NCBI GenBank assembly: GCA_000310025.1
Contig: FN649755.1
Location: 716,003 to 780,002 of the forward strand
Source: Ectocarpus siliculosus
Taxonomy: Eukaryota; Sar; Phaeophyceae; Ectocarpales; Ectocarpaceae
Length of the DNA: 64,000 bases
Direction: 5' to 3'
Below are positions 1 through 64,000 of the stretch, piece after piece (the first letter of the stretch is position 1; each line of letters starts with the position of its first letter). A program made the position numbers and the translations under genes. Below the pieces are notes generated by a model. The model ran no database searches, was not told the DNA's origin, and saw only the letters and a program-made list of their open reading frames with translations.

Positions 1-168
<168 letters not shown>

Positions 169-509
169 GGGGATTGGGCGGGGTTAAACAAGGGCCAACA
201 GCGGGACCGGAGCAGCGCGCGACTGTGGCTGCACCAGCACAGAAAAGAACGAAATGCAGCGTGCTTAGCTAAGGGACCTCAGAGAATTTGAACCTTACCC
301 GCTGTAAACGATACCTGCGCCAGCAGTTAGTTCTTCAGGTGACAATATTCACACAACTCTCCTTTCCGACTACACCAGCCTTCCAAAGCGAAATGTACAT
401 ACTATTCCCCCCCAATTCCGATGGACGCATGCATTGTTTGACTTTGGCGTCTAGGTACCGGTGGGGGTTGGTGTAGTTGTTGTTGTTGTTTTTGTCTCAA
501 CATCAATAA

Positions 510-740
510 TGGTGGTGTTGGAAACATCTCGTCGACGGCATTCCCTAGACGTATCGGGCTCTTTCTGCACCCACTTGGATACGGAACAATCGAGCTTTGA
601 AAGTCGGTGCCATCGCTCCGACTCTTACGGAATACCGCGGTACGGTATACGGTACGGTACAGACAATCTTGGTCGTGGAGTAATCGAGCTTTGAAAGTCG
701 GTCTAGGGGGGGTGCCATCTCTCCGCCCTTTAACGGTACA
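510..740. repeat. Degenerate MITE-family-A fragment
   Basis: This stretch contains two copies of a motif reading approximately AATCGAGCTTTGAAAGTCGG, followed in the second by a G run and TGCCATCT. The same motif ends the better-preserved copies near 2224-2388, 41000-41154 and 53749-53947. Boundaries are approximate. Confidence 0.4.
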
Positions 741-939
741 TAGATAGGATGTAGAATTATTGGTATCTCGCGTCACCCAAGTGGCAATACCGCCAAAGTC
801 ACTCTCTATGCTGCACAGCGAAAGTCCTATCTGCCCTTCCTCACCTGGTGGCGACGGACCGGACGCCTTCGGCGAAGCGCTAGCGGTCCTGACGAAGCAC
901 AGCTTTCCTCCGGATAGCCCAAGGGTCGCCTTGGCCGGG

Positions 940-1800
940 TGCGCCGCCTGCGAGAAGAGAGAAAGGCTCGACATCGTCAGGACCTGCGGTAGACTTTTAC
1001 TCTCTACGGTAGTGACCGCAATGTTTTTCTGGTGTTACTGGATATACGTAGGTGTTGGCTTGGCGTGCAATGTACTGGGTAAAGCGGTTGGGGGGCAGCA
1101 CTCTTCTCTGTCCCTCCGATGAACCGGTACTCGACAAGTAACAACTTTTAGGCCTCATGTGTGTGGCTGATTTTGTTGTGCCTGGGCAGCCAACACGCAC
1201 AAGAGCACAGGCTCGACATCGGAAGGGCCTGCTGTAGACCTTTCCTTTTAAGACTCACTTTTGCGTGGCTGGTTTTGTTGTCGGCGGATGTGGTAGTTCG
1301 ACTGGGCAGTCAACACGTGCATCGCCGTACCAAAAAACATACACCCGCACAAGAAAAGATATACCGCGAACGGGTAGAGTCATTCTGTGATGTGATTGGA
1401 TGTATGTTTTCTGAAAAGAGCAAGAGCGGCTGTAGACTATGACTGTTACAGATACAGTAGGTGGCCCGATAAAGTGGCATGAAGGGGCAAGAGGAGAACA
1501 TTCCACTTTTTTAGGCAGTGCCCCTGTTCGATATATCGGCTTCCCCGTCCACATTGTGACAAGAGAATGTGATGCCACTATATCAGGCCGCCTACTGCCG
1601 CATCACATTTTCTGGTGTTGAGTTTGTTGCTGGCGGGGTTGGCAGAGATGGTAGCATCCCCATGTTGTTTTCTGGAAATAACAAGAGGGTCAACGCCATC
1701 GTACGCTGCTATAGACTATTGCTGACCTGCTGTTGACATCACGTGTGCTGTTACTTAGTTTGTTGTTGGCGGAATTGGTAGAGATAGCAGGACCGATTCT
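940..1800. repeat. Degenerate tandem repeats
   Basis: Phrases such as TTTTCTGGTGTT, TTTGTTGTTGGCGG, GGGCAGCCAACACG and CTGTAGACTAT recur at irregular spacing, suggesting an old tandem array with units of roughly 150-250 bp. No coding potential is recognised. Confidence 0.4.
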
Positions 1801-2223
1801 TGTGTAGCAGGGTTTAGGGTGCCTCTTTCGGAACATTTTTGTGTTGCGTGTTCCTAGGCACCCTACAACAGCGGTCGAAGATGAGTGATACTCCCTGGTG
1901 CGATGCGCAAGAAGCGAGAGTCCAACGGCAAATACTGCTTCTTGGCACAGACAGCGGGAGGGGAGGCTCCGGTTTACCATAGTCGTGTCGATGTGGCTCT
2001 GCTGCGTACATTCTGACAGCGTTGATCTTCCTTGAAGCGTTCGATTCAGAGAGAAGGAAGACAAAACCACGGCTGGGCGGACGGCCCAAGCAAGGCCATG
2101 CAAGCACCTACTCGAGTCTCAACGTGGCGCCGACATAATTAAACCTTGGCGTCGATCGGGTATACTATTTACTGTACCTCTGGATGTCCCGCTGCTATTA
2201 CCGAATACAGCAGTACAGTAGTA

Positions 2224-2388
2224 CGACACAAGAAAATCTCGATTACTCCGCGACGACTAGGATGCATGAACGAAACGTTTCGTTTTCGGAGAGCTCGCGA
2301 ACCCGACGGCTTCAACGCCCCCACTCTTTCTGCTGTTGATAAATCGAGCTTGAAAATCGGTCCAGGGGGTGTGTTATCTTGTGTCTCA
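2224..2388. mobile_element. MITE-like element, family A
   Basis: Alignable by eye over most of its length with the copy at 53749-53947. Shared landmarks are a CGCGACGA/CCACGACGA block, GAGCTCGCGA/AGCTCTCGACGA, a TTTCTGTTGTTGA-type block and the right end CCAGGGGGTGT. The left terminus is eroded. It encodes nothing. Confidence 0.5.
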
Positions 2389-2487
2389 CCGGTCAATCAG
2401 CGCCAGCGGAAATAGACCTACCCGTCTACAGCACGAGTTCGCACTTTGCCGGAATAGGTAGTCGGGAAAGAGTCTGTGTGTCTGTCG

Positions 2488-2489
<2 letters not shown>

Positions 2490-2550
<61 letters not shown>

Positions 2551-2570
2551 TCTCTCTCTCTCTCTCTCTG
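2490..2570. repeat. (TC)n microsatellite
   Basis: TC/CT run with one interruption, flanked by further CT-rich sequence. Confidence 0.95.
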
Positions 2571-3723
2571 TCCCTCTGACTCTCCCTCTCCCCCTCTCGT
2601 TGCCGATGAAGAGAGGCGGTGCCGCGAGAATGTCGGCGTTGTAACAGCAGTCCGTCTCATGGACAGCTTACCGTCATCGAACCGACCGATCTGTACACCA
2701 TATCGTCGTAGGATAACTGACCTTTGCAATTCGGTCCAGGGATGCGGCATGCTGAGAACCTGTTGTAAGTTGTATCGTACCAGCGAAATGTCGCACCGCC
2801 CATTGCCTCGCTAATTTTCAAAATTTGAAAAATACAGAAATCCAGGCATCAACGTTGACGGCGCATTTTTTTGCACACACTGCTGTGCTGTGCGAAACAA
2901 CAGGAGTCCTTGATGTACCAACATACTGCACGCACGTGTTACCTCGTGCTTTTTCTCTATTGCCCCCTTTGTTGTGGATGCAGGCTGACGACGACAGCTC
3001 ACCCGCCATGCAGCAAGCACGCAACGGGTAACTGGCACCTCCCACTTTGAGACACACACGAGCGAATTTTCAAAATGTCATGATGCTGCTGCACGCAAAC
3101 GTCTGCAGAGTCAACCAACGCTGCCGCTCCAATACACACAGGCAGCAGGAGCCAACTCTCACGCACCTCATCGGAGCGAGCCATCCCTCAGGCCAGTTCT
3201 CCTTCCCCGGCTGCGCGACCCCCTTGACTGCACCGACAGCGAGCGCCTCCCCTATCGAACACCTTTCCCAGCCCAGCACACCCGATCGTCAGTTGGTAAG
3301 AAGTCAACACACGCTCGCTTCCGCGATGCAGCGCAGCGAGTGAGATTGTCGCAGGGGGTGTTCTTGCTGTGTCGATCAACACGATCACTCCATACCGGGA
3401 AGACAAAAACCTCAATACCTACAGCCCCGCACGAGGGAAGCGGCAGGCACAACCAGGCGCTCGCCGTAGAGAGAAAAGGGATGCTGAACAGTGAAGTACT
3501 CCCTGCTGGCTGTGCAAGTGTGCGCAGCTCGCGAGCGGGCGGAGACGATAGGGAGGGGTGGGAGGCGGAGAGATTTGAATATTAATCCACTTCGCGTGCC
3601 CCCTCGGCCAAACCATGTTGTCAAATGTGCACCCGGAGTGCACCAGCAGTACAGCAGTGTAGTACCGTTGCACAACACACGCCGACAGCAGTGTAGCTAG
3701 ACGCCCGGCCAAAAGGAACAAAG

Positions 3724-6700
3724 ATGGACGAGTGGAACTCGGCCGTGGCGGGCGGCGACGCGGAGAAGCTCTCCGACCTCGTGCTGTCATCGGCTGGTTC
3801 AAGCACCGAGGCCGCCCTGTCGATCCTCAAGAGCTGCGTGACTATCCTCGAGAAGAAGCAAGGTGAGACTGCTGGTACTGCTGTGGTAACAAGGGCGTGG
3901 AGCTGGTAGGGTACTGCCGCTGTACAGCACTGCTGAGGCCCGGTGCGGCTACATGCAGTTTGGGCCTTGCGTGTGTCTGCGAGTGCTTTGAATTTCAAAT
4001 TTTGGTGTTTTGTCCGTATGACGGAAGATACCACCCTGTCGATCCCCAAGAGCTCCAGAAGAAGCAATGTGAGACTGCTGTACTGTAGCAACAAGGGCGT
4101 GGAGCTGGTACTCTGCTGTATGTAGCGCTTTCGAGGCCCGGTGCGGCTACAAGAATTTGTGTGTCCGCGGGTGCTTTGAATTTCAAATTTTCGTGTTTCG
4201 TCCGTATGACGGAACATACCACCCTGTCGATCCTCAAGAGCTGCGCGACTGTCCTCGAGAAGAAGCAAGGCATGATTGGTGTGGTACTGTAGTTACACAA
4301 AACCAACGCACCTTGTATTCCGCAGCAGCTTGGCGTGGTATTGTTGAGCGCCTTGCTCTGTAGAGACCGCTAAACTTGTACACGCGGTGAGGGCCCGCAT
4401 TTTCGCTGAGGCTCGTTTGTTTTTCTGTCTACTGCTGTACAAGCATGGGTACTGCATGCCTACGGCGTAGGCTTCTTGACTTCCACACCTGTTCTTACGT
4501 TCAAGTTCTCTTTTTCCCCAAATTGAGGCTCAAGTTCTTGTAACTAAATACCAAGCTCTTCACAACAGCAGTGCGGGGCTGTTCTGTAGTGGGCCCTCAA
4601 CAGCGCCGCGGTTGAATAACGCCGGTGACCCTGTACAATTATAACGCCGTTGAAATTGCTGCTCAGACTGAATCACCCAATGTCACTCTGCACTTTAGCG
4701 CTTGTCCCTCAGAATAGCCCCGCGGCGTTATTGAGGCCCCACCATGTCAGATGTAGCATACCGTATCCACGTGGCTACGAGGTAAGTCGGCGCTGACGTG
4801 AAGCATAGCCATGGATTTCCCGTGCGTCTACAACGAAAGTACAATCGAAAAAAAAAAGAAGGCAGCCATGACTTGTAACATAGTGCACTGGTGGCCAGAG
4901 GCACTTTGTTGTGGGTAGGTTGGGGCACCGACTAAAGCCTTGGTTGGGGGAGGTTTGCAGGGAGGTTGCAGCCCAAAGTATGCAAGTTATCCCACATATT
5001 GTGGAGGTACAGTATTCCAACCAACATGGCGGGCTGCAAGCCTAAAGAAAAAATGGGCTCAAGGTCGAACTCGGCCTCCCAACCTCACCCCCTCAGGTTG
5101 TAGTTGGTGTCGAACCTGCCCCCCTGGCCACCAGTATTCATCTATCTAAATCACACAATGTGTGATTTAGGCTTGCAGCCCGCCATGTTGGTTGGAATAC
5201 TGTACCTCCACAATATGGGGGACAACTTGCATACTTTGGGCTGCAACCTCCCTGCAAACCTCCCCCAACCAAGGCTTTCGTCGGTGCCCCAACCTACCCA
5301 CAACAAAGTGCCTTTGGCCACCAGTGCACTATGTTGCAAGTCAGCGCTGCCTTACATGCATCGCGTTGTCACGCGGAGGCATTGAGAAGCGCTCCGTACC
5401 TACCCCAACTCCGCTGGGGTCTATCCAGCATGACCCTTGTAACCACACAGCAGTCATCGATTGCTGTTCTGCATGCCATCTCATCATTCGCGAGTACATA
5501 CAAGACCGCGTAGCATGCGAGCATGCAGCAATAACAGTCGTTTCTTCCCTGTGGGTAGACGTAGAATGCCATAACAGTGTAGGGCCCTGCAGCCCTTTTG
5601 GTGACGACTTGTTCTCTTGAAACTGCTGTTGTACAGCAGTTGCGTGTTTTCGGTTGTCTCTTGGTCCTACGGGCTCCCACTACCCCTCTTATGTATTCAG
5701 CCGAAGGTCATCACTTGTGCAAGATTTGCTGTTTCTGCATCCCAGCCAAAAGTCCATCGCTCGAACGGCATACGTACGGGCTCAATGCGAGCATACAGCA
5801 ATAATAGTCGTTGCGTCTATGGGTAGATGTAGAGTGCAAATTGCAGTGTAGAGCAATTTTGGTGACAATTTCTTCTCTTGAAACTGCTGTTGAACAGCAG
5901 CATGCATAGCACATGCATGTTTTGGTTGTCTCTTGGTTCAACAAAGCTAGCTCCCACTACTCTTAGCCCAAATCCGCCACCCAAGCACTAGATAGTCTCT
6001 ACGAAAGCACGGCACCAAATCTGCTTCTCTCTCATGTTTTTCGCCGGAGGCATCCATCTCATGCAAACATTAAACACGTCTTTACCCAATCTGCTCCTCA
6101 GATGCACATCTAACAGCTTCGCTATCGCTTTTTTGCCAGAAGCATCACCGAAACACCAATCGACACCCAATACAAGGCAACCGAACCTGACTCTCAGGTG
6201 CACATCCAACAGCTTTGCTCGCGCTTTTTTGCCGGAGGCATCTTACGCAAAACAACAACAATCATCACCACCGAAACACGTCCCTAATCTGCTTCTCATA
6301 TGCTCATCTAACTGCTTGGCTCTCACTGTTTTGCCGGAGGCCTCTCACGCAAAACAAGAACGATCTCCACCACCAAAACACGTATTTCCCAACCTGCTTC
6401 ACTCTTCTATTTCATTTCCAGCGGCGGCGACAGGGACAACGCCCGCCAACGGGGGACCCGCAGACGGCAGCCCAAAATCCGACGTCACCGGTACTACCAC
6501 CACTACTTCCGACAGCAACGGCAGCGCCCCTTCTTCCCCCCCCCTCCTCACCCTGGAGAATGTCCAGCTCTTGCAACCACGGGGCCGCTTCGATCTGGTT
6601 TTCCGCGAAAGCGGCGTCATCATCGCGGGAAAGGCGGGGGACGCGGTCGTCGCTTGGGACAACGTGCGGCACATCATCAGGTAGGTGGAGCTTCGCCACG

Positions 6701-9700
6701 ATTGGTGTTGTTTTTGGAACACGTGCCAACATATAATGCATGCGAGATTCGATGGTACTGTGTACTCTCAGATCAAGCATAAGGGTCATCGAAGTCCCCG
6801 GTGATATTTAGTGGTTTCATCATACGGCAACAAATTTTTATCACCGGAGGGTGCGATCTTGTGTGGGTTGCGATGATTCAGCGTCTCCTGGAAGGGACTC
6901 CATTTGCACCCGAACGGCCGGTGCACGAGCCAAGACGTGAAGGCAACACCGGTTAACTCTATTACAACGAATAACCCTCTTTGATAGGATGCCAATTAAT
7001 AATAACACGGTGTTTTTCGTAAGTTTGTCCGTTTCTTGACCACCACACGAATCGACACCGGCCGATCAACAGCTTAGTAGCGTTGTGCATGTGTCTGCGG
7101 CTGTTCGGCCAATCAGATTACCGCGACCAGAGGGCTGCAACGGGACGAAGGCTCTGGTGGGGGGATTCGCTCTAACACGAATTTTCAATACGCAACAATA
7201 GGACACGTTGCTCGGGTGCCTTCGTAGCTTTGTCCGCTGGTTGATAACCATAGTACCGACAGGCCAATGAATACTATTGCCATGTCTGTGGCTGTTTGGC
7301 CAATCAGAGTACACTATAAGAGGGCTTCAACTGTGGGAAAACTCTCGTGCGGAGACTAGGTCTCCAATGAGCTTACATATCAACAGCGTGTCTGTGTCGG
7401 TTGGTTGATAACGTAAGACAAAAATGCTCGACCGAGATGTAAATAGCTTAGAACGCTGCCGGGGATTTGTCTACAGGAACGATCCAATGACATGGTGTAA
7501 GCAACCTCTCTGCCATGTCTGAAGCTGGTCTACCAAAAAGATTTTCCCGCGATGCGCATGTTTTTGGCTGGTCGGCCAATCAGGTTACCACGACCAGAGG
7601 GCTTCAACTGGGGGAAGGTTCTGGACCCCGATGACCCCGCAGGCAGTGACCTGATCGCTCTGCCCCTCAAGAAGCCGGTGCCCTTCCGCAAGAGCAAGGT
7701 GTGTGTGTGTGTGTGCCAACCCGGAAGATGGTTTTGGCTTCAGTCCCCGAATAGAGCCCAACGACCAACATGCCCATATTGATTATGCAAAGGTCGCTCT
7801 TCTCCTCAAGGAGCTGATGCCCTTCGGCAAGAGCAAGGTGTGTATGCGTATGTGCCAACCCGGAAGATAGTTTTCGCTTGAGTGCCATGAGCAGCTTGGA
7901 ATAGGTGTTCGCCCCAATGCCCTGATTGACAGCAGTTTCATGATCGCTTGCCCTCAAGGAGCCGGTGCCCTTCCTAGAAAGTAAGGTCTGTGTGTATGTG
8001 TATGTGTGTGTGCCAACCCGGAAGAGTTATCTTGCTTTTTTTTTTTTTTGTTTGTTCTCCACTTCATATCAGCTCTCAGCACTAGTGCCGTTTATTCCAA
8101 CCCGTGGTCACACAGAAGAGCCTCTCTCTACCCTCCCCTCCTGCGGTACTTCGCCTTCAATTTTTAATGCGAGAAGAGTTCAGCACTCTCTTCCCTCTGT
8201 GTACACACGAACTAGCGCTATCCACTTGGCCAGGAGCGGAAGCGAGAGAACAACTCACTTTGCAAGAAAAGCTCACTTACGCCGGGATTCGAACCCCTGA
8301 CCTGACCTATAGAAGGTTACGAGGCTACCAACTAGACCACCGGGGCGACCGGCATTGATTCAATGTTCGTGAAGAATCCACTCGCGGGGGGAAAAGGAGC
8401 CCCCCTAGCGTTCGTCATTTCTGCGGAGCACCATGCTTGGGGTGAAGTCGTTGTCCTCAAATAGGATAGTTTCCTTAGTTTTTGGATGCCAACCCGGAAG
8501 ACCGCCTGTCACCCCGTAACTGCTCTCCTTCATTTTTTATGCCAGCCCCGAAGAGCACCTGTAACACACCTTACCGCCGTGGGATCTGCTCTATGTCTCG
8601 GGTAGGTGACACCACCCCCATGAGATTCTCTAAGCAAGCAAACCTTGTGGATGCAAGTCTAGAATCGGCGAAGTTGGGATGGGCTTAAAATGTGAAGACA
8701 ACGACAACAACAACAACAACAACCTTGTTCTTCCTTTGCTTTTCATTCCCCCGTTTTTTTCGGCATCCAGACGTTTTTCATTCCTCACCTTCAAATGGGT
8801 AGGGTTAGGGTTAAGTAAATATATTTTCGTATTTCGGTTTTCATTTTTTTTTTTTCCAGATGTCACTGGTTCTTCTTCAGCCGGACCCTAAGGCGAAGCA
8901 CTCGGAGGTTTCCATATCCGTGGATGGCACTTCTCACCAGGTGTGTCTTGACATGCTTGCGCCCACTTTGGAGACCGACTGCTTTGGGATGTTTGGTATC
9001 GCGGCGCGTTTCCTGGAGACGGTGGCAGGATTGACGGTGGTTACGCTGCACATTTTCTATCCGTGTAGCAGAAATCGTGCCACAAGAATCAAGGCCCAGA
9101 CATTTTTTTCTATTGACCGGTCAGTTACTGGCAGCCGACATGAAGACATTCATTGAAGACCAGGCTCAGACAAGTGAGACCAGTCATCTAGAACAGTAGC
9201 CGGAAACAAGCGACAAGAGGCCAGGCTCAGACAAATCGTTAAATTATACCGGTGAGTTAATTATCAAAACAGTGTATGGTTCAGACAATTTAGACCATTC
9301 AGTCATGCAGCAGCCGCATTCAAGCCATTGGGGTCCAGGTTCAAACCATTGGAACAGTCAGTTAGCAGCCGAAATTTTGGGTGGTGGATGGATGTGCTTT
9401 GCTTGTAATACATGTATATGTATCATTTCGCCTGTTTTTGTGCTTCGAGACATCTTTCGCTGGCGCAAGTCAATCGTTTCTCACGCTTCCTTCTCAGGGG
9501 CACGCGTGGGGGTCGTCGGCACAATACCGCGCACGCCCGAGGATCACTATCGAGCCGTGGCGCGTGTGATTGACGCCCAAAGTTGAAAAAACTGGCTCTA
9601 TTCCCCGGGGATGTGTCCGCGCGAAAAAAGCCTTCGCAAGAAATACAAAATTAAACTGCTTCGCGTCCCCAGAAAAAAAAAATGATGCCTGTGCAACGCG

Positions 9701-12700
9701 CACATGTCCCACAGACCATGGCAACATGAATACGTAAGAGTGAGTAATCAAACCCAGCAGATTACAGCAAGCAGTAGAACCTGCAGCAAAGACGCCACCA
9801 GCCAACACGCACACACATCATACATGCGAAAAATCACGACGAGAAAAAGTACCCCTCACAGGTTGGTTGCACATGACGCAAATTTCAGGCAATTTCTTCT
9901 GCAGGTTGTACGCGAAACCGGTACTACCGAACGTCATGACTTTGAGATGTAACGAGCAACGATGCGACTGCGATGACATTGGCCATGGCCTCTTGCGTCG
10001 CCCCCGGGAGGCAAGCCACCTATCTCCCGAAAGGGGAGCCTTGTATATATCTATATATATTTGGTAATTCTCTGTCGTGGGGGCGCAATGTCAAAAGTCA
10101 TCCGAGCCCGGTCGCATACAGTTGGGACGAGTCAGTTTGCCGCCGAATCAAGCCATTGGAGACCAGGATTTATGCGTTTTTTGTTGTTGTTATTTTTGCT
10201 CACCTATACCCATGCTATAAGCAAATGAAGCAAATGAAGTAGCAGTTTCTTATCGATGCAGCCAAGCCAACGAGCAATACCGACACGATGGTGGCGTTTT
10301 TTTTTTTTTTTATCCTATGACCGCTGGTCACGGGGTGTCTCAGGTGTCTGGGTCTCAGGGCACGCTGGTGATGTCGGCCCTCAAGCTTCTCTCGGGAGTG
10401 CGGCAAGTTGCTCCCGACCGCGGGCTGTTCGCGTCAAGAGACGGAAAGAGGTGAGGGGCTAGCTTGTTGCTGTGTTTGTTGTGACTGACAGCTCTTCGTA
10501 ATTCCTGGTAAGGGTACAACAGTCGCCCGGAGACATGCGAGGGGCACGTTGTATAGGATTTAGCGTGGAGACACATTTTCGTATCCATGTCTTACTATAT
10601 GGGATTCATGGTTTGAAATTGTACACTATATGCAATACGTTATACTACACACATTTTGCAAATTGTCCTTTTGGGTCACTGAGATTCCATGGGCTGTTCG
10701 ACCCAAAAGCATGCCAGCTGTGAGAGCTTGGGAACCGGCACACCGCAGCAACCGGCAGCCAGCTGTGGGTTTTGTCCTTCTGGGTGCCTTATATTTTCAT
10801 GTTGCGTATGATACTGCTGTTCTCTCACTGCGTTGAATACTGCTCTCGGATCAGCAGCAGCACCCACCTGCACCACATAAGCTTAAGCTTCACAGAAACA
10901 ATTTTTCCTGGAGTGGACCTATGTTTGTTGTGCGGGGGTGTGGTGTCTTGTGTCGCCGAACAAGCCGACTCTCCGGGAGAAAGAGAATGAACAAAGGAGA
11001 GAAGTAACAAGGTGAACAAATTCCCCCCTGCCTCCCGCTCTGAAACCAACACACACAACACGAGACCCATGTATTGCTTGATCTGTTTTCTTGTTTGGGC
11101 TCATCTTGACCAGTACTGAAATTATCGCCGGGTGTAGGGGGGGGAGCGGTAAATTGTGTATGGTTTTGTACGGTACTCGTCATCGCAAACGAAGGACGTT
11201 GTTTAAAAGTGAGAGGGGGCGGGCGGGGGGGAGTTCCCGTCGTGTAGCCAATGCGGGTTGGAGGGAGGCTTACTGATGCAAGTGAAACTTTGGCAGCACC
11301 GACAACGTGGCCACGACAGTCTTGTTCTAAATGGTCGACAAGGCTATAGTAGTTGTGAGGCAGATGGGGGTGAAATGTTCATGGCCTGGAAAAAATGGTT
11401 ACGACAGCAGTCCTCTTCTACTGAGTAGTAGACAAGGCTGTTTTTTGTTCACAAGGCGGCTGGGAGTAAATATTTCTTAGCAGAGGGACGGTGGTGACGG
11501 CAGCAGTCCCCTTCCTGTAATCCCAAGGCGGATAGGAGTGAAATGTTTAGAGCAGGTGAAAGGCAGTTTCGGTGCTATTTCGGTAAACAAGACTCATTGA
11601 CATGGTGTATAGGAGTAAAGCTTCCTAAGCAGAGGTAAGGTTGCTCCGACAGCAGTGCTTTCCTAAAAGAAAAGGCTCTAGTCGCTAAGGTAATTAGAAG
11701 TGAACCTTTCAAAGCAGGGGTACGGTGATTACGACAGCAGTCCTCTTCTTGTAGACAAGGCTTTAGTTCGCACTGCCGGCAGAAGTGAAGCTTTTAAAGC
11801 AGTTCCGACAGCAGTGCTCTTAGGCTGGAGCCCACAAGGCAGCTGGGAGTGAAGCTTTGAAAGCGGGGCAGGGTGGTTACGACAGCAGTAGAAGACAAGG
11901 CTCAAGTTGACAAGGTGGCTGGGAATGATTGTTTCACAGTAGGGTAGAGTGGTTACAATGGCGGTGCTCTTCTAGTAGACAAGACTCTTACTTTACGAGG
12001 CGCCTAGCAGTGAAGTTTCGAAATAGGCGTTTCCCTCCTAATAGTTGGCGCCCAGATGGGGACACCTTGGGGAACAATGCACTCAACAGTCTTTAATAGT
12101 GGTCCTCTCTGCCGTGTGAAACGCACGTGAGAGCCTAAGGTCTATCTTGGCTTGGGTGAGGTGGTACGCTGTGTGACGCCTTTCCTCGGCCTCTGACTTG
12201 CTGTACACGAACGTATCTCCCAAGCCGCGTGTCGCTTGGTGTAACACTGTACATAACCTAGAACTGGAAAAATAGTGTTGACTTGATTTCGGTTTGAATA
12301 CTGTACTCACGTGTTTATGCGGCACTTTTCATACATAACCCAAGCCACACTTCGTCAAAGAGAACAAATTCTTTGGAGGGACTGTAACCTCGGTCAACGA
12401 ATTTCAAAACATTTTGCGATTGTTTTCGTTTTCCGGAGCGACTACTGTAGGAGAGGGACTACCATTAGGTTGAGGTGGATGCGAAAGCAGTACTCTTCTT
12501 GTAGAAAAAGCTCAACGGCTTCGAAATAGTTGGAAAGGCGGGTGGGAATGGTGTTTCCAGAGCAAGGGGTACGTCCGTTGCGACATCAGTGCTGTTTACA
12601 AGGCATTTTTTTTTTAGCGCCTGTCGGTGACATTTTCACAGCATGAGGAATGTGGTGATGACAGCAATGCTCTTGCTAGTAAACGACGCCCTAGTTCGCA

Positions 12701-15624
12701 CAACGGCTGAAAGTGAACCTTTCAAACCAGGGGTAGGGTGGTTACGGCAGTAGCGCTCTTGTAGACAAGACCTTAGGTTGCGAAGCGGATGCGAATGAAA
12801 TTTTCACAGCAGGGGTACAAGCGAAGACAAGAGATTTTTTTTTCTGGTAGATTTCTCTTCTAATTTGAAGGTAGCTAGAGAATTTTCATAGCAATGCTCT
12901 TTTTTTGTAGATATGGCTTCTAGTTGACAGGCTCGTGGGAGTGAATATTTGAAACAGAGGTAGGTGGTTGCGGCAATGTACCCTCTTAGTAGGCACGGCC
13001 CCAATTCTGAAGTCCGTTGGGAGTTTTTCAAAGCAGTGGTACGGCGATTGCGACAGCAGTACTCTTCTCGTAGACGAGGCTCTAGTTTACAAGGCAGGCA
13101 GAAGTGAAATATTGACACAAGGGGGAATATGGTTATGACAGCAGTGCCCTTTTTTTTCACAAGCGGCTGAGAGCGAACTGTCAAATCAGGATTAAAGTGG
13201 TTACTACAGCAGTCCTCAATTTTGTGGACGACCCTCCTTGCTACGTTTTTGTAGACAAGGCTCGTAATCAGAAGTCGGCTGAGAGGGAAGTTTTCAAGGC
13301 AGGTGTGTGTGATTGCGACAGCAGCACCCTTCTTTTGGCAAAACTCTAGTCAGCGAGTTGGCTGGGAGTGAAGTCTCTACGACAGCAGTATGGCCCAAGG
13401 CTCTAGTTCGCAAGGTAGGCAGGAGTGAAATTTTCACAGTAGGGGAAATGCGGTGATGTCATCAGTGCTCTTTTTTGAAGGCTGGTGAGAGTGAAAGTTT
13501 TGAAACAGAATTGGATTGTTGTGTCAGTATTGCTCTCCTGGCAACCTCCTTGTAGGCAAGGCTCCGATTCAGAAGTCTGCTGGGAGAGAAGTTTGCAAAC
13601 GAGGTGTGTGGTGATTGCGACCGCAGTAACCTTCTAGTTAGACAAGGCTCTAGTTCACAAGGCGACTGGGAGTGAAATTTTCTAAGCAGGGGTAACGTGG
13701 TTACAACAGCGGGGCACGATACCCTAGTGGACAAGTTGCCTGGGAGTGAAGGTTTTGAAGCGGAGGTACAATGGTTACGACAGCAGTCCTCTTCTTGCCC
13801 AGGAGGTTCTAGGGGATAAGGCGGCTGAGGGTGAAGGTTTCATGATATGAACTAGTCGCCGCTGTAGCTGGCGAGACGGTTGGGAGTGAGCTTTTCACAG
13901 GAGGGGTAGGTGTACGCCAAGACGTGCTGTAATGGACAAGCGGAGGATATCCGATTCGCACAAGGTCGTTACCGCAAGCTTGCCCTGGCCTTGGGCTTTT
14001 GCTTTGCTGTTGAAAGAGATTCTGCATTTTCCAATATTCACGGCAAGAGCTGCACCACTTCGATGGATGCATTATGCATTCGCCGTCTCAAGCGAGATTA
14101 TCCCGGTCAGTACAGGCGCGAAAAAATGGTCGAACCACGAAGGGCATGAAATGAACCAGCGATCTCACCCCCGGACACCCCCCCCCACTGCTGTTCATGG
14201 ATATCCCTTGGTATATGTGCCAGTTTTGTCAAGTGCTACCATGGAGTGAACGAGGGATCGCTGTTCCCGTTGAAACAAGGCCTCCTCTTCATGAAACCCG
14301 CGCTGTTTTTGCCTAGGACCGACATCCAAGAGGTACGCTGTTTGTTGTCATCCATTGTGCTAGGTTTTGTATGGGGGATCCATCCTATTGTACTAAAATT
14401 GGTTTAGTATAAGAGCTTCAATTGTACTTGGTTCTGTACGGGTGCGGCTATTTTACTGGCGTAAGCATATGCGCACTATTGGAAATATCTACATCTTGCT
14501 GTAGCATGCAATTTGGAAAGATCTACATCTTGTTGGACCACAACCACACGCACCAACCCTCCAAATCATACATTCCGTACCACATTGTACCGTCCCAGGT
14601 GGTGTGCGGCCGCGGGGGCTCCGCGACGACGCGGTACGTGGACTTGGTGGTGGGGCTTGAGGCGGAGGACGACGACGGGGAACCCGTCGCCAAGCAGCAG
14701 CAGGAGTTCTCCAACATCGACAGGGACGCCCTGCCCAGCCTGCAGGCATGTGTACCGAACAGGCTGCATGACGACGACTGATCCCACACCCCCTTGACTG
14801 ATTCGCAAGTCCAGACCTCGATTTATCGGCAGGAAAGCGGCGACGGCGCCGACAATGGCGGGGGGCTTCGGAACTGCCGGCTAATCGAGAGGGGTCACGC
14901 CGGCCTTGTTCGGAAAATTAGCGGGGGGCGATTCTTTCCCATCCCCTCTCCGGTCCTAGAAGTGTTGCCACATGTTCCCTTCGCCATATCGACGATGTCA
15001 GAGCAAATTCAAGTTCAAACTATAACTCGGTCATGATGTGTCAAGGCCATATATTTACCTCAACTAGAGGTGTGGTATCGTAAGCTTCCTACGGTATGCG
15101 TTTTGCTCGTGTAGACTTTGGGTGGACGCAGGACATTCTCTTTCGCCTTGTGTGTTGTTTCGGGTGGGGTGGAAATCATCGTAGGGCATAACACCTGGCG
15201 GCCAGCTGTTGGCTTGTCCTGCTTCCTGCTTTATGTTTTCATCTTAGATCCACCCTAATTTTCATGAGTCAACTCCGGAGGTATCACGTATATCACCCAA
15301 TACGTTGTTTCCCGCACGATTTCACCACCACGGCGTGCCAGAGCTACATCCAGGATGCTCTCGTGGCACCCCGGCAACGCGAGGCTAAACAGGAAGCACA
15401 GGCCGCCGCATCCGCTCAGCAGCAACAGAAGGCTGCCACCTGCACCGTTGCAACGGGAACAATGTTGCCCGCTCCGGCGACCGCTACGAACGCGGGGGGC
15501 TCCGCGGAGGGTGCCGCGAAGGTACCTCAGGAGGACGAAGAAGAAGAGGAGGACGACGGCGATGCGGAGGTGAACGGTTGCCGTTGCTGTTGGTGGAGAT
15601 GGAGGTGGCGTTGTTGTGGTGTGT

Positions 15625-15709
<85 letters not shown>

Positions 15710-16511
15710 CGTCGTTGTTGTTGTAATTTGTTGTGGAAATTTGTTGTTGAAATTGTTGTTGTTGTTGTTGTTGTTGTTGTGCTTGCCATGTGCAAGGTCA
15801 TAAGCACTAAGCTGCCAGCTTCATACCCTTGGTAACCACAGGTAGCGTAGCCTCGCTGGGTGCAGGGGTAGGTTAACACTAACCCACAGTTGATGCTCCA
15901 GGTACGCTTATTTCAGCGGCACTCGTGTGCAGCATTTACGACCTGTGCGATTCCGCCGACCAGTACGTTCACTCGTACTTTTATGGCGAAACATGGGTCA
16001 CGAAAGACCATGTGTGTAGCCCCTAACCGTTATTGTACACTTACTCTCTTCTTCCGATCCATCCGCACTTGACTTGACCCGTATTCAGTCCGACGAGGAT
16101 TTTGCCCCCCGTGGGGGGGACGCAGATAGCAACGACGATAGCGACAGCGACAGCGACAGCAGCAGCGACGACGACGAGGACGACAGTGATGCTGATGGTG
16201 GTGGTGGCAGCGAGAGCGATGATGACGGGGGGGCCGCAGCTAGGGCCGAGGCCCTGAGAGAGCTCGACGAGCTCGCGAAGGAGGCCGGCGGCGGCGGTGG
16301 CAGCGGTAGCGGCGGCGGTAGCGGTCGTAGCGGCGGTGGTGGTGCCAGTGCCGAACTTCTCGCAGACGGCGGCAACGGCGGCCTCAGCGGGAAGAGAAAG
16401 AAGCGGCCTGTAGACGAGGGCGTGCAAAGACAAGACCACGACAACGACGACGCTGATGACACTGAGAGCGACGGGGATCGAGGAGGTCGCCCGCGCAAGA
16501 TGCAGAGATAG
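3724..16511 (+). CDS. Rtt106/SSRP1-family histone chaperone, nine exons
   Basis: Predicted nuclear histone chaperone that would bind H3-H4 through a tandem PH module. Exons: 3724-3862, 6422-6680, 7584-7698, 8860-8940, 10359-10450, 14224-14332, 14599-14745, 15342-15569, 16089-16511. All phases match, giving 530 codons plus TAG. Residues 1-47 form a short helical N-terminus. Residues 91-107 (LENVQLLQPRGRFDLVF) match the start of the first PH domain of Rtt106/SSRP1. Residues about 229-314 match the second, including NEGSLFPLKQGLLF and RYVDLVVGL. From about residue 370 the chain is acidic (E/D runs, then SD repeats), with KRKKRP near the end. The SSRP1 N-terminal domain and HMG box are missing, so Rtt106-like architecture fits better than SSRP1. 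Eight introns use GT-AG except the one after exon 7, which uses GC. A small extra exon cannot be excluded. Confidence 0.82.
3816..4290 (+). repeat. Tandem duplication of the exon 1/intron 1 border
   Basis: Three copies begin at 3816, 4035 and 4223 with CCTGTCGATC. The first contains the real end of exon 1 and its donor (GTGAGA at 3863). The second keeps a degenerate exon end and a GTGAGA. The third keeps an almost intact exon end, but its donor has become GC. Copies 1 and 2 are 219 and 188 bp; copy 3 is partial. Confidence 0.88.
4589..4742. mobile_element. Small MITE-like element in intron 1
   Basis: About 154 bp with imperfect terminal inverted repeats. The left end is GTGGGCCCTCAACAGCGCCG; the right end, reversed, reads GTGGGGCCTCAATAACGCCG. 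No target duplication is clear. Confidence 0.5.
4871..5341. repeat. Large inverted repeat (hairpin) in intron 1
   Basis: Left arm 4871-5046 and right arm 5166-5341 are both 176 bp and near-identical inverted copies, with only a handful of mismatches seen by eye. The spacer is 119 bp. A short AAATCACACA/TGTGTGATTT palindrome sits at the inner edge of the right arm. As part of intron 1 it would fold into a long duplex in the pre-mRNA. Confidence 0.92.
5515..5965 (+). repeat. Two-copy direct repeat in intron 1
   Basis: Blocks from about 5515 and about 5785 share GCGAGCAT-CAGCAATAA-AGTCGTT, the phrase TTCTCTTGAAACTGCTGTTG and GGTTGTCTCTTGGT. The spacing is about 270 bp and the copies have diverged. 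Confidence 0.75.
6033..6421 (+). repeat. Four-copy minisatellite at the end of intron 1
   Basis: Units of about 95-103 bp start with TTTTTCGCCGGAGGCATC or close variants near 6033, 6129, 6227 and 6330. The last unit runs directly into the TTTCATTTCCAG acceptor of exon 2. Confidence 0.85.
7105..7640 (+). repeat. Duplicated acceptor and start of exon 3
   Basis: The block around the exon 3 acceptor (GGCCAATCAG followed by GTTACCACGACCAGAGGGCT) occurs three times, near 7109, 7287 and 7573. Only the last is followed by the open exon; the first two have lost the reading frame. Confidence 0.82.
7651..8030 (+). repeat. Duplicated end and donor of exon 3
   Basis: Three copies of the exon 3 end plus donor begin near 7651, 7793 and 7941. 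Each contains a CTCAAG-AGC-GTGCCCTTC-type stretch and a GT-rich donor, then CCAACCCGGAAGA. The first is the functional one. Confidence 0.82.
8036..8352 (-). mobile_element. tRNA-derived SINE
   Basis: Read on the minus strand, the 5' head (8352 to about 8280) resembles a tRNA: an A-box-like TGGTCTAGTTGG, then an exact B box GGTTCGAATCC inside a CGGG...CCCG-type T arm. A second A-box-like stretch, TGGCCAAGTGGATAGCGC, follows in the body. The element ends in a poly(A) tail, seen as the T run at 8038-8051. It would be transcribed by RNA polymerase III and mobilised by a LINE. No clear target-site duplication is seen. A degenerate tRNA gene is a less likely reading because the element has a body and a tail. 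Confidence 0.75.
8690..8722 (+). repeat. (ACA)n tail fragment shared with SINE family 2
   Basis: The phrase AATGTGAAGACAACGACAAC recurs at the 3' end of the elements at 39637-39866 and 55727-55799. The upstream sequence here does not match those elements clearly. Confidence 0.4.
9985..10048 (+). repeat. Dispersed repeat, copy 1
   Basis: A block containing TCTTGCGTCGCCCCCG, CACCTATCTCCCGAAAGGGG and AGCCTTGT is found inverted at 55936-56015. It is noncoding and of unknown class. Confidence 0.65.
11290..13900 (+). repeat. Minisatellite array filling intron 5
   Basis: Roughly 25-30 degenerate units of about 75-110 bp. Recurrent phrases are CGACAGCAGTCCTCTTCTTG, TAGACAAGGCTCTAGTT, CAAGGCGGCTGGGAGTGAA and TTTCAAAGCAGGGGTACGG. 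The array is interrupted at about 12050-12470 by a different block that also occurs near 33333-33660. Many units carry a pyrimidine stretch followed by TAG, resembling a weak splice acceptor. No open frame is conserved. Confidence 0.88.
15624..15708 (+). repeat. (GTT)n microsatellite in intron 8
   Basis: About 28 GTT/TTG triplets; a second shorter run lies near 15750-15780. Both are within intron 8 of the chaperone gene, so they are not translated in the model given. Confidence 0.95.
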
Positions 16512-19285
16512 ATGGACGGAAGGGCACAAAGCTTCGAGCCTTTTTTTCACTTCTGCTTGTGTTTGTTTTTGTCTCGTTACGAGTCGAGTCCAAAGACAGA
16601 GGAAGAGTCCAACGTTTCTTGCATCATTTTTGCTTCTTGTCGGTGTTGGCGTTCGTTGTTGTCTTGCTGCCGGCCGAGTAGGGAGTTCCGACATCCTGGT
16701 AGTAGCTCCGGTGTCGGATCTCAGTGTGAATAGTACAAAGGACGAAGGCCGCCCAGCGGGACCAGCGGTCGCAAAACTCTCTTCACTGCGCGAAGCGTTC
16801 AACAGAAGCCCCGCGAAGGGTTTTGTTCGAGTCCCAACCGGTCGTCCTAGGACTTCAGGTTCCTCTTCCTCGGTGGCCATGGCCCGGGCAGGAGCCACAT
16901 GCTCTACGCTGAGGTCTTCGGAGGACGAATCGGACGACAAAGTTGGAGGAAATAAAATTTGAGGTATCTTGGCTCTACAGCTTCGTCAAACCGTGTTAAA
17001 TGCCGCTTTGGCATCCAATAAGACTGGCGACACACATGTCACATCAATAGCTTCGACCGAACTGATTGCGGGGCGAAATGCCACAGATTTCGGCAGACCC
17101 CTCTGCGCGCGTTTGGGCGTAGTCTATTGATTTCTCGATGCCAGCCGGTGCGCAGTAGACTCTCGGGTACGCATCTTGTTCGCGGTGTTGTATTTGTCGA
17201 CAGTAGGAAGACAAGATAACAACGCCGGACAGCACGGATGGGTGAGAGAAATCGACCCGAGAATCGCAGTGTTCACAAGCGATCCTAGACTCTCGCTCTG
17301 AGGAAGAATCAAGCGTACACACAACAGTGCCATGCCGCAAAGATGAAAGCGCGGCACAAGCGAGAGAGGTAGGTGCTGGTCGAATGGTGAGCGTTCGTGC
17401 GGAGGGCACGCTCGATGGTGAGAAATCGAAGGAAGAAGAACGTCTGTGTTTCTATCTTAGGATCGAGCGCGCTAACTGACTGACCAATGAAAAGATGGCA
17501 GTCTCAGTGCGGTTGAACACACAAAATGCTTCTTTAGGCCATGACCTGTGATTCCATGAGGGGAAGGTGATGCTACTCTTACCGTACTAACGACAGATTT
17601 GTTTTTACCCACGGACCTGTATCCCGCCGGGGGAAATCCGACCCGCGCTGCTGCGCGCAGGGGTCTGCAATGACCAAGTCCCCACATGGTACTCGAAGAT
17701 TGAAATATGCTGTAGGCAATACACCCCAATGGTTATGCTAGACACCAACCAAAGGATGTACGGACTTCGTACCATTTTTCGTTCCCCCGCCTTCGAAAAA
17801 AAAGGGAAGGGTGGGAGGGAAAAAGAAACTCACTGTAGCAGTCCATGTGTTTCTGACCCACCTACCAGTATGTACTTGCCAGCGCCTCAATTTGGCGTGT
17901 CACGTAGTCCGTAGTCCTCTCTCGCGCTCACATCCGTAACGACCTACGACTTTGGCGCACCTCTGGCCTGTGCTCTCTCCGCTCTACTTGCGATCAGAAA
18001 ATGGCAACATGGAATGATGGGGGCACGCGAAATCTGCTCTACCGTACGTGTGCCAATTCCTGGTTTTCCAATGCTATGATGCGTTACAAACTCTTTCGGT
18101 TCAAACGAAACGTCACTTGATTGGTCTCCGACGACAAACTTTGCTACTAAAGAACAAAAAAGCCTTTTCCTAGTGCCCAAATAATCCCCACGCACACAAA
18201 ATCATTCCACACCTCTGCATCAGCAACTGCAGCCAACCCGCTACTATTGTTGACAACATGGGTGTGTTCGGTCGTTCCCTGGGATGGCTCAGGACTGCCG
18301 CCGTCAGCATTTTGCGAACTCCGTTGAGATGTGAGTGCCGTCATTGGTATGCTAGACCGAACAGCGCGCTAAAGTCTACAGTATGTCCATTCGGTACCGA
18401 AAACCTCCGCATGACATTATTGACTTCCAAACGCCCCTCATGGCAATTGTGTCTCGAGGAATTCGATGCTTGGGCAGTTCAATGCAGTATATCTATGTGA
18501 GCCTTTATTGCATTACTGTAATAAACACTAACGGCGCGTCTTTTCTCCCCGTCATCACTCTTGAAAATATCACGCCCGCCGCACCAGAGCCCAAGGCCAT
18601 CAGGGCGTTGTCTGCTTGATGCTCGAGGAGGACTGCTCGCCGTCTTTCCTTCCCTCGAAGATACTCCGAGCCGACGAAGCGGCGGTGTTCGTGGTCGCCG
18701 TGGTCGCCGTGGTCGTCATGGTCTTGGTGAAGCGGTACATGCATACTGTAGTGACTGCAGTTCTCTCTAGTTTGCCATTTTATTCAGTACTACTGGGTAC
18801 CCTGACGAATACGTGTGTTGAGTAGATTTTCATGGTGTCGTACTTGAACAAGACGTTTTGTAACTGAAACATACTGTAGACTAGACTGAGTTTTGTTACC
18901 GAACGACAACAGCGTTGGATTTTCCTTCAACCACTGACGTCATTCTGTAGCCTATCGACAAGAAGGGGGGCGCGAATTACTTTTGATGCCGCGTCTTTGA
19001 CCCTCCATTGTGGTGCGGCACGGTTTCATTGCCATCACCGTGATTCTCAGCCGCGATGTACACGCACACCAGCTGTGGAAAATAGGTCAACAGACTATGT
19101 ACATCTCTTGAAGTTGATGTTGGCCTTGTTCGATAGAGCGTGGTTTATGTACATAAATTTTTCGTCACGTAGAATCTGTGAAAAAGTGCATACAATGATC
19201 ATGACGGCAGTCCTTCGACAATATGATGCTGATATCCGGTGCTCAAAAAAGGTGGAGGCGCGGTGGCCGGTTCCTTGAAGACCAG
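16512..19285. other. 3' UTR/flank of chaperone gene and unassigned region
   Basis: The sequence right after the TAG at 16509-16511 is presumed 3' UTR; no polyadenylation site is certain. The block from about 17140 to 17640 is repeated at 34178-34656 as the end of the segmental duplicate. An open stretch at 18619 (MLEEDCSPSF, then a V/A-rich hydrophobic run) and an opposite-strand stretch at 18505-18744 look mildly protein-like, but neither can be placed in a gene. Confidence 0.45.
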
Positions 19286-22160
19286 GTTTGTGACGAGTAC
19301 GGTGCTGATGAGGACGAGGAAGACGAACAAGATGCCGCCGCCACCGCGCAAGAGGCTGCAGAGGAGGTGCGTCAAGATCAGACGGTGACGTTTATCAACG
19401 AGTGTGGAATCTGGCATTGATCCATTGTTCCAGCAAGTTCGATTTCCGATGTTCATGATCGACGCTGTTGACAGTCTTCTTCTACTTCTCCTCACGTTCG
19501 ATTATCATCCGTGTGTGCGAGGTCCTGCTTTAACGAGCGCGTGGCCGCCCTGGAGAAAGAGAATTCGACCCTGCGGTCGTTGAACGAGCGTCTTGACGGG
19601 GAGGTGTCGGCACTTCGGGGCCAGCGGGAGCTCGCAGAGGTGTGTGTATCTCACGATTTTCCCACGCTCTGAGAGAGAGCTGAGGTGGCTTGCGGAAATA
19701 AATCGCCATTGGCCTGGTCTTGGAAAGCGCTTATGCAGATATAGGTTAAAGTGTCTGCTGGAACTCCAAACTTTCACGCAAGATCCAATTGTGACTGTGG
19801 AGTGACCAACGCTAGCGCCTCACGCTTCCGGCCATCCCGTCCTTAACCTGGGGTTGAACAATGACGTGACCAGGCCGCACTGGAGCTGGCCAGCCACCAC
19901 TCAGGTGACCAACTGAGGGATCATGCCCAGGTAAGGGCGGTGAAGGGTTGAGTGTTGTCGGGTTCCAACACAGTAGGTGCCTGTGTTTATGACGTGGCTC
20001 GCTGTGTTGTTATTGTATTTGTTTCTGCTGTCTGCACGGGTGCGTATTGTAGATGCCGTTGATTTCGCTTTCACCGTGGGATAACTACCCATATGTCGCT
20101 TTTTATAGTCACGACCAGAGATGAATTGCCAAGATAGCTACACACAGTAGTTCCGACAGGTGCGATTAGTAGAATACAGTACTCTTCTTCCACGAGACGC
20201 TCTGAAGTCGGGACATCTCTTGGGCATTGCTCGAACTTTTCTTTCTCTCAAGCAGGCGGTTGAGAGGCTTGAGGGTGTCAACCAAGAGGTTTTGGGCCAA
20301 CTCGAAGAAGAGCAGCGACAGCGCATCGTGTCCGAAAGGGCCACGCAAACTCAGCGGGAGGCGCACAGGTGGGTGCATCGCAGGGTCTGTTTGTTGGGTA
20401 GTTGGTCACCCCACCATGGCGGTAATGCATCGCGACAGCGGCAGTGGTGCACGTAGCATTTTGTTGTCGTTGTTGTTGCGGTCGTTGTTGTTGTCTTCAC
20501 TTCGATAAACGTTGTCTTCACAAGAAAACCGTCCCATTCTGCCTCTGCTCCGTACCACCACAAATCCGTACTGGTGAGAGGTTGAGGCGCACGAGGTCTC
20601 CAATGTTGGTAGAGCTGATCTTGACGAAGAACAGGCAATGGTGTATCGAAATAACTGCAGAGGTAAGTAAGAAAGGGAGCACCGATGGCCATCATTTGGA
20701 ACTGACGCAATGGTGAAACCACGGCAAGCTTTAGGTGATCCGCCAATATGTGACATAGAGGTCGTCATGCACCTGATTAGCGGCAAGGCATAACGTTAAG
20801 AGCTTCTCGCTCCTGTGGTCCAGCCTCTCCTATTTTCCCTCGTTGTTCCTTACTCGTGCTCACAGGAACGAAGTGGCAGCAATGCAGCGGAGGCAACAGG
20901 AGGAACTCGCTTCCGAGCGTCAGCAGCACCAGGAGATCCTGGCTCAAGGGCTCGAGCCGCTCGCCACCAGCAACAGCGACAATGCCGTATTGGCGGAGCA
21001 GGCTGCGGCCGCGGAGCGTACTTCCGAGGAATTGCGCGGGTGCGTGCTATAGCAGTGCCCCGATAACTCGTGGTGAGGAATTCTATGTAAGTGACACTCG
21101 TAGACAACAAAACTCCGTCGAGATTCTTTGCTGCTGTGCCATCACCTCTCTTTCTCTCCCTTCTTCGGTCTCCACCGCAACAATAGATCAAGCGGTGGCG
21201 ATGAGGAAGGCAGTACAGTGTCAGGAAGAGCAGGAGCTGACTGCTGGTCGCCTGAAGGAACAACACCAGAAGAGGCTGGCTGCAGTCCAGGAACAGCTAG
21301 CTGCCAGCCAGGGCGTAAACTCCTTGTTGAGCGAGCGGGCTGCGGCCGCGGAGCACAAGGCCGGCCAAATGCGCCGGTGCGTCACACAGGTCGACCTCTT
21401 GCTCCGCGGCCGCAGCTCGCTCCCTCAACACGGCGTTGTCGTTGTGGCTGTTGGCCGGCGGTTCCTGGACGGCAGCCAGCCTCTCCTGGTGCTGCTCGTT
21501 CAAGCGAACGGCAGCCAGCTCCTGCGCTTCCTGCCGCTGCGCTGCCTCCCTCCTTGCCACCACTTGCTCTTTATTGTTGCGGTTATGGCACAGGGGCAAT
21601 GAGTGACGCCGAAGTGCTGTTGTCCACGCGTAGCACGTAAATGTAGTCGAAACAGTCAATGTTCGGGGCACTCGTGCCCCGAACATTGGATGACCATTCT
21701 AAGCGATACGCGTACAGTAGGCAAACCTCATTCGACCGAGGTGATGTCCGCCTACGCTCCTCTCTTGTGTGGGCGTTGTCGTCCCAAGAAAACTGTTCTC
21801 CACGATGTTTTCGATAGAGTGATCCTCTTGAACGTTTGGACGCGTTTTCGAGATCAATCCCTTGCGTCGCTCGTTGCCTTCTATCAGGTTTCCAAGCGTT
21901 CCTCAAATCTATTCGAATCCATTCTCCGCCCTTTTTGCAGTCCCTGGGCTTGACTGCCAGCACCCACCGTCCAACTCACAACCCAGTCACCTTTAAACAT
22001 GCATTCCTACCATTCATTTGTCCTGATAGAGCCGAGGAAGAGAGGGCGGCAATTGCCGACACCAACATGGAGGGACTGGAGAATCGTTTGGAGGCGGCAG
22101 CGCTTCGTGAGGAACACCTCCGAGCCGAGCTGAACAAACAGTTGCGTCTCAATCGTTCGC
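19286..22160 (+). CDS. Candidate multi-exon coiled-coil protein
   Basis: No family is recognised. A series of short exons encodes charged, heptad-like helices: 19286-19366 (acidic, Ala-rich), about 19522-19639 (NERVAALEKENSTLRSLNER), 19874-19930, 20253-20368 (GQLEEEQRQRIVSERA), 20866-21039 (MQRRQQEELASERQQHQE), 21187-21376 (EEQELTAGRLKEQHQKRLA) and 22030 to about 22160 (EGLENRLEAAALREEHLRAE). Most are bounded by good AG acceptors and GTG/GTA donors. Phases agree for 19874-19930 through 20866-21039 and for 21187-21376 into 22030. They disagree at 19366/19522 and 21039/21187, so a microexon is missing there or the gene is damaged. The start codon and the end were not found. A further exon-like stretch lies at 22335-22425. 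Confidence 0.5.
21187..21581. repeat. Inverted duplication of a coiled-coil exon
   Basis: The exon at 21187-21376 has an inverted copy at about 21386-21581. On the minus strand that copy encodes a clearly homologous helix (EAQELAAVRLNEQHQERLAA, then ERAAAAEQE). The CAACAATA sequence before the exon is also present before the inverted copy. The two arms are only about 10 bp apart. Confidence 0.88.
21658..21687. repeat. Perfect 30-bp interrupted palindrome
   Basis: Arms AATGTTCGGGGCAC and GTGCCCCGAACATT are perfect inverted repeats of 14 bp around a 2-nt centre, in an intron of the coiled-coil gene. Confidence 0.9.
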
Positions 22161-22570
22161 CCCGCCCCTCGTCTCGACGCGTTTCCTGCGAAATACTGCT
22201 GTCGTTCGCCCCATCCATGCACTGTTGAGGTCAATCGGGTATACCAGGTAAGCATTCGCTTGCTCCGCGCAAGGTAACCATCCCGTGACAAATATGGCCT
22301 CGACCAATTCCGTGCTTTCCCCTTTGTTTCACAGTGGGAGGGCAACGACAGAAACAGGGCAGCTGGGAGCGCCGACGTTCAACTTGGACGACACCCAGGC
22401 TTCTGCAACCCCAAGCAACATAAAGGTGGGTAGTGGTAATGTTGACGTATTTTATTCCTGGTTTGGCTGAAACGTAAATGGTCGATGCTGGGCGTTCCCT
22501 GTGTGTGTCTCATGATCCAGTATTATATTGAAAGACGGATGTAGACACACCTCAAGTTGCAAACAAAGTA

Positions 22571-24830
22571 GCGACCGAAGCGTATTTCCGCTGGTCTCGA
22601 CCTCGACCCTTCCAAAAAAGGTTCCTAAGGTAGGTGTGACCACCACGACCGGAAAAAGCTGTACGTGGTGGTGCGGTGGAACGTGGACCAATGCCCCACC
22701 CTCGTCATACCCCTGCGGGACCTTCCTGACCAAACCTTGGAGGGGTCTCGGACACTGGACTGCCCACACGATGGTGAGCAGAAACCAGTTGCTCTGGTAG
22801 CAGTTGCCGCCGTCGTTCATGGTGATCATCACGGATTTGTCGCTCCACGCCATGACGTCTTCAACGGCTAAATTGTTGTTCGTGAACAAGCCAGTTGTTG
22901 AGGACATCAAGCCGTGAAGCAACGAATCCGTGCTGATAACGGTGGACGATCGCGGGAACTGCTACCAGAGCACCAAGATTCTGCCCACCATCCTGTGGGC
23001 AGTCCTCCAGTGTCCGCGGCGCCTCCAATATTTGATCAGCACGCTCCTTGCACGGGTACGACGAGGGTGGAGCATTGATCCACGTTCCGCCGCACTACCA
23101 GGTACAACGTTTTTCCGTCGTCGTGGTCACACCTACCTTGGGAGATGACTTGGTGTTATGAGGACCTCAGCGTATTGTATCACCTGAGCTGAACGAGAAC
23201 GTTCGGCCAGGATAGGGCCGCAACTATTGCACATAATTTCATGTCCTCGAAGTAATAGAGAGTGGCGGATGGAAGACGTACCCCACGTTGCAATAAAAAG
23301 AAGTAGTGACCGAAGCGTCTTTCTCGCTGAGTTCCACCTTGACGCTGCCCCAACACACTTCCGAAGGCAGTTTTGACCACGACGACCGGAAAGAGCTGTA
23401 CGTGGTGATGCGGTGGAACGTAGACCAATGCCCCACCCTCGTCATACCCCTGCGGGACCTTCCTGACCAAACCTTGGAGGGGTCTCGGGCGCTGGACTGC
23501 CCACACGATGGTGAGCAGAAACCAGTTGCTCTGGTAGCAGTTGCCGCCGTCGTTCATGGTGATCATCACGGATTTGTCGCTCCACGCCATGACGTCTTCA
23601 ACGGCTAAATTGTTGTTCGTGAACAAGCCAGTTGTTGAGGACATCAAGCCGTGCAGCAACGAATCCGTGCTGATAACGGTGGCCGACCACGGGAACTGCT
23701 ACCAGAGCAACTGGTTTCTGCCCACCATCCTGTGGGCAGTCCTCCAGTGTCCGCGGCGCCTCCAATGTTTGATCAGCACGCCCCTTGCACGGGTACGACG
23801 AGGGTGGAGCATTGATCCACGTTCCGCCGCACTACCAGGTACAACGTTTTTCCGTCGTCGCGTTCACACCTACCTTGGGAGATGAACTGTGTGCTTGAGG
23901 ACCTCAGCAAATTGTATCATCTGAGCTGAAGGAGAACGTCTTGCCAGGATAGGGCGGCAACTATTGCACATTATCTTGTTGTCTTCGTAGCGATAGAAAG
24001 TGGCGGATGGAAGACATACCCCACGTTGCAATTAAAAGAAGTAGTGACCGAAGCGTCTTCTCGCTGGGCTCCACCTTGACGTTTCCCCAACACACTTCCG
24101 AAGACAGGTTTGACCACAACGACCGGAAAGAGCTGTACGTGGTGGTGCGGTCGAACGTGGACCAATGCCCCACCATCGTTGTACCCGTGCAAGGGGCGTG
24201 CTGATCAAACCTTGGAGGCGCCGCGGACACTGGAGGACCGCCTACACGATGGTGAGCAGAAACCACCTGCTCTGGTAGCAGTTGCCGCAGTTGTCCACGG
24301 TGATCATCACGGACTCGTTGCTCCACGGCTAGATGTCCTCAACAACTGACTTGGTCACTCACAACAAGCTGGCCGTTGAGGATGTCATGGCGTGGAGCAA
24401 CAGGTCCATGATGATCACCGTGGAAAACGGCGAGAACTGCTACCAGAGCACCTGGTTTCTGTTCACCATCCTGTGGACGGTCCTTCGGTGTCTGCGACGC
24501 CTCCGAGGTACGACAAACAAGCTTGTTGCACGGGTACGATGAGGGTGGAGCATTGATCCACGGTCCGCCGCACCACCAGGTACAACGTTTTTCCGTCGTC
24601 GTGGTCACACCTACCTTGTGAGATGAATTGTGTGCTTGAGGACCTCAGCGTATTGTATCATCTGAGCTGAAGGAGAACGTTCGGCCAGGATAGGGCGGCA
24701 ACTATTGCACATAATTTCATGTCCTCGAAGTAATAGAAAGTGGCGGATGGAATTCGTGCGCCACGATGTAAACACAGGGGTGTGACCGAAGCGTGTTTTG
24801 CGCTGTCCTTGACCTCCAATTTCGTGACTT
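22571..24830. repeat. Tandem array of about 738-bp foldback units
   Basis: The landmark G(T/C)GACCGAAGCGT recurs at 22571, 23306, 24044 and 24782, giving spacings of 735, 738 and 738 bp: three full units and a partial fourth. Each unit is itself an inverted repeat with arms of about 250 bp. In unit 1 the left arm is near 22632-22885 and the right arm near 22893-23145. Because of this symmetry, similar open frames (containing GNCYQSNWFL or close variants) appear alternately on both strands. No known protein is recognised. Confidence 0.88.
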
Positions 24831-24864
24831 TCAACCCCGACACGTCCTGCCTAACTTTCCACAG

Positions 24865-25061
24865 AACGTGAGGTGCAGATTGGGGCTCCGGTCAACGCCC
24901 TCGCCTCTGCGTTCGACTCGGACCTTCGCAAGGACCTCGAGAACCACGCTGCCGCCTCATCCGCACTTCGGGAGGGCTCTTGCTGGCAGCAAGAGAACGC
25001 CATGGGCGTTGGGCGTGCATTCGGCAACGACGAGATGGAGCTGTTATACGCGCAGGCACGG
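24865..25061 (+). CDS. Candidate isolated exon
   Basis: The stretch between an acceptor (TTTCCACAG) and a donor (GAG|GTGAGT) is open and looks protein-like in one frame: VQIGAPVNALASAFDSDLRK, then ENHAAASSALREG. It may be a late exon of the coiled-coil gene lying beyond the foldback array, but the phase does not match the preceding exon-like stretch at 22335-22425. Confidence 0.35.
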
Positions 25062-28000
25062 GAGGTGAGTGAACATATTCCTTCCGGGTGAGCTCGGCGC
25101 CAGTAGACGATACAGATTTCTTCAATTTCCCGCCAAAACATGCACGCACCTGTCCTGTCTTTCCCTCCGCCCTGCTGTTCTTGAGGGTGCCAAGGGCACC
25201 CCGCACAATGTTGGTTCGAAGAACACACACTTTCCACGGCCTCCCCGGCATGTCGACTACTGTAACCGGTTTGCGAAGTATGTGTGCAACCTCTGCACCG
25301 CGTCGTAGGCATATATTCCTCTGGCTTTCGGTGGACCACATGGTACCACACAATGGGAAAGAATCGGGCATCTTTCAACGGAACCCCGCAGTGGTTCCAG
25401 AATTCTCCGGTCGAAATGCGTGTGTCGCTGTTGCCCGCGCCGTGCACGTACGTGAAAAACAACGAAACGGTTACCAATCAGACGGCAGTCGCTTTATCCA
25501 ACGCACAGGAGTACGGCCCCGCCGCCACCCCTGCATCCTCACCAGCTTCTCTGGCTGCAGCGGACCTGAACGACGCGCATTGGCCACTGCCGGTGACGAA
25601 CGGCGGGTCGAAGCAACTTCAAGACCAAGAAAGTACAAACGGGGAATCGATCCCAGGCGAAGCAGGAACGAGAGCAGGGCCTGGAGCGCAAGCCCACCGC
25701 GTAGCCCTTGACGAGGCGCTTCTTGCCCTCTTCGTGTTTTCTTGCGGGTGCGCGATCGAGAGATCGCGTTTTGATTGTCTCAAATGCAATTCCCACACTT
25801 GCTCGAACACACTTACTTTCAGTGTTCGGGCGCCTATCTCTCTTGTCGTGAATACTCCACGTGGGAGAGTCGTGACAAGCCGACAGCTCACATTGATTGC
25901 TGGAAACAGTGATAATGTTGCTTTCTACAACAGAGCAAGAATCGGAACACGAACTGGGACTTACCAACAGAGGGATCGGAGAAGTATTACGATTATGTTT
26001 AGGGTTATTTTCCATGTCTGCCGGAAGAGAAAAAATATATAAAAAACAATCGGGTACCAGAAAAATGAGCGAATCGGAGTGTGTACGGAATATTTGCTTG
26101 TATCGAACAATCCACGCTTCCCGGGACGAAATTTTGTACGACACAAAAACAGCACATTCATATTTTTACCGACCGGAAAACGACGTATTTCTACCACGCC
26201 ACCCAATGACAATATGTTTGTATGAGAGAACGTTCTGTGTTCGGGTGCGATAGCTTCGTCAGAGGCCGAGAGAGGGAACGTTGACCCCAGACCTTGTATG
26301 TATGACAAACGAGTGCCATACATACACGGGAGAGGCAAGAGGGGCGCCGCGCGCAGCATGACCACCATCCACACATTCATCTACGTGCCCCCCTGGAATT
26401 CCGGTATATCAGTACTCTGCTGCTGAGCACCTCAAACATTGTGTGCCCGGCTCTTGACGGGGCACAACCAACCACGGGGATGCAGCCCAGGGCTTTCTTC
26501 GCCGATTATCAAGGGTACTACTGAAAATAACTGAATTGGTGTTTTCGTTTGCTTGCCCGGTACGGGGTGGGTGCGGTACACCACGCCCCGTGACATTCTC
26601 CCTCGTGAACGGTACTCGACGCGCCCTAGCCAAACAACGCTGAAAACATCGAGCCCGGCATGGTTTTTGACCTGCACCCTGCTGTAGCACATGGTTGCAG
26701 TGCAGAGCCTTTGTGGGCTTCCGGAAGCAAGTGTGTTCGCTACGGTCGTACGAAGGTTGGCTTTGGACCGTCTCCCACACGAAAACCGGCCCTTCGTCCA
26801 GCAGAAGGTCGACACAAGTGTTGCTAGCGACATCGTCACCGCTGGAACCACGGCTGATGCATTGAAAAGCCGGCCTAAAGAGAGGGGCAAGGCAATTGTG
26901 AGACCTCCAGTCGCTGAGGTTCTACAATAATAGTACACCATGAACGATAAAACGTGCATCACATGTATGTATGTGTGTATGTAGTGGTACGTCATCCCTC
27001 TCTACGCCATCCCTCTCAGGGCGGGCTGGCCTGCACCTTCCGCCACGGACGGCCTGAGACATTTCGAAGGCGAGTCGACGAGTTTGGTTTCCTACAGTCA
27101 TACTCGTCCAGGCGCGCAGTTTTCGTACTACTTTGGGGAATCAAGAAGCGTACATTCCTTGAAGCAAAGAGAACCAATTACCCGTAAGCACGGACTGGTC
27201 ATCTCGTTCACGTCAGAACTGCTTCGGGTATTCCTAGGAGACCAGATCGGGGAGATCACACTTAAAGCCTGCAACAAAAAGCAGAACATCTGTACATCTG
27301 TAGTCTACAGTACCATACAAACTTGGGCGTTCCCTCGACGAGTCTCAGTGATGTGTTCTTTTCATGTATATGAACGGATCCAGCTTAACTGACGAAACCA
27401 GCATCGGGTGTCCACAAGGAGGCCACGAAGCCGCCGGTGTCGCCATCAAGACAGATGCAGACACGGCAGGCGGACAGAGACGCGAGTGCTCATCCGATTT
27501 GTGACCCGCCGTTTCCGGGAAGGGGGGCGCGCCCATCCCCGGTGCAGAGCCAAATAGATTGACGGATACCGTGATGGGCTCAAGTGGGCTTGGTATCCCA
27601 GAGAAAGCAAGCCTGAGCAACAGCAAGAGACCACGTCGGTCAACGAGTGTTCTACGAGTTGTTTTCGTGCCTTTCGATAGGAGTTGACGAACAAGTCGAG
27701 CCAATGGTGGCAGCACTCGATTGGATTTTTTCACATAATTTCGACGCTCTACCTCCTCCACGGCGACTTGCAGTCGCCCGCCTGGTTATGTATGGTGTTC
27801 GATTGTCAGCCCCATCAGAGCGTCATCCAAGCGCCAGCGGAAGGCCTCCGCACCCGGCCTAATGGGTGGTGGGACGGCGGCAACACACGAGACGGTGAGT
27901 GGGGTGGAAAGTTCGTTCCTCTCGCGTTTCTATACGAAACTGTCATGATTGGGCGGTTGGCCAGTGCACGCTGTGCTCAGGGTAATTTGCCGCGTATCAC

Positions 28001-28736
28001 GTACTCTTGGGGCTGCGATCAGCGGAATGATTGGTGTTCAGGTGGCGGTGGTGTAGGGTCCGGAAGATCGCTGCCGGATACCCGATCAGTAGCGCACAGC
28101 TGGCGGAATTGGGCACCGGCGAAAGTGCTATCCACTCTTCACACACCGCTATGCTATGCAGGGGGGAAATCTTCAATGCTTGCATCTCTAGCGAGTCTAC
28201 ACCACGTGTGTTAACTCGGTTTCCGACGGACCCGTTTACTACTCTCGAAAGGTTTGGTTTTTGGTGTGTTTGAGGAACGGCAACAGGACTACACGCAGAC
28301 TTTGTAAAGCGCTAGTTTTACTGCTGGTAGCCGAGAAGCCACCTGTGCACACAATTCCTTCGTGCTACCGAACTTTTGGTGAAATGAAGAAAAGGTGTTG
28401 TGATTGTTGTTGACTAAGCGAGGCAAGGTCTCTCGTACACCCAACCACCGTACTTAAACGATGAAGCGCGGCGGAAACCTTCGGAAAGAACCCAAAGGTC
28501 GAGGTAGTGTGGGACGAGAACGCGCCTGAAGCATCGACTGCACAGCACACCCAAAAGTAGCTGACGAAGAGAACCGAACCTTCAGTCAAAGGTTTTGTCG
28601 ATGACGTTCTCGCGTGAGAGGCAACCAAATAGGTTTAGCCCGGAATTTTCTTCCGTGATCTCGAAAAACGAAGAGCGTGGGGTGATGACAAGTGCAGGGC
28701 AATGGTGTTGGTGCGGGCTCCCACACAATCTTATAT
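25062..28736. other. Unassigned region
   Basis: Several open stretches exist: 25284-26042 (+), 26691-26930 (+) and 27027-27186 (+). None shows a recognisable domain, repeat or consistent splice partners. A glutamine/alanine-rich segment near 25480-25620 (+) is the most protein-like. I see no RNA gene or mobile element. Confidence 0.4.
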
Positions 28737-28985
28737 ATGGATTCACTGTTATAAAAGAGAATATTTGACTGTTATAACAGTCGGCTCACTCATATAACAG
28801 GTCATCGTTATTTCACTGTTATGACAGTCAGTTCACTCACTTTCATAAGAGTCAGCTGACTCTTATGAAAGTGAGGTGTCAGTTCACACACTGTTACAAC
28901 AGTCAGCTGACTCTTATGAAAGCGAGGTGGGTGCACATTACTAACAGTCAGTTTGGGGACTTTTATTAAAGTGAAACGACTGTCG
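28737..28985. repeat. Cluster of short palindromes
   Basis: Contains a perfect 40-bp palindrome (28836-28875; half-site CTCACTTTCATAAGAGTCAG), a perfect 16-bp GACTGTTATAACAGTC, and several variants of CACTGTTATGACAGTCAG and CAGCTGACTCTTATGAAAG. The cluster ends about 40 bp before the ATG at 29026. It could be a promoter element cluster or the remains of a MITE. Confidence 0.75.
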
Positions 28986-29025
28986 TGCAAGTCACCTTTA
29001 ACAGCCAGGCAGCCAGGCGGTAAAA

Positions 29026-30624
29026 ATGACTTTGATTTTGGAGCAGTTCTGCAGCTCTCAACAAGAAACGGAACGATGGGACGAGCACATACTTGCCCAA
29101 GCGCATCATTGCATCATAGAAATATGCAACTTCAGTTCCAGGTTCCAGGCGCATGACGTGACGAAGGTAATTGCGATATGGTGATCCTCGGGCAGGAAAG
29201 CCCGTACGTGTAGTGGCGGGTGCGGCGCCGGGTGCCCACAAGAGCGAGAAGACAGCACCGTCTACAGCAGCAGACACATCGGAGGTGACGGCGGGGGCGT
29301 CCTCTGCGGCAGTTGGAGTTACTGTCGCTGCCGCGGTGATGACGGTGATGGCGGCGGGCGGGGGAAAAGTAGCCGCCGCCGTGGCCGCGGCTGCTGCTGG
29401 GAAAGCAGCGGCTGCCATGCCTTCGGCGACGGCGGAGGGAGGGGGGGGGCTGCGGCAGCGGGAGAGAGCCGTGCGAAGAAGCCCCCGAAAAGCAAGAAAG
29501 ACCAAGACCACGCCGTCAAAGCCGCGAGAATCAAGGACGACAAGAAGAAAAAAGCCGAGATAGCAGCCACCGCACGCCAGATGTCGGACGCCTCGAAGGC
29601 AGCGTGGAGGGCGTCTATGGCGGCACTCGAGAAGCAACAGAAGGCTAGGAGCGAGCGAAAAGCGATCAAGAAGCACGCGCCAACTCTGCCGCCTCCGCTG
29701 CTATTCAGGTGCGACCCCCTCACACTCACACGTTTTTTTGTAGCAGCCGTGTGTTTCTTGTCTGGCCGTGCTTGGATGGGTTGCGTGTTGCACGTTGTGG
29801 TTCCGCGTCAAACCTACTCGTCCTTTCCACCGTTCTGTCCTCTCCCAGTATTTTTCGCAAGGTTCCTTTTTGCCCGTCCTTCCAGGCGCCGACATGTACT
29901 AATGTAATACTCCGTATCATTTTTTTTTCGTCGATTGTGTCGCTTCCGGCAAGCGAATGAATTCCACGAGGCACGAGAGGAGAAGACGGAACGGAAGAAC
30001 GTTGCAGCGGGAAGCACCGGCGCTGAGGCCACGGCGCGGGCTTCGACAGCGAGTGGGTCAGGGAGCAGGGGCGTGCCGGATCACGAGGTGGGTTCCCCGC
30101 AGTGTTTCCCCTCGTTTTTTTGGTCGGGTCAATCTTTGTGCAGCTCTCCTTCGTGCTCGTTGTGGAGCTGCGTCTACTTTGGGTGTGCGTGTTGATGGAC
30201 ATGCAAACTTCGCCCCCACACGTCATTCTCCGTTCTCGCTTCCGCGAAAGATGTACCATCTTCCGCAATACTTCCACACTCCATGTGTACCATCATCATG
30301 CACGCATTATTCTAACCTACAGTACGCGACAAATGTCCCACTTTTATCGTCGGCGCTTGTCCCATTATCATGCACGGGTGTAGAGGATCTTGAACTATTC
30401 AAAATAGAGAAATTGTTGTTGCGAAAGCGTATCGAAGAGTAAAGTAGCATGGCCTCGCAAATATATATTGCGTATGTTCGGGCCGACGTATCCGCCTGGT
30501 TCACTTGCTTGAAAAATATGTGCACGCTGTGCGCGACGCTGCTCTGTCGCAGCTTGCCGAAATTCGTTTGCTCCAGGCCCGACTCAAGGCGGCCGAGCAC
30601 GCGGCCGAGATCAGTGTCGACTAG
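29026..30624 (+). CDS. Candidate small multi-exon gene, unknown function
   Basis: Exon 1 (29026-29166) opens with ATG and encodes a helical stretch, EQFCSSQQETERWDEHILAQ and onward, ending at AAG|GTAATT. An open GC-rich stretch ending at 29708 encodes a basic, Lys/Ala-rich helix (KSKKDQDHAVKAARIKDDKK, then ASMAALEKQQKARSERKA). A further exon ends at 30087. The last stretch, about 30500-30624, encodes an amphipathic helix (ALSQLAEIRLLQARLKAAEH) and stops at TAG. The exon 1 to exon 2 junction is not resolved. Upstream of the G9 run at 29441-29449 two frames are open, so either frame could be the coding one. No domain is recognised. Confidence 0.42.
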
Positions 30625-31258
30625 AGCGCGCAGTGGCCGGCGGTGGAGATGGCCTCCCTGCCAACGGCAATCACGACCACGCCGCCTCCACGGGGGAGCC
30701 GTCGGCTGGGGACGCCCAGGGTGCAAGCGGTGAGAGACTAGGTCTTCAATATAGATGGGCCGCCATCGTCGGTTCCCTAAAACACTGCGCTAAACTAATC
30801 ATTACATGGTGGTTCGTTTGTTCGCCGTGTGATATGAGCAGTATCCAGATCCACCGCGTTTGTTTGTTTTCTTAGTCATTGGGAAACCTCGCTTTGGGCA
30901 CCGGCGTCGGTGCGGGCCCCGGCCCTGCATGTGCTCCCGCCATGTTTGGTCCACCGATTGTAACAGCCGTCCCTTTTGACGGGTTTCGTTTGTTTGTTTG
31001 CGTGGGAATGTTAGGGTCGGTAGGTGTCGAACCTTTACCTTTATATGTTTTCGTGCGGTCAGGCTTTGCGTCGGAAGGACAGCTGCAGTCATGACACTAG
31101 ACACCTTAAAATCACTTGACCAGACCACATTTCCCACTGCTTGCGATTGCCCTTCTTGTCGGCTTTGAGAGTATTAATATTCATAACTATAGACTTATGC
31201 GCCAATCCTTACCTCTATATTATTGTCCTCCAACTTGCATTGGTTCTTCAACTTGCAG

Positions 31259-31296
31259 GGGCAGACGCCAATATGGAGGAGGAGTGCCGCGGCGAG

Positions 31297-31335
<39 letters not shown>

Positions 31336-31608
31336 CCCCCACTGCGCAAGTTTGCCTCCAGTGTGTCCGCGTTGAGGAAAGACAGCGGCAGCAGGATGAC
31401 CTACGGCAAGGTGTCGATCGAGAGCATGCGGTGCTGGAAGGAGTGCTACGACGATCTTCAAGGAACCCGCACTGCTGGTCGTGCCCAGCTCACCGCGATT
31501 ATGGACGGCTCTACGTCGAGGAAGAAGGGGGCAGATGGTCAGAAGGTCACGACGAAGGTTACTGCCCCGTTGGCTCCCGGCTGCACCATGTCGACCGCCG
31601 GAAGGTGA
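31259..31608 (+). CDS. Candidate terminal exon with Asp run
   Basis: The acceptor AACTTGCAG precedes an open frame: MEEECRGEGDGD, ten Asp residues in a row encoded by GAC repeats, then a basic helix-prone region (KFASSVSALRKDSGSRMTYG, then RCWKECYDDLQ). It ends at TGA (31606-31608) or splices at the overlapping GTGAGC. It may be the 3' end of the preceding gene or a separate one. No domain is recognised. Confidence 0.4.
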
Positions 31609-31889
31609 GCAACGGGTTGGGCGAATATGTTGTTGGGATGTAACCTTGTCGTAGGTGTATCCCTGGATGTGCCAAGCACTTTTAGAGACAGTTGTTGAAA
31701 GACCAGATTGATGGTTGAAAGTGGCGCTTAGTTGGCCAAAAGGTAAGGAAAGAGGAAAGATAGAGGAGTGATCGAGTGGGGGCGAGCACCACGGGGGGCG
31801 AGCGTCCAAGCTATCACGGAAAGATGCACACACACGGGACATTGCAATATCCCGGTCACGCTATTTCTGATACGAGTGAAGCCCAGCGG

Positions 31890-34656
31890 AAAGTGTGCGC
31901 CAAGCTTGCTGCCATTGACAAGCGGAGGTTAACTGAATCGCGCAAGTTGGTGACGGCAAGCTTGCCCCGGCCGTGGGCGTTTGCGGTTTGAAGAGATCCT
32001 GCCTTTCGATTGCTTCAGGCAAGCGCGCCGCTTCACCTCGATGGACTCCTTCGCCGTACAATATCAAGCGAGATAAGGCAGTGTCAGTACTGGAACGAGA
32101 ATCCTCGAACCACGATGCACATGCAATGAACGAGCGATCTCACTCCTCCGACACCCCGACATTTCGGCCAGTTTTTTCAAGTGCTACCAGGAGTAAATAG
32201 TCCCTGTCCCCGCTGAAACATGGTCTCCTCTTCATGAAACCCACACAACACATGTAGGACCAACATTCACGAGGTAACCTGTGATTGTTCTAAACTGTCC
32301 GCGGGCGCCCGTTTCGAAGGCATTTCTGCACGGAAGAAGTGGCTTAAGTCCCTAGAGTAGGGAGTTTTACCGACGAGTGAGGCGAAGCGGAAGCTCGCGC
32401 GTCAAGTCCATCAGCATCAAGCCCATCACGTCGAATCCGCGTAACTTCCAGAAAACTCGGCACACTAAACCACGCCATTCCTTACCATATTTCCGTATTA
32501 CCGTTCCAGGTGGTCTGCAGCGGCCGGGGTTCCACGACCTCCACGACAACGCGTAACCCCCGAGATCACGGAGAAACGCCTTTTGCTGCAGTACAACCAC
32601 ACCAACCGTTCAAACCACACATTGCGTACCATATTACCGTCCCGGGTAGTGTGCGGCCGCGGGGGCTCCGCGATGACGTGGTACGTGGACATGGTGGTGG
32701 GTCTTGAGGTGGACGACGACCACGGAAAACCCGTCGCCAACCAGCAGCAGGAGTTCTTTGCTATTGATCGAGACGCCCTACCCAGCCTGCAGGTATGTAT
32801 CGTAGGTCGCATGACGTAAGATACCACACCCGCTGGACCAATTTTCAGCGCTCGGCTCCTCTGTGCATGAAACCGTGACGGTGTCTATATCCCTAGGGTT
32901 GGTGTGAACATACGTAGCAGTTCGAATGTGCAACCGAACGTAGACCCCGGGGATAGCAGTATATCCGTAGCCCAGGATGTCGAGTATACTCTTGTGCTAG
33001 GGTATAGCATGTCGTTGGTGGAGATCACTTTGGATACCGCTGCTTCATGCCTAAGAGGTTTCATTATTCTATTTCGCACCATAATATCTTGGCTGTGTGT
33101 GAATATTCATGGAGGCGGGTCGATACGGGATGTGCACATCCTGGGTCTTCCTTAGATGTTTTAAGAACATCTTCTGGAACATGCGAACAACTCGCGGAAC
33201 ATCGAGCAGATAATTCACTCGTCGCGCAGTGAATACAAGCATGACGTCCAGCAATAATACGGTGCATTTCGCATCCGTACCGGAAGCCCAAATAGGCACT
33301 ACCGGGACACAGCAACCAAACGCCTATTTACCGCACTGTAGTCACCCTAGACTCCGCTGTGTAGAACGCGCGTGTGAATCCTTGGTCTATGACGCCTGGC
33401 TGAGGTGGCGAGCTGTGTGATATGCTGTGTGATGCCTCTCCTAGGCTGCTGACTTGTTGTGCACATCTCCCAACCCGCGTGCCCCCTGAGTCATAAAACT
33501 GTACATCGCCTGATGTGGAAACAAATGCGGACTCCTGCAGCTTCAGTACGAAAAGTGTCCCGAAACCACTTGGGGACACTTTTCAAACCGAGCCAAGTCA
33601 CCCTTTGTTTGGCAAGGAGCCTGTGTAGTTTCTTTGGAGAGACTGTAGCCCCTCCACCAAGAGCTGACAAACAATCATGCGACTTTTTTTTCGCGGAGGG
33701 ACTGGGTAGGTGATTTGTCGCTCTCGAGGTTCGTTGTTGTCGCGCCACGGATTTCGCCGCAGCGGGTACTACCGCAGAGCGAAACTTCGAGCGGGGGCGA
33801 TTTCTGCGGGGCATTCGCTAGGGATTAATCCACACGTGGATTATGTTGAAAAACATCTACTGTACCGTTCACAGCTGGCACCTGGTGGTTTGTCCTGCTG
33901 CCTGCTTGTATTTTCGTTTTTTTTCACCCTGTTGTTTCATGAGCCAACTCCGGAGGCATCGGTCGTATCATGTAGTACTTTGGTTTGCGTACGCTGACCC
34001 TCGTACCCCGCATGAATTCACGACACCGTCACGGAGTACCAGAGTTTCATCGAAGATGCCATCGTGGCACCTCGGCAACGCGAGGCCAAGAGGAAAGCAA
34101 AGGACGCCGCACCCGCCGAGTAGCAACAGAAGGCTTCCGCCAGCACCGTCCCAACGGCAACAACGTCGCCCTCTCCGGTGTATAGTAGACTCTCGGGTAA
34201 GTATATATACGGTGTTGTATTGGACTATGTAGTCTAGGCTGATGAAAAACCAACGCCAGACTGCACGGATGGGTGAGAGAAATCGACCTGAGAATCGCAG
34301 TGTTCACAGGTGATCCTGGACTCTTGCTCTGAGGAATCATCAAGGGTACACACAACAGTGCCATGCCGCAAAGATGAAAGCGCGGCACAAGCGAGAGAGG
34401 TAGGTGCTGGTCGAATGATGAGCGTTCGTGCGGAGGGCACGCTCTATGGTGAGAGATCCAAGCAGGAAGAACGTGTGTGTGTGTTTTTATAGTATCGACA
34501 GCGCAATCTGGCTGACCAATGAACGACGTCAGTCTCAGTGCGGTTGAACACACAAAATGCGTCTTGACGGCATGCCCTGTGGTCCCATGAGGGGGTGTCA
34601 CCGAGGAGGAGCTGTCCATAGCTCCGGGGGGAAATCCGACCCGCACTCGTTCGTCG
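31890..34656 (+). pseudogene. Rearranged partial duplicate of the Rtt106-like gene
   Basis: Blocks match the chaperone gene with introns retained. About 31895-32290 matches about 13915-14338 (exon 6). About 32500-32815 matches exon 7 and its flanks. About 33333-33660 matches about 12085-12470 (intron 5). About 33845-34178 matches exon 8. About 34178-34656 matches about 17140-17640 (3' flank). The acidic last exon is deleted. The exon 6 copy has a small deletion and a stop. The exon 8 copy has an in-frame TAG at 34121-34123. The exon 7 copy is still open and keeps a GT donor where the parent has GC. A second partial copy of the exon 7 acceptor lies near 32500-32545. The copy is broken and cannot make the protein. 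Confidence 0.88.
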
Positions 34657-34660
34657 CCGT

Positions 34661-34740
34661 TGGGTTGGGTTGGGTTGGGTTTTAGGTTGGGTAGGGTTGG
34701 ATCGGTCGGTCGGTCGGTCGGTCGGTCGGTCGGTCGGTCG
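34661..34740. repeat. (GGTTG)n and (CGGT)n simple repeats
   Basis: A short GGGTT array is followed by about ten CGGT units, directly between the duplicated block and the non-LTR element. Confidence 0.92.
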
Positions 34741-34857
34741 GCCTTGGGCCGCCTTCTTCAATCGCGCCGCCGTCGCTTCGTCGACCGTCGCCGTCGATCG
34801 CCGTCGTACTATATACGTTAAATAAAACCCCGGGGATGGGACGTTTTCATCCCCGCC

Positions 34858-35463
34858 ATGAGCGGTTATATCCGGTCGGTATCCTCGAAGGTTCAATTCC
34901 GGTTATTTCCGGTCGGTACTGGCTGCAGGAGACCAGGAGGCCAGGTCATTCAAACGGAGTTCGCAGCAGCGGGTTTCCGAGTGTTCTGCTGTGGTACGGA
35001 GAAGCGTAATATCCATGGTGTGGGAATAGCCGTTAAAGAGTCAATATGCAAGACCTCCACTTTCACCACGAACTATGTCGATGAAGGCCTCATGGCCATG
35101 AGATTTGAGATGACGGGCCACCGCGGAGCTGTCAACTTCGTTGCTGCTTACGCCCCAACCGAGGTCGCTGCCGCTGACAGCAAGACAGCGTTCTGGGGAA
35201 AACTTGACAGTCTCGTGCGGAGGATTCCCTCCAAAGAGTGCGTGTATATCCTGATGGACGCAAATGCTCGGACGGGAGAGAGGATGGATGGGGAGGACGA
35301 GGGCGTCCTGGGGATACACGGGCGTGATGAGCTAAACGAGAATGGCAGACTACTGCTGACCTTCGCAGCGGAAAACAAGCTAGCACTCGCGAACACGTTC
35401 TTCGAGACACGCAACGGTCGAATATGGCACAGGGACCAACCGCTGGCGCCTCGACAACATTAG
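34858..35463 (+). pseudogene. LINE endonuclease fragment
   Basis: Matches the exonuclease-endonuclease-phosphatase fold of LINEs: GVGIAVKE, FVAAYAPTE, VYILMDANARTG, and, after a frame change downstream, a KADSDHNMVIA motif that supplies the catalytic SDH. The N-terminal part carrying the usual catalytic Glu (QET motif) is absent, so the domain is 5'-truncated. The frame is lost near 35463 and resumes in another frame at about 35435-35489. Confidence 0.8.
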
Positions 35464-35488
35464 AACGCGGCAGGCACACCGCGGCCGA

Positions 35489-36562
35489 GTGTCTAACAAG
35501 GTTGTCATCCCCCAGCCGGTATACCCAGTCAAGGCGGACTCAGACCACAACATGGTGATAGCCACCGTCAACCTCGGTGGCAGGCTTGCCCACAACCGAG
35601 CAGTCCGGACCAAACCGAAACAGAAGCAGTTCGACCGCCGGGAACTGCAGGTCGAAGCAACGCGATGGGACATGACTACGCGGTTCCTCCTCAATCTCGA
35701 CCAACAGCAGGGCGAACGAGCGACCACCGCCCCGGAGAAAGTGACCGAGTTCACCAATGCTCTCCTCGAAGCGGCGAGGGCGATACCATCCGAGATTCCG
35801 CGGAGAAGACGCACGAAGGAATGGTGTGAGACCCCTGAGACAAAAGCAGTATTGGAGGAGGCCCTCACCACACGGTGGGAAGCGCGCCGAGCGATGAAGG
35901 ACAAGTTGAACACAACATCGTGGAGGGCCCTCAAAGCAGCTTGAAAGGGAGTGGCCGCAGCAGTCGAAACGGGCATAAAAAGGGTATATGCCCACCTGGA
36001 CAGATATATGACGGGACTCGAAGCGATCTACAAGGACCGCGACATGCGACGCCGCTACCACCACCTCAAGAGATCAGTGGGGCTCAATGGGAGACAAGCG
36101 GGAGGACAGCAGCCCGTTGCGGACGAGAATGGTGTGCTGCTCCGGACAAAGAATGACATCCTCCAGCGATGGGCGAGATTCTTCGGCACCCTTCTCAACA
36201 CCAAGTCCCCCACCCTGAACCCAGACATAATCGAACAAGTCACGCAGCGACCGGCGACACGTGCCACTCGACACTTGGGAGCGGTGTCAGACCTCGAGGA
36301 AGTGGAACGGGCAACGAAAGGACTGCAGAACAGGAAGACACCCGGCAACGACTCCCTCCCTGCAGAATTGCTCAAGATCGACGTCGACGACGAGAAACCC
36401 ATCGTCCTGGAGCACCTCCGTGACATCCTCGTTGAGGTGTGGAACGGAGGAGAGATCCCCCAAGAGTGGAAGGACGCAACCATCAAGGTGTTGCACAAGA
36501 ACGGTGACCGGTCCGGTCCAACTGCAACAACTTCAGGAGGATCGCACTACTATCTCATGTAG
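35489..36562 (+). pseudogene. LINE linker and N-terminal RT region
   Basis: Single frame broken by TGA at 35942-35944. It contains NRKTPGNDSLPAELLK and IPQEWKDATIKVLHKNGDR, which are typical of RT palm segments preceding motif A in LINEs. The frame is lost near 36520-36540. Confidence 0.8.
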
Positions 36563-36788
36563 GCAAGGTCCCCATCAAGATCATCACCAACCGCCTAAGC
36601 GTCTTCTGCGAAACCAACAACATCCTCCCGGAGGAACAATGCGGGTTCCGACCTGGGCGATCCACCATCGACATGCTGTTCGTCGTGCGCCGACTCCAGG
36701 AGTTGGTGCGGAGAAGGAAAATACCACTCTACATGTGCTTCGTCGACCTAAAGAAGGCGTATGATTCGGTGGACCGAGAGATGCTGTA
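36537..36788 (+). pseudogene. LINE RT core, first half
   Basis: Contains ILPEEQCGFRPGRSTID and [15 protein letters not shown] (motif A Asp). A TAG stop at 36787-36789 and then a frame change separate it from the second half. Confidence 0.82.
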
Positions 36789-36821
36789 GAAGGTCCTGGC
36801 CAGGCCGGGATTCCTGAGGAG

Positions 36822-37829
36822 ATGATCGCCGTCATCCGCCAATTCCATGACGGAATGCGCGCCCGGGTGCGCATGGACGACGGAGAGTTATCGGCCTGGT
36901 TCTCGGTCACACAAGGCCTACGACAAGGGTGTGTGCTGTCCCCACTGCTGTTCAATATCTTCTTCGCCGCGGTCATCGAGGTCGTTGCCATTCGATTCAG
37001 CGAGGATGATGTTATTCTGAGGAACCTCGTGTATCTGGAGGAGGAGACGGGAACGGGGGCGAGGACATCACTTGACCGAGTGCGGAGGGCGGTATGGGGG
37101 ATGCTGTATGCCGATGACGCCGGCGTCGTATCGAGGTCTGCCGAAGGACTGGCGAGAATGATGACCGTCATCGTGGAGGTGTTCGGGAAGTTCGGGCTGA
37201 CGGTATCGGAGAAGAAGACGGAGACGCTCCTGATGCGCGCTAAGGAGAAGCACATAGCAACACCACCGCCCCCCCCGCCGCCACCGCTGATCATCGAGGC
37301 AGCAGGGCAGAGGTATGCCCAGACGCCTGGATTCCGGTACCTAGGTGGCCTCGTCAACGAACATGGCGACCTCACCCGGGAGATCAACTACCGGAGCAGA
37401 ACAGCGTGGGCGTGCGTCAGGAGATATGGCCGGGAGCTCTTCGACAGGCCGAAAGCACCGTTCCGACTAAAGACTCGCCTGCTCCAGGCCGAGGTGATGG
37501 AGGCATTGCTGTACGGCTGCACGACATGGGCCCGACGTCAAGACCAATACCGGACGTTGCGGACGATACACCACCGACTGCTTCTGCGAGTTATCGGTTA
37601 CCAACGCAAGAAGGGCACCTACCGGCAGCTTTCCTACGCCCAGACCCTGAAGAGGGTAGGGTGCCAGAGCGTGGAAAACACTATCCGGAAACGGCGCCTG
37701 CTGTTGGCGGGAGTGCTGGTAAAGCAGCCAGACGGACGACTCCCGAAACGGGTGATGCTTGGCGAACTGATCGGGGGGGAGGGCCCACAGGCAGGGGGAA
37801 ACCGGAGCAAAACTGGCAGATGTGCCTGA
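36822..37829 (+). pseudogene. LINE RT core, second half and C-terminus
   Basis: Contains [20 protein letters not shown] (motif B), [10 protein letters not shown] (motif C, catalytic YADD), [11 protein letters not shown], a proline run from a C-rich tract, and a C-terminal region with [14 protein letters not shown]. The reading frame is open for 335 codons, but it cannot be joined to the upstream parts without frame changes. Confidence 0.85.
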
Positions 37830-37985
37830 AGGACGACCTCAAGATGTTCGAAGCAGAATACGGATCTACGGACGCCGAGCTATGCTTCGGAGTCCCGGAA
37901 ACAACTTGGATAGCAGCAGCGAAGGTGGACCGGGGTGTTCAGTGGAATGCAGGGGTACTGCAGGGGGCTAAGGGTTATTGTTAAC

Positions 37986-39499
37986 GCAACGTCGAAATCG
38001 TTCTTTTTTAAACGGAACGGTTGAAAGAAAACCCGACTTTTTTTTGCTTGTTCTTTTCGTGATGTCATCAAAAAAAGCACGTTTCCTTCCCTGAATACAC
38101 GCTTTGCTCGGCACACAACAGGTTGACATGGTATTGCTCACCATAGAGCAGCGATAAAAGCGCAATAAGCAGCACCCGGCACAGAGGACAACACACTTAG
38201 AAAGATCCCGTCCACCCGGCCTGCTGTTTTCAGTTTTAGCAACAACAGGCGCACGGCAGAGTGTCGCAACCTGGGTGTTGCTTGCGATTTCTTCAGTTTG
38301 CCAGCTCATTTTTCACGGTTGCGACTCCCATCTTTGACCACCACCTACCCAAAGGTAGACGAGCTCAACAATCATAGGGCGGCAGCCGCGCTGACGGCCA
38401 GCATCATATAGATGGCCAATCCGAAAGAATTAGCGTGTTGGAGGCCCTGTTGCTCTACTGCTGCGTGACGCCGTGGATTGATGTTGATGTGTCCGACCAA
38501 AAACAGATCATCTCGCCGCAATTTTTCCAACGGCATTTTGGTGAGGTGGCACACGTCTCTCACACACCTTATTGAGCAGCACCCAAGCACTCAATACCCA
38601 CGAAGCAGCACGGCGCCGGGAGATGGTATCATATAGACAGCCGAACCGAAGGAATCAGCGCTTTGGAGGTCTTGGTGGTGCTGCTGTACTCGTTCTACTG
38701 TTTCCGTGTTTGCTATGTGTGATCGAAAAAAATTCCCCAGCACCAAACAGCAGCAGTTGAAGACGAGAGCACCACGCAATGTCTAGTTTTTGGACCAAGA
38801 ACGGACTGAACGCCGCTTCTGCCGCTTGTCCATCTCCACAACAGACCTGGACGTGAGTCTGGCAGGTCTTTCTAGCGTTCTCAGTGATGTTACAGCGCCT
38901 GCGGTGCGCTTGTCCGATGCTTCTGTCAAAAACACGAATTCGTTTAAGTAGCAAGCCCCAAAAAAACCGGGCTCCTTCTTTTCACGCTTTCGTTCAAAAA
39001 CGTCTCCATATGTGTTCAAGAAAAAACGGTTTCGTTTTTTTTTTCGTGTTTTATTGGTCGATAAGAAGCACCCTAAGAGGTCCATGGCCTCCTGGCACAA
39101 CAAGGAAGAGGAGGCTATAGCCGACGACGAGCGCTCAAACGAAACAAGAAGCCCGACAACGACATGGACACGGCAACAACCACGGGGGTGGGAGGGGTAC
39201 AGCAGGCGGACGAGACGGCGAGGAAAGGCAGGAAACGGGAAGAGTCCGAGTGGCGCGTAACACCGTGCCGAAATGAACCTCTTGCTTGACTTATCCCCCT
39301 CCCCCCCCCCCGGCACTGCGCCATTGCACCAACCCCCCCGCGAGCGATGACGTGCATGGGCTGGCTCGAGTGGCCCGCTTTGTCTTGCGTTGTTTTGTGT
39401 TGTTCTGTTTGTTTGTTTGTTGCTTGTCGCTACGGAGTGTGTCTTTCTCTGTCTATGTATTTCTCTTCCCTTTAGTTCTTTCCATCTGCTCAATCAATT
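37986..39499. other. Intergenic, minor repeats
   Basis: No gene recognised. Blocks near 38370-38480 and 38570-38710 are related (GGCCAATCCGAAAGAATTAG against AGCCGAACCGAAGGAATCAG). A C run lies at about 39300-39310. Confidence 0.45.
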
Positions 39500-39620
39500 C
39501 CTTTCTTTTTCTTTTTCTTTTTCTTTTTCTTTTTCTTTTTCTTTTTCGTTTCCTTTTTCTCTTTCTTGTTCTCTTTCTCTTTCTTTTTCTTTTTCTTTTT
39601 TCTCATTCTATCTTTTTTCA
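39500..39620. repeat. (TTTTTC)n simple repeat
   Basis: Runs of TTTTTC and CTTTCT-type units, pyrimidine-rich throughout. Confidence 0.92.
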
Positions 39621-39636
39621 ATCGAGGGTTACCTCG

Positions 39637-39866
39637 CATAGATTGCAGAGAGGTGAGCGGAGTGGCCTAGACTATCTGTCGTCGACTTTATTGGCTTGCG
39701 GACCCTTCGGGTCCATTCTATTTTCGTGTACCTTTTTTGGGTAAGTTAGCCTGTGACCACGGGAATCGATCCCGTCAAGTGCTAGACTACAGTAGTACGG
39801 ACAGAAGAAGGTACTGGGCAGAGAGAACGGAGCGGTTTTTAATGTCAAGGCAACAACAACAACAAC
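39637..39866 (+). mobile_element. SINE-like element, family 2
   Basis: Starts with an A-box-like GAGCGGAGTGGCC, contains the hairpin GGACCC-TTC-GGGTCC and a T-arm-like ACGGGAATCGATCCCGT, and ends in AATGTCAAGGCAACAACAAC. Related copies lie at 54276-54521 (minus) and 55727-55799 (plus, 5'-truncated). tRNA ancestry is inferred from the A-box and T-arm resemblance only. Confidence 0.6.
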
Positions 39867-40999
39867 TGGCCCAAACGCGGATGGATATGGACATCACTGG
39901 GTGATATATCATCCTGAAGCAAGCGGCAACCATTTCCAATGCTAGTCTAAGAAACACCTGATGGAAGTAATCAATATCAAGGTTGCATCCAGAACTTTCT
40001 CAGACCGGCATGTGCCCTGTACACCATGTATGAATACTGCAGCAGTTGTGATAAGGCTCTCAGTGTAGGGGGCGTACGAGGAGCTCTTCCTCCGAGGAAC
40101 GGTCCTCTACTCTCTGTTGATTTGGATGATCCGAGAATGCTCAATCAAGTTCGCGAATACGATGTTGAAGCCACAACATTACTTGTAGGGCAGACGGGAG
40201 AGAAGCACGAGTTTTCTGGCTGCTGTATACGCCGCTGCTCTGCGTCTCTTTTGAGCACGTCGCCGACGTATCTCAAACACGAAGTACACATCATGCACAA
40301 CGACCAGTCCAACACTTCTCTACGGGGGCTCCGACAGTTGGAATCAAGCGGGGTGGGGGGTGCGTCGCAGCCAGCCACATGGTACGCAGTACGCAGCGAA
40401 TTGCTGCGCTTGACCTCCCTTGCTCGCTTGACTTCATCTTGCCTTGGGCGTGGAGGAAGGAGGTGAGAGGGGAAGGGTGGCAAAGGGTGGTGGTGATTGT
40501 GGCCCACAGGCGTTTTCGGAGCCCGCCGAAATTTTATGGTGTGACAGGTCTCAAACCAACAGCGGAGTGCTCATGACATGCATGTAGTGTGTCCGCACCC
40601 CGCACGCATTGATGCGATATGTAGATACAGCAGTAGATAGGGATACGACTGCTGTTCGGTTCGTGTGGTGTTATATATCTTGAGACAAAACCAACCAATG
40701 CCAATCAAGGTGTCCAACTTAAGTTATAATGCGGCCGCTGCTACTTGGTACAAGACACCTGCACCGTTCACAAACTTAAACTTGCTCCGAACGAGGAACA
40801 GCGGGCGGTGTAGCTTCGTGTTGTTATATTGACAACCCGCCACCCACTGCTGTTTGGCTGCGACGGTCCTCCATCGCTGAGACAACACCCACATGACCGC
40901 TGTGGTACGGTGCGTGCATGCTAGGAAAGACACAGATGAAAGTCAACAGAAGAGCGGGGAGAGCATGCACGAGCCGCGCGCGCCAGAACTCCTTGCATG

Positions 41000-41154
41000 C
41001 CGTAGGTGACATAAGATACCACCCCCTCCAACGATTTTCAAACCTCTATTTCTCCACTGCAGAAAGCAGAATGTCAGCGCCGAAAAGTGGCGTCGTGGAG
41101 TAAGCGAGCTTTGAAAACCGGTCCATGGGGTGTGGTATCTTTCGTCGCCTACGG
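41000..41154. mobile_element. MITE, family A related
   Basis: 155 bp with long terminal inverted repeats. The left end is CCGTAGGTGACATAAGATAC; the right end, reversed, is CCGTAGGCGACGAAAGATAC. The similarity continues through CCAC, CCCC and TTTTCAAA. It has no coding capacity. Confidence 0.8.
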
Positions 41155-41522
41155 TGCACAGACTGCAGTTAGAGAGAGTTCGGGCGGCATTTTTCGCGGC
41201 GGGGACGGCTTGAAACATCCCCGCACACCGTTGTTGTAGCAGAGAGCAGAGAGCGGACACGCGCTGCCGGTATGTCTCGCTGGCCGACCAGCTGTTGGGA
41301 CTCATGAAGAGCAAGGTCCTTACACATCATACGGCTGGCCGGCCGTTTCTGTTCGTCGGTATGATATGCAGCGTTTCGGCTTCATCGGTGGAAAATTATT
41401 TCAGAAATCTCCTGTGCGTGGGCCTTTCTCCTGTGTGACCGGATTGCCTCCCAACCCCGACTTGGCCGATGCTATACTTTGTCCAATATGCCTGCTTTGC
41501 CAAGAAAACCTTGCGTAGACTA

Positions 41523-41744
41523 CCGTAGTTGTGCGTGTTATCGCACCCCCGTGTCAGCGTTTTTCTACAGCGTATTTCTCCACAACCATGGAAGGTATCA
41601 CCCCTCCGAAAAGGGTAGTTTTGGAAATATCTCGTCGAGGGCTTTCCGGAGAGGTATCAGTTGGTGTTCGCACCCTCCTAGTTGTGGAGAAATACGCCAT
41701 AGAAGAACGCTAACACGGGGGTGCGATAACACGCAAAATTACGG
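41523..41744. mobile_element. MITE with TA target duplication
   Basis: 222 bp. Terminal inverted repeats of about 60 bp start with CCGTAGTTGTGCGTGTTATC on the left and CCGTAATTTTGCGTGTTATC (reversed right end), and continue through GCACCCCCGTGT and TATTTCTCCACAAC. TA flanks both ends (41521-41522 and 41745-41746), as for Tc1/mariner-type elements. Confidence 0.85.
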
Positions 41745-42452
41745 TACTAGTCTACTGGTGTAACCCACGGCCCCGGCTGGTTGCTTCCCGAAATGGTACC
41801 CCGCACGGTGTTAGGACCGACGCCCAGAGGAATAAGAAACGGGAAACTAAAAAGAATACTGCATCAGCAACAAACCGCGAGGTGTACTCTCAGACAGCAG
41901 AAGTCCACGTTTCACGATCTAGTCTACTCCTACCCCGCTGCACGGGCTCTGTGCACACCCGTCGAAACAAAGCGCTTGTTGATTTCGCCACAATTTTGGG
42001 GTCTCTCTTTTCTTGGTGCCCGCCTACGTTTCAGGTCGTCCCTGGGTATTCTCGCTTTGTCTTGGCCTATTATTGCCCGCCGTGTGTCAAAGGGCATCTG
42101 TTGCATACCTCAAGGATTTGATCCAAGCGAACCGATAGCTTTTGGATGTTAATGGGTTGTACGCAGGTTGATATAGCCCGGTTGTGTGACTGCGCCCGGT
42201 TCTGCCGGCTTACTGTCTTGGGAGCATCATCGCGACGGCCCCGTGACACGCCTGGTCTACCGTCTACGATGCCCTAGTCTCTCCAACGGTATATATTTCC
42301 CCTAACTTCGCAAGTACGGTGTACGCGGCGAAATTCTGTGAGGGGGAAGCGCGTTCATCTGCTTAACGTTCGCGGTTGCCTTCTTACTTGTGCCTCGAAC
42401 CATGTTTAGAGTGTTCGTTACGACGGGGGCTGGAAGCCAAGGGTCTCAATAG

Positions 42453-42459
<7 letters not shown>

Positions 42460-42505
<46 letters not shown>

Positions 42506-42680
42506 TTCTTTCTTTCTTTCTTTCTCTCCCTTTCTCTCCCTCTGCCTGTTTCTCTGTCTACCTCTCTCTGTATTTCTTTCTCTCCATCTTTCTTCATTTC
42601 TTCCTCGCTTTCTTTCTCTTTCTTTCTTTTTCTCCTTCTCTTTCCCTCTGTGTCCTTGTCTGTCTCTCTCAATGGGTATA
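42460..42680. repeat. CT-rich microsatellite array
   Basis: (CT)n, (GC)4, (TTTC)n and mixed pyrimidine sequence. Confidence 0.92.
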
Positions 42681-43875
42681 TCTTCCTCTAACTCAGGGTG
42701 AAGAATGATGCGCCGAACAGACTTCCAACTCTGCCATCCAACGTGTGGCTATCGCTGAGAACGACCCCGTATTACGTTTGCCTCGTTCGCCCTGTATTAC
42801 CATCTGTTGTCGTCACGTGCAGCTGTTCTGAAGCACCTATCGAGGAAGGGGTGGTACGTGCACCGAGATGAGCGCTGAGGTCGACAGGATTGCTGTCGAC
42901 GTGGAGCCTGAAATAGGTACGTCGGGTCATGAAGGCCTCTGTAGAGAGTGGAACTGTTTTTGTTGTGAAGGAAACATCACCACCACCGCCACCGCCGCCA
43001 AAGCAGCAGCAGCAGCAACAACAACAACAACAAGGCATTGTATACGTATTGGTGAAAGAGGAAATGTAGAGCGGGAACGCGGTTGTCGCTAAAAAACTGA
43101 TTCCCTCACAAGTGCGTTTGCGCCAGCGGGTGGCTGCCTGATTTTCAATATAGACGCTGATTGGTCAGCATCTTGTCGATCTGTGAGAACGCTCTAGCAC
43201 CAGGTGTGATATCGGCCTGTAAGGGTTGGGGTTAGGGTTAGTGCTAACGCTCGAACACCAGGTGTGTATCGGTCGGTAGGGGCCAGTGTGCGCTATTTAG
43301 TGAGGCTGCCATTGAATAGGTTTACAATCGCCGTCTAAGGTGCATTGGATCCACTTTCAATAAAAAATACTCCAGTTGTGCGCATCGCGTGGCATTGTTT
43401 CGCGATGGTAGCCCACCGCCAAGTAGCCGCACACAACGGTTTCCGGCCGATGTTGTGGAGTATTTTGTCCAAACGAACACGATTTTCTCACTCTCTATTA
43501 TCTTCGTCATCGCGCTTGGTGCTACCGTACTTATTGGGTGACGTCACTCACATTCGAATTAAATATTCCAAACTTTCACGAGCGAAGGGCGAGAAAAACT
43601 ATTCCGAAACTGACGTCAGATGGTATCGATAGTTCGTTGCCTCCGTCAGGCGGTCGCCACAGCGACAGCAGCGGCAGCCTGTGTCTATCAATAGACGCCT
43701 TCAGGGTGTCCTCTACTTGTAACAGTAGAATGCATGATACCTAGACGGCGGAAAGGTTGCTCTCTTTTATGTGTATGCTGGATGAAGGATAGAAATTGAG
43801 CCGGCGTCCGAATAATCTCGTCTTTCATCCCTTGAGACTCTACTTTCTCTTGTTTTTTTTTCACATCAATTTGTC

Positions 43876-43915
43876 ATGGATGGTTCGTTTGGGCCACTGG
43901 CAGACGGTCGTTACC

Positions 43916-43968
<53 letters not shown>

Positions 43969-44991
43969 CGGTGTCTAGAAGCGTTTCGGGTGGCCCTCCA
44001 GCAGACCTGTCTCGACCGCGAGAGCTGGTACGCGTCGACCACGCAGCTCCAGCTGGTGTCTCTGCCGTTCTGCCTAGCCTGCCGGGACTCGGTTACCCTG
44101 TGCCTCACGGTCGACGACAGCATCCCTCGCCGGCTTCTCGCTGGTGTTAGCGCTGATGAAGCCGTTCCTGCTCCCGTCGACCCCCGCCAGCGTGGCCGTT
44201 CACGGGTGCCGCGGTTCCGAGCCCGCGAGGTGACTTGGCACCGCCGTTCGTTCGTTGAGCTGAGAGCCCCGATCTACGCCCTTGCGGAAGCTGATTTCTT
44301 TATTTTCGACGGTGGTTTCAACAGCGGCGTGGATGCCGTGGCGTGGCCGGCCAAGCTGAGGCGGCTCGAGTTCGGGGACTACTTCAATCAGAGCATCGCG
44401 GGGGCGGGCTGGCCGGCGTCGCTGGAACAGCTCACCTTCGGGTGCAACTTCAACCAGAGCGTCGAAGACGTGTCGTGGGCGAGTTCGCTGCAGGAGCTCG
44501 CGTTCTTGGGAAACTTTAACCAGAGCATCGAGGGCGTAACGTGGCCTTCGTCGCTGCAGCAGCTCACGTTTGGTCGCGAGTTCGACCAGCCGATTGAAGG
44601 AGTTCTCTGGCCGGCATCCATGCAGCAGCTCACGTTCGGGCTGAAGTTTAACCAGCCCGTTCAGAGGGTCGCCTGGCCGGCCTCGCTGAAGCAGCTGGCT
44701 TTCGGGGACGACTTCGACCATCCCCTGGAGCAAGAAGCTGATTGGCTCAAGTCTCTCGAGTATCTCTGTTTAGGCCGCTGGTTCAATCAATCCCTGCACG
44801 GGATAGGACGGTGGGCGCCTGACCTCGAAGAGCTCAAGCTTCGGGTAGATGGGCAGGAGTATGGTCTATCTCTCGCCGGGGTGGAGTGGCCGATAGGCCT
44901 CAAGAAGGTGACGGCGGACAAGACCCTGTGGGACAAGCATTCCGCGGCGTTTCCCGTGGGCGTGGAGTGGGATGTCTTCTTTCAACACTAA
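43876..44991 (+). CDS. FNIP-type leucine-rich repeat protein with polyserine N-terminus
   Basis: Single-exon ORF of 371 codons starting at ATG 43876. After 14 residues, an AGC/CAG run encodes a serine tract of 16. The region up to about residue 150 has no recognised domain. Then come about seven repeats of 22-24 residues with the pattern W-P-x-S-L-x-x-L-x-F-G-x-x-F-N-Q-x-I. Examples are VTWPSSLQQLTFGREFDQPI and VLWPASMQQLTFGLKFNQP. This is the FNIP-repeat class, known from amoebae and giant viruses. Such repeats build a solenoid that probably binds proteins. No signal peptide or membrane segment is seen. The last repeats are degenerate, and the chain ends after GVEWPIGLKK and GVEWDVFFQH. Its role is unknown. 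Confidence 0.85.
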
Positions 44992-46986
44992 AAAATGCGT
45001 GAGATCTGTGGTTTGCATTGTGTGTCAGTCTTGAGAATGTCGTGAACTTTAACCACTAGCACCTTGTAAGCTCTGTGGTTTGCATAGTGTGTGAGTCTTG
45101 GGAGTGTAGAGTCGGACGTGTCCTTTCACCACCAGCATCTTGTAAGCCCTATCACTTGCGAGAAGGGGCACCACAATGTCACGACATAAAGAATACTCCA
45201 TTCCTTGTAGCAGTGTGCTAGGAACCGCTGTTTCCCGTGGTCCAGCAGCTAGCCAAGCAAGCTTCGGCTTGATGGCGGTCGCAAGCCAGCTCGCAACACG
45301 AGCAGAGACGACCTCGCACAAGAATCATCGTTGCTGACGGTGCCAGCTTCCTGCTCTTGATGTCTCGTTCCTGGCTGAGAATGTTGTTAAATAGTAGTAG
45401 TCGGTATCCCCTCGTTTAGCGCCACCTGAAACCGTGAGACCGAAAGGACTGGTGTGCGCTACAAACTTCCTTCGTGAGACTGGAAATAGGGTTCTCGGAG
45501 GGCATGCGTGAGTTGCGGTTCGAGAACCCCAACAACAATCACCGGAATCATACGGTTCCCGTCAAGGGCCGGCTTGGTTCGCTCTTTTTCTGCTGGGAGT
45601 TGGTCTACGGGAGGATACGGGCGCACGCAGAACCGGGTGCACACCTTGGTAAACAAATGATCGACTGGCTTTCTCACTTGTTTCGTCTGGCAGTGAGAAA
45701 TGTTCCTGTATCTGATTGGTGGACGCTCCAAACACTAACATCAACCAGTGTCCGTGGTAGTATCAAATTGAAGCTACATATTGTCCTACGCAGCTTTTCT
45801 AAGTAAACATACATATATATAGAATCAATAGACGCTGTTGGGGTTAGGGTTGGGGTCTGCCTTGCCTTCTGCCCGGTCTTGTCTCGCAATGAACATTCAG
45901 AAGTAATATTTGCGTAGGCAGTCCAGTCTAGGGGCCTGGGTGGTGGGGCCACCTCCGGATCCGGTTGGGATGGCTGGGTCGCGAAGGCGCGGTCGCCCGA
46001 GGCACCGGGCTTCGCAAGGTTTGCCGCAAGGTATATTTGCCAATCAGAAAAACGGCGCCGTGCCTACCTTTTGGCGATGGTTCTTTTTGTTGTTGTCCTC
46101 CTTTGCCCAATGTGTCACCGGCGACGTTTGTCGCTACCTTGCTTAGGCCGGGCTTATTGGCTTGACGACGTTGTTTACGACAGAAACCTGGTCTGGCTGT
46201 TTATATCCAGTGTTCTACGTCAAACACGAACGTATTCAACGAAAGTAGTAGTGTAGGCTGCCGCTAGAATACGTTGGGACGAACGTCAACCCACACACAC
46301 GCTGGAGGAGTGCGGGAGGACTTGAATTTGGATGTCGACGAAGAAAGGCGAAGTATTGTAGGGCGCGCGTCTTTTCATGTGCTTGGTTCTGGCCAGTCGG
46401 GTGTATGCATACCGTAGCCCACTCGATGCCAGTTACAAATATGATGCCACTTGTTTTTCGCATGTCTTGCGTTTGTTTGTGTTCGTGCTGCCGGGCTGGG
46501 GCCTTTATCATGGTGTGCACCCTTTCGCGTGTGACCATGGAGAGCGTCTTGCGCGTAAGGACAAGTTGCAAATACGTAAGGAATGTTGGAGGAATACGCT
46601 GCAGAGGGTAGTACCGATGTATTGAACCCTCGTCGCAAGGAAACACTTGAGTAACAAAACACAGGTCCATCCCCTTACCGTTTAAGCGCGCATAGACAGA
46701 TCGGCGAAATTTCTGAGACAAAGAAAAGGACACCCGCTGATCTGCTGATTATCGGATTGATGAAGCGGATACTGCATATGATGTTAGTAGTGTGTTGAAG
46801 ATGATGGTATCACTTGTATTTAGGGCAGCAGACACGATCAGGACGCGGCGGGAGAGAGAGAGAGTGCCACGACACAGCAAACACTCCCGCAGGGTCGAGC
46901 CCCGTGGATCAACCATGAAACCAACACAGGGGACTATCAATTCCTATCTGCGTAGCCAATTCCTACAGTCGCGTTGGAATATTCGC
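44992..46986. other. Intergenic, nothing recognised
   Basis: Scattered short open stretches on both strands with no domain, no consistent splice sites and no repeat array. A telomere-like GGGTTAGGGTTGGGG occurs near 45840. Confidence 0.45.
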
Positions 46987-47168
46987 TTTTCTCGATGCTT
47001 TCGAAATTTGTCATTATTTTGCGTACCCCCTTTGCTCGCCAAGGGGGAGGGGAAAAGAGCGGAGACCAGGCAGGGCAACACACCACACATGCCCCCGGTC
47101 TACTCCTTACGATCAGTATAAACATCAGCCACCCAACGGACAGAAATATATACACTCTGTCTGCCCCC
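46987..47168 (-). repeat. Split direct repeat B2
   Basis: 182 bp; matches 47956-48137 with a single substitution seen (CACATGCC against CACACGCC). It forms the 3' terminus of the tyrosine-recombinase element. Confidence 0.93.
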
Positions 47169-47746
47169 TGGTAACCACACCTATGTGTTCATACTGAAAC
47201 CACGAGAGAACCCCACAAGGCCCATCAACATTAACATCGCCACTAGGCGAAACACTCGGGCCACCAAGAAAAAACCATTTTCCCGTCTCTCGCTACTCTC
47301 TGTTCCCCTGACACTCCATCGCACTGCAGAAAAAAACACACATACATGTCGCCAGGACCCCACGTACAATTAATCATATAATATATACGGGTGTCCACCA
47401 ATCAATCAGACTCGTAACGCACGCAACGGGGAAGCGCGCAGCACCAACGCAGCCGCACACAGCAGCCAATAGTGCACGCCCCCAACCATGCAACGGTCCG
47501 ATACACACACCAACATGCGTCCTGCATATATATAGCCTGAAGTAAATGCGATACACACACATCCCACTCAGAAAAAATTGAAATGGGACGAGCACCTCGG
47601 AACCGCGCCCAGCATAGGCACACGCGACCCCGACTGCGGCTACACAGTGAATCCCCCCGACAGGCAATCACATTGGACACAACGCCGCCGCTCCGATTTC
47701 CATGTCCACTGACACCCCCAAAAGCAAGGGTGGGTGGGTGGGAAAA
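47169..47746. other. Spacer between A2 and B2
   Basis: Noncoding part of the tyrosine-recombinase element. It includes TATA-rich stretches (ATAATATATACG, GCATATATATAGCC). No ORF is supported. Confidence 0.6.
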
Positions 47747-47955
47747 AGAAACGTCACGGCAGAAACAACCCTTGGCCACCACAAGCACACACACGTGCTC
47801 TCGCTCGCCCCCGGTTAAACACGGCGAAGCGAGTATATACTGAAAACAGGAATCAACACGCTCGTCCGCTTCCTGCTTTCTGATTGGCCAACGGTTTATT
47901 TCTGCCGCTTCTCACAAAACACAGATTTCCCTTACTTCGTCAGTCAATCTTTCGC
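47747..47955 (-). repeat. Split direct repeat A2
   Basis: 209 bp; matches 53511-53719 with very few differences (for example TTTATTTCTGCC against TTTATATCTGCC). It lies directly against B1. Confidence 0.93.
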
Positions 47956-48137
47956 TTTTCTCGATGCTTTCGAAATTTGTCATTATTTTGCGTACCCCCT
48001 TTGCTCGCCAAGGGGGAGGGGAAAAGAGCGGAGACCAGGCAGGGCAACACACCACACACGCCCCCGGTCTACTCCTTACGATCAGTATAAACATCAGCCA
48101 CCCAACGGACAGAAATATATACACTCTGTCTGCCCCC
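47956..48137 (-). repeat. Split direct repeat B1
   Basis: 182 bp internal copy of the terminal B2 repeat, directly adjoining A2. The B1/A2 junction has the sequence expected if the two element termini were joined in a circle. Confidence 0.93.
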
Positions 48138-48336
48138 AAACCTAAGGCTGGTGCGCCATACTGATCCCCCCCCCCCCCCCTTTTTTTATGCGCAACATAT
48201 ACCGCAAACCATGAATATGAATGCAACACACACCATATGTACGACATACAATATATACGGCATACACAATGTACAGCAAAATAACATCGGTACAACAAGG
48301 ACCTCGACATACACCACGCGCCACATAATAACCCCT

Positions 48337-49500
48337 TCACACGTCACCCCATCGGGTACCCTGCCCTGGCTGCGTAGTCACCTTCTCCTTGTTCGCCAAC
48401 ACCTCTGACACCCACGAAGCATCACCCCCAACATTCCGAACATAACACTGGTAACTACTCTCACCCGACCATCGCCCTTCTCTACGAAGAACCTCCGGCG
48501 ATGCACCCCCCGCCGCCAAGAAAGTTGCGCCCCCAATACGAAGGGAGTGCAGCGCGTACTCCTCCGGCTGCAAACCCGCCAACGCAACGACTTGGCGAAG
48601 GGCCACAACAGCTTGACACTTAGTCCACATGGCCCACTGGCCCCGACCAACACCGAAAGCCACGAGAGGCGCATGCGAAGGCAGAAACGTATACAGAGAA
48701 AGCAGCTCCACCATGACATCCACTGCACCACCCCCTCGGTCTACGCCACGACACGGACCTCGCCGTGTGCGCGTGCAAACCGCCCCTTTCCGAAACTGGT
48801 CCCCTTTGGACGAACGAAAACGTACCTCCACGCGATCGGCCAACGGCCACTGCGCCGACTGCAATATCTGGACCGCCCCCCGAAAAAACGCTACGTCCCC
48901 CCGACGCAACCCATGAACCTCATGCATGGACAATTTCGACACCGCAAACATCTCAGACGCTCGCGTCAGAAAGAAGAAAGAGGCACTCAGCGCAAGAAAC
49001 AAAACGCGCCCGCCTACGCCCCATTGAGGCACCAACGAACTCCCCTGTTGCAACATTGCCCAAGACACCGGCCGCCGCAACCGCTGCTGTGTTCCCACGT
49101 CGGCATGCCCCCGCGCCGCTCCACGTAAAGCACAACGAATCAGCGGATGCTGCGTATCAAGCTCCCCTTCACCCGACACACGATGGAAAAACTTAACAGC
49201 GGAAAGGTGACTAGCAATCGTCGAGTTTTGCAGGCCCAAAACGGAAAAACCATACGCGACGTACTCAACCAATTGAGCAACGACATCACGCGGAACAGTC
49301 TCAGCAGCAATAAACACCGGCCGACACACAACGGCCACACGATATTTCACCCAGCCTCCAAAAAGGCCCAGGTAAGTTCGTTCAGACGTTCGCGCAAGTG
49401 ACTGGCGGACGAGGCTGGCCCCAGCACGGCAGAGCACATCTCTTGCCCGGCTCGATTCAACTCCACTTCCTGCAATCGCACATGGGGGGCAGCGGCACAA
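48337..49500 (-). CDS. Tyrosine recombinase of the Ngaro-type element
   Basis: Open for 387 codons, but the frame has no early ATG; the first codon here is TTG. It probably relies on overlap with the pol frame, which ends at 49347, i.e. 154 bp inside this ORF. The catalytic signature is intact: LTRASEMFAVSKL (box A Arg), LHSLRIGGATFLAAGG (box B HxxR) and GRWSGESSYQCYVR (W and nucleophilic Tyr). The N-terminal part (LARTSERTYLGLFGGW, SHLSAVKFFHR) resembles the core-binding domain. It would insert the cDNA circle by recombination instead of a DDE integrase. Confidence 0.92.
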   Translation of the reverse strand: MCRCPPCAIAGSGVESSRARDVLCRAGASLVRQSLARTSERTYLGLFGGWVKYRVAVVCRPVFIAAETVPRDVVAQLVEYVAYGFSVLGLQNSTIASHLSAVKFFHRVSGEGELDTQHPLIRCALRGAARGHADVGTQQRLRRPVSWAMLQQGSSLVPQWGVGGRVLFLALSASFFFLTRASEMFAVSKLSMHEVHGLRRGDVAFFRGAVQILQSAQWPLADRVEVRFRSSKGDQFRKGAVCTRTRRGPCRGVDRGGGAVDVMVELLSLYTFLPSHAPLVAFGVGRGQWAMWTKCQAVVALRQVVALAGLQPEEYALHSLRIGGATFLAAGGASPEVLRREGRWSGESSYQCYVRNVGGDASWVSEVLANKEKVTTQPGQGTRWGDV

Positions 49501-51699
49501 AGGTTGTCGTACACATCAGCGGCGGGCCAGCGAGAAATACCATCGGCAAGCGAATTGAGCACACCAGGCACATGGGACGATTGAAAAAGCCACCCGCTAG
49601 ACACCTCAATCGCCCCCAGCATCCGCATGAGCGCGCCGGACCGCGGCTCCTTGCCTCCGCGACACCGCTCAATCCATGCCACACTCGCTTCATTGTCTCC
49701 TCGCAACTGGATGCAGTCACCGGCCGACACCGGCGCGTGACGCTGTTGCACGATCAACACCCACGCCGCCGCGACCATGCCGAGTAGCTCAAGAACATTG
49801 ATACTGACATCGGGACACGCGGATACAGACTTGCTAGACCCCACAAAACGGGACTGCTCGTCACACGTCAAATCACGCCGGAAATAACACCCAGTTTGCA
49901 CACAGTATGCTCCGAACGCTGTTTTGGACGCATCGGCAAACACGGCCATTACCGGAGGGCGAAGCACCACATTGTACATCGGTGCACACAACTGTCCGCC
50001 ACGCGACGCCAGACCGCGCTGCACAAACCAGCGCCAAAAATCCAAATCATCGTGAAACATGGGGCCCAACACGACACGCCGGGCGGGGTTAGAAACACGC
50101 GAAGGAAACACGTCGGATTGCGGCATGCCGACATCAGCCAACAGACAGCCGACGAAATATTTGCCTGGACGCAAGGCAAAAGACACGTGAAGAAGAAAAC
50201 CGGTCAATTCCGCGACTTGGCGGGCGGTCGCACACAGACGCGACCGCGGCCACTCGCCCAACAAACGATGTAATTTCTGTTGTTTTCGCAGAGGCATGGT
50301 CACTGTGAGAGTTTGCGTGTCCAAAATCCATCCCAACACCTCCAAACGTGTAGAAAAATCGGTGATCTTCTTTGCAGACAGCAACGGAGGATCGTGTGGC
50401 CCCCGGTGTCCCAGCAGGCGGAAATGGTCCGACGCGATCGACTGCACTGCACGTAAGCAACGACGACCATCCTTGAAAAAACCGCGCCTCGACAAGCACG
50501 CCGTCATCCACATAATATCGAACGAAAAACGCGGAACCAGCGAAACCGCCCTCCATAGTAATTTGGGCACAATCACGCGGTAGCGAAACGGGGAGGTGTT
50601 GGGGAGGAACAAGCTGAACATGATCAACCGCCGCAACGCCGGCAGGCAAAACAGAAGCTGTCTGAAAAGTAGTGTGGGTGTGTGCATGCTCAAGAGCGGA
50701 ACCGAACAGCGACCAAAAACCTGGGCTCGAACGCCAGCCAAACTGGCAACGAAGGTCAATAACGACCACGCCCCCCATCGTGTATCCGAATACCGATGCC
50801 CTCGAAGGGTCGACCAACACTTGACGAAAAGCCTCACGTACGTCAATACGACATAACAGAATCTCGAGATGTGGCCCGTGCAATTGGCGCAAAAACAATA
50901 CGCGCGACAAGATATCGAAAAGCACATGTCCCAACAGACACTCGGGGGCACGATCAAAATCTGTATCTGCATTAACGCTAGACGACGCACCAGCCGCTGT
51001 GAATGTGAGATCATGAATGATGCGGAATTTCGGATCTTCCACCACCCCAAGGGGGGAAACACGCACACCCAAAATTTCACGGATGAACTGCACGTCGAAG
51101 ACAAGAGCACGACCTAACGTAACATCCGAAACGATCTTGTCAGTAATCTGCGAAGTGTATGGTAAAATGCTGGAATGATTGCCGTATTTTAATTCGGCGT
51201 CGAGACACCCCCCCGGCGCCACATCGACGGGGGCGCCAGGACACAACACACGGAGGAGGTTGTCAATGTGCGGAAAACGTTTCGCGACTCCAAAAAATTC
51301 ACGAACCGACGCAACATCAACATGGGGCGCAAAGAAGCCGGCACCACCGGCCGCCACGAGCACTTCAATGCGCCCCCCACACTGTCTAAGCAAGGCGGAA
51401 CCAGCGGAAGCCACCTCACGAAGACCCACACCCATGTCGGAGGGTGAACACACCGTCGCTAAAGCAGACACACGATATCGCCACACGCCAAGTTCACGCG
51501 AACCTGCAACCGACCTAAACGAGGCGTCACCTGGTAACATCGAAGAGACAGCTCCGGGCACACACGCCCCTCGATCGACGCCCACGCCCGCCGCCGCCAA
51601 CGCCGCGGCCCCAAGCGCGCGGGAACCCGGCCTCGCTGTCTGATCTACGCTCCCACACACGTCCGGAGTTGGCCCCGCCGAAAGGCAGAGCCCGTGTCC
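49347..51699 (-). CDS. Reverse transcriptase-RNase H of the Ngaro-type element, one frame change
   Basis: The first frame runs from the in-frame TGA at 51700-51702 to about 50480. It holds the RT core: DPKFRIIHDLTF, LLCRIDVREAFRQVL (motif A), FGWRSSPGFWSLFG (motif B) and FVRYYVDDGVLVEA (motif C). At an A6 run on the plus strand (T6 on the coding strand, 50476-50481) the reading continues in another frame. That frame carries the thumb (LEVLGWILDTQTLTV) and RNase H with its acidic residues: MAVFADASKTAFGAY, INVLELLGMV, RGDNEASVAWI and SLADGISRWP. Removing one T would restore one frame, so this is either a point lesion or a +1 shift. No early ATG exists after the gag stop. Confidence 0.88.
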
Positions 51700-53302
51700 T
51701 CAGTTGCGGCCCCCTCCCCGGCGAACGACCAGCGCCGACGAGCCGCCTCCACCATCGGCCGCGGCATCCGAGCCCCCCCCCCCGCCCGAAGCACGGCCCC
51801 CCCCGCCGCCCGGACGACCACCCTGGCCACCATCACCGCCGCCGCCGCCACCGCCACCCTTGCCGCCCCCAGCCGCATGGCGGAACACGCAGGAGTCGCC
51901 CCACCTGCACGTTTGGGAGTCGCGATATTCGAAACACACTTTCGACCGGCGTTTGGAGTCCCCGCCCGCGGAACGGGAGTCCCCCCGCCGCCGCTTACCC
52001 CCACTCGATCCAGCAGAACCGCCACCACCCGCCGTCCCGAACATCCGGAGCGCAATGCCTCCGGACATGGAGAAGCCGCGGATGCCGTCGAAGCGAGGGA
52101 CCGGCGGGGGGCCAAAGCTCTCGAACGACGCCGGCGGCACCGGCAAATTCTGCATCGGTAACATCCACAACATTACCGCATTGGCCCATTCACGAAAGTC
52201 GTCGTTGGGGAGGTCGGCGAAGGTCCCCCGCGACCCCCTTCCCTGGAAATCACCCATGTTCCGAAGGACTTGCATGCGCAACGTACCCCGCGCCGACAGC
52301 ATGGCCTGTTCCATGGGCAGCAAGCGCGCCAGAGCTGCGGCGTTGTCCGCAGAGGTGGCAGAGAGCCCAAATTTTAACACACTAACTATCGACGCACACG
52401 TCAAGTCGAAATGGTCCGGGACCGACAGCTCACCCGAATTGCCCACGGGAAAGAAGTCGAGGACGTTGAGTCCGGACATGGTGCGCAGCTGCTGCAGGGT
52501 CTTGTCGGTGCCGGTTACAGTCCCTCCCAGCATCGTTTGCAGGGTCTCTTTGTTGGGAACGTCAATTCCCCGCATGCCACGCAGCGCCCACATCAAACGC
52601 CCCGCACGCCAAGCGGAAGCCGTGCTCTCGAATTCCGTTTTTGGCGAAGCGACGCCGGCGATCAGCGTCAGATCCCGGAGCGGCAGCGGCACCGAGACCC
52701 ACACTGACCGCCACCGCGGCGTCCGCCGCGCCACCAGCATCCTGCGGGCCGACCACGTGCGAACCCGCCCCACCAGCTCGGTCGTTCAACAACTGTTGCA
52801 ACGATTGCTCCAAAGCGGACACTTTGGAGACAAGATTCTCGTTATCTTGCTGCAGCCGCACCAGCTGCGACCCACCCGGCGCCTCCAACGCCGCACCGGC
52901 ACCCCGGTTGTCCCCCTCGGCCCCGGCGGACGACCCACCGGGGCCCTCCACGGATAAACCAGCCATGCCGTCGGCCAGCCGTGCCTCAGCCGCGCTGACC
53001 GCCGCGGCGACGGCTTCAGCTGTTGCGTCCCGCTGCTGACGTTGAAGTTGCTGCGGCTGCTGCGTTTGCTGCTGCTGTTGCTGCTGCCATTGCGGTTGCG
53101 GCTGCGACTGCTGCTGTTGCGGCGGCGGCGGGCCCGACGGGTCCTGCTGTGCTGCCAACACCATGGCGGCAGCCGCGCCCGCCACCGCGGCAGAGGGAGG
53201 GGCGCCGCCGCCCCCGCTGCCGCCGCCGCCGTCGATGGAGGCATCCACCGACGTACGAATACCGTCGGCAGGCCCTTTTCCGAGATTCGGGTTCGAATCC
53301 AT
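51700..53302 (-). CDS. Gag of the Ngaro-type element, CCCH zinc finger, one frame change
   Basis: Starts at ATG 53302 (MDSNPNLGKG). A Gln-rich stretch and a leucine-zipper-like coil (LVSKVSALEQSLQQLL) lie in the first frame. From about 52700 the homologous reading continues in a second frame, with VSVPLPLRDLTLIAGVASPK, FDLTCASIVSVLKFGLSA and FREWANAVMLWMLPMQN. It ends with a basic region, a CCCH finger (CFEYRDSQTCRWGDSCVFRH, spacing 8-5-3) and a long Gly-rich tail, then TGA at 51700-51702. The downstream pol is in the same frame as the second gag frame. CCCH fingers bind RNA; Gag proteins usually have a CCHC knuckle instead. Confidence 0.82.
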
Positions 53303-53357
53303 ATCGCCCCGGAGACAGAAGGGAAAGCGAAAGAAACAACACACGTGCTCTCGCTCG

Positions 53358-53510
53358 AAACGTAAAGAAACGTCACGGCAGAAACAACCCTTGGCCACCA
53401 CAAGCACACACACGTGCTCTCGCTCGCCCGGCAGAAACAACCCTTGGCCACCACAAGCACACACACGTGCTCTCGCTCGCCCCCGGTTAAACACGGCGAA
53501 GCGAGTATAT
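53358..53510. repeat. Extra partial copies inside the 5' A1 region
   Basis: A unit of about 52 bp beginning GGCAGAAACAACCCTTGGCC occurs three times, near 53379, 53430 and 53522. The A1 end is therefore longer than A2, which has one copy. It lies just upstream of gag on the coding strand. Confidence 0.85.
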
Positions 53511-53719
53511 AGAAACGTCACGGCAGAAACAACCCTTGGCCACCACAAGCACACACACGTGCTCTCGCTCGCCCCCGGTTAAACACGGCGAAGCGAGTAT
53601 ATACTGAAAACAGGAATCAACACGCTCGTCCGCTTCCTGCTTTCTGATTGGCCAACGGTTTATATCTGCCGCTTCTCACAAAACACAGATTTTCCTTACT
53701 TCGTCAGTCAATCTTTCGC
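53511..53719 (-). repeat. Split direct repeat A1
   Basis: 209-bp 5' terminus of the tyrosine-recombinase element; matches A2. Confidence 0.93.
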
Positions 53720-53748
53720 ATCCGCTCATGCACACACGAACATATGCC

Positions 53749-53947
53749 ACAAGGTAAAACACCCCCTGGACCAATTTTTGCTAAGTGCGATTTCGCCACG
53801 ACGAAGAGGATGTGTAAATGAAACGATATATTTTCGCAAAGCTCTCGACGAGACAGGCTCAACGCCACCGTTTTCGACGCTGTGACTTTTTCTGTTGTTG
53901 AGGAATCGAGATTTGAAAAGCGATCCAGGGGGTGTCTTATCTCGTGT
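53749..53947. mobile_element. MITE, family A
   Basis: 199 bp with imperfect terminal inverted repeats (ACAAGGTAAAACACCCCCTG on the left, ACACGAGATAAGACACCCCC reversed on the right). Inserted 29 bp from the end of the Ngaro-type element. Confidence 0.72.
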
Positions 53948-54275
53948 AATTTTTGGCCCAAACAATCGTATAGAATCCTCGACGGATTCTCCATACGGAT
54001 TCTTACTTTTGCTCACATGGATTGGCATTTCTCAGCACACACAAACCCCACAGCAGTCACCACTAGCTTCAAAGACGCCTACAGGTGTGGTGCGTACAGC
54101 CTTCAACTTCTGGTGACGATCCGACAATCAATCATGGAGGGAGAACTCTGTGGTGATGTGGTGAGAGGTCTGTCTGTCTCTTGGTCGAATCTGTGTGTGG
54201 CAAATCAGGGGGGTGGGAGTATGCCCGTCCAAAAAATCCGGCGGGCCAACTTTCGGGAGCCATAAGAGTCAGCCT

Positions 54276-54521
54276 AATTGTTGTTGTCTTCACATTAAAA
54301 ACCGTTCCGATCTCTCTCTACCCAGTACCTTCTCTCTCTACCCAGTACCTTCGTATGTCCGTACTGATCCAACACTCGACGCAGTCGATTCCCGTGGTCA
54401 CAGGTTAACTTACCCTAAAAAGGTACACTCAAATATACTGGCCCCGAGGGGTCCGCAAGTCAATAGAAATCAACGACAGATATTCTGGAATCCTCCACTC
54501 CCTCTTCGCGCTATGCGAGGT
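54276..54521 (-). mobile_element. SINE-like element, family 2, minus strand
   Basis: Inverted copy of 39637-39866: (TTG)n tail at 54276, ACATTAAAAACCG, a duplicated TCTCTCTCTACCCAGTACCT, CCCGTGGTCACAGG and CTATGCGAGGT. Divergence is moderate. Confidence 0.65.
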
Positions 54522-55726
54522 ATCAACTGAGACTAGCAGTCACTATCTATCATGGGCCGGAGAGAAAGAGGTACACCCCCTTGGTTCAATCTTGGTACTT
54601 CACCGCGCAAGCAGAGACAAGGCCATCTGGCACAGAAAAAGAGAGAAAAAAGAGAGAAAAAAGAGAAAAAAGGAGAAAAAATAAAATGGAAACCGTAATA
54701 AGGAGAAGAGAAAATAAATGAAAATAAAATGAAAATGAAAAAGGGTCATAGACTGCGGTCCAGACTGCAGAGCAGGAGAACACAAGTTGATTGGCGGATT
54801 TCCCGCTGCCTCTTGATCGCGCAAAGAAATTTCGAGATTTTTTCTGGCGCTCGGCCCTTCTTGTAAGCGTGGATGACTTGCTGTGACCGTAAAACGGCAG
54901 CAACAAGAGAGCAGATCGGCAATGGGAGCGACTATACATTGGCGTGTGCCGACATAGAAACACGATACAAGTAGGGCTTACCTAGCTTCACTTCTGTTGA
55001 GTCCAAAGGCACGTCTACAAGCCTAGACTACGCCTGGAACAGAGGTCACAGGTGAGAGGCAAGCTCGTGTAATGGTGTACAGTAAGTAGTTCAGCCAGTA
55101 CCTTCTCGCAAAGCTGCCTCGTCCCAACGAAGCTATCGGTGTTGACAGGGCACCACCACCACAGCAAATGTTGCTATTACCCCCTTGGAGCTTCCTGAGT
55201 GATCCTAACCAAGAGCGACTTCCTGGCTGGGTGTATTGCCGCCTTGCCCCACCGCATCACTTCCCTCGATAGAAGTCAGGATGCTGTTTGCACCTAACAA
55301 CGCATGGTCCGTGCGTATGGTATGCATACAGAAGTATCACCGGAAAAAAATCAGCGTTGATTCACAATATGAATGGGTTATGCCGAGTGCCCCTTCCTCT
55401 GCAGCAGCTGTTCTGTCTCCACGCAGAAGCACGTGGGTAACGCACAGGTCCACACCGACCATAGGATGCGAAAGAGTAATGACCGCTGCGCCACCTCTCC
55501 TCCCTCTCCCCCCACATCCAACACAGCAAATTCCTCTGCACTACTGTTTACTGCTGTACACTATGCGTGACATGAGATTTATATGCTTATACCACGCCCC
55601 ATGGACGGGGGGGTTCAAAGCTTACCACCGCCGAGAAGTAAGTGTGGAGAGGCGTCAGAAACTCTCAAACGTCTTGAACGTCCGATCCATTCTGCGTGTG
55701 GGTCGCACCGACGGACTGGAATGTGA

Positions 55727-55799
55727 GTACGGACATACGAAGGTACTGGGTAGAGAGAGATCGGAACGGTTTTTAATGTGAAGACAACAACAACAACAA
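55727..55799 (+). mobile_element. SINE-like element, family 2, 5'-truncated
   Basis: Contains GTACGGACATACGAAGGTAC, the GGTTTTTAATGTG block and the (ACA)n tail. Only the 3' part is present. Confidence 0.65.
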
Positions 55800-55935
55800 T
55801 TATAGTATTGACTGGGTATCCTGTTTGGCGGAAATATTTGTATGTGCCTTCCCCTCAGGGCACCTATCTAATGTATGGCCGTGAGATATGCAGTACAGCA
55901 GTGTATAGTTTTTTTTTTTTTCTATTGGGGTATGT

Positions 55936-56015
55936 ATGAATAAACAAGGCTCCCCTTCGGGAGGTAGGTGGGCGTGCCTCGCGGGGGCGACGCAAGAGTA
56001 CATGGCCACTGCTCT
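55936..56015 (-). repeat. Dispersed repeat, copy 2
   Basis: Inverted relative to 9985-10048: AAGGCTCCCCTTCGGGAGGT and GCGGGGGCGACGCAAGAG. Confidence 0.65.
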
Positions 56016-56883
56016 CATGGTTAGATCCTTGTATATCTCAACCTTCGGTAGTGCCACGGTTAGTTTCTGTCCGTAAAACTGCAGAATACCTCGCCGCAAT
56101 CTGCGGGGAAACTTTTTTGTCGCCGTGCACGATGACTCTTCGCGCGGTTGCGGTGTCGTGTCGTTGCCATAGATCCTGCTTCTTCTCCTGCTGTGACAGA
56201 CTGCTGCTTGCTGCTGTGATCTTCAGCGGCGTTCTTTTTGGCGGGAGTTTATCTATTTGTACGGTCACACGATATCTGGGAGATTTCTGCGCAGATTCTC
56301 TGCGAGCAGTCCGGGGAAAAATATTTCCTCTCGCGAAATACCCCGGCAGGTAAGGCAGGAAATCGGGAATATAAATGGAGCCGGCGTCGTTACCGTTGTC
56401 CGTGTTGTCTGCCGTGCAGCAATTTTGGAGTAGTGAGTCTCAAGAACACATACATACCATAGGGTAGGGGCGTCTTTGCCGCAAATCGCACTGCAGTAAC
56501 CCGCTCCTCTTGCTGCCCCCCTCCCTCTTGTGTTTTGAACCGCGTTGTGTTAAAACAGCTAAAAAGGAAAGCGCTCATACAAAGTAGACTTCTTTCACCT
56601 TTCGTAGCTGAGTACAGTTCGTGCGTAGACCGTATTCCTCGGGGCTGGGATCAGTGTGGGCAAGGTGGGAGGGGCAGGGCGCTTACCTGGATCACGTGTC
56701 TCTCCCATGATGGTCTCCACTTCTCGTACGGTATCTGGCAGCAATGTAGCAGCTTGCTGACGGCCGTCGTGCCGAAGTCGACCGTCATTTACTCACCAAC
56801 GGCCCACACAGTAATCACCCGTTCGCTCATGTTGACATGCATAGTGAGGCATGTGATAGACATGTTGCTAGCGGGTTGACGGG

Positions 56884-57182
56884 TGATATATGCACTTTAA
56901 CGGGCTTTATTAACTTTCATCCACATTGGGGGTGTTTAATAAACACCGGTGCTTGTTGACAACGTTCGTGAGAACGTGTCACGAAGGGACAAGTTGAAGT
57001 TGTCCTCTTCTTCGTAGATGCGGCATATCCGCCGCCTCTTCGATCACTCTAGAGGGCAAACAGGGAAGTGTTCGATACTTCGATTCCTGAATATAGCCCC
57101 CAGACCCCTAGCGCCGTAACCATCGAACAGTCACGGCCCATTATAGTATTTTGTGTAGATTCTGCACGCAGCCGCCATAACA
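56884..57182 (-). repeat. 3' LTR of the gypsy element
   Basis: 299 bp. On the minus strand it starts TGTTATGGCGGC directly after the polypurine tract and ends GTGCATATATCA, so TG...CA. It contains AATAAA close to its 3' end. Because the 5' LTR is outside the window, the boundaries rest on TG/CA and the polypurine tract only. Confidence 0.75.
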
Positions 57183-57192
57183 TCCCCCCAGC
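57183..57192 (-). other. Polypurine tract
   Basis: GCTGGGGGGA on the minus strand, immediately before the TG of the LTR. This is the usual plus-strand DNA primer site of LTR elements. Confidence 0.7.
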
Positions 57193-57391
57193 ACTGCGCG
57201 TATTAAGCGAAGATGCTAACGGAATGCCGGCTAGACGCCCAGAATCAAACACCTCCAAGCTGCTCTCGACCTTCCAAAGCTGCTCTTGATTCCATCCAGC
57301 TGCTCTTGAACTTATCTTCAATTTTTTTGTCCAGCTGCTCCTGAAAGGGTCCTTAACATCACTTGAGTCGTGACATCAAGCTCGTAGACCC

Positions 57392-60300
57392 TCATTGAGA
57401 AGATGACGCCTTGTAGAGGTCGGCCTTCGTCTTCCCTCTATTTACCTCGCGGCGACTAAGCTCCTCCCAATCTCCGTCCGGATATCGCACTTTCCAATAC
57501 GGTTCCCTAAAGTCATAAACCATTCCCGTCTGCTCACTAACTTGCCCTCCTCCATCAGTGAACGCCTGTCTTACCTTGGTACCCACCGGGAAATCCTTTA
57601 GTGCTTGTTCACGAGAGGCTGCATCTCGGTCTTCTTTGCTCGGGTATTCAGGAGGTCTAGGTCGACACGTGTCATCATGATATTCTTCCCAGAGTGCGTG
57701 AAATACGTCTAACTGAAGAGAGGTAAAGCTATTGTAAGCCTCTTCCTCATTAATCCACTCTGACTCACGACCGTCCTGATACCGGCCACGATACTCCCAA
57801 CACCAAACCCGATCGTTCTTCCATAAGACCCGGCGATCTAACAAGGTGAAGAGAGGGCAGGCAGTCACAGACACATCGGGTAAACCCAACTCCGCGCCCC
57901 AAGCCCAATGAGCAAACTCATCTTCAAAATCGTGGCGCAATTCTTTAGGGCGCAGGTGAAATAACTTAACACTTGCTCCAGAAACCACTCTTCTTCGGAT
58001 TCGGCGCCCATTCAGTCGAACTCTAATGCTTTGTCCTAACCTAGTTACTTCGGTTACTATCCAAGGTGCAGTATAATGATCCTGGATCAGTTTAGGATGC
58101 AGGCCTTGCGAACTCAAAGAACTGTCAGCTTCCAAAACCATCACTAAATTCCCTTCTTTAACCCGATTACCAGCCGAGGCTCGTTGGATGGCCGCATTGG
58201 CGGTCCCTCTTTGTTTGTTTTTTTGAGCTTGTCGCTTTTCTAAGGCATTTCGAACCTCCACAAAAGATTGATGTTTCTCCGCGACGTAACTATCCATACC
58301 ACCTCTAAATTCGGTTCCATCAATGTGTCGAGTCATCGAATCTAAAGGTGTACGGGGAGTGCGTCCAAACAAAATACTGAAAGGGGTTGGGTTCCCAGGT
58401 AACGTAGGATCTGGGGTCACCCTCTGGATCCAACAAGCGGGCAAAACATAATGATCCCATCGAAGGGGCCAAGATTGGCAAAGAATAGACAAAACTTCTT
58501 GAAACCATCCCCCCATCCGTTCTGCTGCTCCTTGACTTCGCGAGAAATCTGCAGGACCATGATCAAGCGTAACATTTAACCATTTGCATAAATGATTGAC
58601 CACCGTAGCCGTAAATCCCCCCCCAGCATCACTTAGGATCGAAACAGGTACGCCAATAGTCAGCATTAACTCCAACAGTTTCTTGCTCACCTCTAGCGCC
58701 TCCTTCGAAGGTAAAGGATAACCGAAAATAAATTTACTAGCTCTGTCTACAACCACCAGCAAATACCGATTTCCTGCCGCCGATACCTGATGAAGATCCT
58801 GAATGTCCATCTCCAACACTTCCCAAGGATTCAAAAACCTAGCGGGAAGCATGTATACCTTCCTGCTCATGGCTCTTTTCCGCCGGCGACATCCACAAGA
58901 TAGGACATACTCACGAACATCCCGTTTTAATGTCGCCCAACTAAATTTCGCCATGACAAGCAAAGTAGTTCGTGCTACCCCCGGATGTCCATAAGTAGTG
59001 TGGATCAACGACATAACTCTCGATACTAACGAACGAGGAATAGCTAGCGTAGGTTCCGCCCCTTTAGAATAATGCCATAATATGCCCTCATCGTCAGTGA
59101 TAAAGTCTCCAATGGCTGTTCCTTCAGGTGATAGCTGTGACTTCAAGAAAGGATCAGCCCGTTGTTGATTCAAGATGAACTCAACATCCTTAAGTAACCG
59201 CAGGGTCTCGCTTACCAAAGAAGATTTGCATTCAACCGTATTCAACGGAGGGGAAATCGTGGGAGGTGCAGGTCTCGGTTGAGACGTGGGTTCCGGAAAG
59301 ATTGGAGAAGATACAGGTTCTTGGGTGGTAGTCTCCCCCTTCTCCTCCTCTACTGCTGGTGAAGATTGAACAAACTCAGGCGCATGTTGAACACTCTCGA
59401 CCACTCTCGTTCTCCTAGTAGCTCTCCGGGTTACGGCAGGGGTGACTTCTAAAGCGGCCAACCCTTCGGTAATATAATCTAACGAGTTCTCAAGTTCCCG
59501 GAAGAACCCTTGAAATTTCAAGCCCAAGAGAACCTCCCTCACATTAGGTGGAAGGGAATAGTTAGACAATATATTAGCGGCTGCTCCCCGGCTAAGAGCT
59601 CTCGGGATAACAAAATCACGTTTCGAAGTAAGAATCTGCTTAAAGTCCTCCAACTCTAACTCAACCGCTTCTTTGATATCACCAGAATCCGCTTTATGAG
59701 CTTGATAATCTTCAGGCAGAGGTATCGTCCCCATTATATGACCCCTTGAGATTGCCAGGGTGGGTTCCCCAAAAGAGAAAATGTGGCGTTCTCCTTTTTT
59801 CCTCTCTAAAAAGTAAGTTCCAGATTTGTTCAAGAACTCACCCAACGAAGGAGTCGCTCCACCCCCACCTCTCTCGACGATTTTTTTCCAAGCCTTCAAC
59901 CTTTCTCTTGATCTAGGAAACCTTCCTCTCTTAACCAACGAAATGTAAGTTCTTCTCCGTCCCGATGGAATATTTACTTGAATAGCTCTCAAATCCACTG
60001 ACTCCACATAGTATGCTTGAGACGCAATCGGGTATATTTCTTGTGTCCATGTTCTAGAAGCCATAAACGGACCTGCGCATTCAATTACTATTATCTCAGC
60101 TGTCGTCCTCAATAACGTGTCCATGATTAACCTGACTTGATTCATATCACATCCTTTTTCCACGTTGCATACAACTACCTCCGGGTGAACCTCTTGCAAA
60201 AGTTGAATGCACAGCGGTTCTCCTGGAAATGATCGTAACAATCTAGGACGTCCATCACCTGGATTAAATCTTGCACACTCTAAGCCTCTCCAGTCTGCTT

Positions 60301-63196
60301 CTATAGCAACCTTCACGTCTAGAATGCCTTCTGCGGCTAGGATATTACCTCCCCCCCCGCAGCAGAGCACGACCGCGACAGGTTGATATTCAAAGAGATG
60401 TGGCGGTGCTTGATATGACTCATCGAGCAACTGAGCATCTATCATATCTGTCTCCAACAGCGCCGCAATAGTTGTTGTATCCAACAACGACTGATCGTTT
60501 ACTGATCCGTCCTGATACGAGATGTCTTCCACCCCTAAATCCTTCAATAAAATGCCATCCAAAACCGGACCCTGAGGACCCCTGAACGAAAGTTTCGTAG
60601 ATGAATCATCCGGGAAATGGGCATCAATATCCTTAGTCGGCATGTCAAAACGTGGTAATCGAGACAGCGCATCAGGCAAATGATGACTCCGCCCTTCTCG
60701 CCACTGAACATCCGTGTCGTACTCCATCAAACGAAGAGCCCATCGATAGAGTTTTGGCGATAAGTGCTGGCTTTTGAATAACCATGTTAGTGCTGAACAA
60801 TCAGTGACTAAGGTAAATCTTCGACCCCATAAATAGTGTCGAAAATGTTCAACTGCCCATAACACAGCTGCCGCTTCTCTTTCTGTTGGGGATCGACGGG
60901 AATCCGTCCGAGTCCACCGATGACTAGCAAAAGCGATGACGCGTTCAATACTATCTTGAATTTGGGATAAGGCAGCGCCACCCCCAACTTCGGAAGCATC
61001 GGTATACAACACAAACCTCTCATGCCAATTCGGTAGAACCAGAATGGGTGGTGAAGACAGACAGTGAATGAGCTGTGCGAGGGCTTCATCTTGGGCTGGT
61101 CCCCACGGAATAGCTAATTTACGTCCTCGCTTCGACGCAAACCGAGAGTCATTTCGCAAAATATCAGTGAGTGGAGCCACAATTTCGCTAAATTTAGGAA
61201 CAAACCTTCGAAGGAACCCGGCCATCCCAATCAAAGCTCGTAACTCTTCAACATTAGATGCTGGTTTCAAACCTTGAATGGCTTCAATCTTAGAGGGCGA
61301 AGGCCGCAATCCCAAGCGATCTATAATCAGTCCCAAAAACTCCTGTTGAGAACAACACCACTTGCATTTTGCTAAGTTCAGGGAAAGACCCGCCTTTGAC
61401 AACGCTTCCAAAACCGATCTCAGTAGCGGAAGATGTTCTTCAATCGTGTCTGTGTAAATCAAAATGTCGTCGAGCCAATTTCGCACCCCTCTCCCTTTCA
61501 AAGATCCGAGAGCCTTTGATACCAAAGAAGCGAAACATGCTGGCAACACTTTCAACCCAAACCCTGGTTGATTGAATTCCCACAATTGGCCATGTGCATC
61601 ATGAAAAGCGGTTTTATATTTGTCCTTTTCTGCAATCGCGATTTGGTTGAATCCTGAAGCAAGGTCAATCGATGTTGTACAACCAACTCGTCCCATGTCG
61701 CTGTATATGGTTGTAATATCTCCCATAGAACCGCTGTTGGACACCAAACGTTGATTGAGAACACGGTAATCTTGGCACATGCGCAACGTCCCGTCTTTTT
61801 TTCGTACCAGAACCAAGCTTGCCGCCCATGGTGAGTTAGACCGCCGAATGACTCCTGCCTTTTGCAACTTGTCTACTCCAGTTTGAATCATCGTGACCTC
61901 CTCAGGTGACCATTTTCGTGGCTTGGATGCAAATGGGGTACCTGTTTCATCGATCAGAGGCAGTTCCATGGGGTCTCCCTTACACGGTTTGACTTTCTTT
62001 GGGTCTAAAGCAAACAAACCCTTGTCTCGATAATCTTGTAGTAAAGACATGAGCTCAGCTTTTATGCGAGGGGTCAGTTGGCCCATGTTTGCTTCAGATA
62101 AGTCAACCTGCTTCAGAGAAGAATCCACCTCAGCTGACTCATCCACTGCAGACCCTTTACTTACAGGAATATGTACACGCGAGACCTCCAACCGCGTCGC
62201 CTCTAGCAAAGACATACGTTCCACATCTGTTGCATTCATGGCATAAACTGTCGCTATAGCCCTACCTTTCTGAAGCTTTATCGGCGCATTTGTAACGTTG
62301 ACTATCTTACTTCGTATTGGAGTGTAAGGGTACCACCACTGAACCCCTCGTGCTGTACCCAAACCCACCCCCAATTCGAGATCATATGCAGGAAGCGGAG
62401 AAATCAGCACCAATTGTCGATCTTGTGGTTGTGGACCTTTGACAAATGTGTTAATTTGAACGCTGACGAAACCTTCCACTAAGATATCGTCTCCATTGTA
62501 CAATACCCATTGTAAGGTTCCATCATCTTCCCAAGCAGCGTTGCCAATCACCGGTATCTCAGTAGGGTTTTTAAGATAATGTGGTTCGTCTTCTTCCCCA
62601 GATGGTTTTACTGCCGCAAACTGGGTTTCATTGGCTAGGTCCCGTACTTCAAAACCATCACGAAACTTGAACTTACGAGGTTTTGCTCGCCAGCCCTTCC
62701 GCCGTTTTTGCCGATACTCCTGTGCTATTAATTTAGCATGTGACAAAAATGGAATCCATCGTGACCCGGGATTAGGCTTAAATCCACCCTCATCAGTGAA
62801 ACTAAGGATGCTTTCCTGTTGTCGGAAGAAAGCCGCTCCAATAATCAAACCATAAGGTAGCTTATCGACCACTCTGACCGTGACAATATGAACCTGGTCC
62901 TCCGGAGGAAAGACCAGCGGCAAATCAGTAGAACCCAAAATTTTCATCGGCGGCACCTGACTGTTTGACGGATTGGCTGCTTTCAACAATCCGCGCCCTT
63001 TTTTATTCACAATATCTTGTCCATTACGAGCAGTCGTTTCCACGGATTTGATAAAGGCTGCTGACGCATAATTACCTCCGCCTGCACCAGTGTCTAACAG
63101 CACCACAATCGTCATTCGAAGATTAACTTTTGTGGGGTGCCACACGACTGCTTTTACCCACACTTGTTTGGTTCCTGCGCTCACTGCTGCCATCAT
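57392..63196 (-). CDS. Gypsy Pol polyprotein with embedded C5-methyltransferase-like domain
   Basis: 1934 residues from ATG 63196 to TGA. Protease: VVLLDTGAGG (Asp35) and LPYGLIIGAAF. RT: about 430-680, with SIDLASGFNQIAI and NWLDDILIYT (Asp576-577). RNase H: VLYTDASEVG (733), Glu774, VTDCSAL (799), PDALSR (842). Residues about 937-1230 resemble a cytosine-5 methyltransferase (59507-60388): VVLCCGGGGN (motif I), AIEADWRG (motif II acid), EVVVCNVEKGCD where PPCQ is expected (motif IV), IVIECAGPF (VI), IPSGRRRTYIS (VIII) and SNYSLPPNV (X-like). Integrase: HTTYGHPG and LSCGC zinc region, then Asp1464, Asp1523 and Glu1559, an exact D,D-35-E. The tail has a chromo-like segment (about 1785-1840) and a Tudor-like segment (about 1869-1917, YWKVRYPDGDWEEL). 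The motif IV cysteine appears displaced or lost. Confidence 0.93.
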   Translation of the reverse strand: MMAAVSAGTKQVWVKAVVWHPTKVNLRMTIVVLLDTGAGGGNYASAAFIKSVETTARNGQDIVNKKGRGLLKAANPSNSQVPPMKILGSTDLPLVFPPEDQVHIVTVRVVDKLPYGLIIGAAFFRQQESILSFTDEGGFKPNPGSRWIPFLSHAKLIAQEYRQKRRKGWRAKPRKFKFRDGFEVRDLANETQFAAVKPSGEEDEPHYLKNPTEIPVIGNAAWEDDGTLQWVLYNGDDILVEGFVSVQINTFVKGPQPQDRQLVLISPLPAYDLELGVGLGTARGVQWWYPYTPIRSKIVNVTNAPIKLQKGRAIATVYAMNATDVERMSLLEATRLEVSRVHIPVSKGSAVDESAEVDSSLKQVDLSEANMGQLTPRIKAELMSLLQDYRDKGLFALDPKKVKPCKGDPMELPLIDETGTPFASKPRKWSPEEVTMIQTGVDKLQKAGVIRRSNSPWAASLVLVRKKDGTLRMCQDYRVLNQRLVSNSGSMGDITTIYSDMGRVGCTTSIDLASGFNQIAIAEKDKYKTAFHDAHGQLWEFNQPGFGLKVLPACFASLVSKALGSLKGRGVRNWLDDILIYTDTIEEHLPLLRSVLEALSKAGLSLNLAKCKWCCSQQEFLGLIIDRLGLRPSPSKIEAIQGLKPASNVEELRALIGMAGFLRRFVPKFSEIVAPLTDILRNDSRFASKRGRKLAIPWGPAQDEALAQLIHCLSSPPILVLPNWHERFVLYTDASEVGGGAALSQIQDSIERVIAFASHRWTRTDSRRSPTEREAAAVLWAVEHFRHYLWGRRFTLVTDCSALTWLFKSQHLSPKLYRWALRLMEYDTDVQWREGRSHHLPDALSRLPRFDMPTKDIDAHFPDDSSTKLSFRGPQGPVLDGILLKDLGVEDISYQDGSVNDQSLLDTTTIAALLETDMIDAQLLDESYQAPPHLFEYQPVAVVLCCGGGGNILAAEGILDVKVAIEADWRGLECARFNPGDGRPRLLRSFPGEPLCIQLLQEVHPEVVVCNVEKGCDMNQVRLIMDTLLRTTAEIIVIECAGPFMASRTWTQEIYPIASQAYYVESVDLRAIQVNIPSGRRRTYISLVKRGRFPRSRERLKAWKKIVERGGGGATPSLGEFLNKSGTYFLERKKGERHIFSFGEPTLAISRGHIMGTIPLPEDYQAHKADSGDIKEAVELELEDFKQILTSKRDFVIPRALSRGAAANILSNYSLPPNVREVLLGLKFQGFFRELENSLDYITEGLAALEVTPAVTRRATRRTRVVESVQHAPEFVQSSPAVEEEKGETTTQEPVSSPIFPEPTSQPRPAPPTISPPLNTVECKSSLVSETLRLLKDVEFILNQQRADPFLKSQLSPEGTAIGDFITDDEGILWHYSKGAEPTLAIPRSLVSRVMSLIHTTYGHPGVARTTLLVMAKFSWATLKRDVREYVLSCGCRRRKRAMSRKVYMLPARFLNPWEVLEMDIQDLHQVSAAGNRYLLVVVDRASKFIFGYPLPSKEALEVSKKLLELMLTIGVPVSILSDAGGGFTATVVNHLCKWLNVTLDHGPADFSRSQGAAERMGGWFQEVLSILCQSWPLRWDHYVLPACWIQRVTPDPTLPGNPTPFSILFGRTPRTPLDSMTRHIDGTEFRGGMDSYVAEKHQSFVEVRNALEKRQAQKNKQRGTANAAIQRASAGNRVKEGNLVMVLEADSSLSSQGLHPKLIQDHYTAPWIVTEVTRLGQSIRVRLNGRRIRRRVVSGASVKLFHLRPKELRHDFEDEFAHWAWGAELGLPDVSVTACPLFTLLDRRVLWKNDRVWCWEYRGRYQDGRESEWINEEEAYNSFTSLQLDVFHALWEEYHDDTCRPRPPEYPSKEDRDAASREQALKDFPVGTKVRQAFTDGGGQVSEQTGMVYDFREPYWKVRYPDGDWEELSRREVNRGKTKADLYKASSSQ

Positions 63197-63267
63197 GTCT
63201 ACCTCTTTTTTGTCTCTTTCCGATTACACGCTGTGTTCCCCGGGGAAGGAGTCCCCAGGGCGCATCT

Positions 63268-63999
63268 TCAAGATGAGTTCCGTTCTGGAGTATCCAGTTG
63301 AGTCGAACTAGTGTCTGAGTCTGCGTAATCTGCTCCATACGCCCGTTGCATGTCAGTACAAGCATCCGCGGACGCCTGAACCGCGAATACTTGTTCCTTA
63401 GCGTAATATCCTAACGGAACGATTGAAGTGTCATGCGAGTATCGGCATCCCCGTCGGTTTTTTTGATGCGGGCAGTTGAGGCCTCGTGCGTGGTAAAAGC
63501 AGATCTTTCTAGCTTTTAAAGCTTTGAAAATAACTTCGTCGTCTTCGGAAGGGAGAGGGAGTTCCTCTTCCTCTTCATTCGGAGCCGATACAGTCGGGTC
63601 CACTACACGCCTCTGTTTACCGCTTGATGAAGTAGGACGCGACCTATTGACCGCTATGCGTGGTGCTTGTTCGACGGGGAGAGACGGAGGCCGAGCAGTC
63701 TGCGACCGTGCCTCTCCTCCTCGCGTGAAGGGAGTACCCGTTCTTCCAGGCACTGAAGCCGGACGATTAGCAAACGCAGCTAGCAACGTGGTAAATGTAT
63801 CAACTGTATCAAGCTCCACCACATCCGAATTGGAATCATCTTCGTGCTGTTGGTCACCACCCCCCTTTTGCTCTTGAGAAAGAAGGTCTCGAAGCGCTCC
63901 AAGAAGTGCTGTTTTCGTCAAAGGTTTCTTCTTCGAGGGTGTATCATGATCATTGTCCAACAACCTCTTGTGGCTAATCAAATCCGTATTCGCTGCCAA
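63268..63999 (-). CDS. Gypsy Gag, partial, CCCH zinc finger
   Basis: Open to the window edge; the true start is probably outside, because the first codon seen is TTG. It has a charged, low-complexity middle (EEEEELPLPSEDDEV), then KICFYHARGLNCPHQKN followed by RRGCRYSH, giving a C-x8-C-x8-C-x3-H finger. It stops 72 bp upstream of the pol ATG, in a different frame. Only about 240 residues of Gag are visible. The capsid fold cannot be judged from this part. Confidence 0.8.
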   Translation of the reverse strand: MAANTDLISHKRLLDNDHDTPSKKKPLTKTALLGALRDLLSQEQKGGGDQQHEDDSNSDVVELDTVDTFTTLLAAFANRPASVPGRTGTPFTRGGEARSQTARPPSLPVEQAPRIAVNRSRPTSSSGKQRRVVDPTVSAPNEEEEELPLPSEDDEVIFKALKARKICFYHARGLNCPHQKNRRGCRYSHDTSIVPLGYYAKEQVFAVQASADACTDMQRAYGADYADSDTSSTQLDTPERNSS

Positions 64000-64000
64000 C

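Follow-up and report, generated by a model that had tools for sequence, protein, structure and literature searches.

A cytosine-methyltransferase-like domain without its catalytic motif inside the Pol protein of a Ty3/Gypsy retrotransposon

Introduction

What does a domain resembling a C5-cytosine methyltransferase do inside the Pol protein of a Ty3/Gypsy retrotransposon, and can it still transfer methyl groups? DNA methyltransferases (DNMTs) carried by retrotransposons are reported to methylate CGs de novo, and captured copies have been proposed to methylate the DNA of the element itself (PMC5890265). The setting of the present locus gives the question its edge: brown algae are described in PMC13076208 as having no DNMTs except DNMT2 and as having lost DNA methylation, Ectocarpus 5mC is called negligible (PMC12477816), and in Saccharina about 1.4% of cytosines are reported to be methylated, mainly at CHH (PMC6916402). 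PMC6338049, PMC11541908 and PMC9998398 served as context only.

The element lies in a stretch of 64,000 nt, here called the window, for which a first-pass annotation had proposed a captured methyltransferase domain between RNase H and integrase, in a stramenopile host. We examined the architecture of the element, the kinship of the domain, the state of its catalytic site, the selection acting on it and its distribution among related elements.

Results

The element lies on the minus strand. Its 3′ LTR (635 bp, 56548–57182) was paired, by comparison of the two LTRs, with a partner at 67425–68059, coordinates extrapolated beyond the window; the pair is identical at 629 of 635 bases (99.1%), and the six differences are all transitions. 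Since the LTRs are this similar, both begin with TG and end with CA, and the target-site duplication CAAC flanks the element on both sides, the window copy is a young LTR element; its open frames are long, and the methyltransferase-like domain is in place. The Pol frame (57392–63223, stop codon at 57392–57394) encodes 1943 residues. It carries a reverse transcriptase (RVT_1, residues 473–634, 61322–61807, Pfam E 1.9e-18), an RNase H-like domain (RT_RNaseH, residues 734–835, 60719–61024, E 3.5e-31), an integrase H2C2 zinc-binding domain (residues 1395–1449, 58877–59041, E 4.7e-10) and an integrase core (rve, residues 1467–1556, 58556–58825, E 2.8e-8). This order of reverse transcriptase, RNase H and then integrase, together with the LTRs and the short duplication, is that of a Ty3/Gypsy element; a protease-like motif, DTGA, lies at residue 44.

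At the C-terminal end of Pol, residues 1899–1928 (57440–57529) resemble PTM_DIR17_Tudor at E 0.0038 and 0.001, with 17.4 and 19.2 bits against a Pfam cut-off of 27.2, and we refer to this region as the Tudor-like tail. A tryptophan-rich stretch that precedes it (WEYRGRYQDG...) looks chromodomain-like by eye, with no Pfam match. The C-terminal part of the Gag frame occupies 63268–64000 on the same strand, the frame of 733 residues extending beyond the window; near its end is a CCCH-like finger (63430–63501), which gave a weak PARP12-like finger match (E 0.038) below the cut-off. Elsewhere in the window there are an open frame with FNIP repeats (43816–44991, Pfam E 6.6e-24), a reverse-transcriptase fragment of another element (36765–37829, RVT_1 E 3.4e-13) and a long open frame (49347–51113) whose match to a Pao retrotransposon peptidase is weak and under the cut-off (E 0.0089). 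An Rfam scan of all 64,000 nt returned no matches.

The methyltransferase-like module comprises Pol residues 930–1241 (about 310 residues, 59501–60436). Protein searches returned P0002 and P0003, then P0009–P0014 and later P0015–P0019; the best named relative, P0014, comes from Ectocarpus sp. CCAP 1310/34, where it is listed as an unnamed protein product, and supports the proposed stramenopile host as probable; we take the host to be, probably, a brown alga. A search of the genome (189 Mb, 492 contigs) with Pol residues 918–1316 gave 68 matches, several per copy. We distinguish branch A (the window copy, P0002 and P0003, with P0016 placed there by identity only), branch B (P0004 and P0009, for example), branch C (P0005 and P0012) and branch E (P0013). 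Alignment A2, of 12 rows, left out P0008 (a near copy of P0004), P0014 (the N-terminal part of which appeared non-homologous when aligned) and the later-found P0015–P0019; its sequences are 32–49% identical to that of the window, and it contains 28 invariant and 24 nearly invariant columns.

Taken alone, the window module matched no methyltransferase model in Pfam and nothing among the PDB sequences. A Seadorna_VP8 match (E 0.008–0.024), found for the window row only and far below the cut-off, was taken as chance. Within the family, PF00145 matched six of the 12 members (best E 0.036) without reaching its gathering cut-off, TIGR00675 dcm matched three of 12 (best E 0.052, below the cut-off), and the PDB search returned six matches: at the top a nucleoside phosphorylase, which is unrelated (E 0.55), then M.HhaI five times (E 0.57–0.85). 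C5 methyltransferases were the only match to recur when 24736 Pfam models, 18950 NCBIfam models and every PDB sequence were scanned.

Comparison of profiles with hhalign, in which the 12-sequence module profile was set against 55 C5 methyltransferases, gave a score of 54.7 (P 6.7e-7, probability 92%, 248 columns), with motifs I–IX in order and in register and motif X not recognisable. The best of 100 column shuffles scored 24.3, reversed profiles 17.5 and 18.0, and five other Pol blocks (protease, reverse transcriptase, RNase H, integrase and C-terminal) no more than 19.7. The B, C and E rows alone matched the C5 profile at P 2e-6 and the A rows alone more weakly, at P 7e-4; against 32 of the C5 sequences that form a more distant subset, the full module profile gave P 1e-6. 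An N6-adenine methylase profile of 21 sequences, from 50 loci, gave P 0.4, and prmA gave P 0.013. A shallow profile of eight Dcm sequences, from 27 loci, did not match (P 0.3), pooling Dcm with the C5 set weakened the match to P 1.6e-5, and neither Dam nor Dcm of E. coli, as single sequences, matched the module profile. The C5 profile itself drew on 58 of the best 80 of 114 loci, three of which were dropped for stops. Searches of viral contigs with the module led nowhere, and no Dam relatives were found in those contigs. With Pfam domains on both sides and a profile match between them, the proposal of a C5-methyltransferase-like domain at this place in Pol stands. We consider its homology to C5 methyltransferases highly likely, though not proven, and we infer a Rossmann-type C5-methyltransferase fold.

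Separately, module residues 199–252 (59681–59842) form a strongly conserved, family-specific block, G.FL...G.YFL.R...IFSF..P...I...HIMG..P....H..D.G, which falls in the half where C5 methyltransferases carry their target-recognition region.

Column mapping placed motif I, VVLCCGGGGN, at Pol residues 951–960 (60344–60373), with module glycines 27, 29 and 30 aligned to G20, G22 and G23 of an M.HhaI-like template. Motif VI, ECAGPF, lies at residues 1048–1053 (60065–60082), its Glu present in 12 of 12 rows, and motif VIII, IPSGRRRTY, at residues 1085–1093 (59945–59971), its Pro and two basic residues likewise present in every row. These three motifs and motif II had been named in the first-pass annotation and were all located; the acid of motif II, however, is by the profile the Asp of ‘DW’ and not, as had been suggested, the Glu of ‘AIE’ (in A2 the position is Asp in 11 rows and Glu in one, and the Trp is present in all 12). 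In the module family, degeneration has affected motifs III, IV and X, with no conserved Asp in motif III. LPPNV, earlier read as motif X, provides no evidence for that motif because its Asn is private to the window copy in A2, the other 11 rows all having Met.

At the place of motif IV the window copy reads CNVEK (residues 1019–1023, 60155–60169), and the catalytic Cys is missing. The idea that a shifted cysteine within VCNVEKGCD might serve in its stead had to be abandoned, as neither Cys is conserved (CNIAKGA in P0002, GDASRKP in P0003, ANIGKGA in P0016). Across branch A, motif IV reads CNVEK (CNVGK in L011, YNLES in L028), CNIAK, GDASR or ANIGK, the Cys being replaced by Glu, Ala, Ser or Gly in P0001, P0002, P0003 and P0016. 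Because no Cys is conserved there, the A branch is very probably non-catalytic, in agreement with the earlier suggestion that, with PPCQ lost, the domain may be non-catalytic.

The sister branches read differently; neither their Cys nor the sister lineage without the module, described below, had been foreseen in the first-pass annotation. Among loci fetched for 30 of the 68 genome matches, GNAC occupies motif IV in 14 of the 16 own-genome B and C copies read (Asp in L022, Tyr in L027), and its Cys is present in seven of eight readable database relatives, P0017 having Tyr with a Cys one position later. The two residues before this Cys are mostly N-A, with N-V or D-S in single cases, and never P-P. 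Set against the Pro-Cys of the nucleophile motif, then, the window branch has no Cys and its sisters mostly have A-C for P-C. Without the A rows, the GNAC Cys falls exactly on the catalytic Cys in the hhalign alignment; with them, it is shifted by one column. Judged from these motifs, catalysis in branches B, C and E is uncertain.

Purifying selection across copies, for which the first-pass annotation had suggested a test, was evident in module dN/dS values (Nei-Gojobori) of 0.17–0.58, a range to be read with the caveat that the compared copies share history and that decay after insertion shifts values towards 1. The seven A pairs gave 0.46, 0.46, 0.44, 0.37, 0.28, 0.58 and 0.31; the nine B pairs 0.32, 0.29, 0.28, 0.27, 0.24, 0.25, 0.22, 0.46 and 0.24; and the three C pairs 0.52, 0.21 and 0.17, with L033 too diverged to be scored and L020, at the same place as L043, not counted. 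In Fisher tests of eight of these 19 pairs, dN was below dS in all eight (p 8.5e-8 to 0.031). In 14 of 15 comparisons the dN/dS of the module was lower than that of the linker next to it, the exception being L046 (0.17 against 0.16 for the linker); compared with integrase, the module was under weaker constraint in 14 of the 17 pairs in which both were measured. The module looks to be still kept by natural selection.

The nearest Gypsy elements by reverse transcriptase (window 61130–61909), beyond the close copies of the window element, form a lineage, D, with 54–56% identity and 13 places in the genome. By eye, none of the 68 module matches lies close to one of these places, and a match to the tail accompanies 12 of the 13. 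Lineage D (loci L131–L137) consists of near-identical copies and has the linker and Tudor-like tail in common with the window element; the module is absent from L132, L133 and L136, the three of seven fetched loci readable from RNase H to integrase. That D has near-identical copies which lack it implies that the module is dispensable for Gypsy retrotransposition in general.

In a rooted RT–RNase H tree of 21 rows, five of them outgroups, all 12 module-bearing rows fell on one side of a branch with D outside it, with support of 89/89, which is under the level that the tool stars. The outgroup rows were five other Gypsy loci, used in place of L001–L008, the first RVT_1 loci, which had no match to the reverse-transcriptase query. 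In a tree without outgroups, D was placed beside the A rows. L043, at 167 residues, did not have the length needed for the first tree and is absent from the second, L133 is in the first only, and L135 and L137 are in neither. Holding A together with D cost 3.7 log units (p-AU 0.149) and was not rejected, so the module may instead have been lost from D. On the rooted tree, a single gain in the Gypsy lineage with the Tudor-like tail is favoured, though not decisively.

A genome search with PF00145 found a single locus, C2:8124750–8127041, with two exon-like matches, the reading frames of which carry PPCQPFCR and a GNSVNV stretch; by this signature we take it to be a Dnmt2-like gene. It is the sole C5-methyltransferase gene found in the host by this search, which ignores introns, so that a fragmented gene could be missed. 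The observed/expected CpG ratio is 0.93 in the element, 0.98 in window positions 1–56000 and 0.82–1.01 in six B and C loci. Ratios of CpG to non-CpG transitions were 0.89–1.01 in five A copies, 0.94–1.56 in nine B copies and 1.37 in one C copy; three comparisons within D gave 3.14, 1.78 and 0.70, the first two resting on seven events each. Three of the six LTR differences touch a CpG, against a 25% share of CpG among C/G sites, an excess that chance can account for (p 0.17). CpG decay as a trace of methylation was looked for in the A copies and none was seen, and the copies as a whole carry no clear methylation footprint.

Discussion

We propose that a C5-cytosine-methyltransferase domain entered Pol, most likely once, in a Ty3/Gypsy lineage marked by a Tudor-like tail, taking its place between RNase H and integrase, and that the domain would then have degenerated at motifs III, IV and X while its core and a family-specific C-terminal half were kept. 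In the window branch it would now be a pseudo-methyltransferase, one that has lost methyl transfer and is retained under selection as a working, non-enzymatic part of Pol. We put the probability of this explanation, the best that we can offer, at about 50%. Beside the integrase and its Tudor-like tail, such a module would most likely bind nucleic acid, whether the cDNA or the DNA of the target; SAM is a possible further ligand, and the module may help to handle or place the cDNA. Its mode of action could be likened to that of pseudo-methyltransferases such as DNMT3L. DNMT3L and plant DRM3 are non-catalytic members of the C5-methyltransferase fold that retain function, but they are host genes acting with active partners and not parts of retrotransposons. 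A domain that appears to be kept by selection after losing its catalytic motif, in a probable brown alga, would separate a role in methylation from other uses of the fold, and a sister lineage without the module, together with sister branches with or without the Cys, makes the question directly testable.

Several other explanations have to be weighed. The module might be a decaying remnant of a captured methyltransferase, tolerated as a functionless spacer, as the loss of motifs III, IV and X, the ability of lineage D to manage without it and its weaker constraint than integrase in 14 of 17 pairs would suggest. We consider this possible but unlikely, given dN/dS values well below 1 and below those of the linker in 14 of 15 comparisons, the 28 invariant and 24 nearly invariant columns among 12 sequences that are 32–49% identical to that of the window, and an open frame in a copy whose LTRs are 99.1% identical. 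That the resemblance to C5 methyltransferases arose by chance, the module being some other Rossmann-like or an unrelated domain, is highly improbable. Single-sequence matches were indeed all below their cut-offs, the top PDB match was unrelated and the shallow Dcm profile gave nothing; even so, C5 methyltransferases were the sole recurring match in the Pfam, NCBIfam and PDB scans, the profile match (P 6.7e-7) far exceeded its controls, and the N6-adenine methylase and prmA profiles reached only P 0.4 and 0.013.

A different possibility concerns the GNAC branches B, C and E, which could encode active C5 methyltransferases that use the Cys as nucleophile to methylate their own cDNA, activity having been lost only in A. 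The Cys sits exactly on the catalytic one when the A rows are left out and occurs in 14 of 16 own-genome copies and seven of eight readable relatives, the Glu of motif VI is present in all 12 rows, seven of nine B copies and the one C copy have a mild excess of CpG transitions, and retrotransposon DNMTs elsewhere are reported to methylate CGs de novo (PMC5890265). Set against this, P-P never precedes the Cys, neither the motif III Asp nor motif X is recognisable, inclusion of the A rows moves the Cys one column off, the B and C loci, with CpG ratios of 0.82–1.01 and transition ratios of 0.94–1.56, show no strong decay, and brown algae are described as without DNMTs except DNMT2 and as having lost DNA methylation (PMC13076208). 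Activity of this kind appears distinctly unlikely to us. A bolder proposal, and a very unlikely one, is that the GNAC domain works with a variant nucleophile, in which case the one DNA or cDNA C5 methyltransferase remaining in brown algae would be made by a retrotransposon and the window branch would be its non-catalytic reader.

The selected, non-enzymatic Pol module that we favour can be set beside several known systems. In the profile alignment its motifs I, II, VI, VIII and IX agree in order and in spacing with those of M.HhaI and the C5 methyltransferases of PF00145, from which it differs in its degenerate motifs III, IV and X. KnitGypsy-Dnmt3 of Klebsormidium nitens is likewise an LTR Gypsy element with a DNMT inside the Pol frame, and its DNMT domain is under purifying selection (Ka/Ks < 0.2; PMC5890265). 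There, however, the DNMT can be recognised as a Dnmt3, its key residues are conserved and the host methylates its DNA (PMC5890265), whereas the window module lies below Pfam detection, has no PPCQ and resides in a genome in which only a Dnmt2-like gene was found; the conserved catalytic residues that mark an active captured DNMT of the KnitGypsy-Dnmt3 type are absent from it. SymbioLINE-Dnmt and SymbioDIRS-Dnmt3 are also algal retrotransposon-borne cytosine methyltransferase domains, but they belong to LINE and DIRS elements, their key residues are conserved and their host genome is mostly CG-methylated (PMC5890265).

Gypsy-10_Ec32 of Ectocarpus, a brown alga, resembles the window element in having a Gypsy Pol with a C-terminal Tudor domain (PMC12477816), and judged by the Tudor-like tail alone the two are perhaps of the same broad lineage. 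In the main text of that paper the word ‘methyltransferase’ occurs four times, none of them on Gypsy: the subjects are the Sola1-1 DNA transposon and histone enzymes, and a single reference accounts for two of the four (PMC12477816). Searches of mainly open-access, published main texts listed no description of brown-algal Gypsy elements that carry a methyltransferase domain. DNMTs captured by retrotransposons are already known; the decayed, Pol-internal form without PPCQ described here is a further variant of them.
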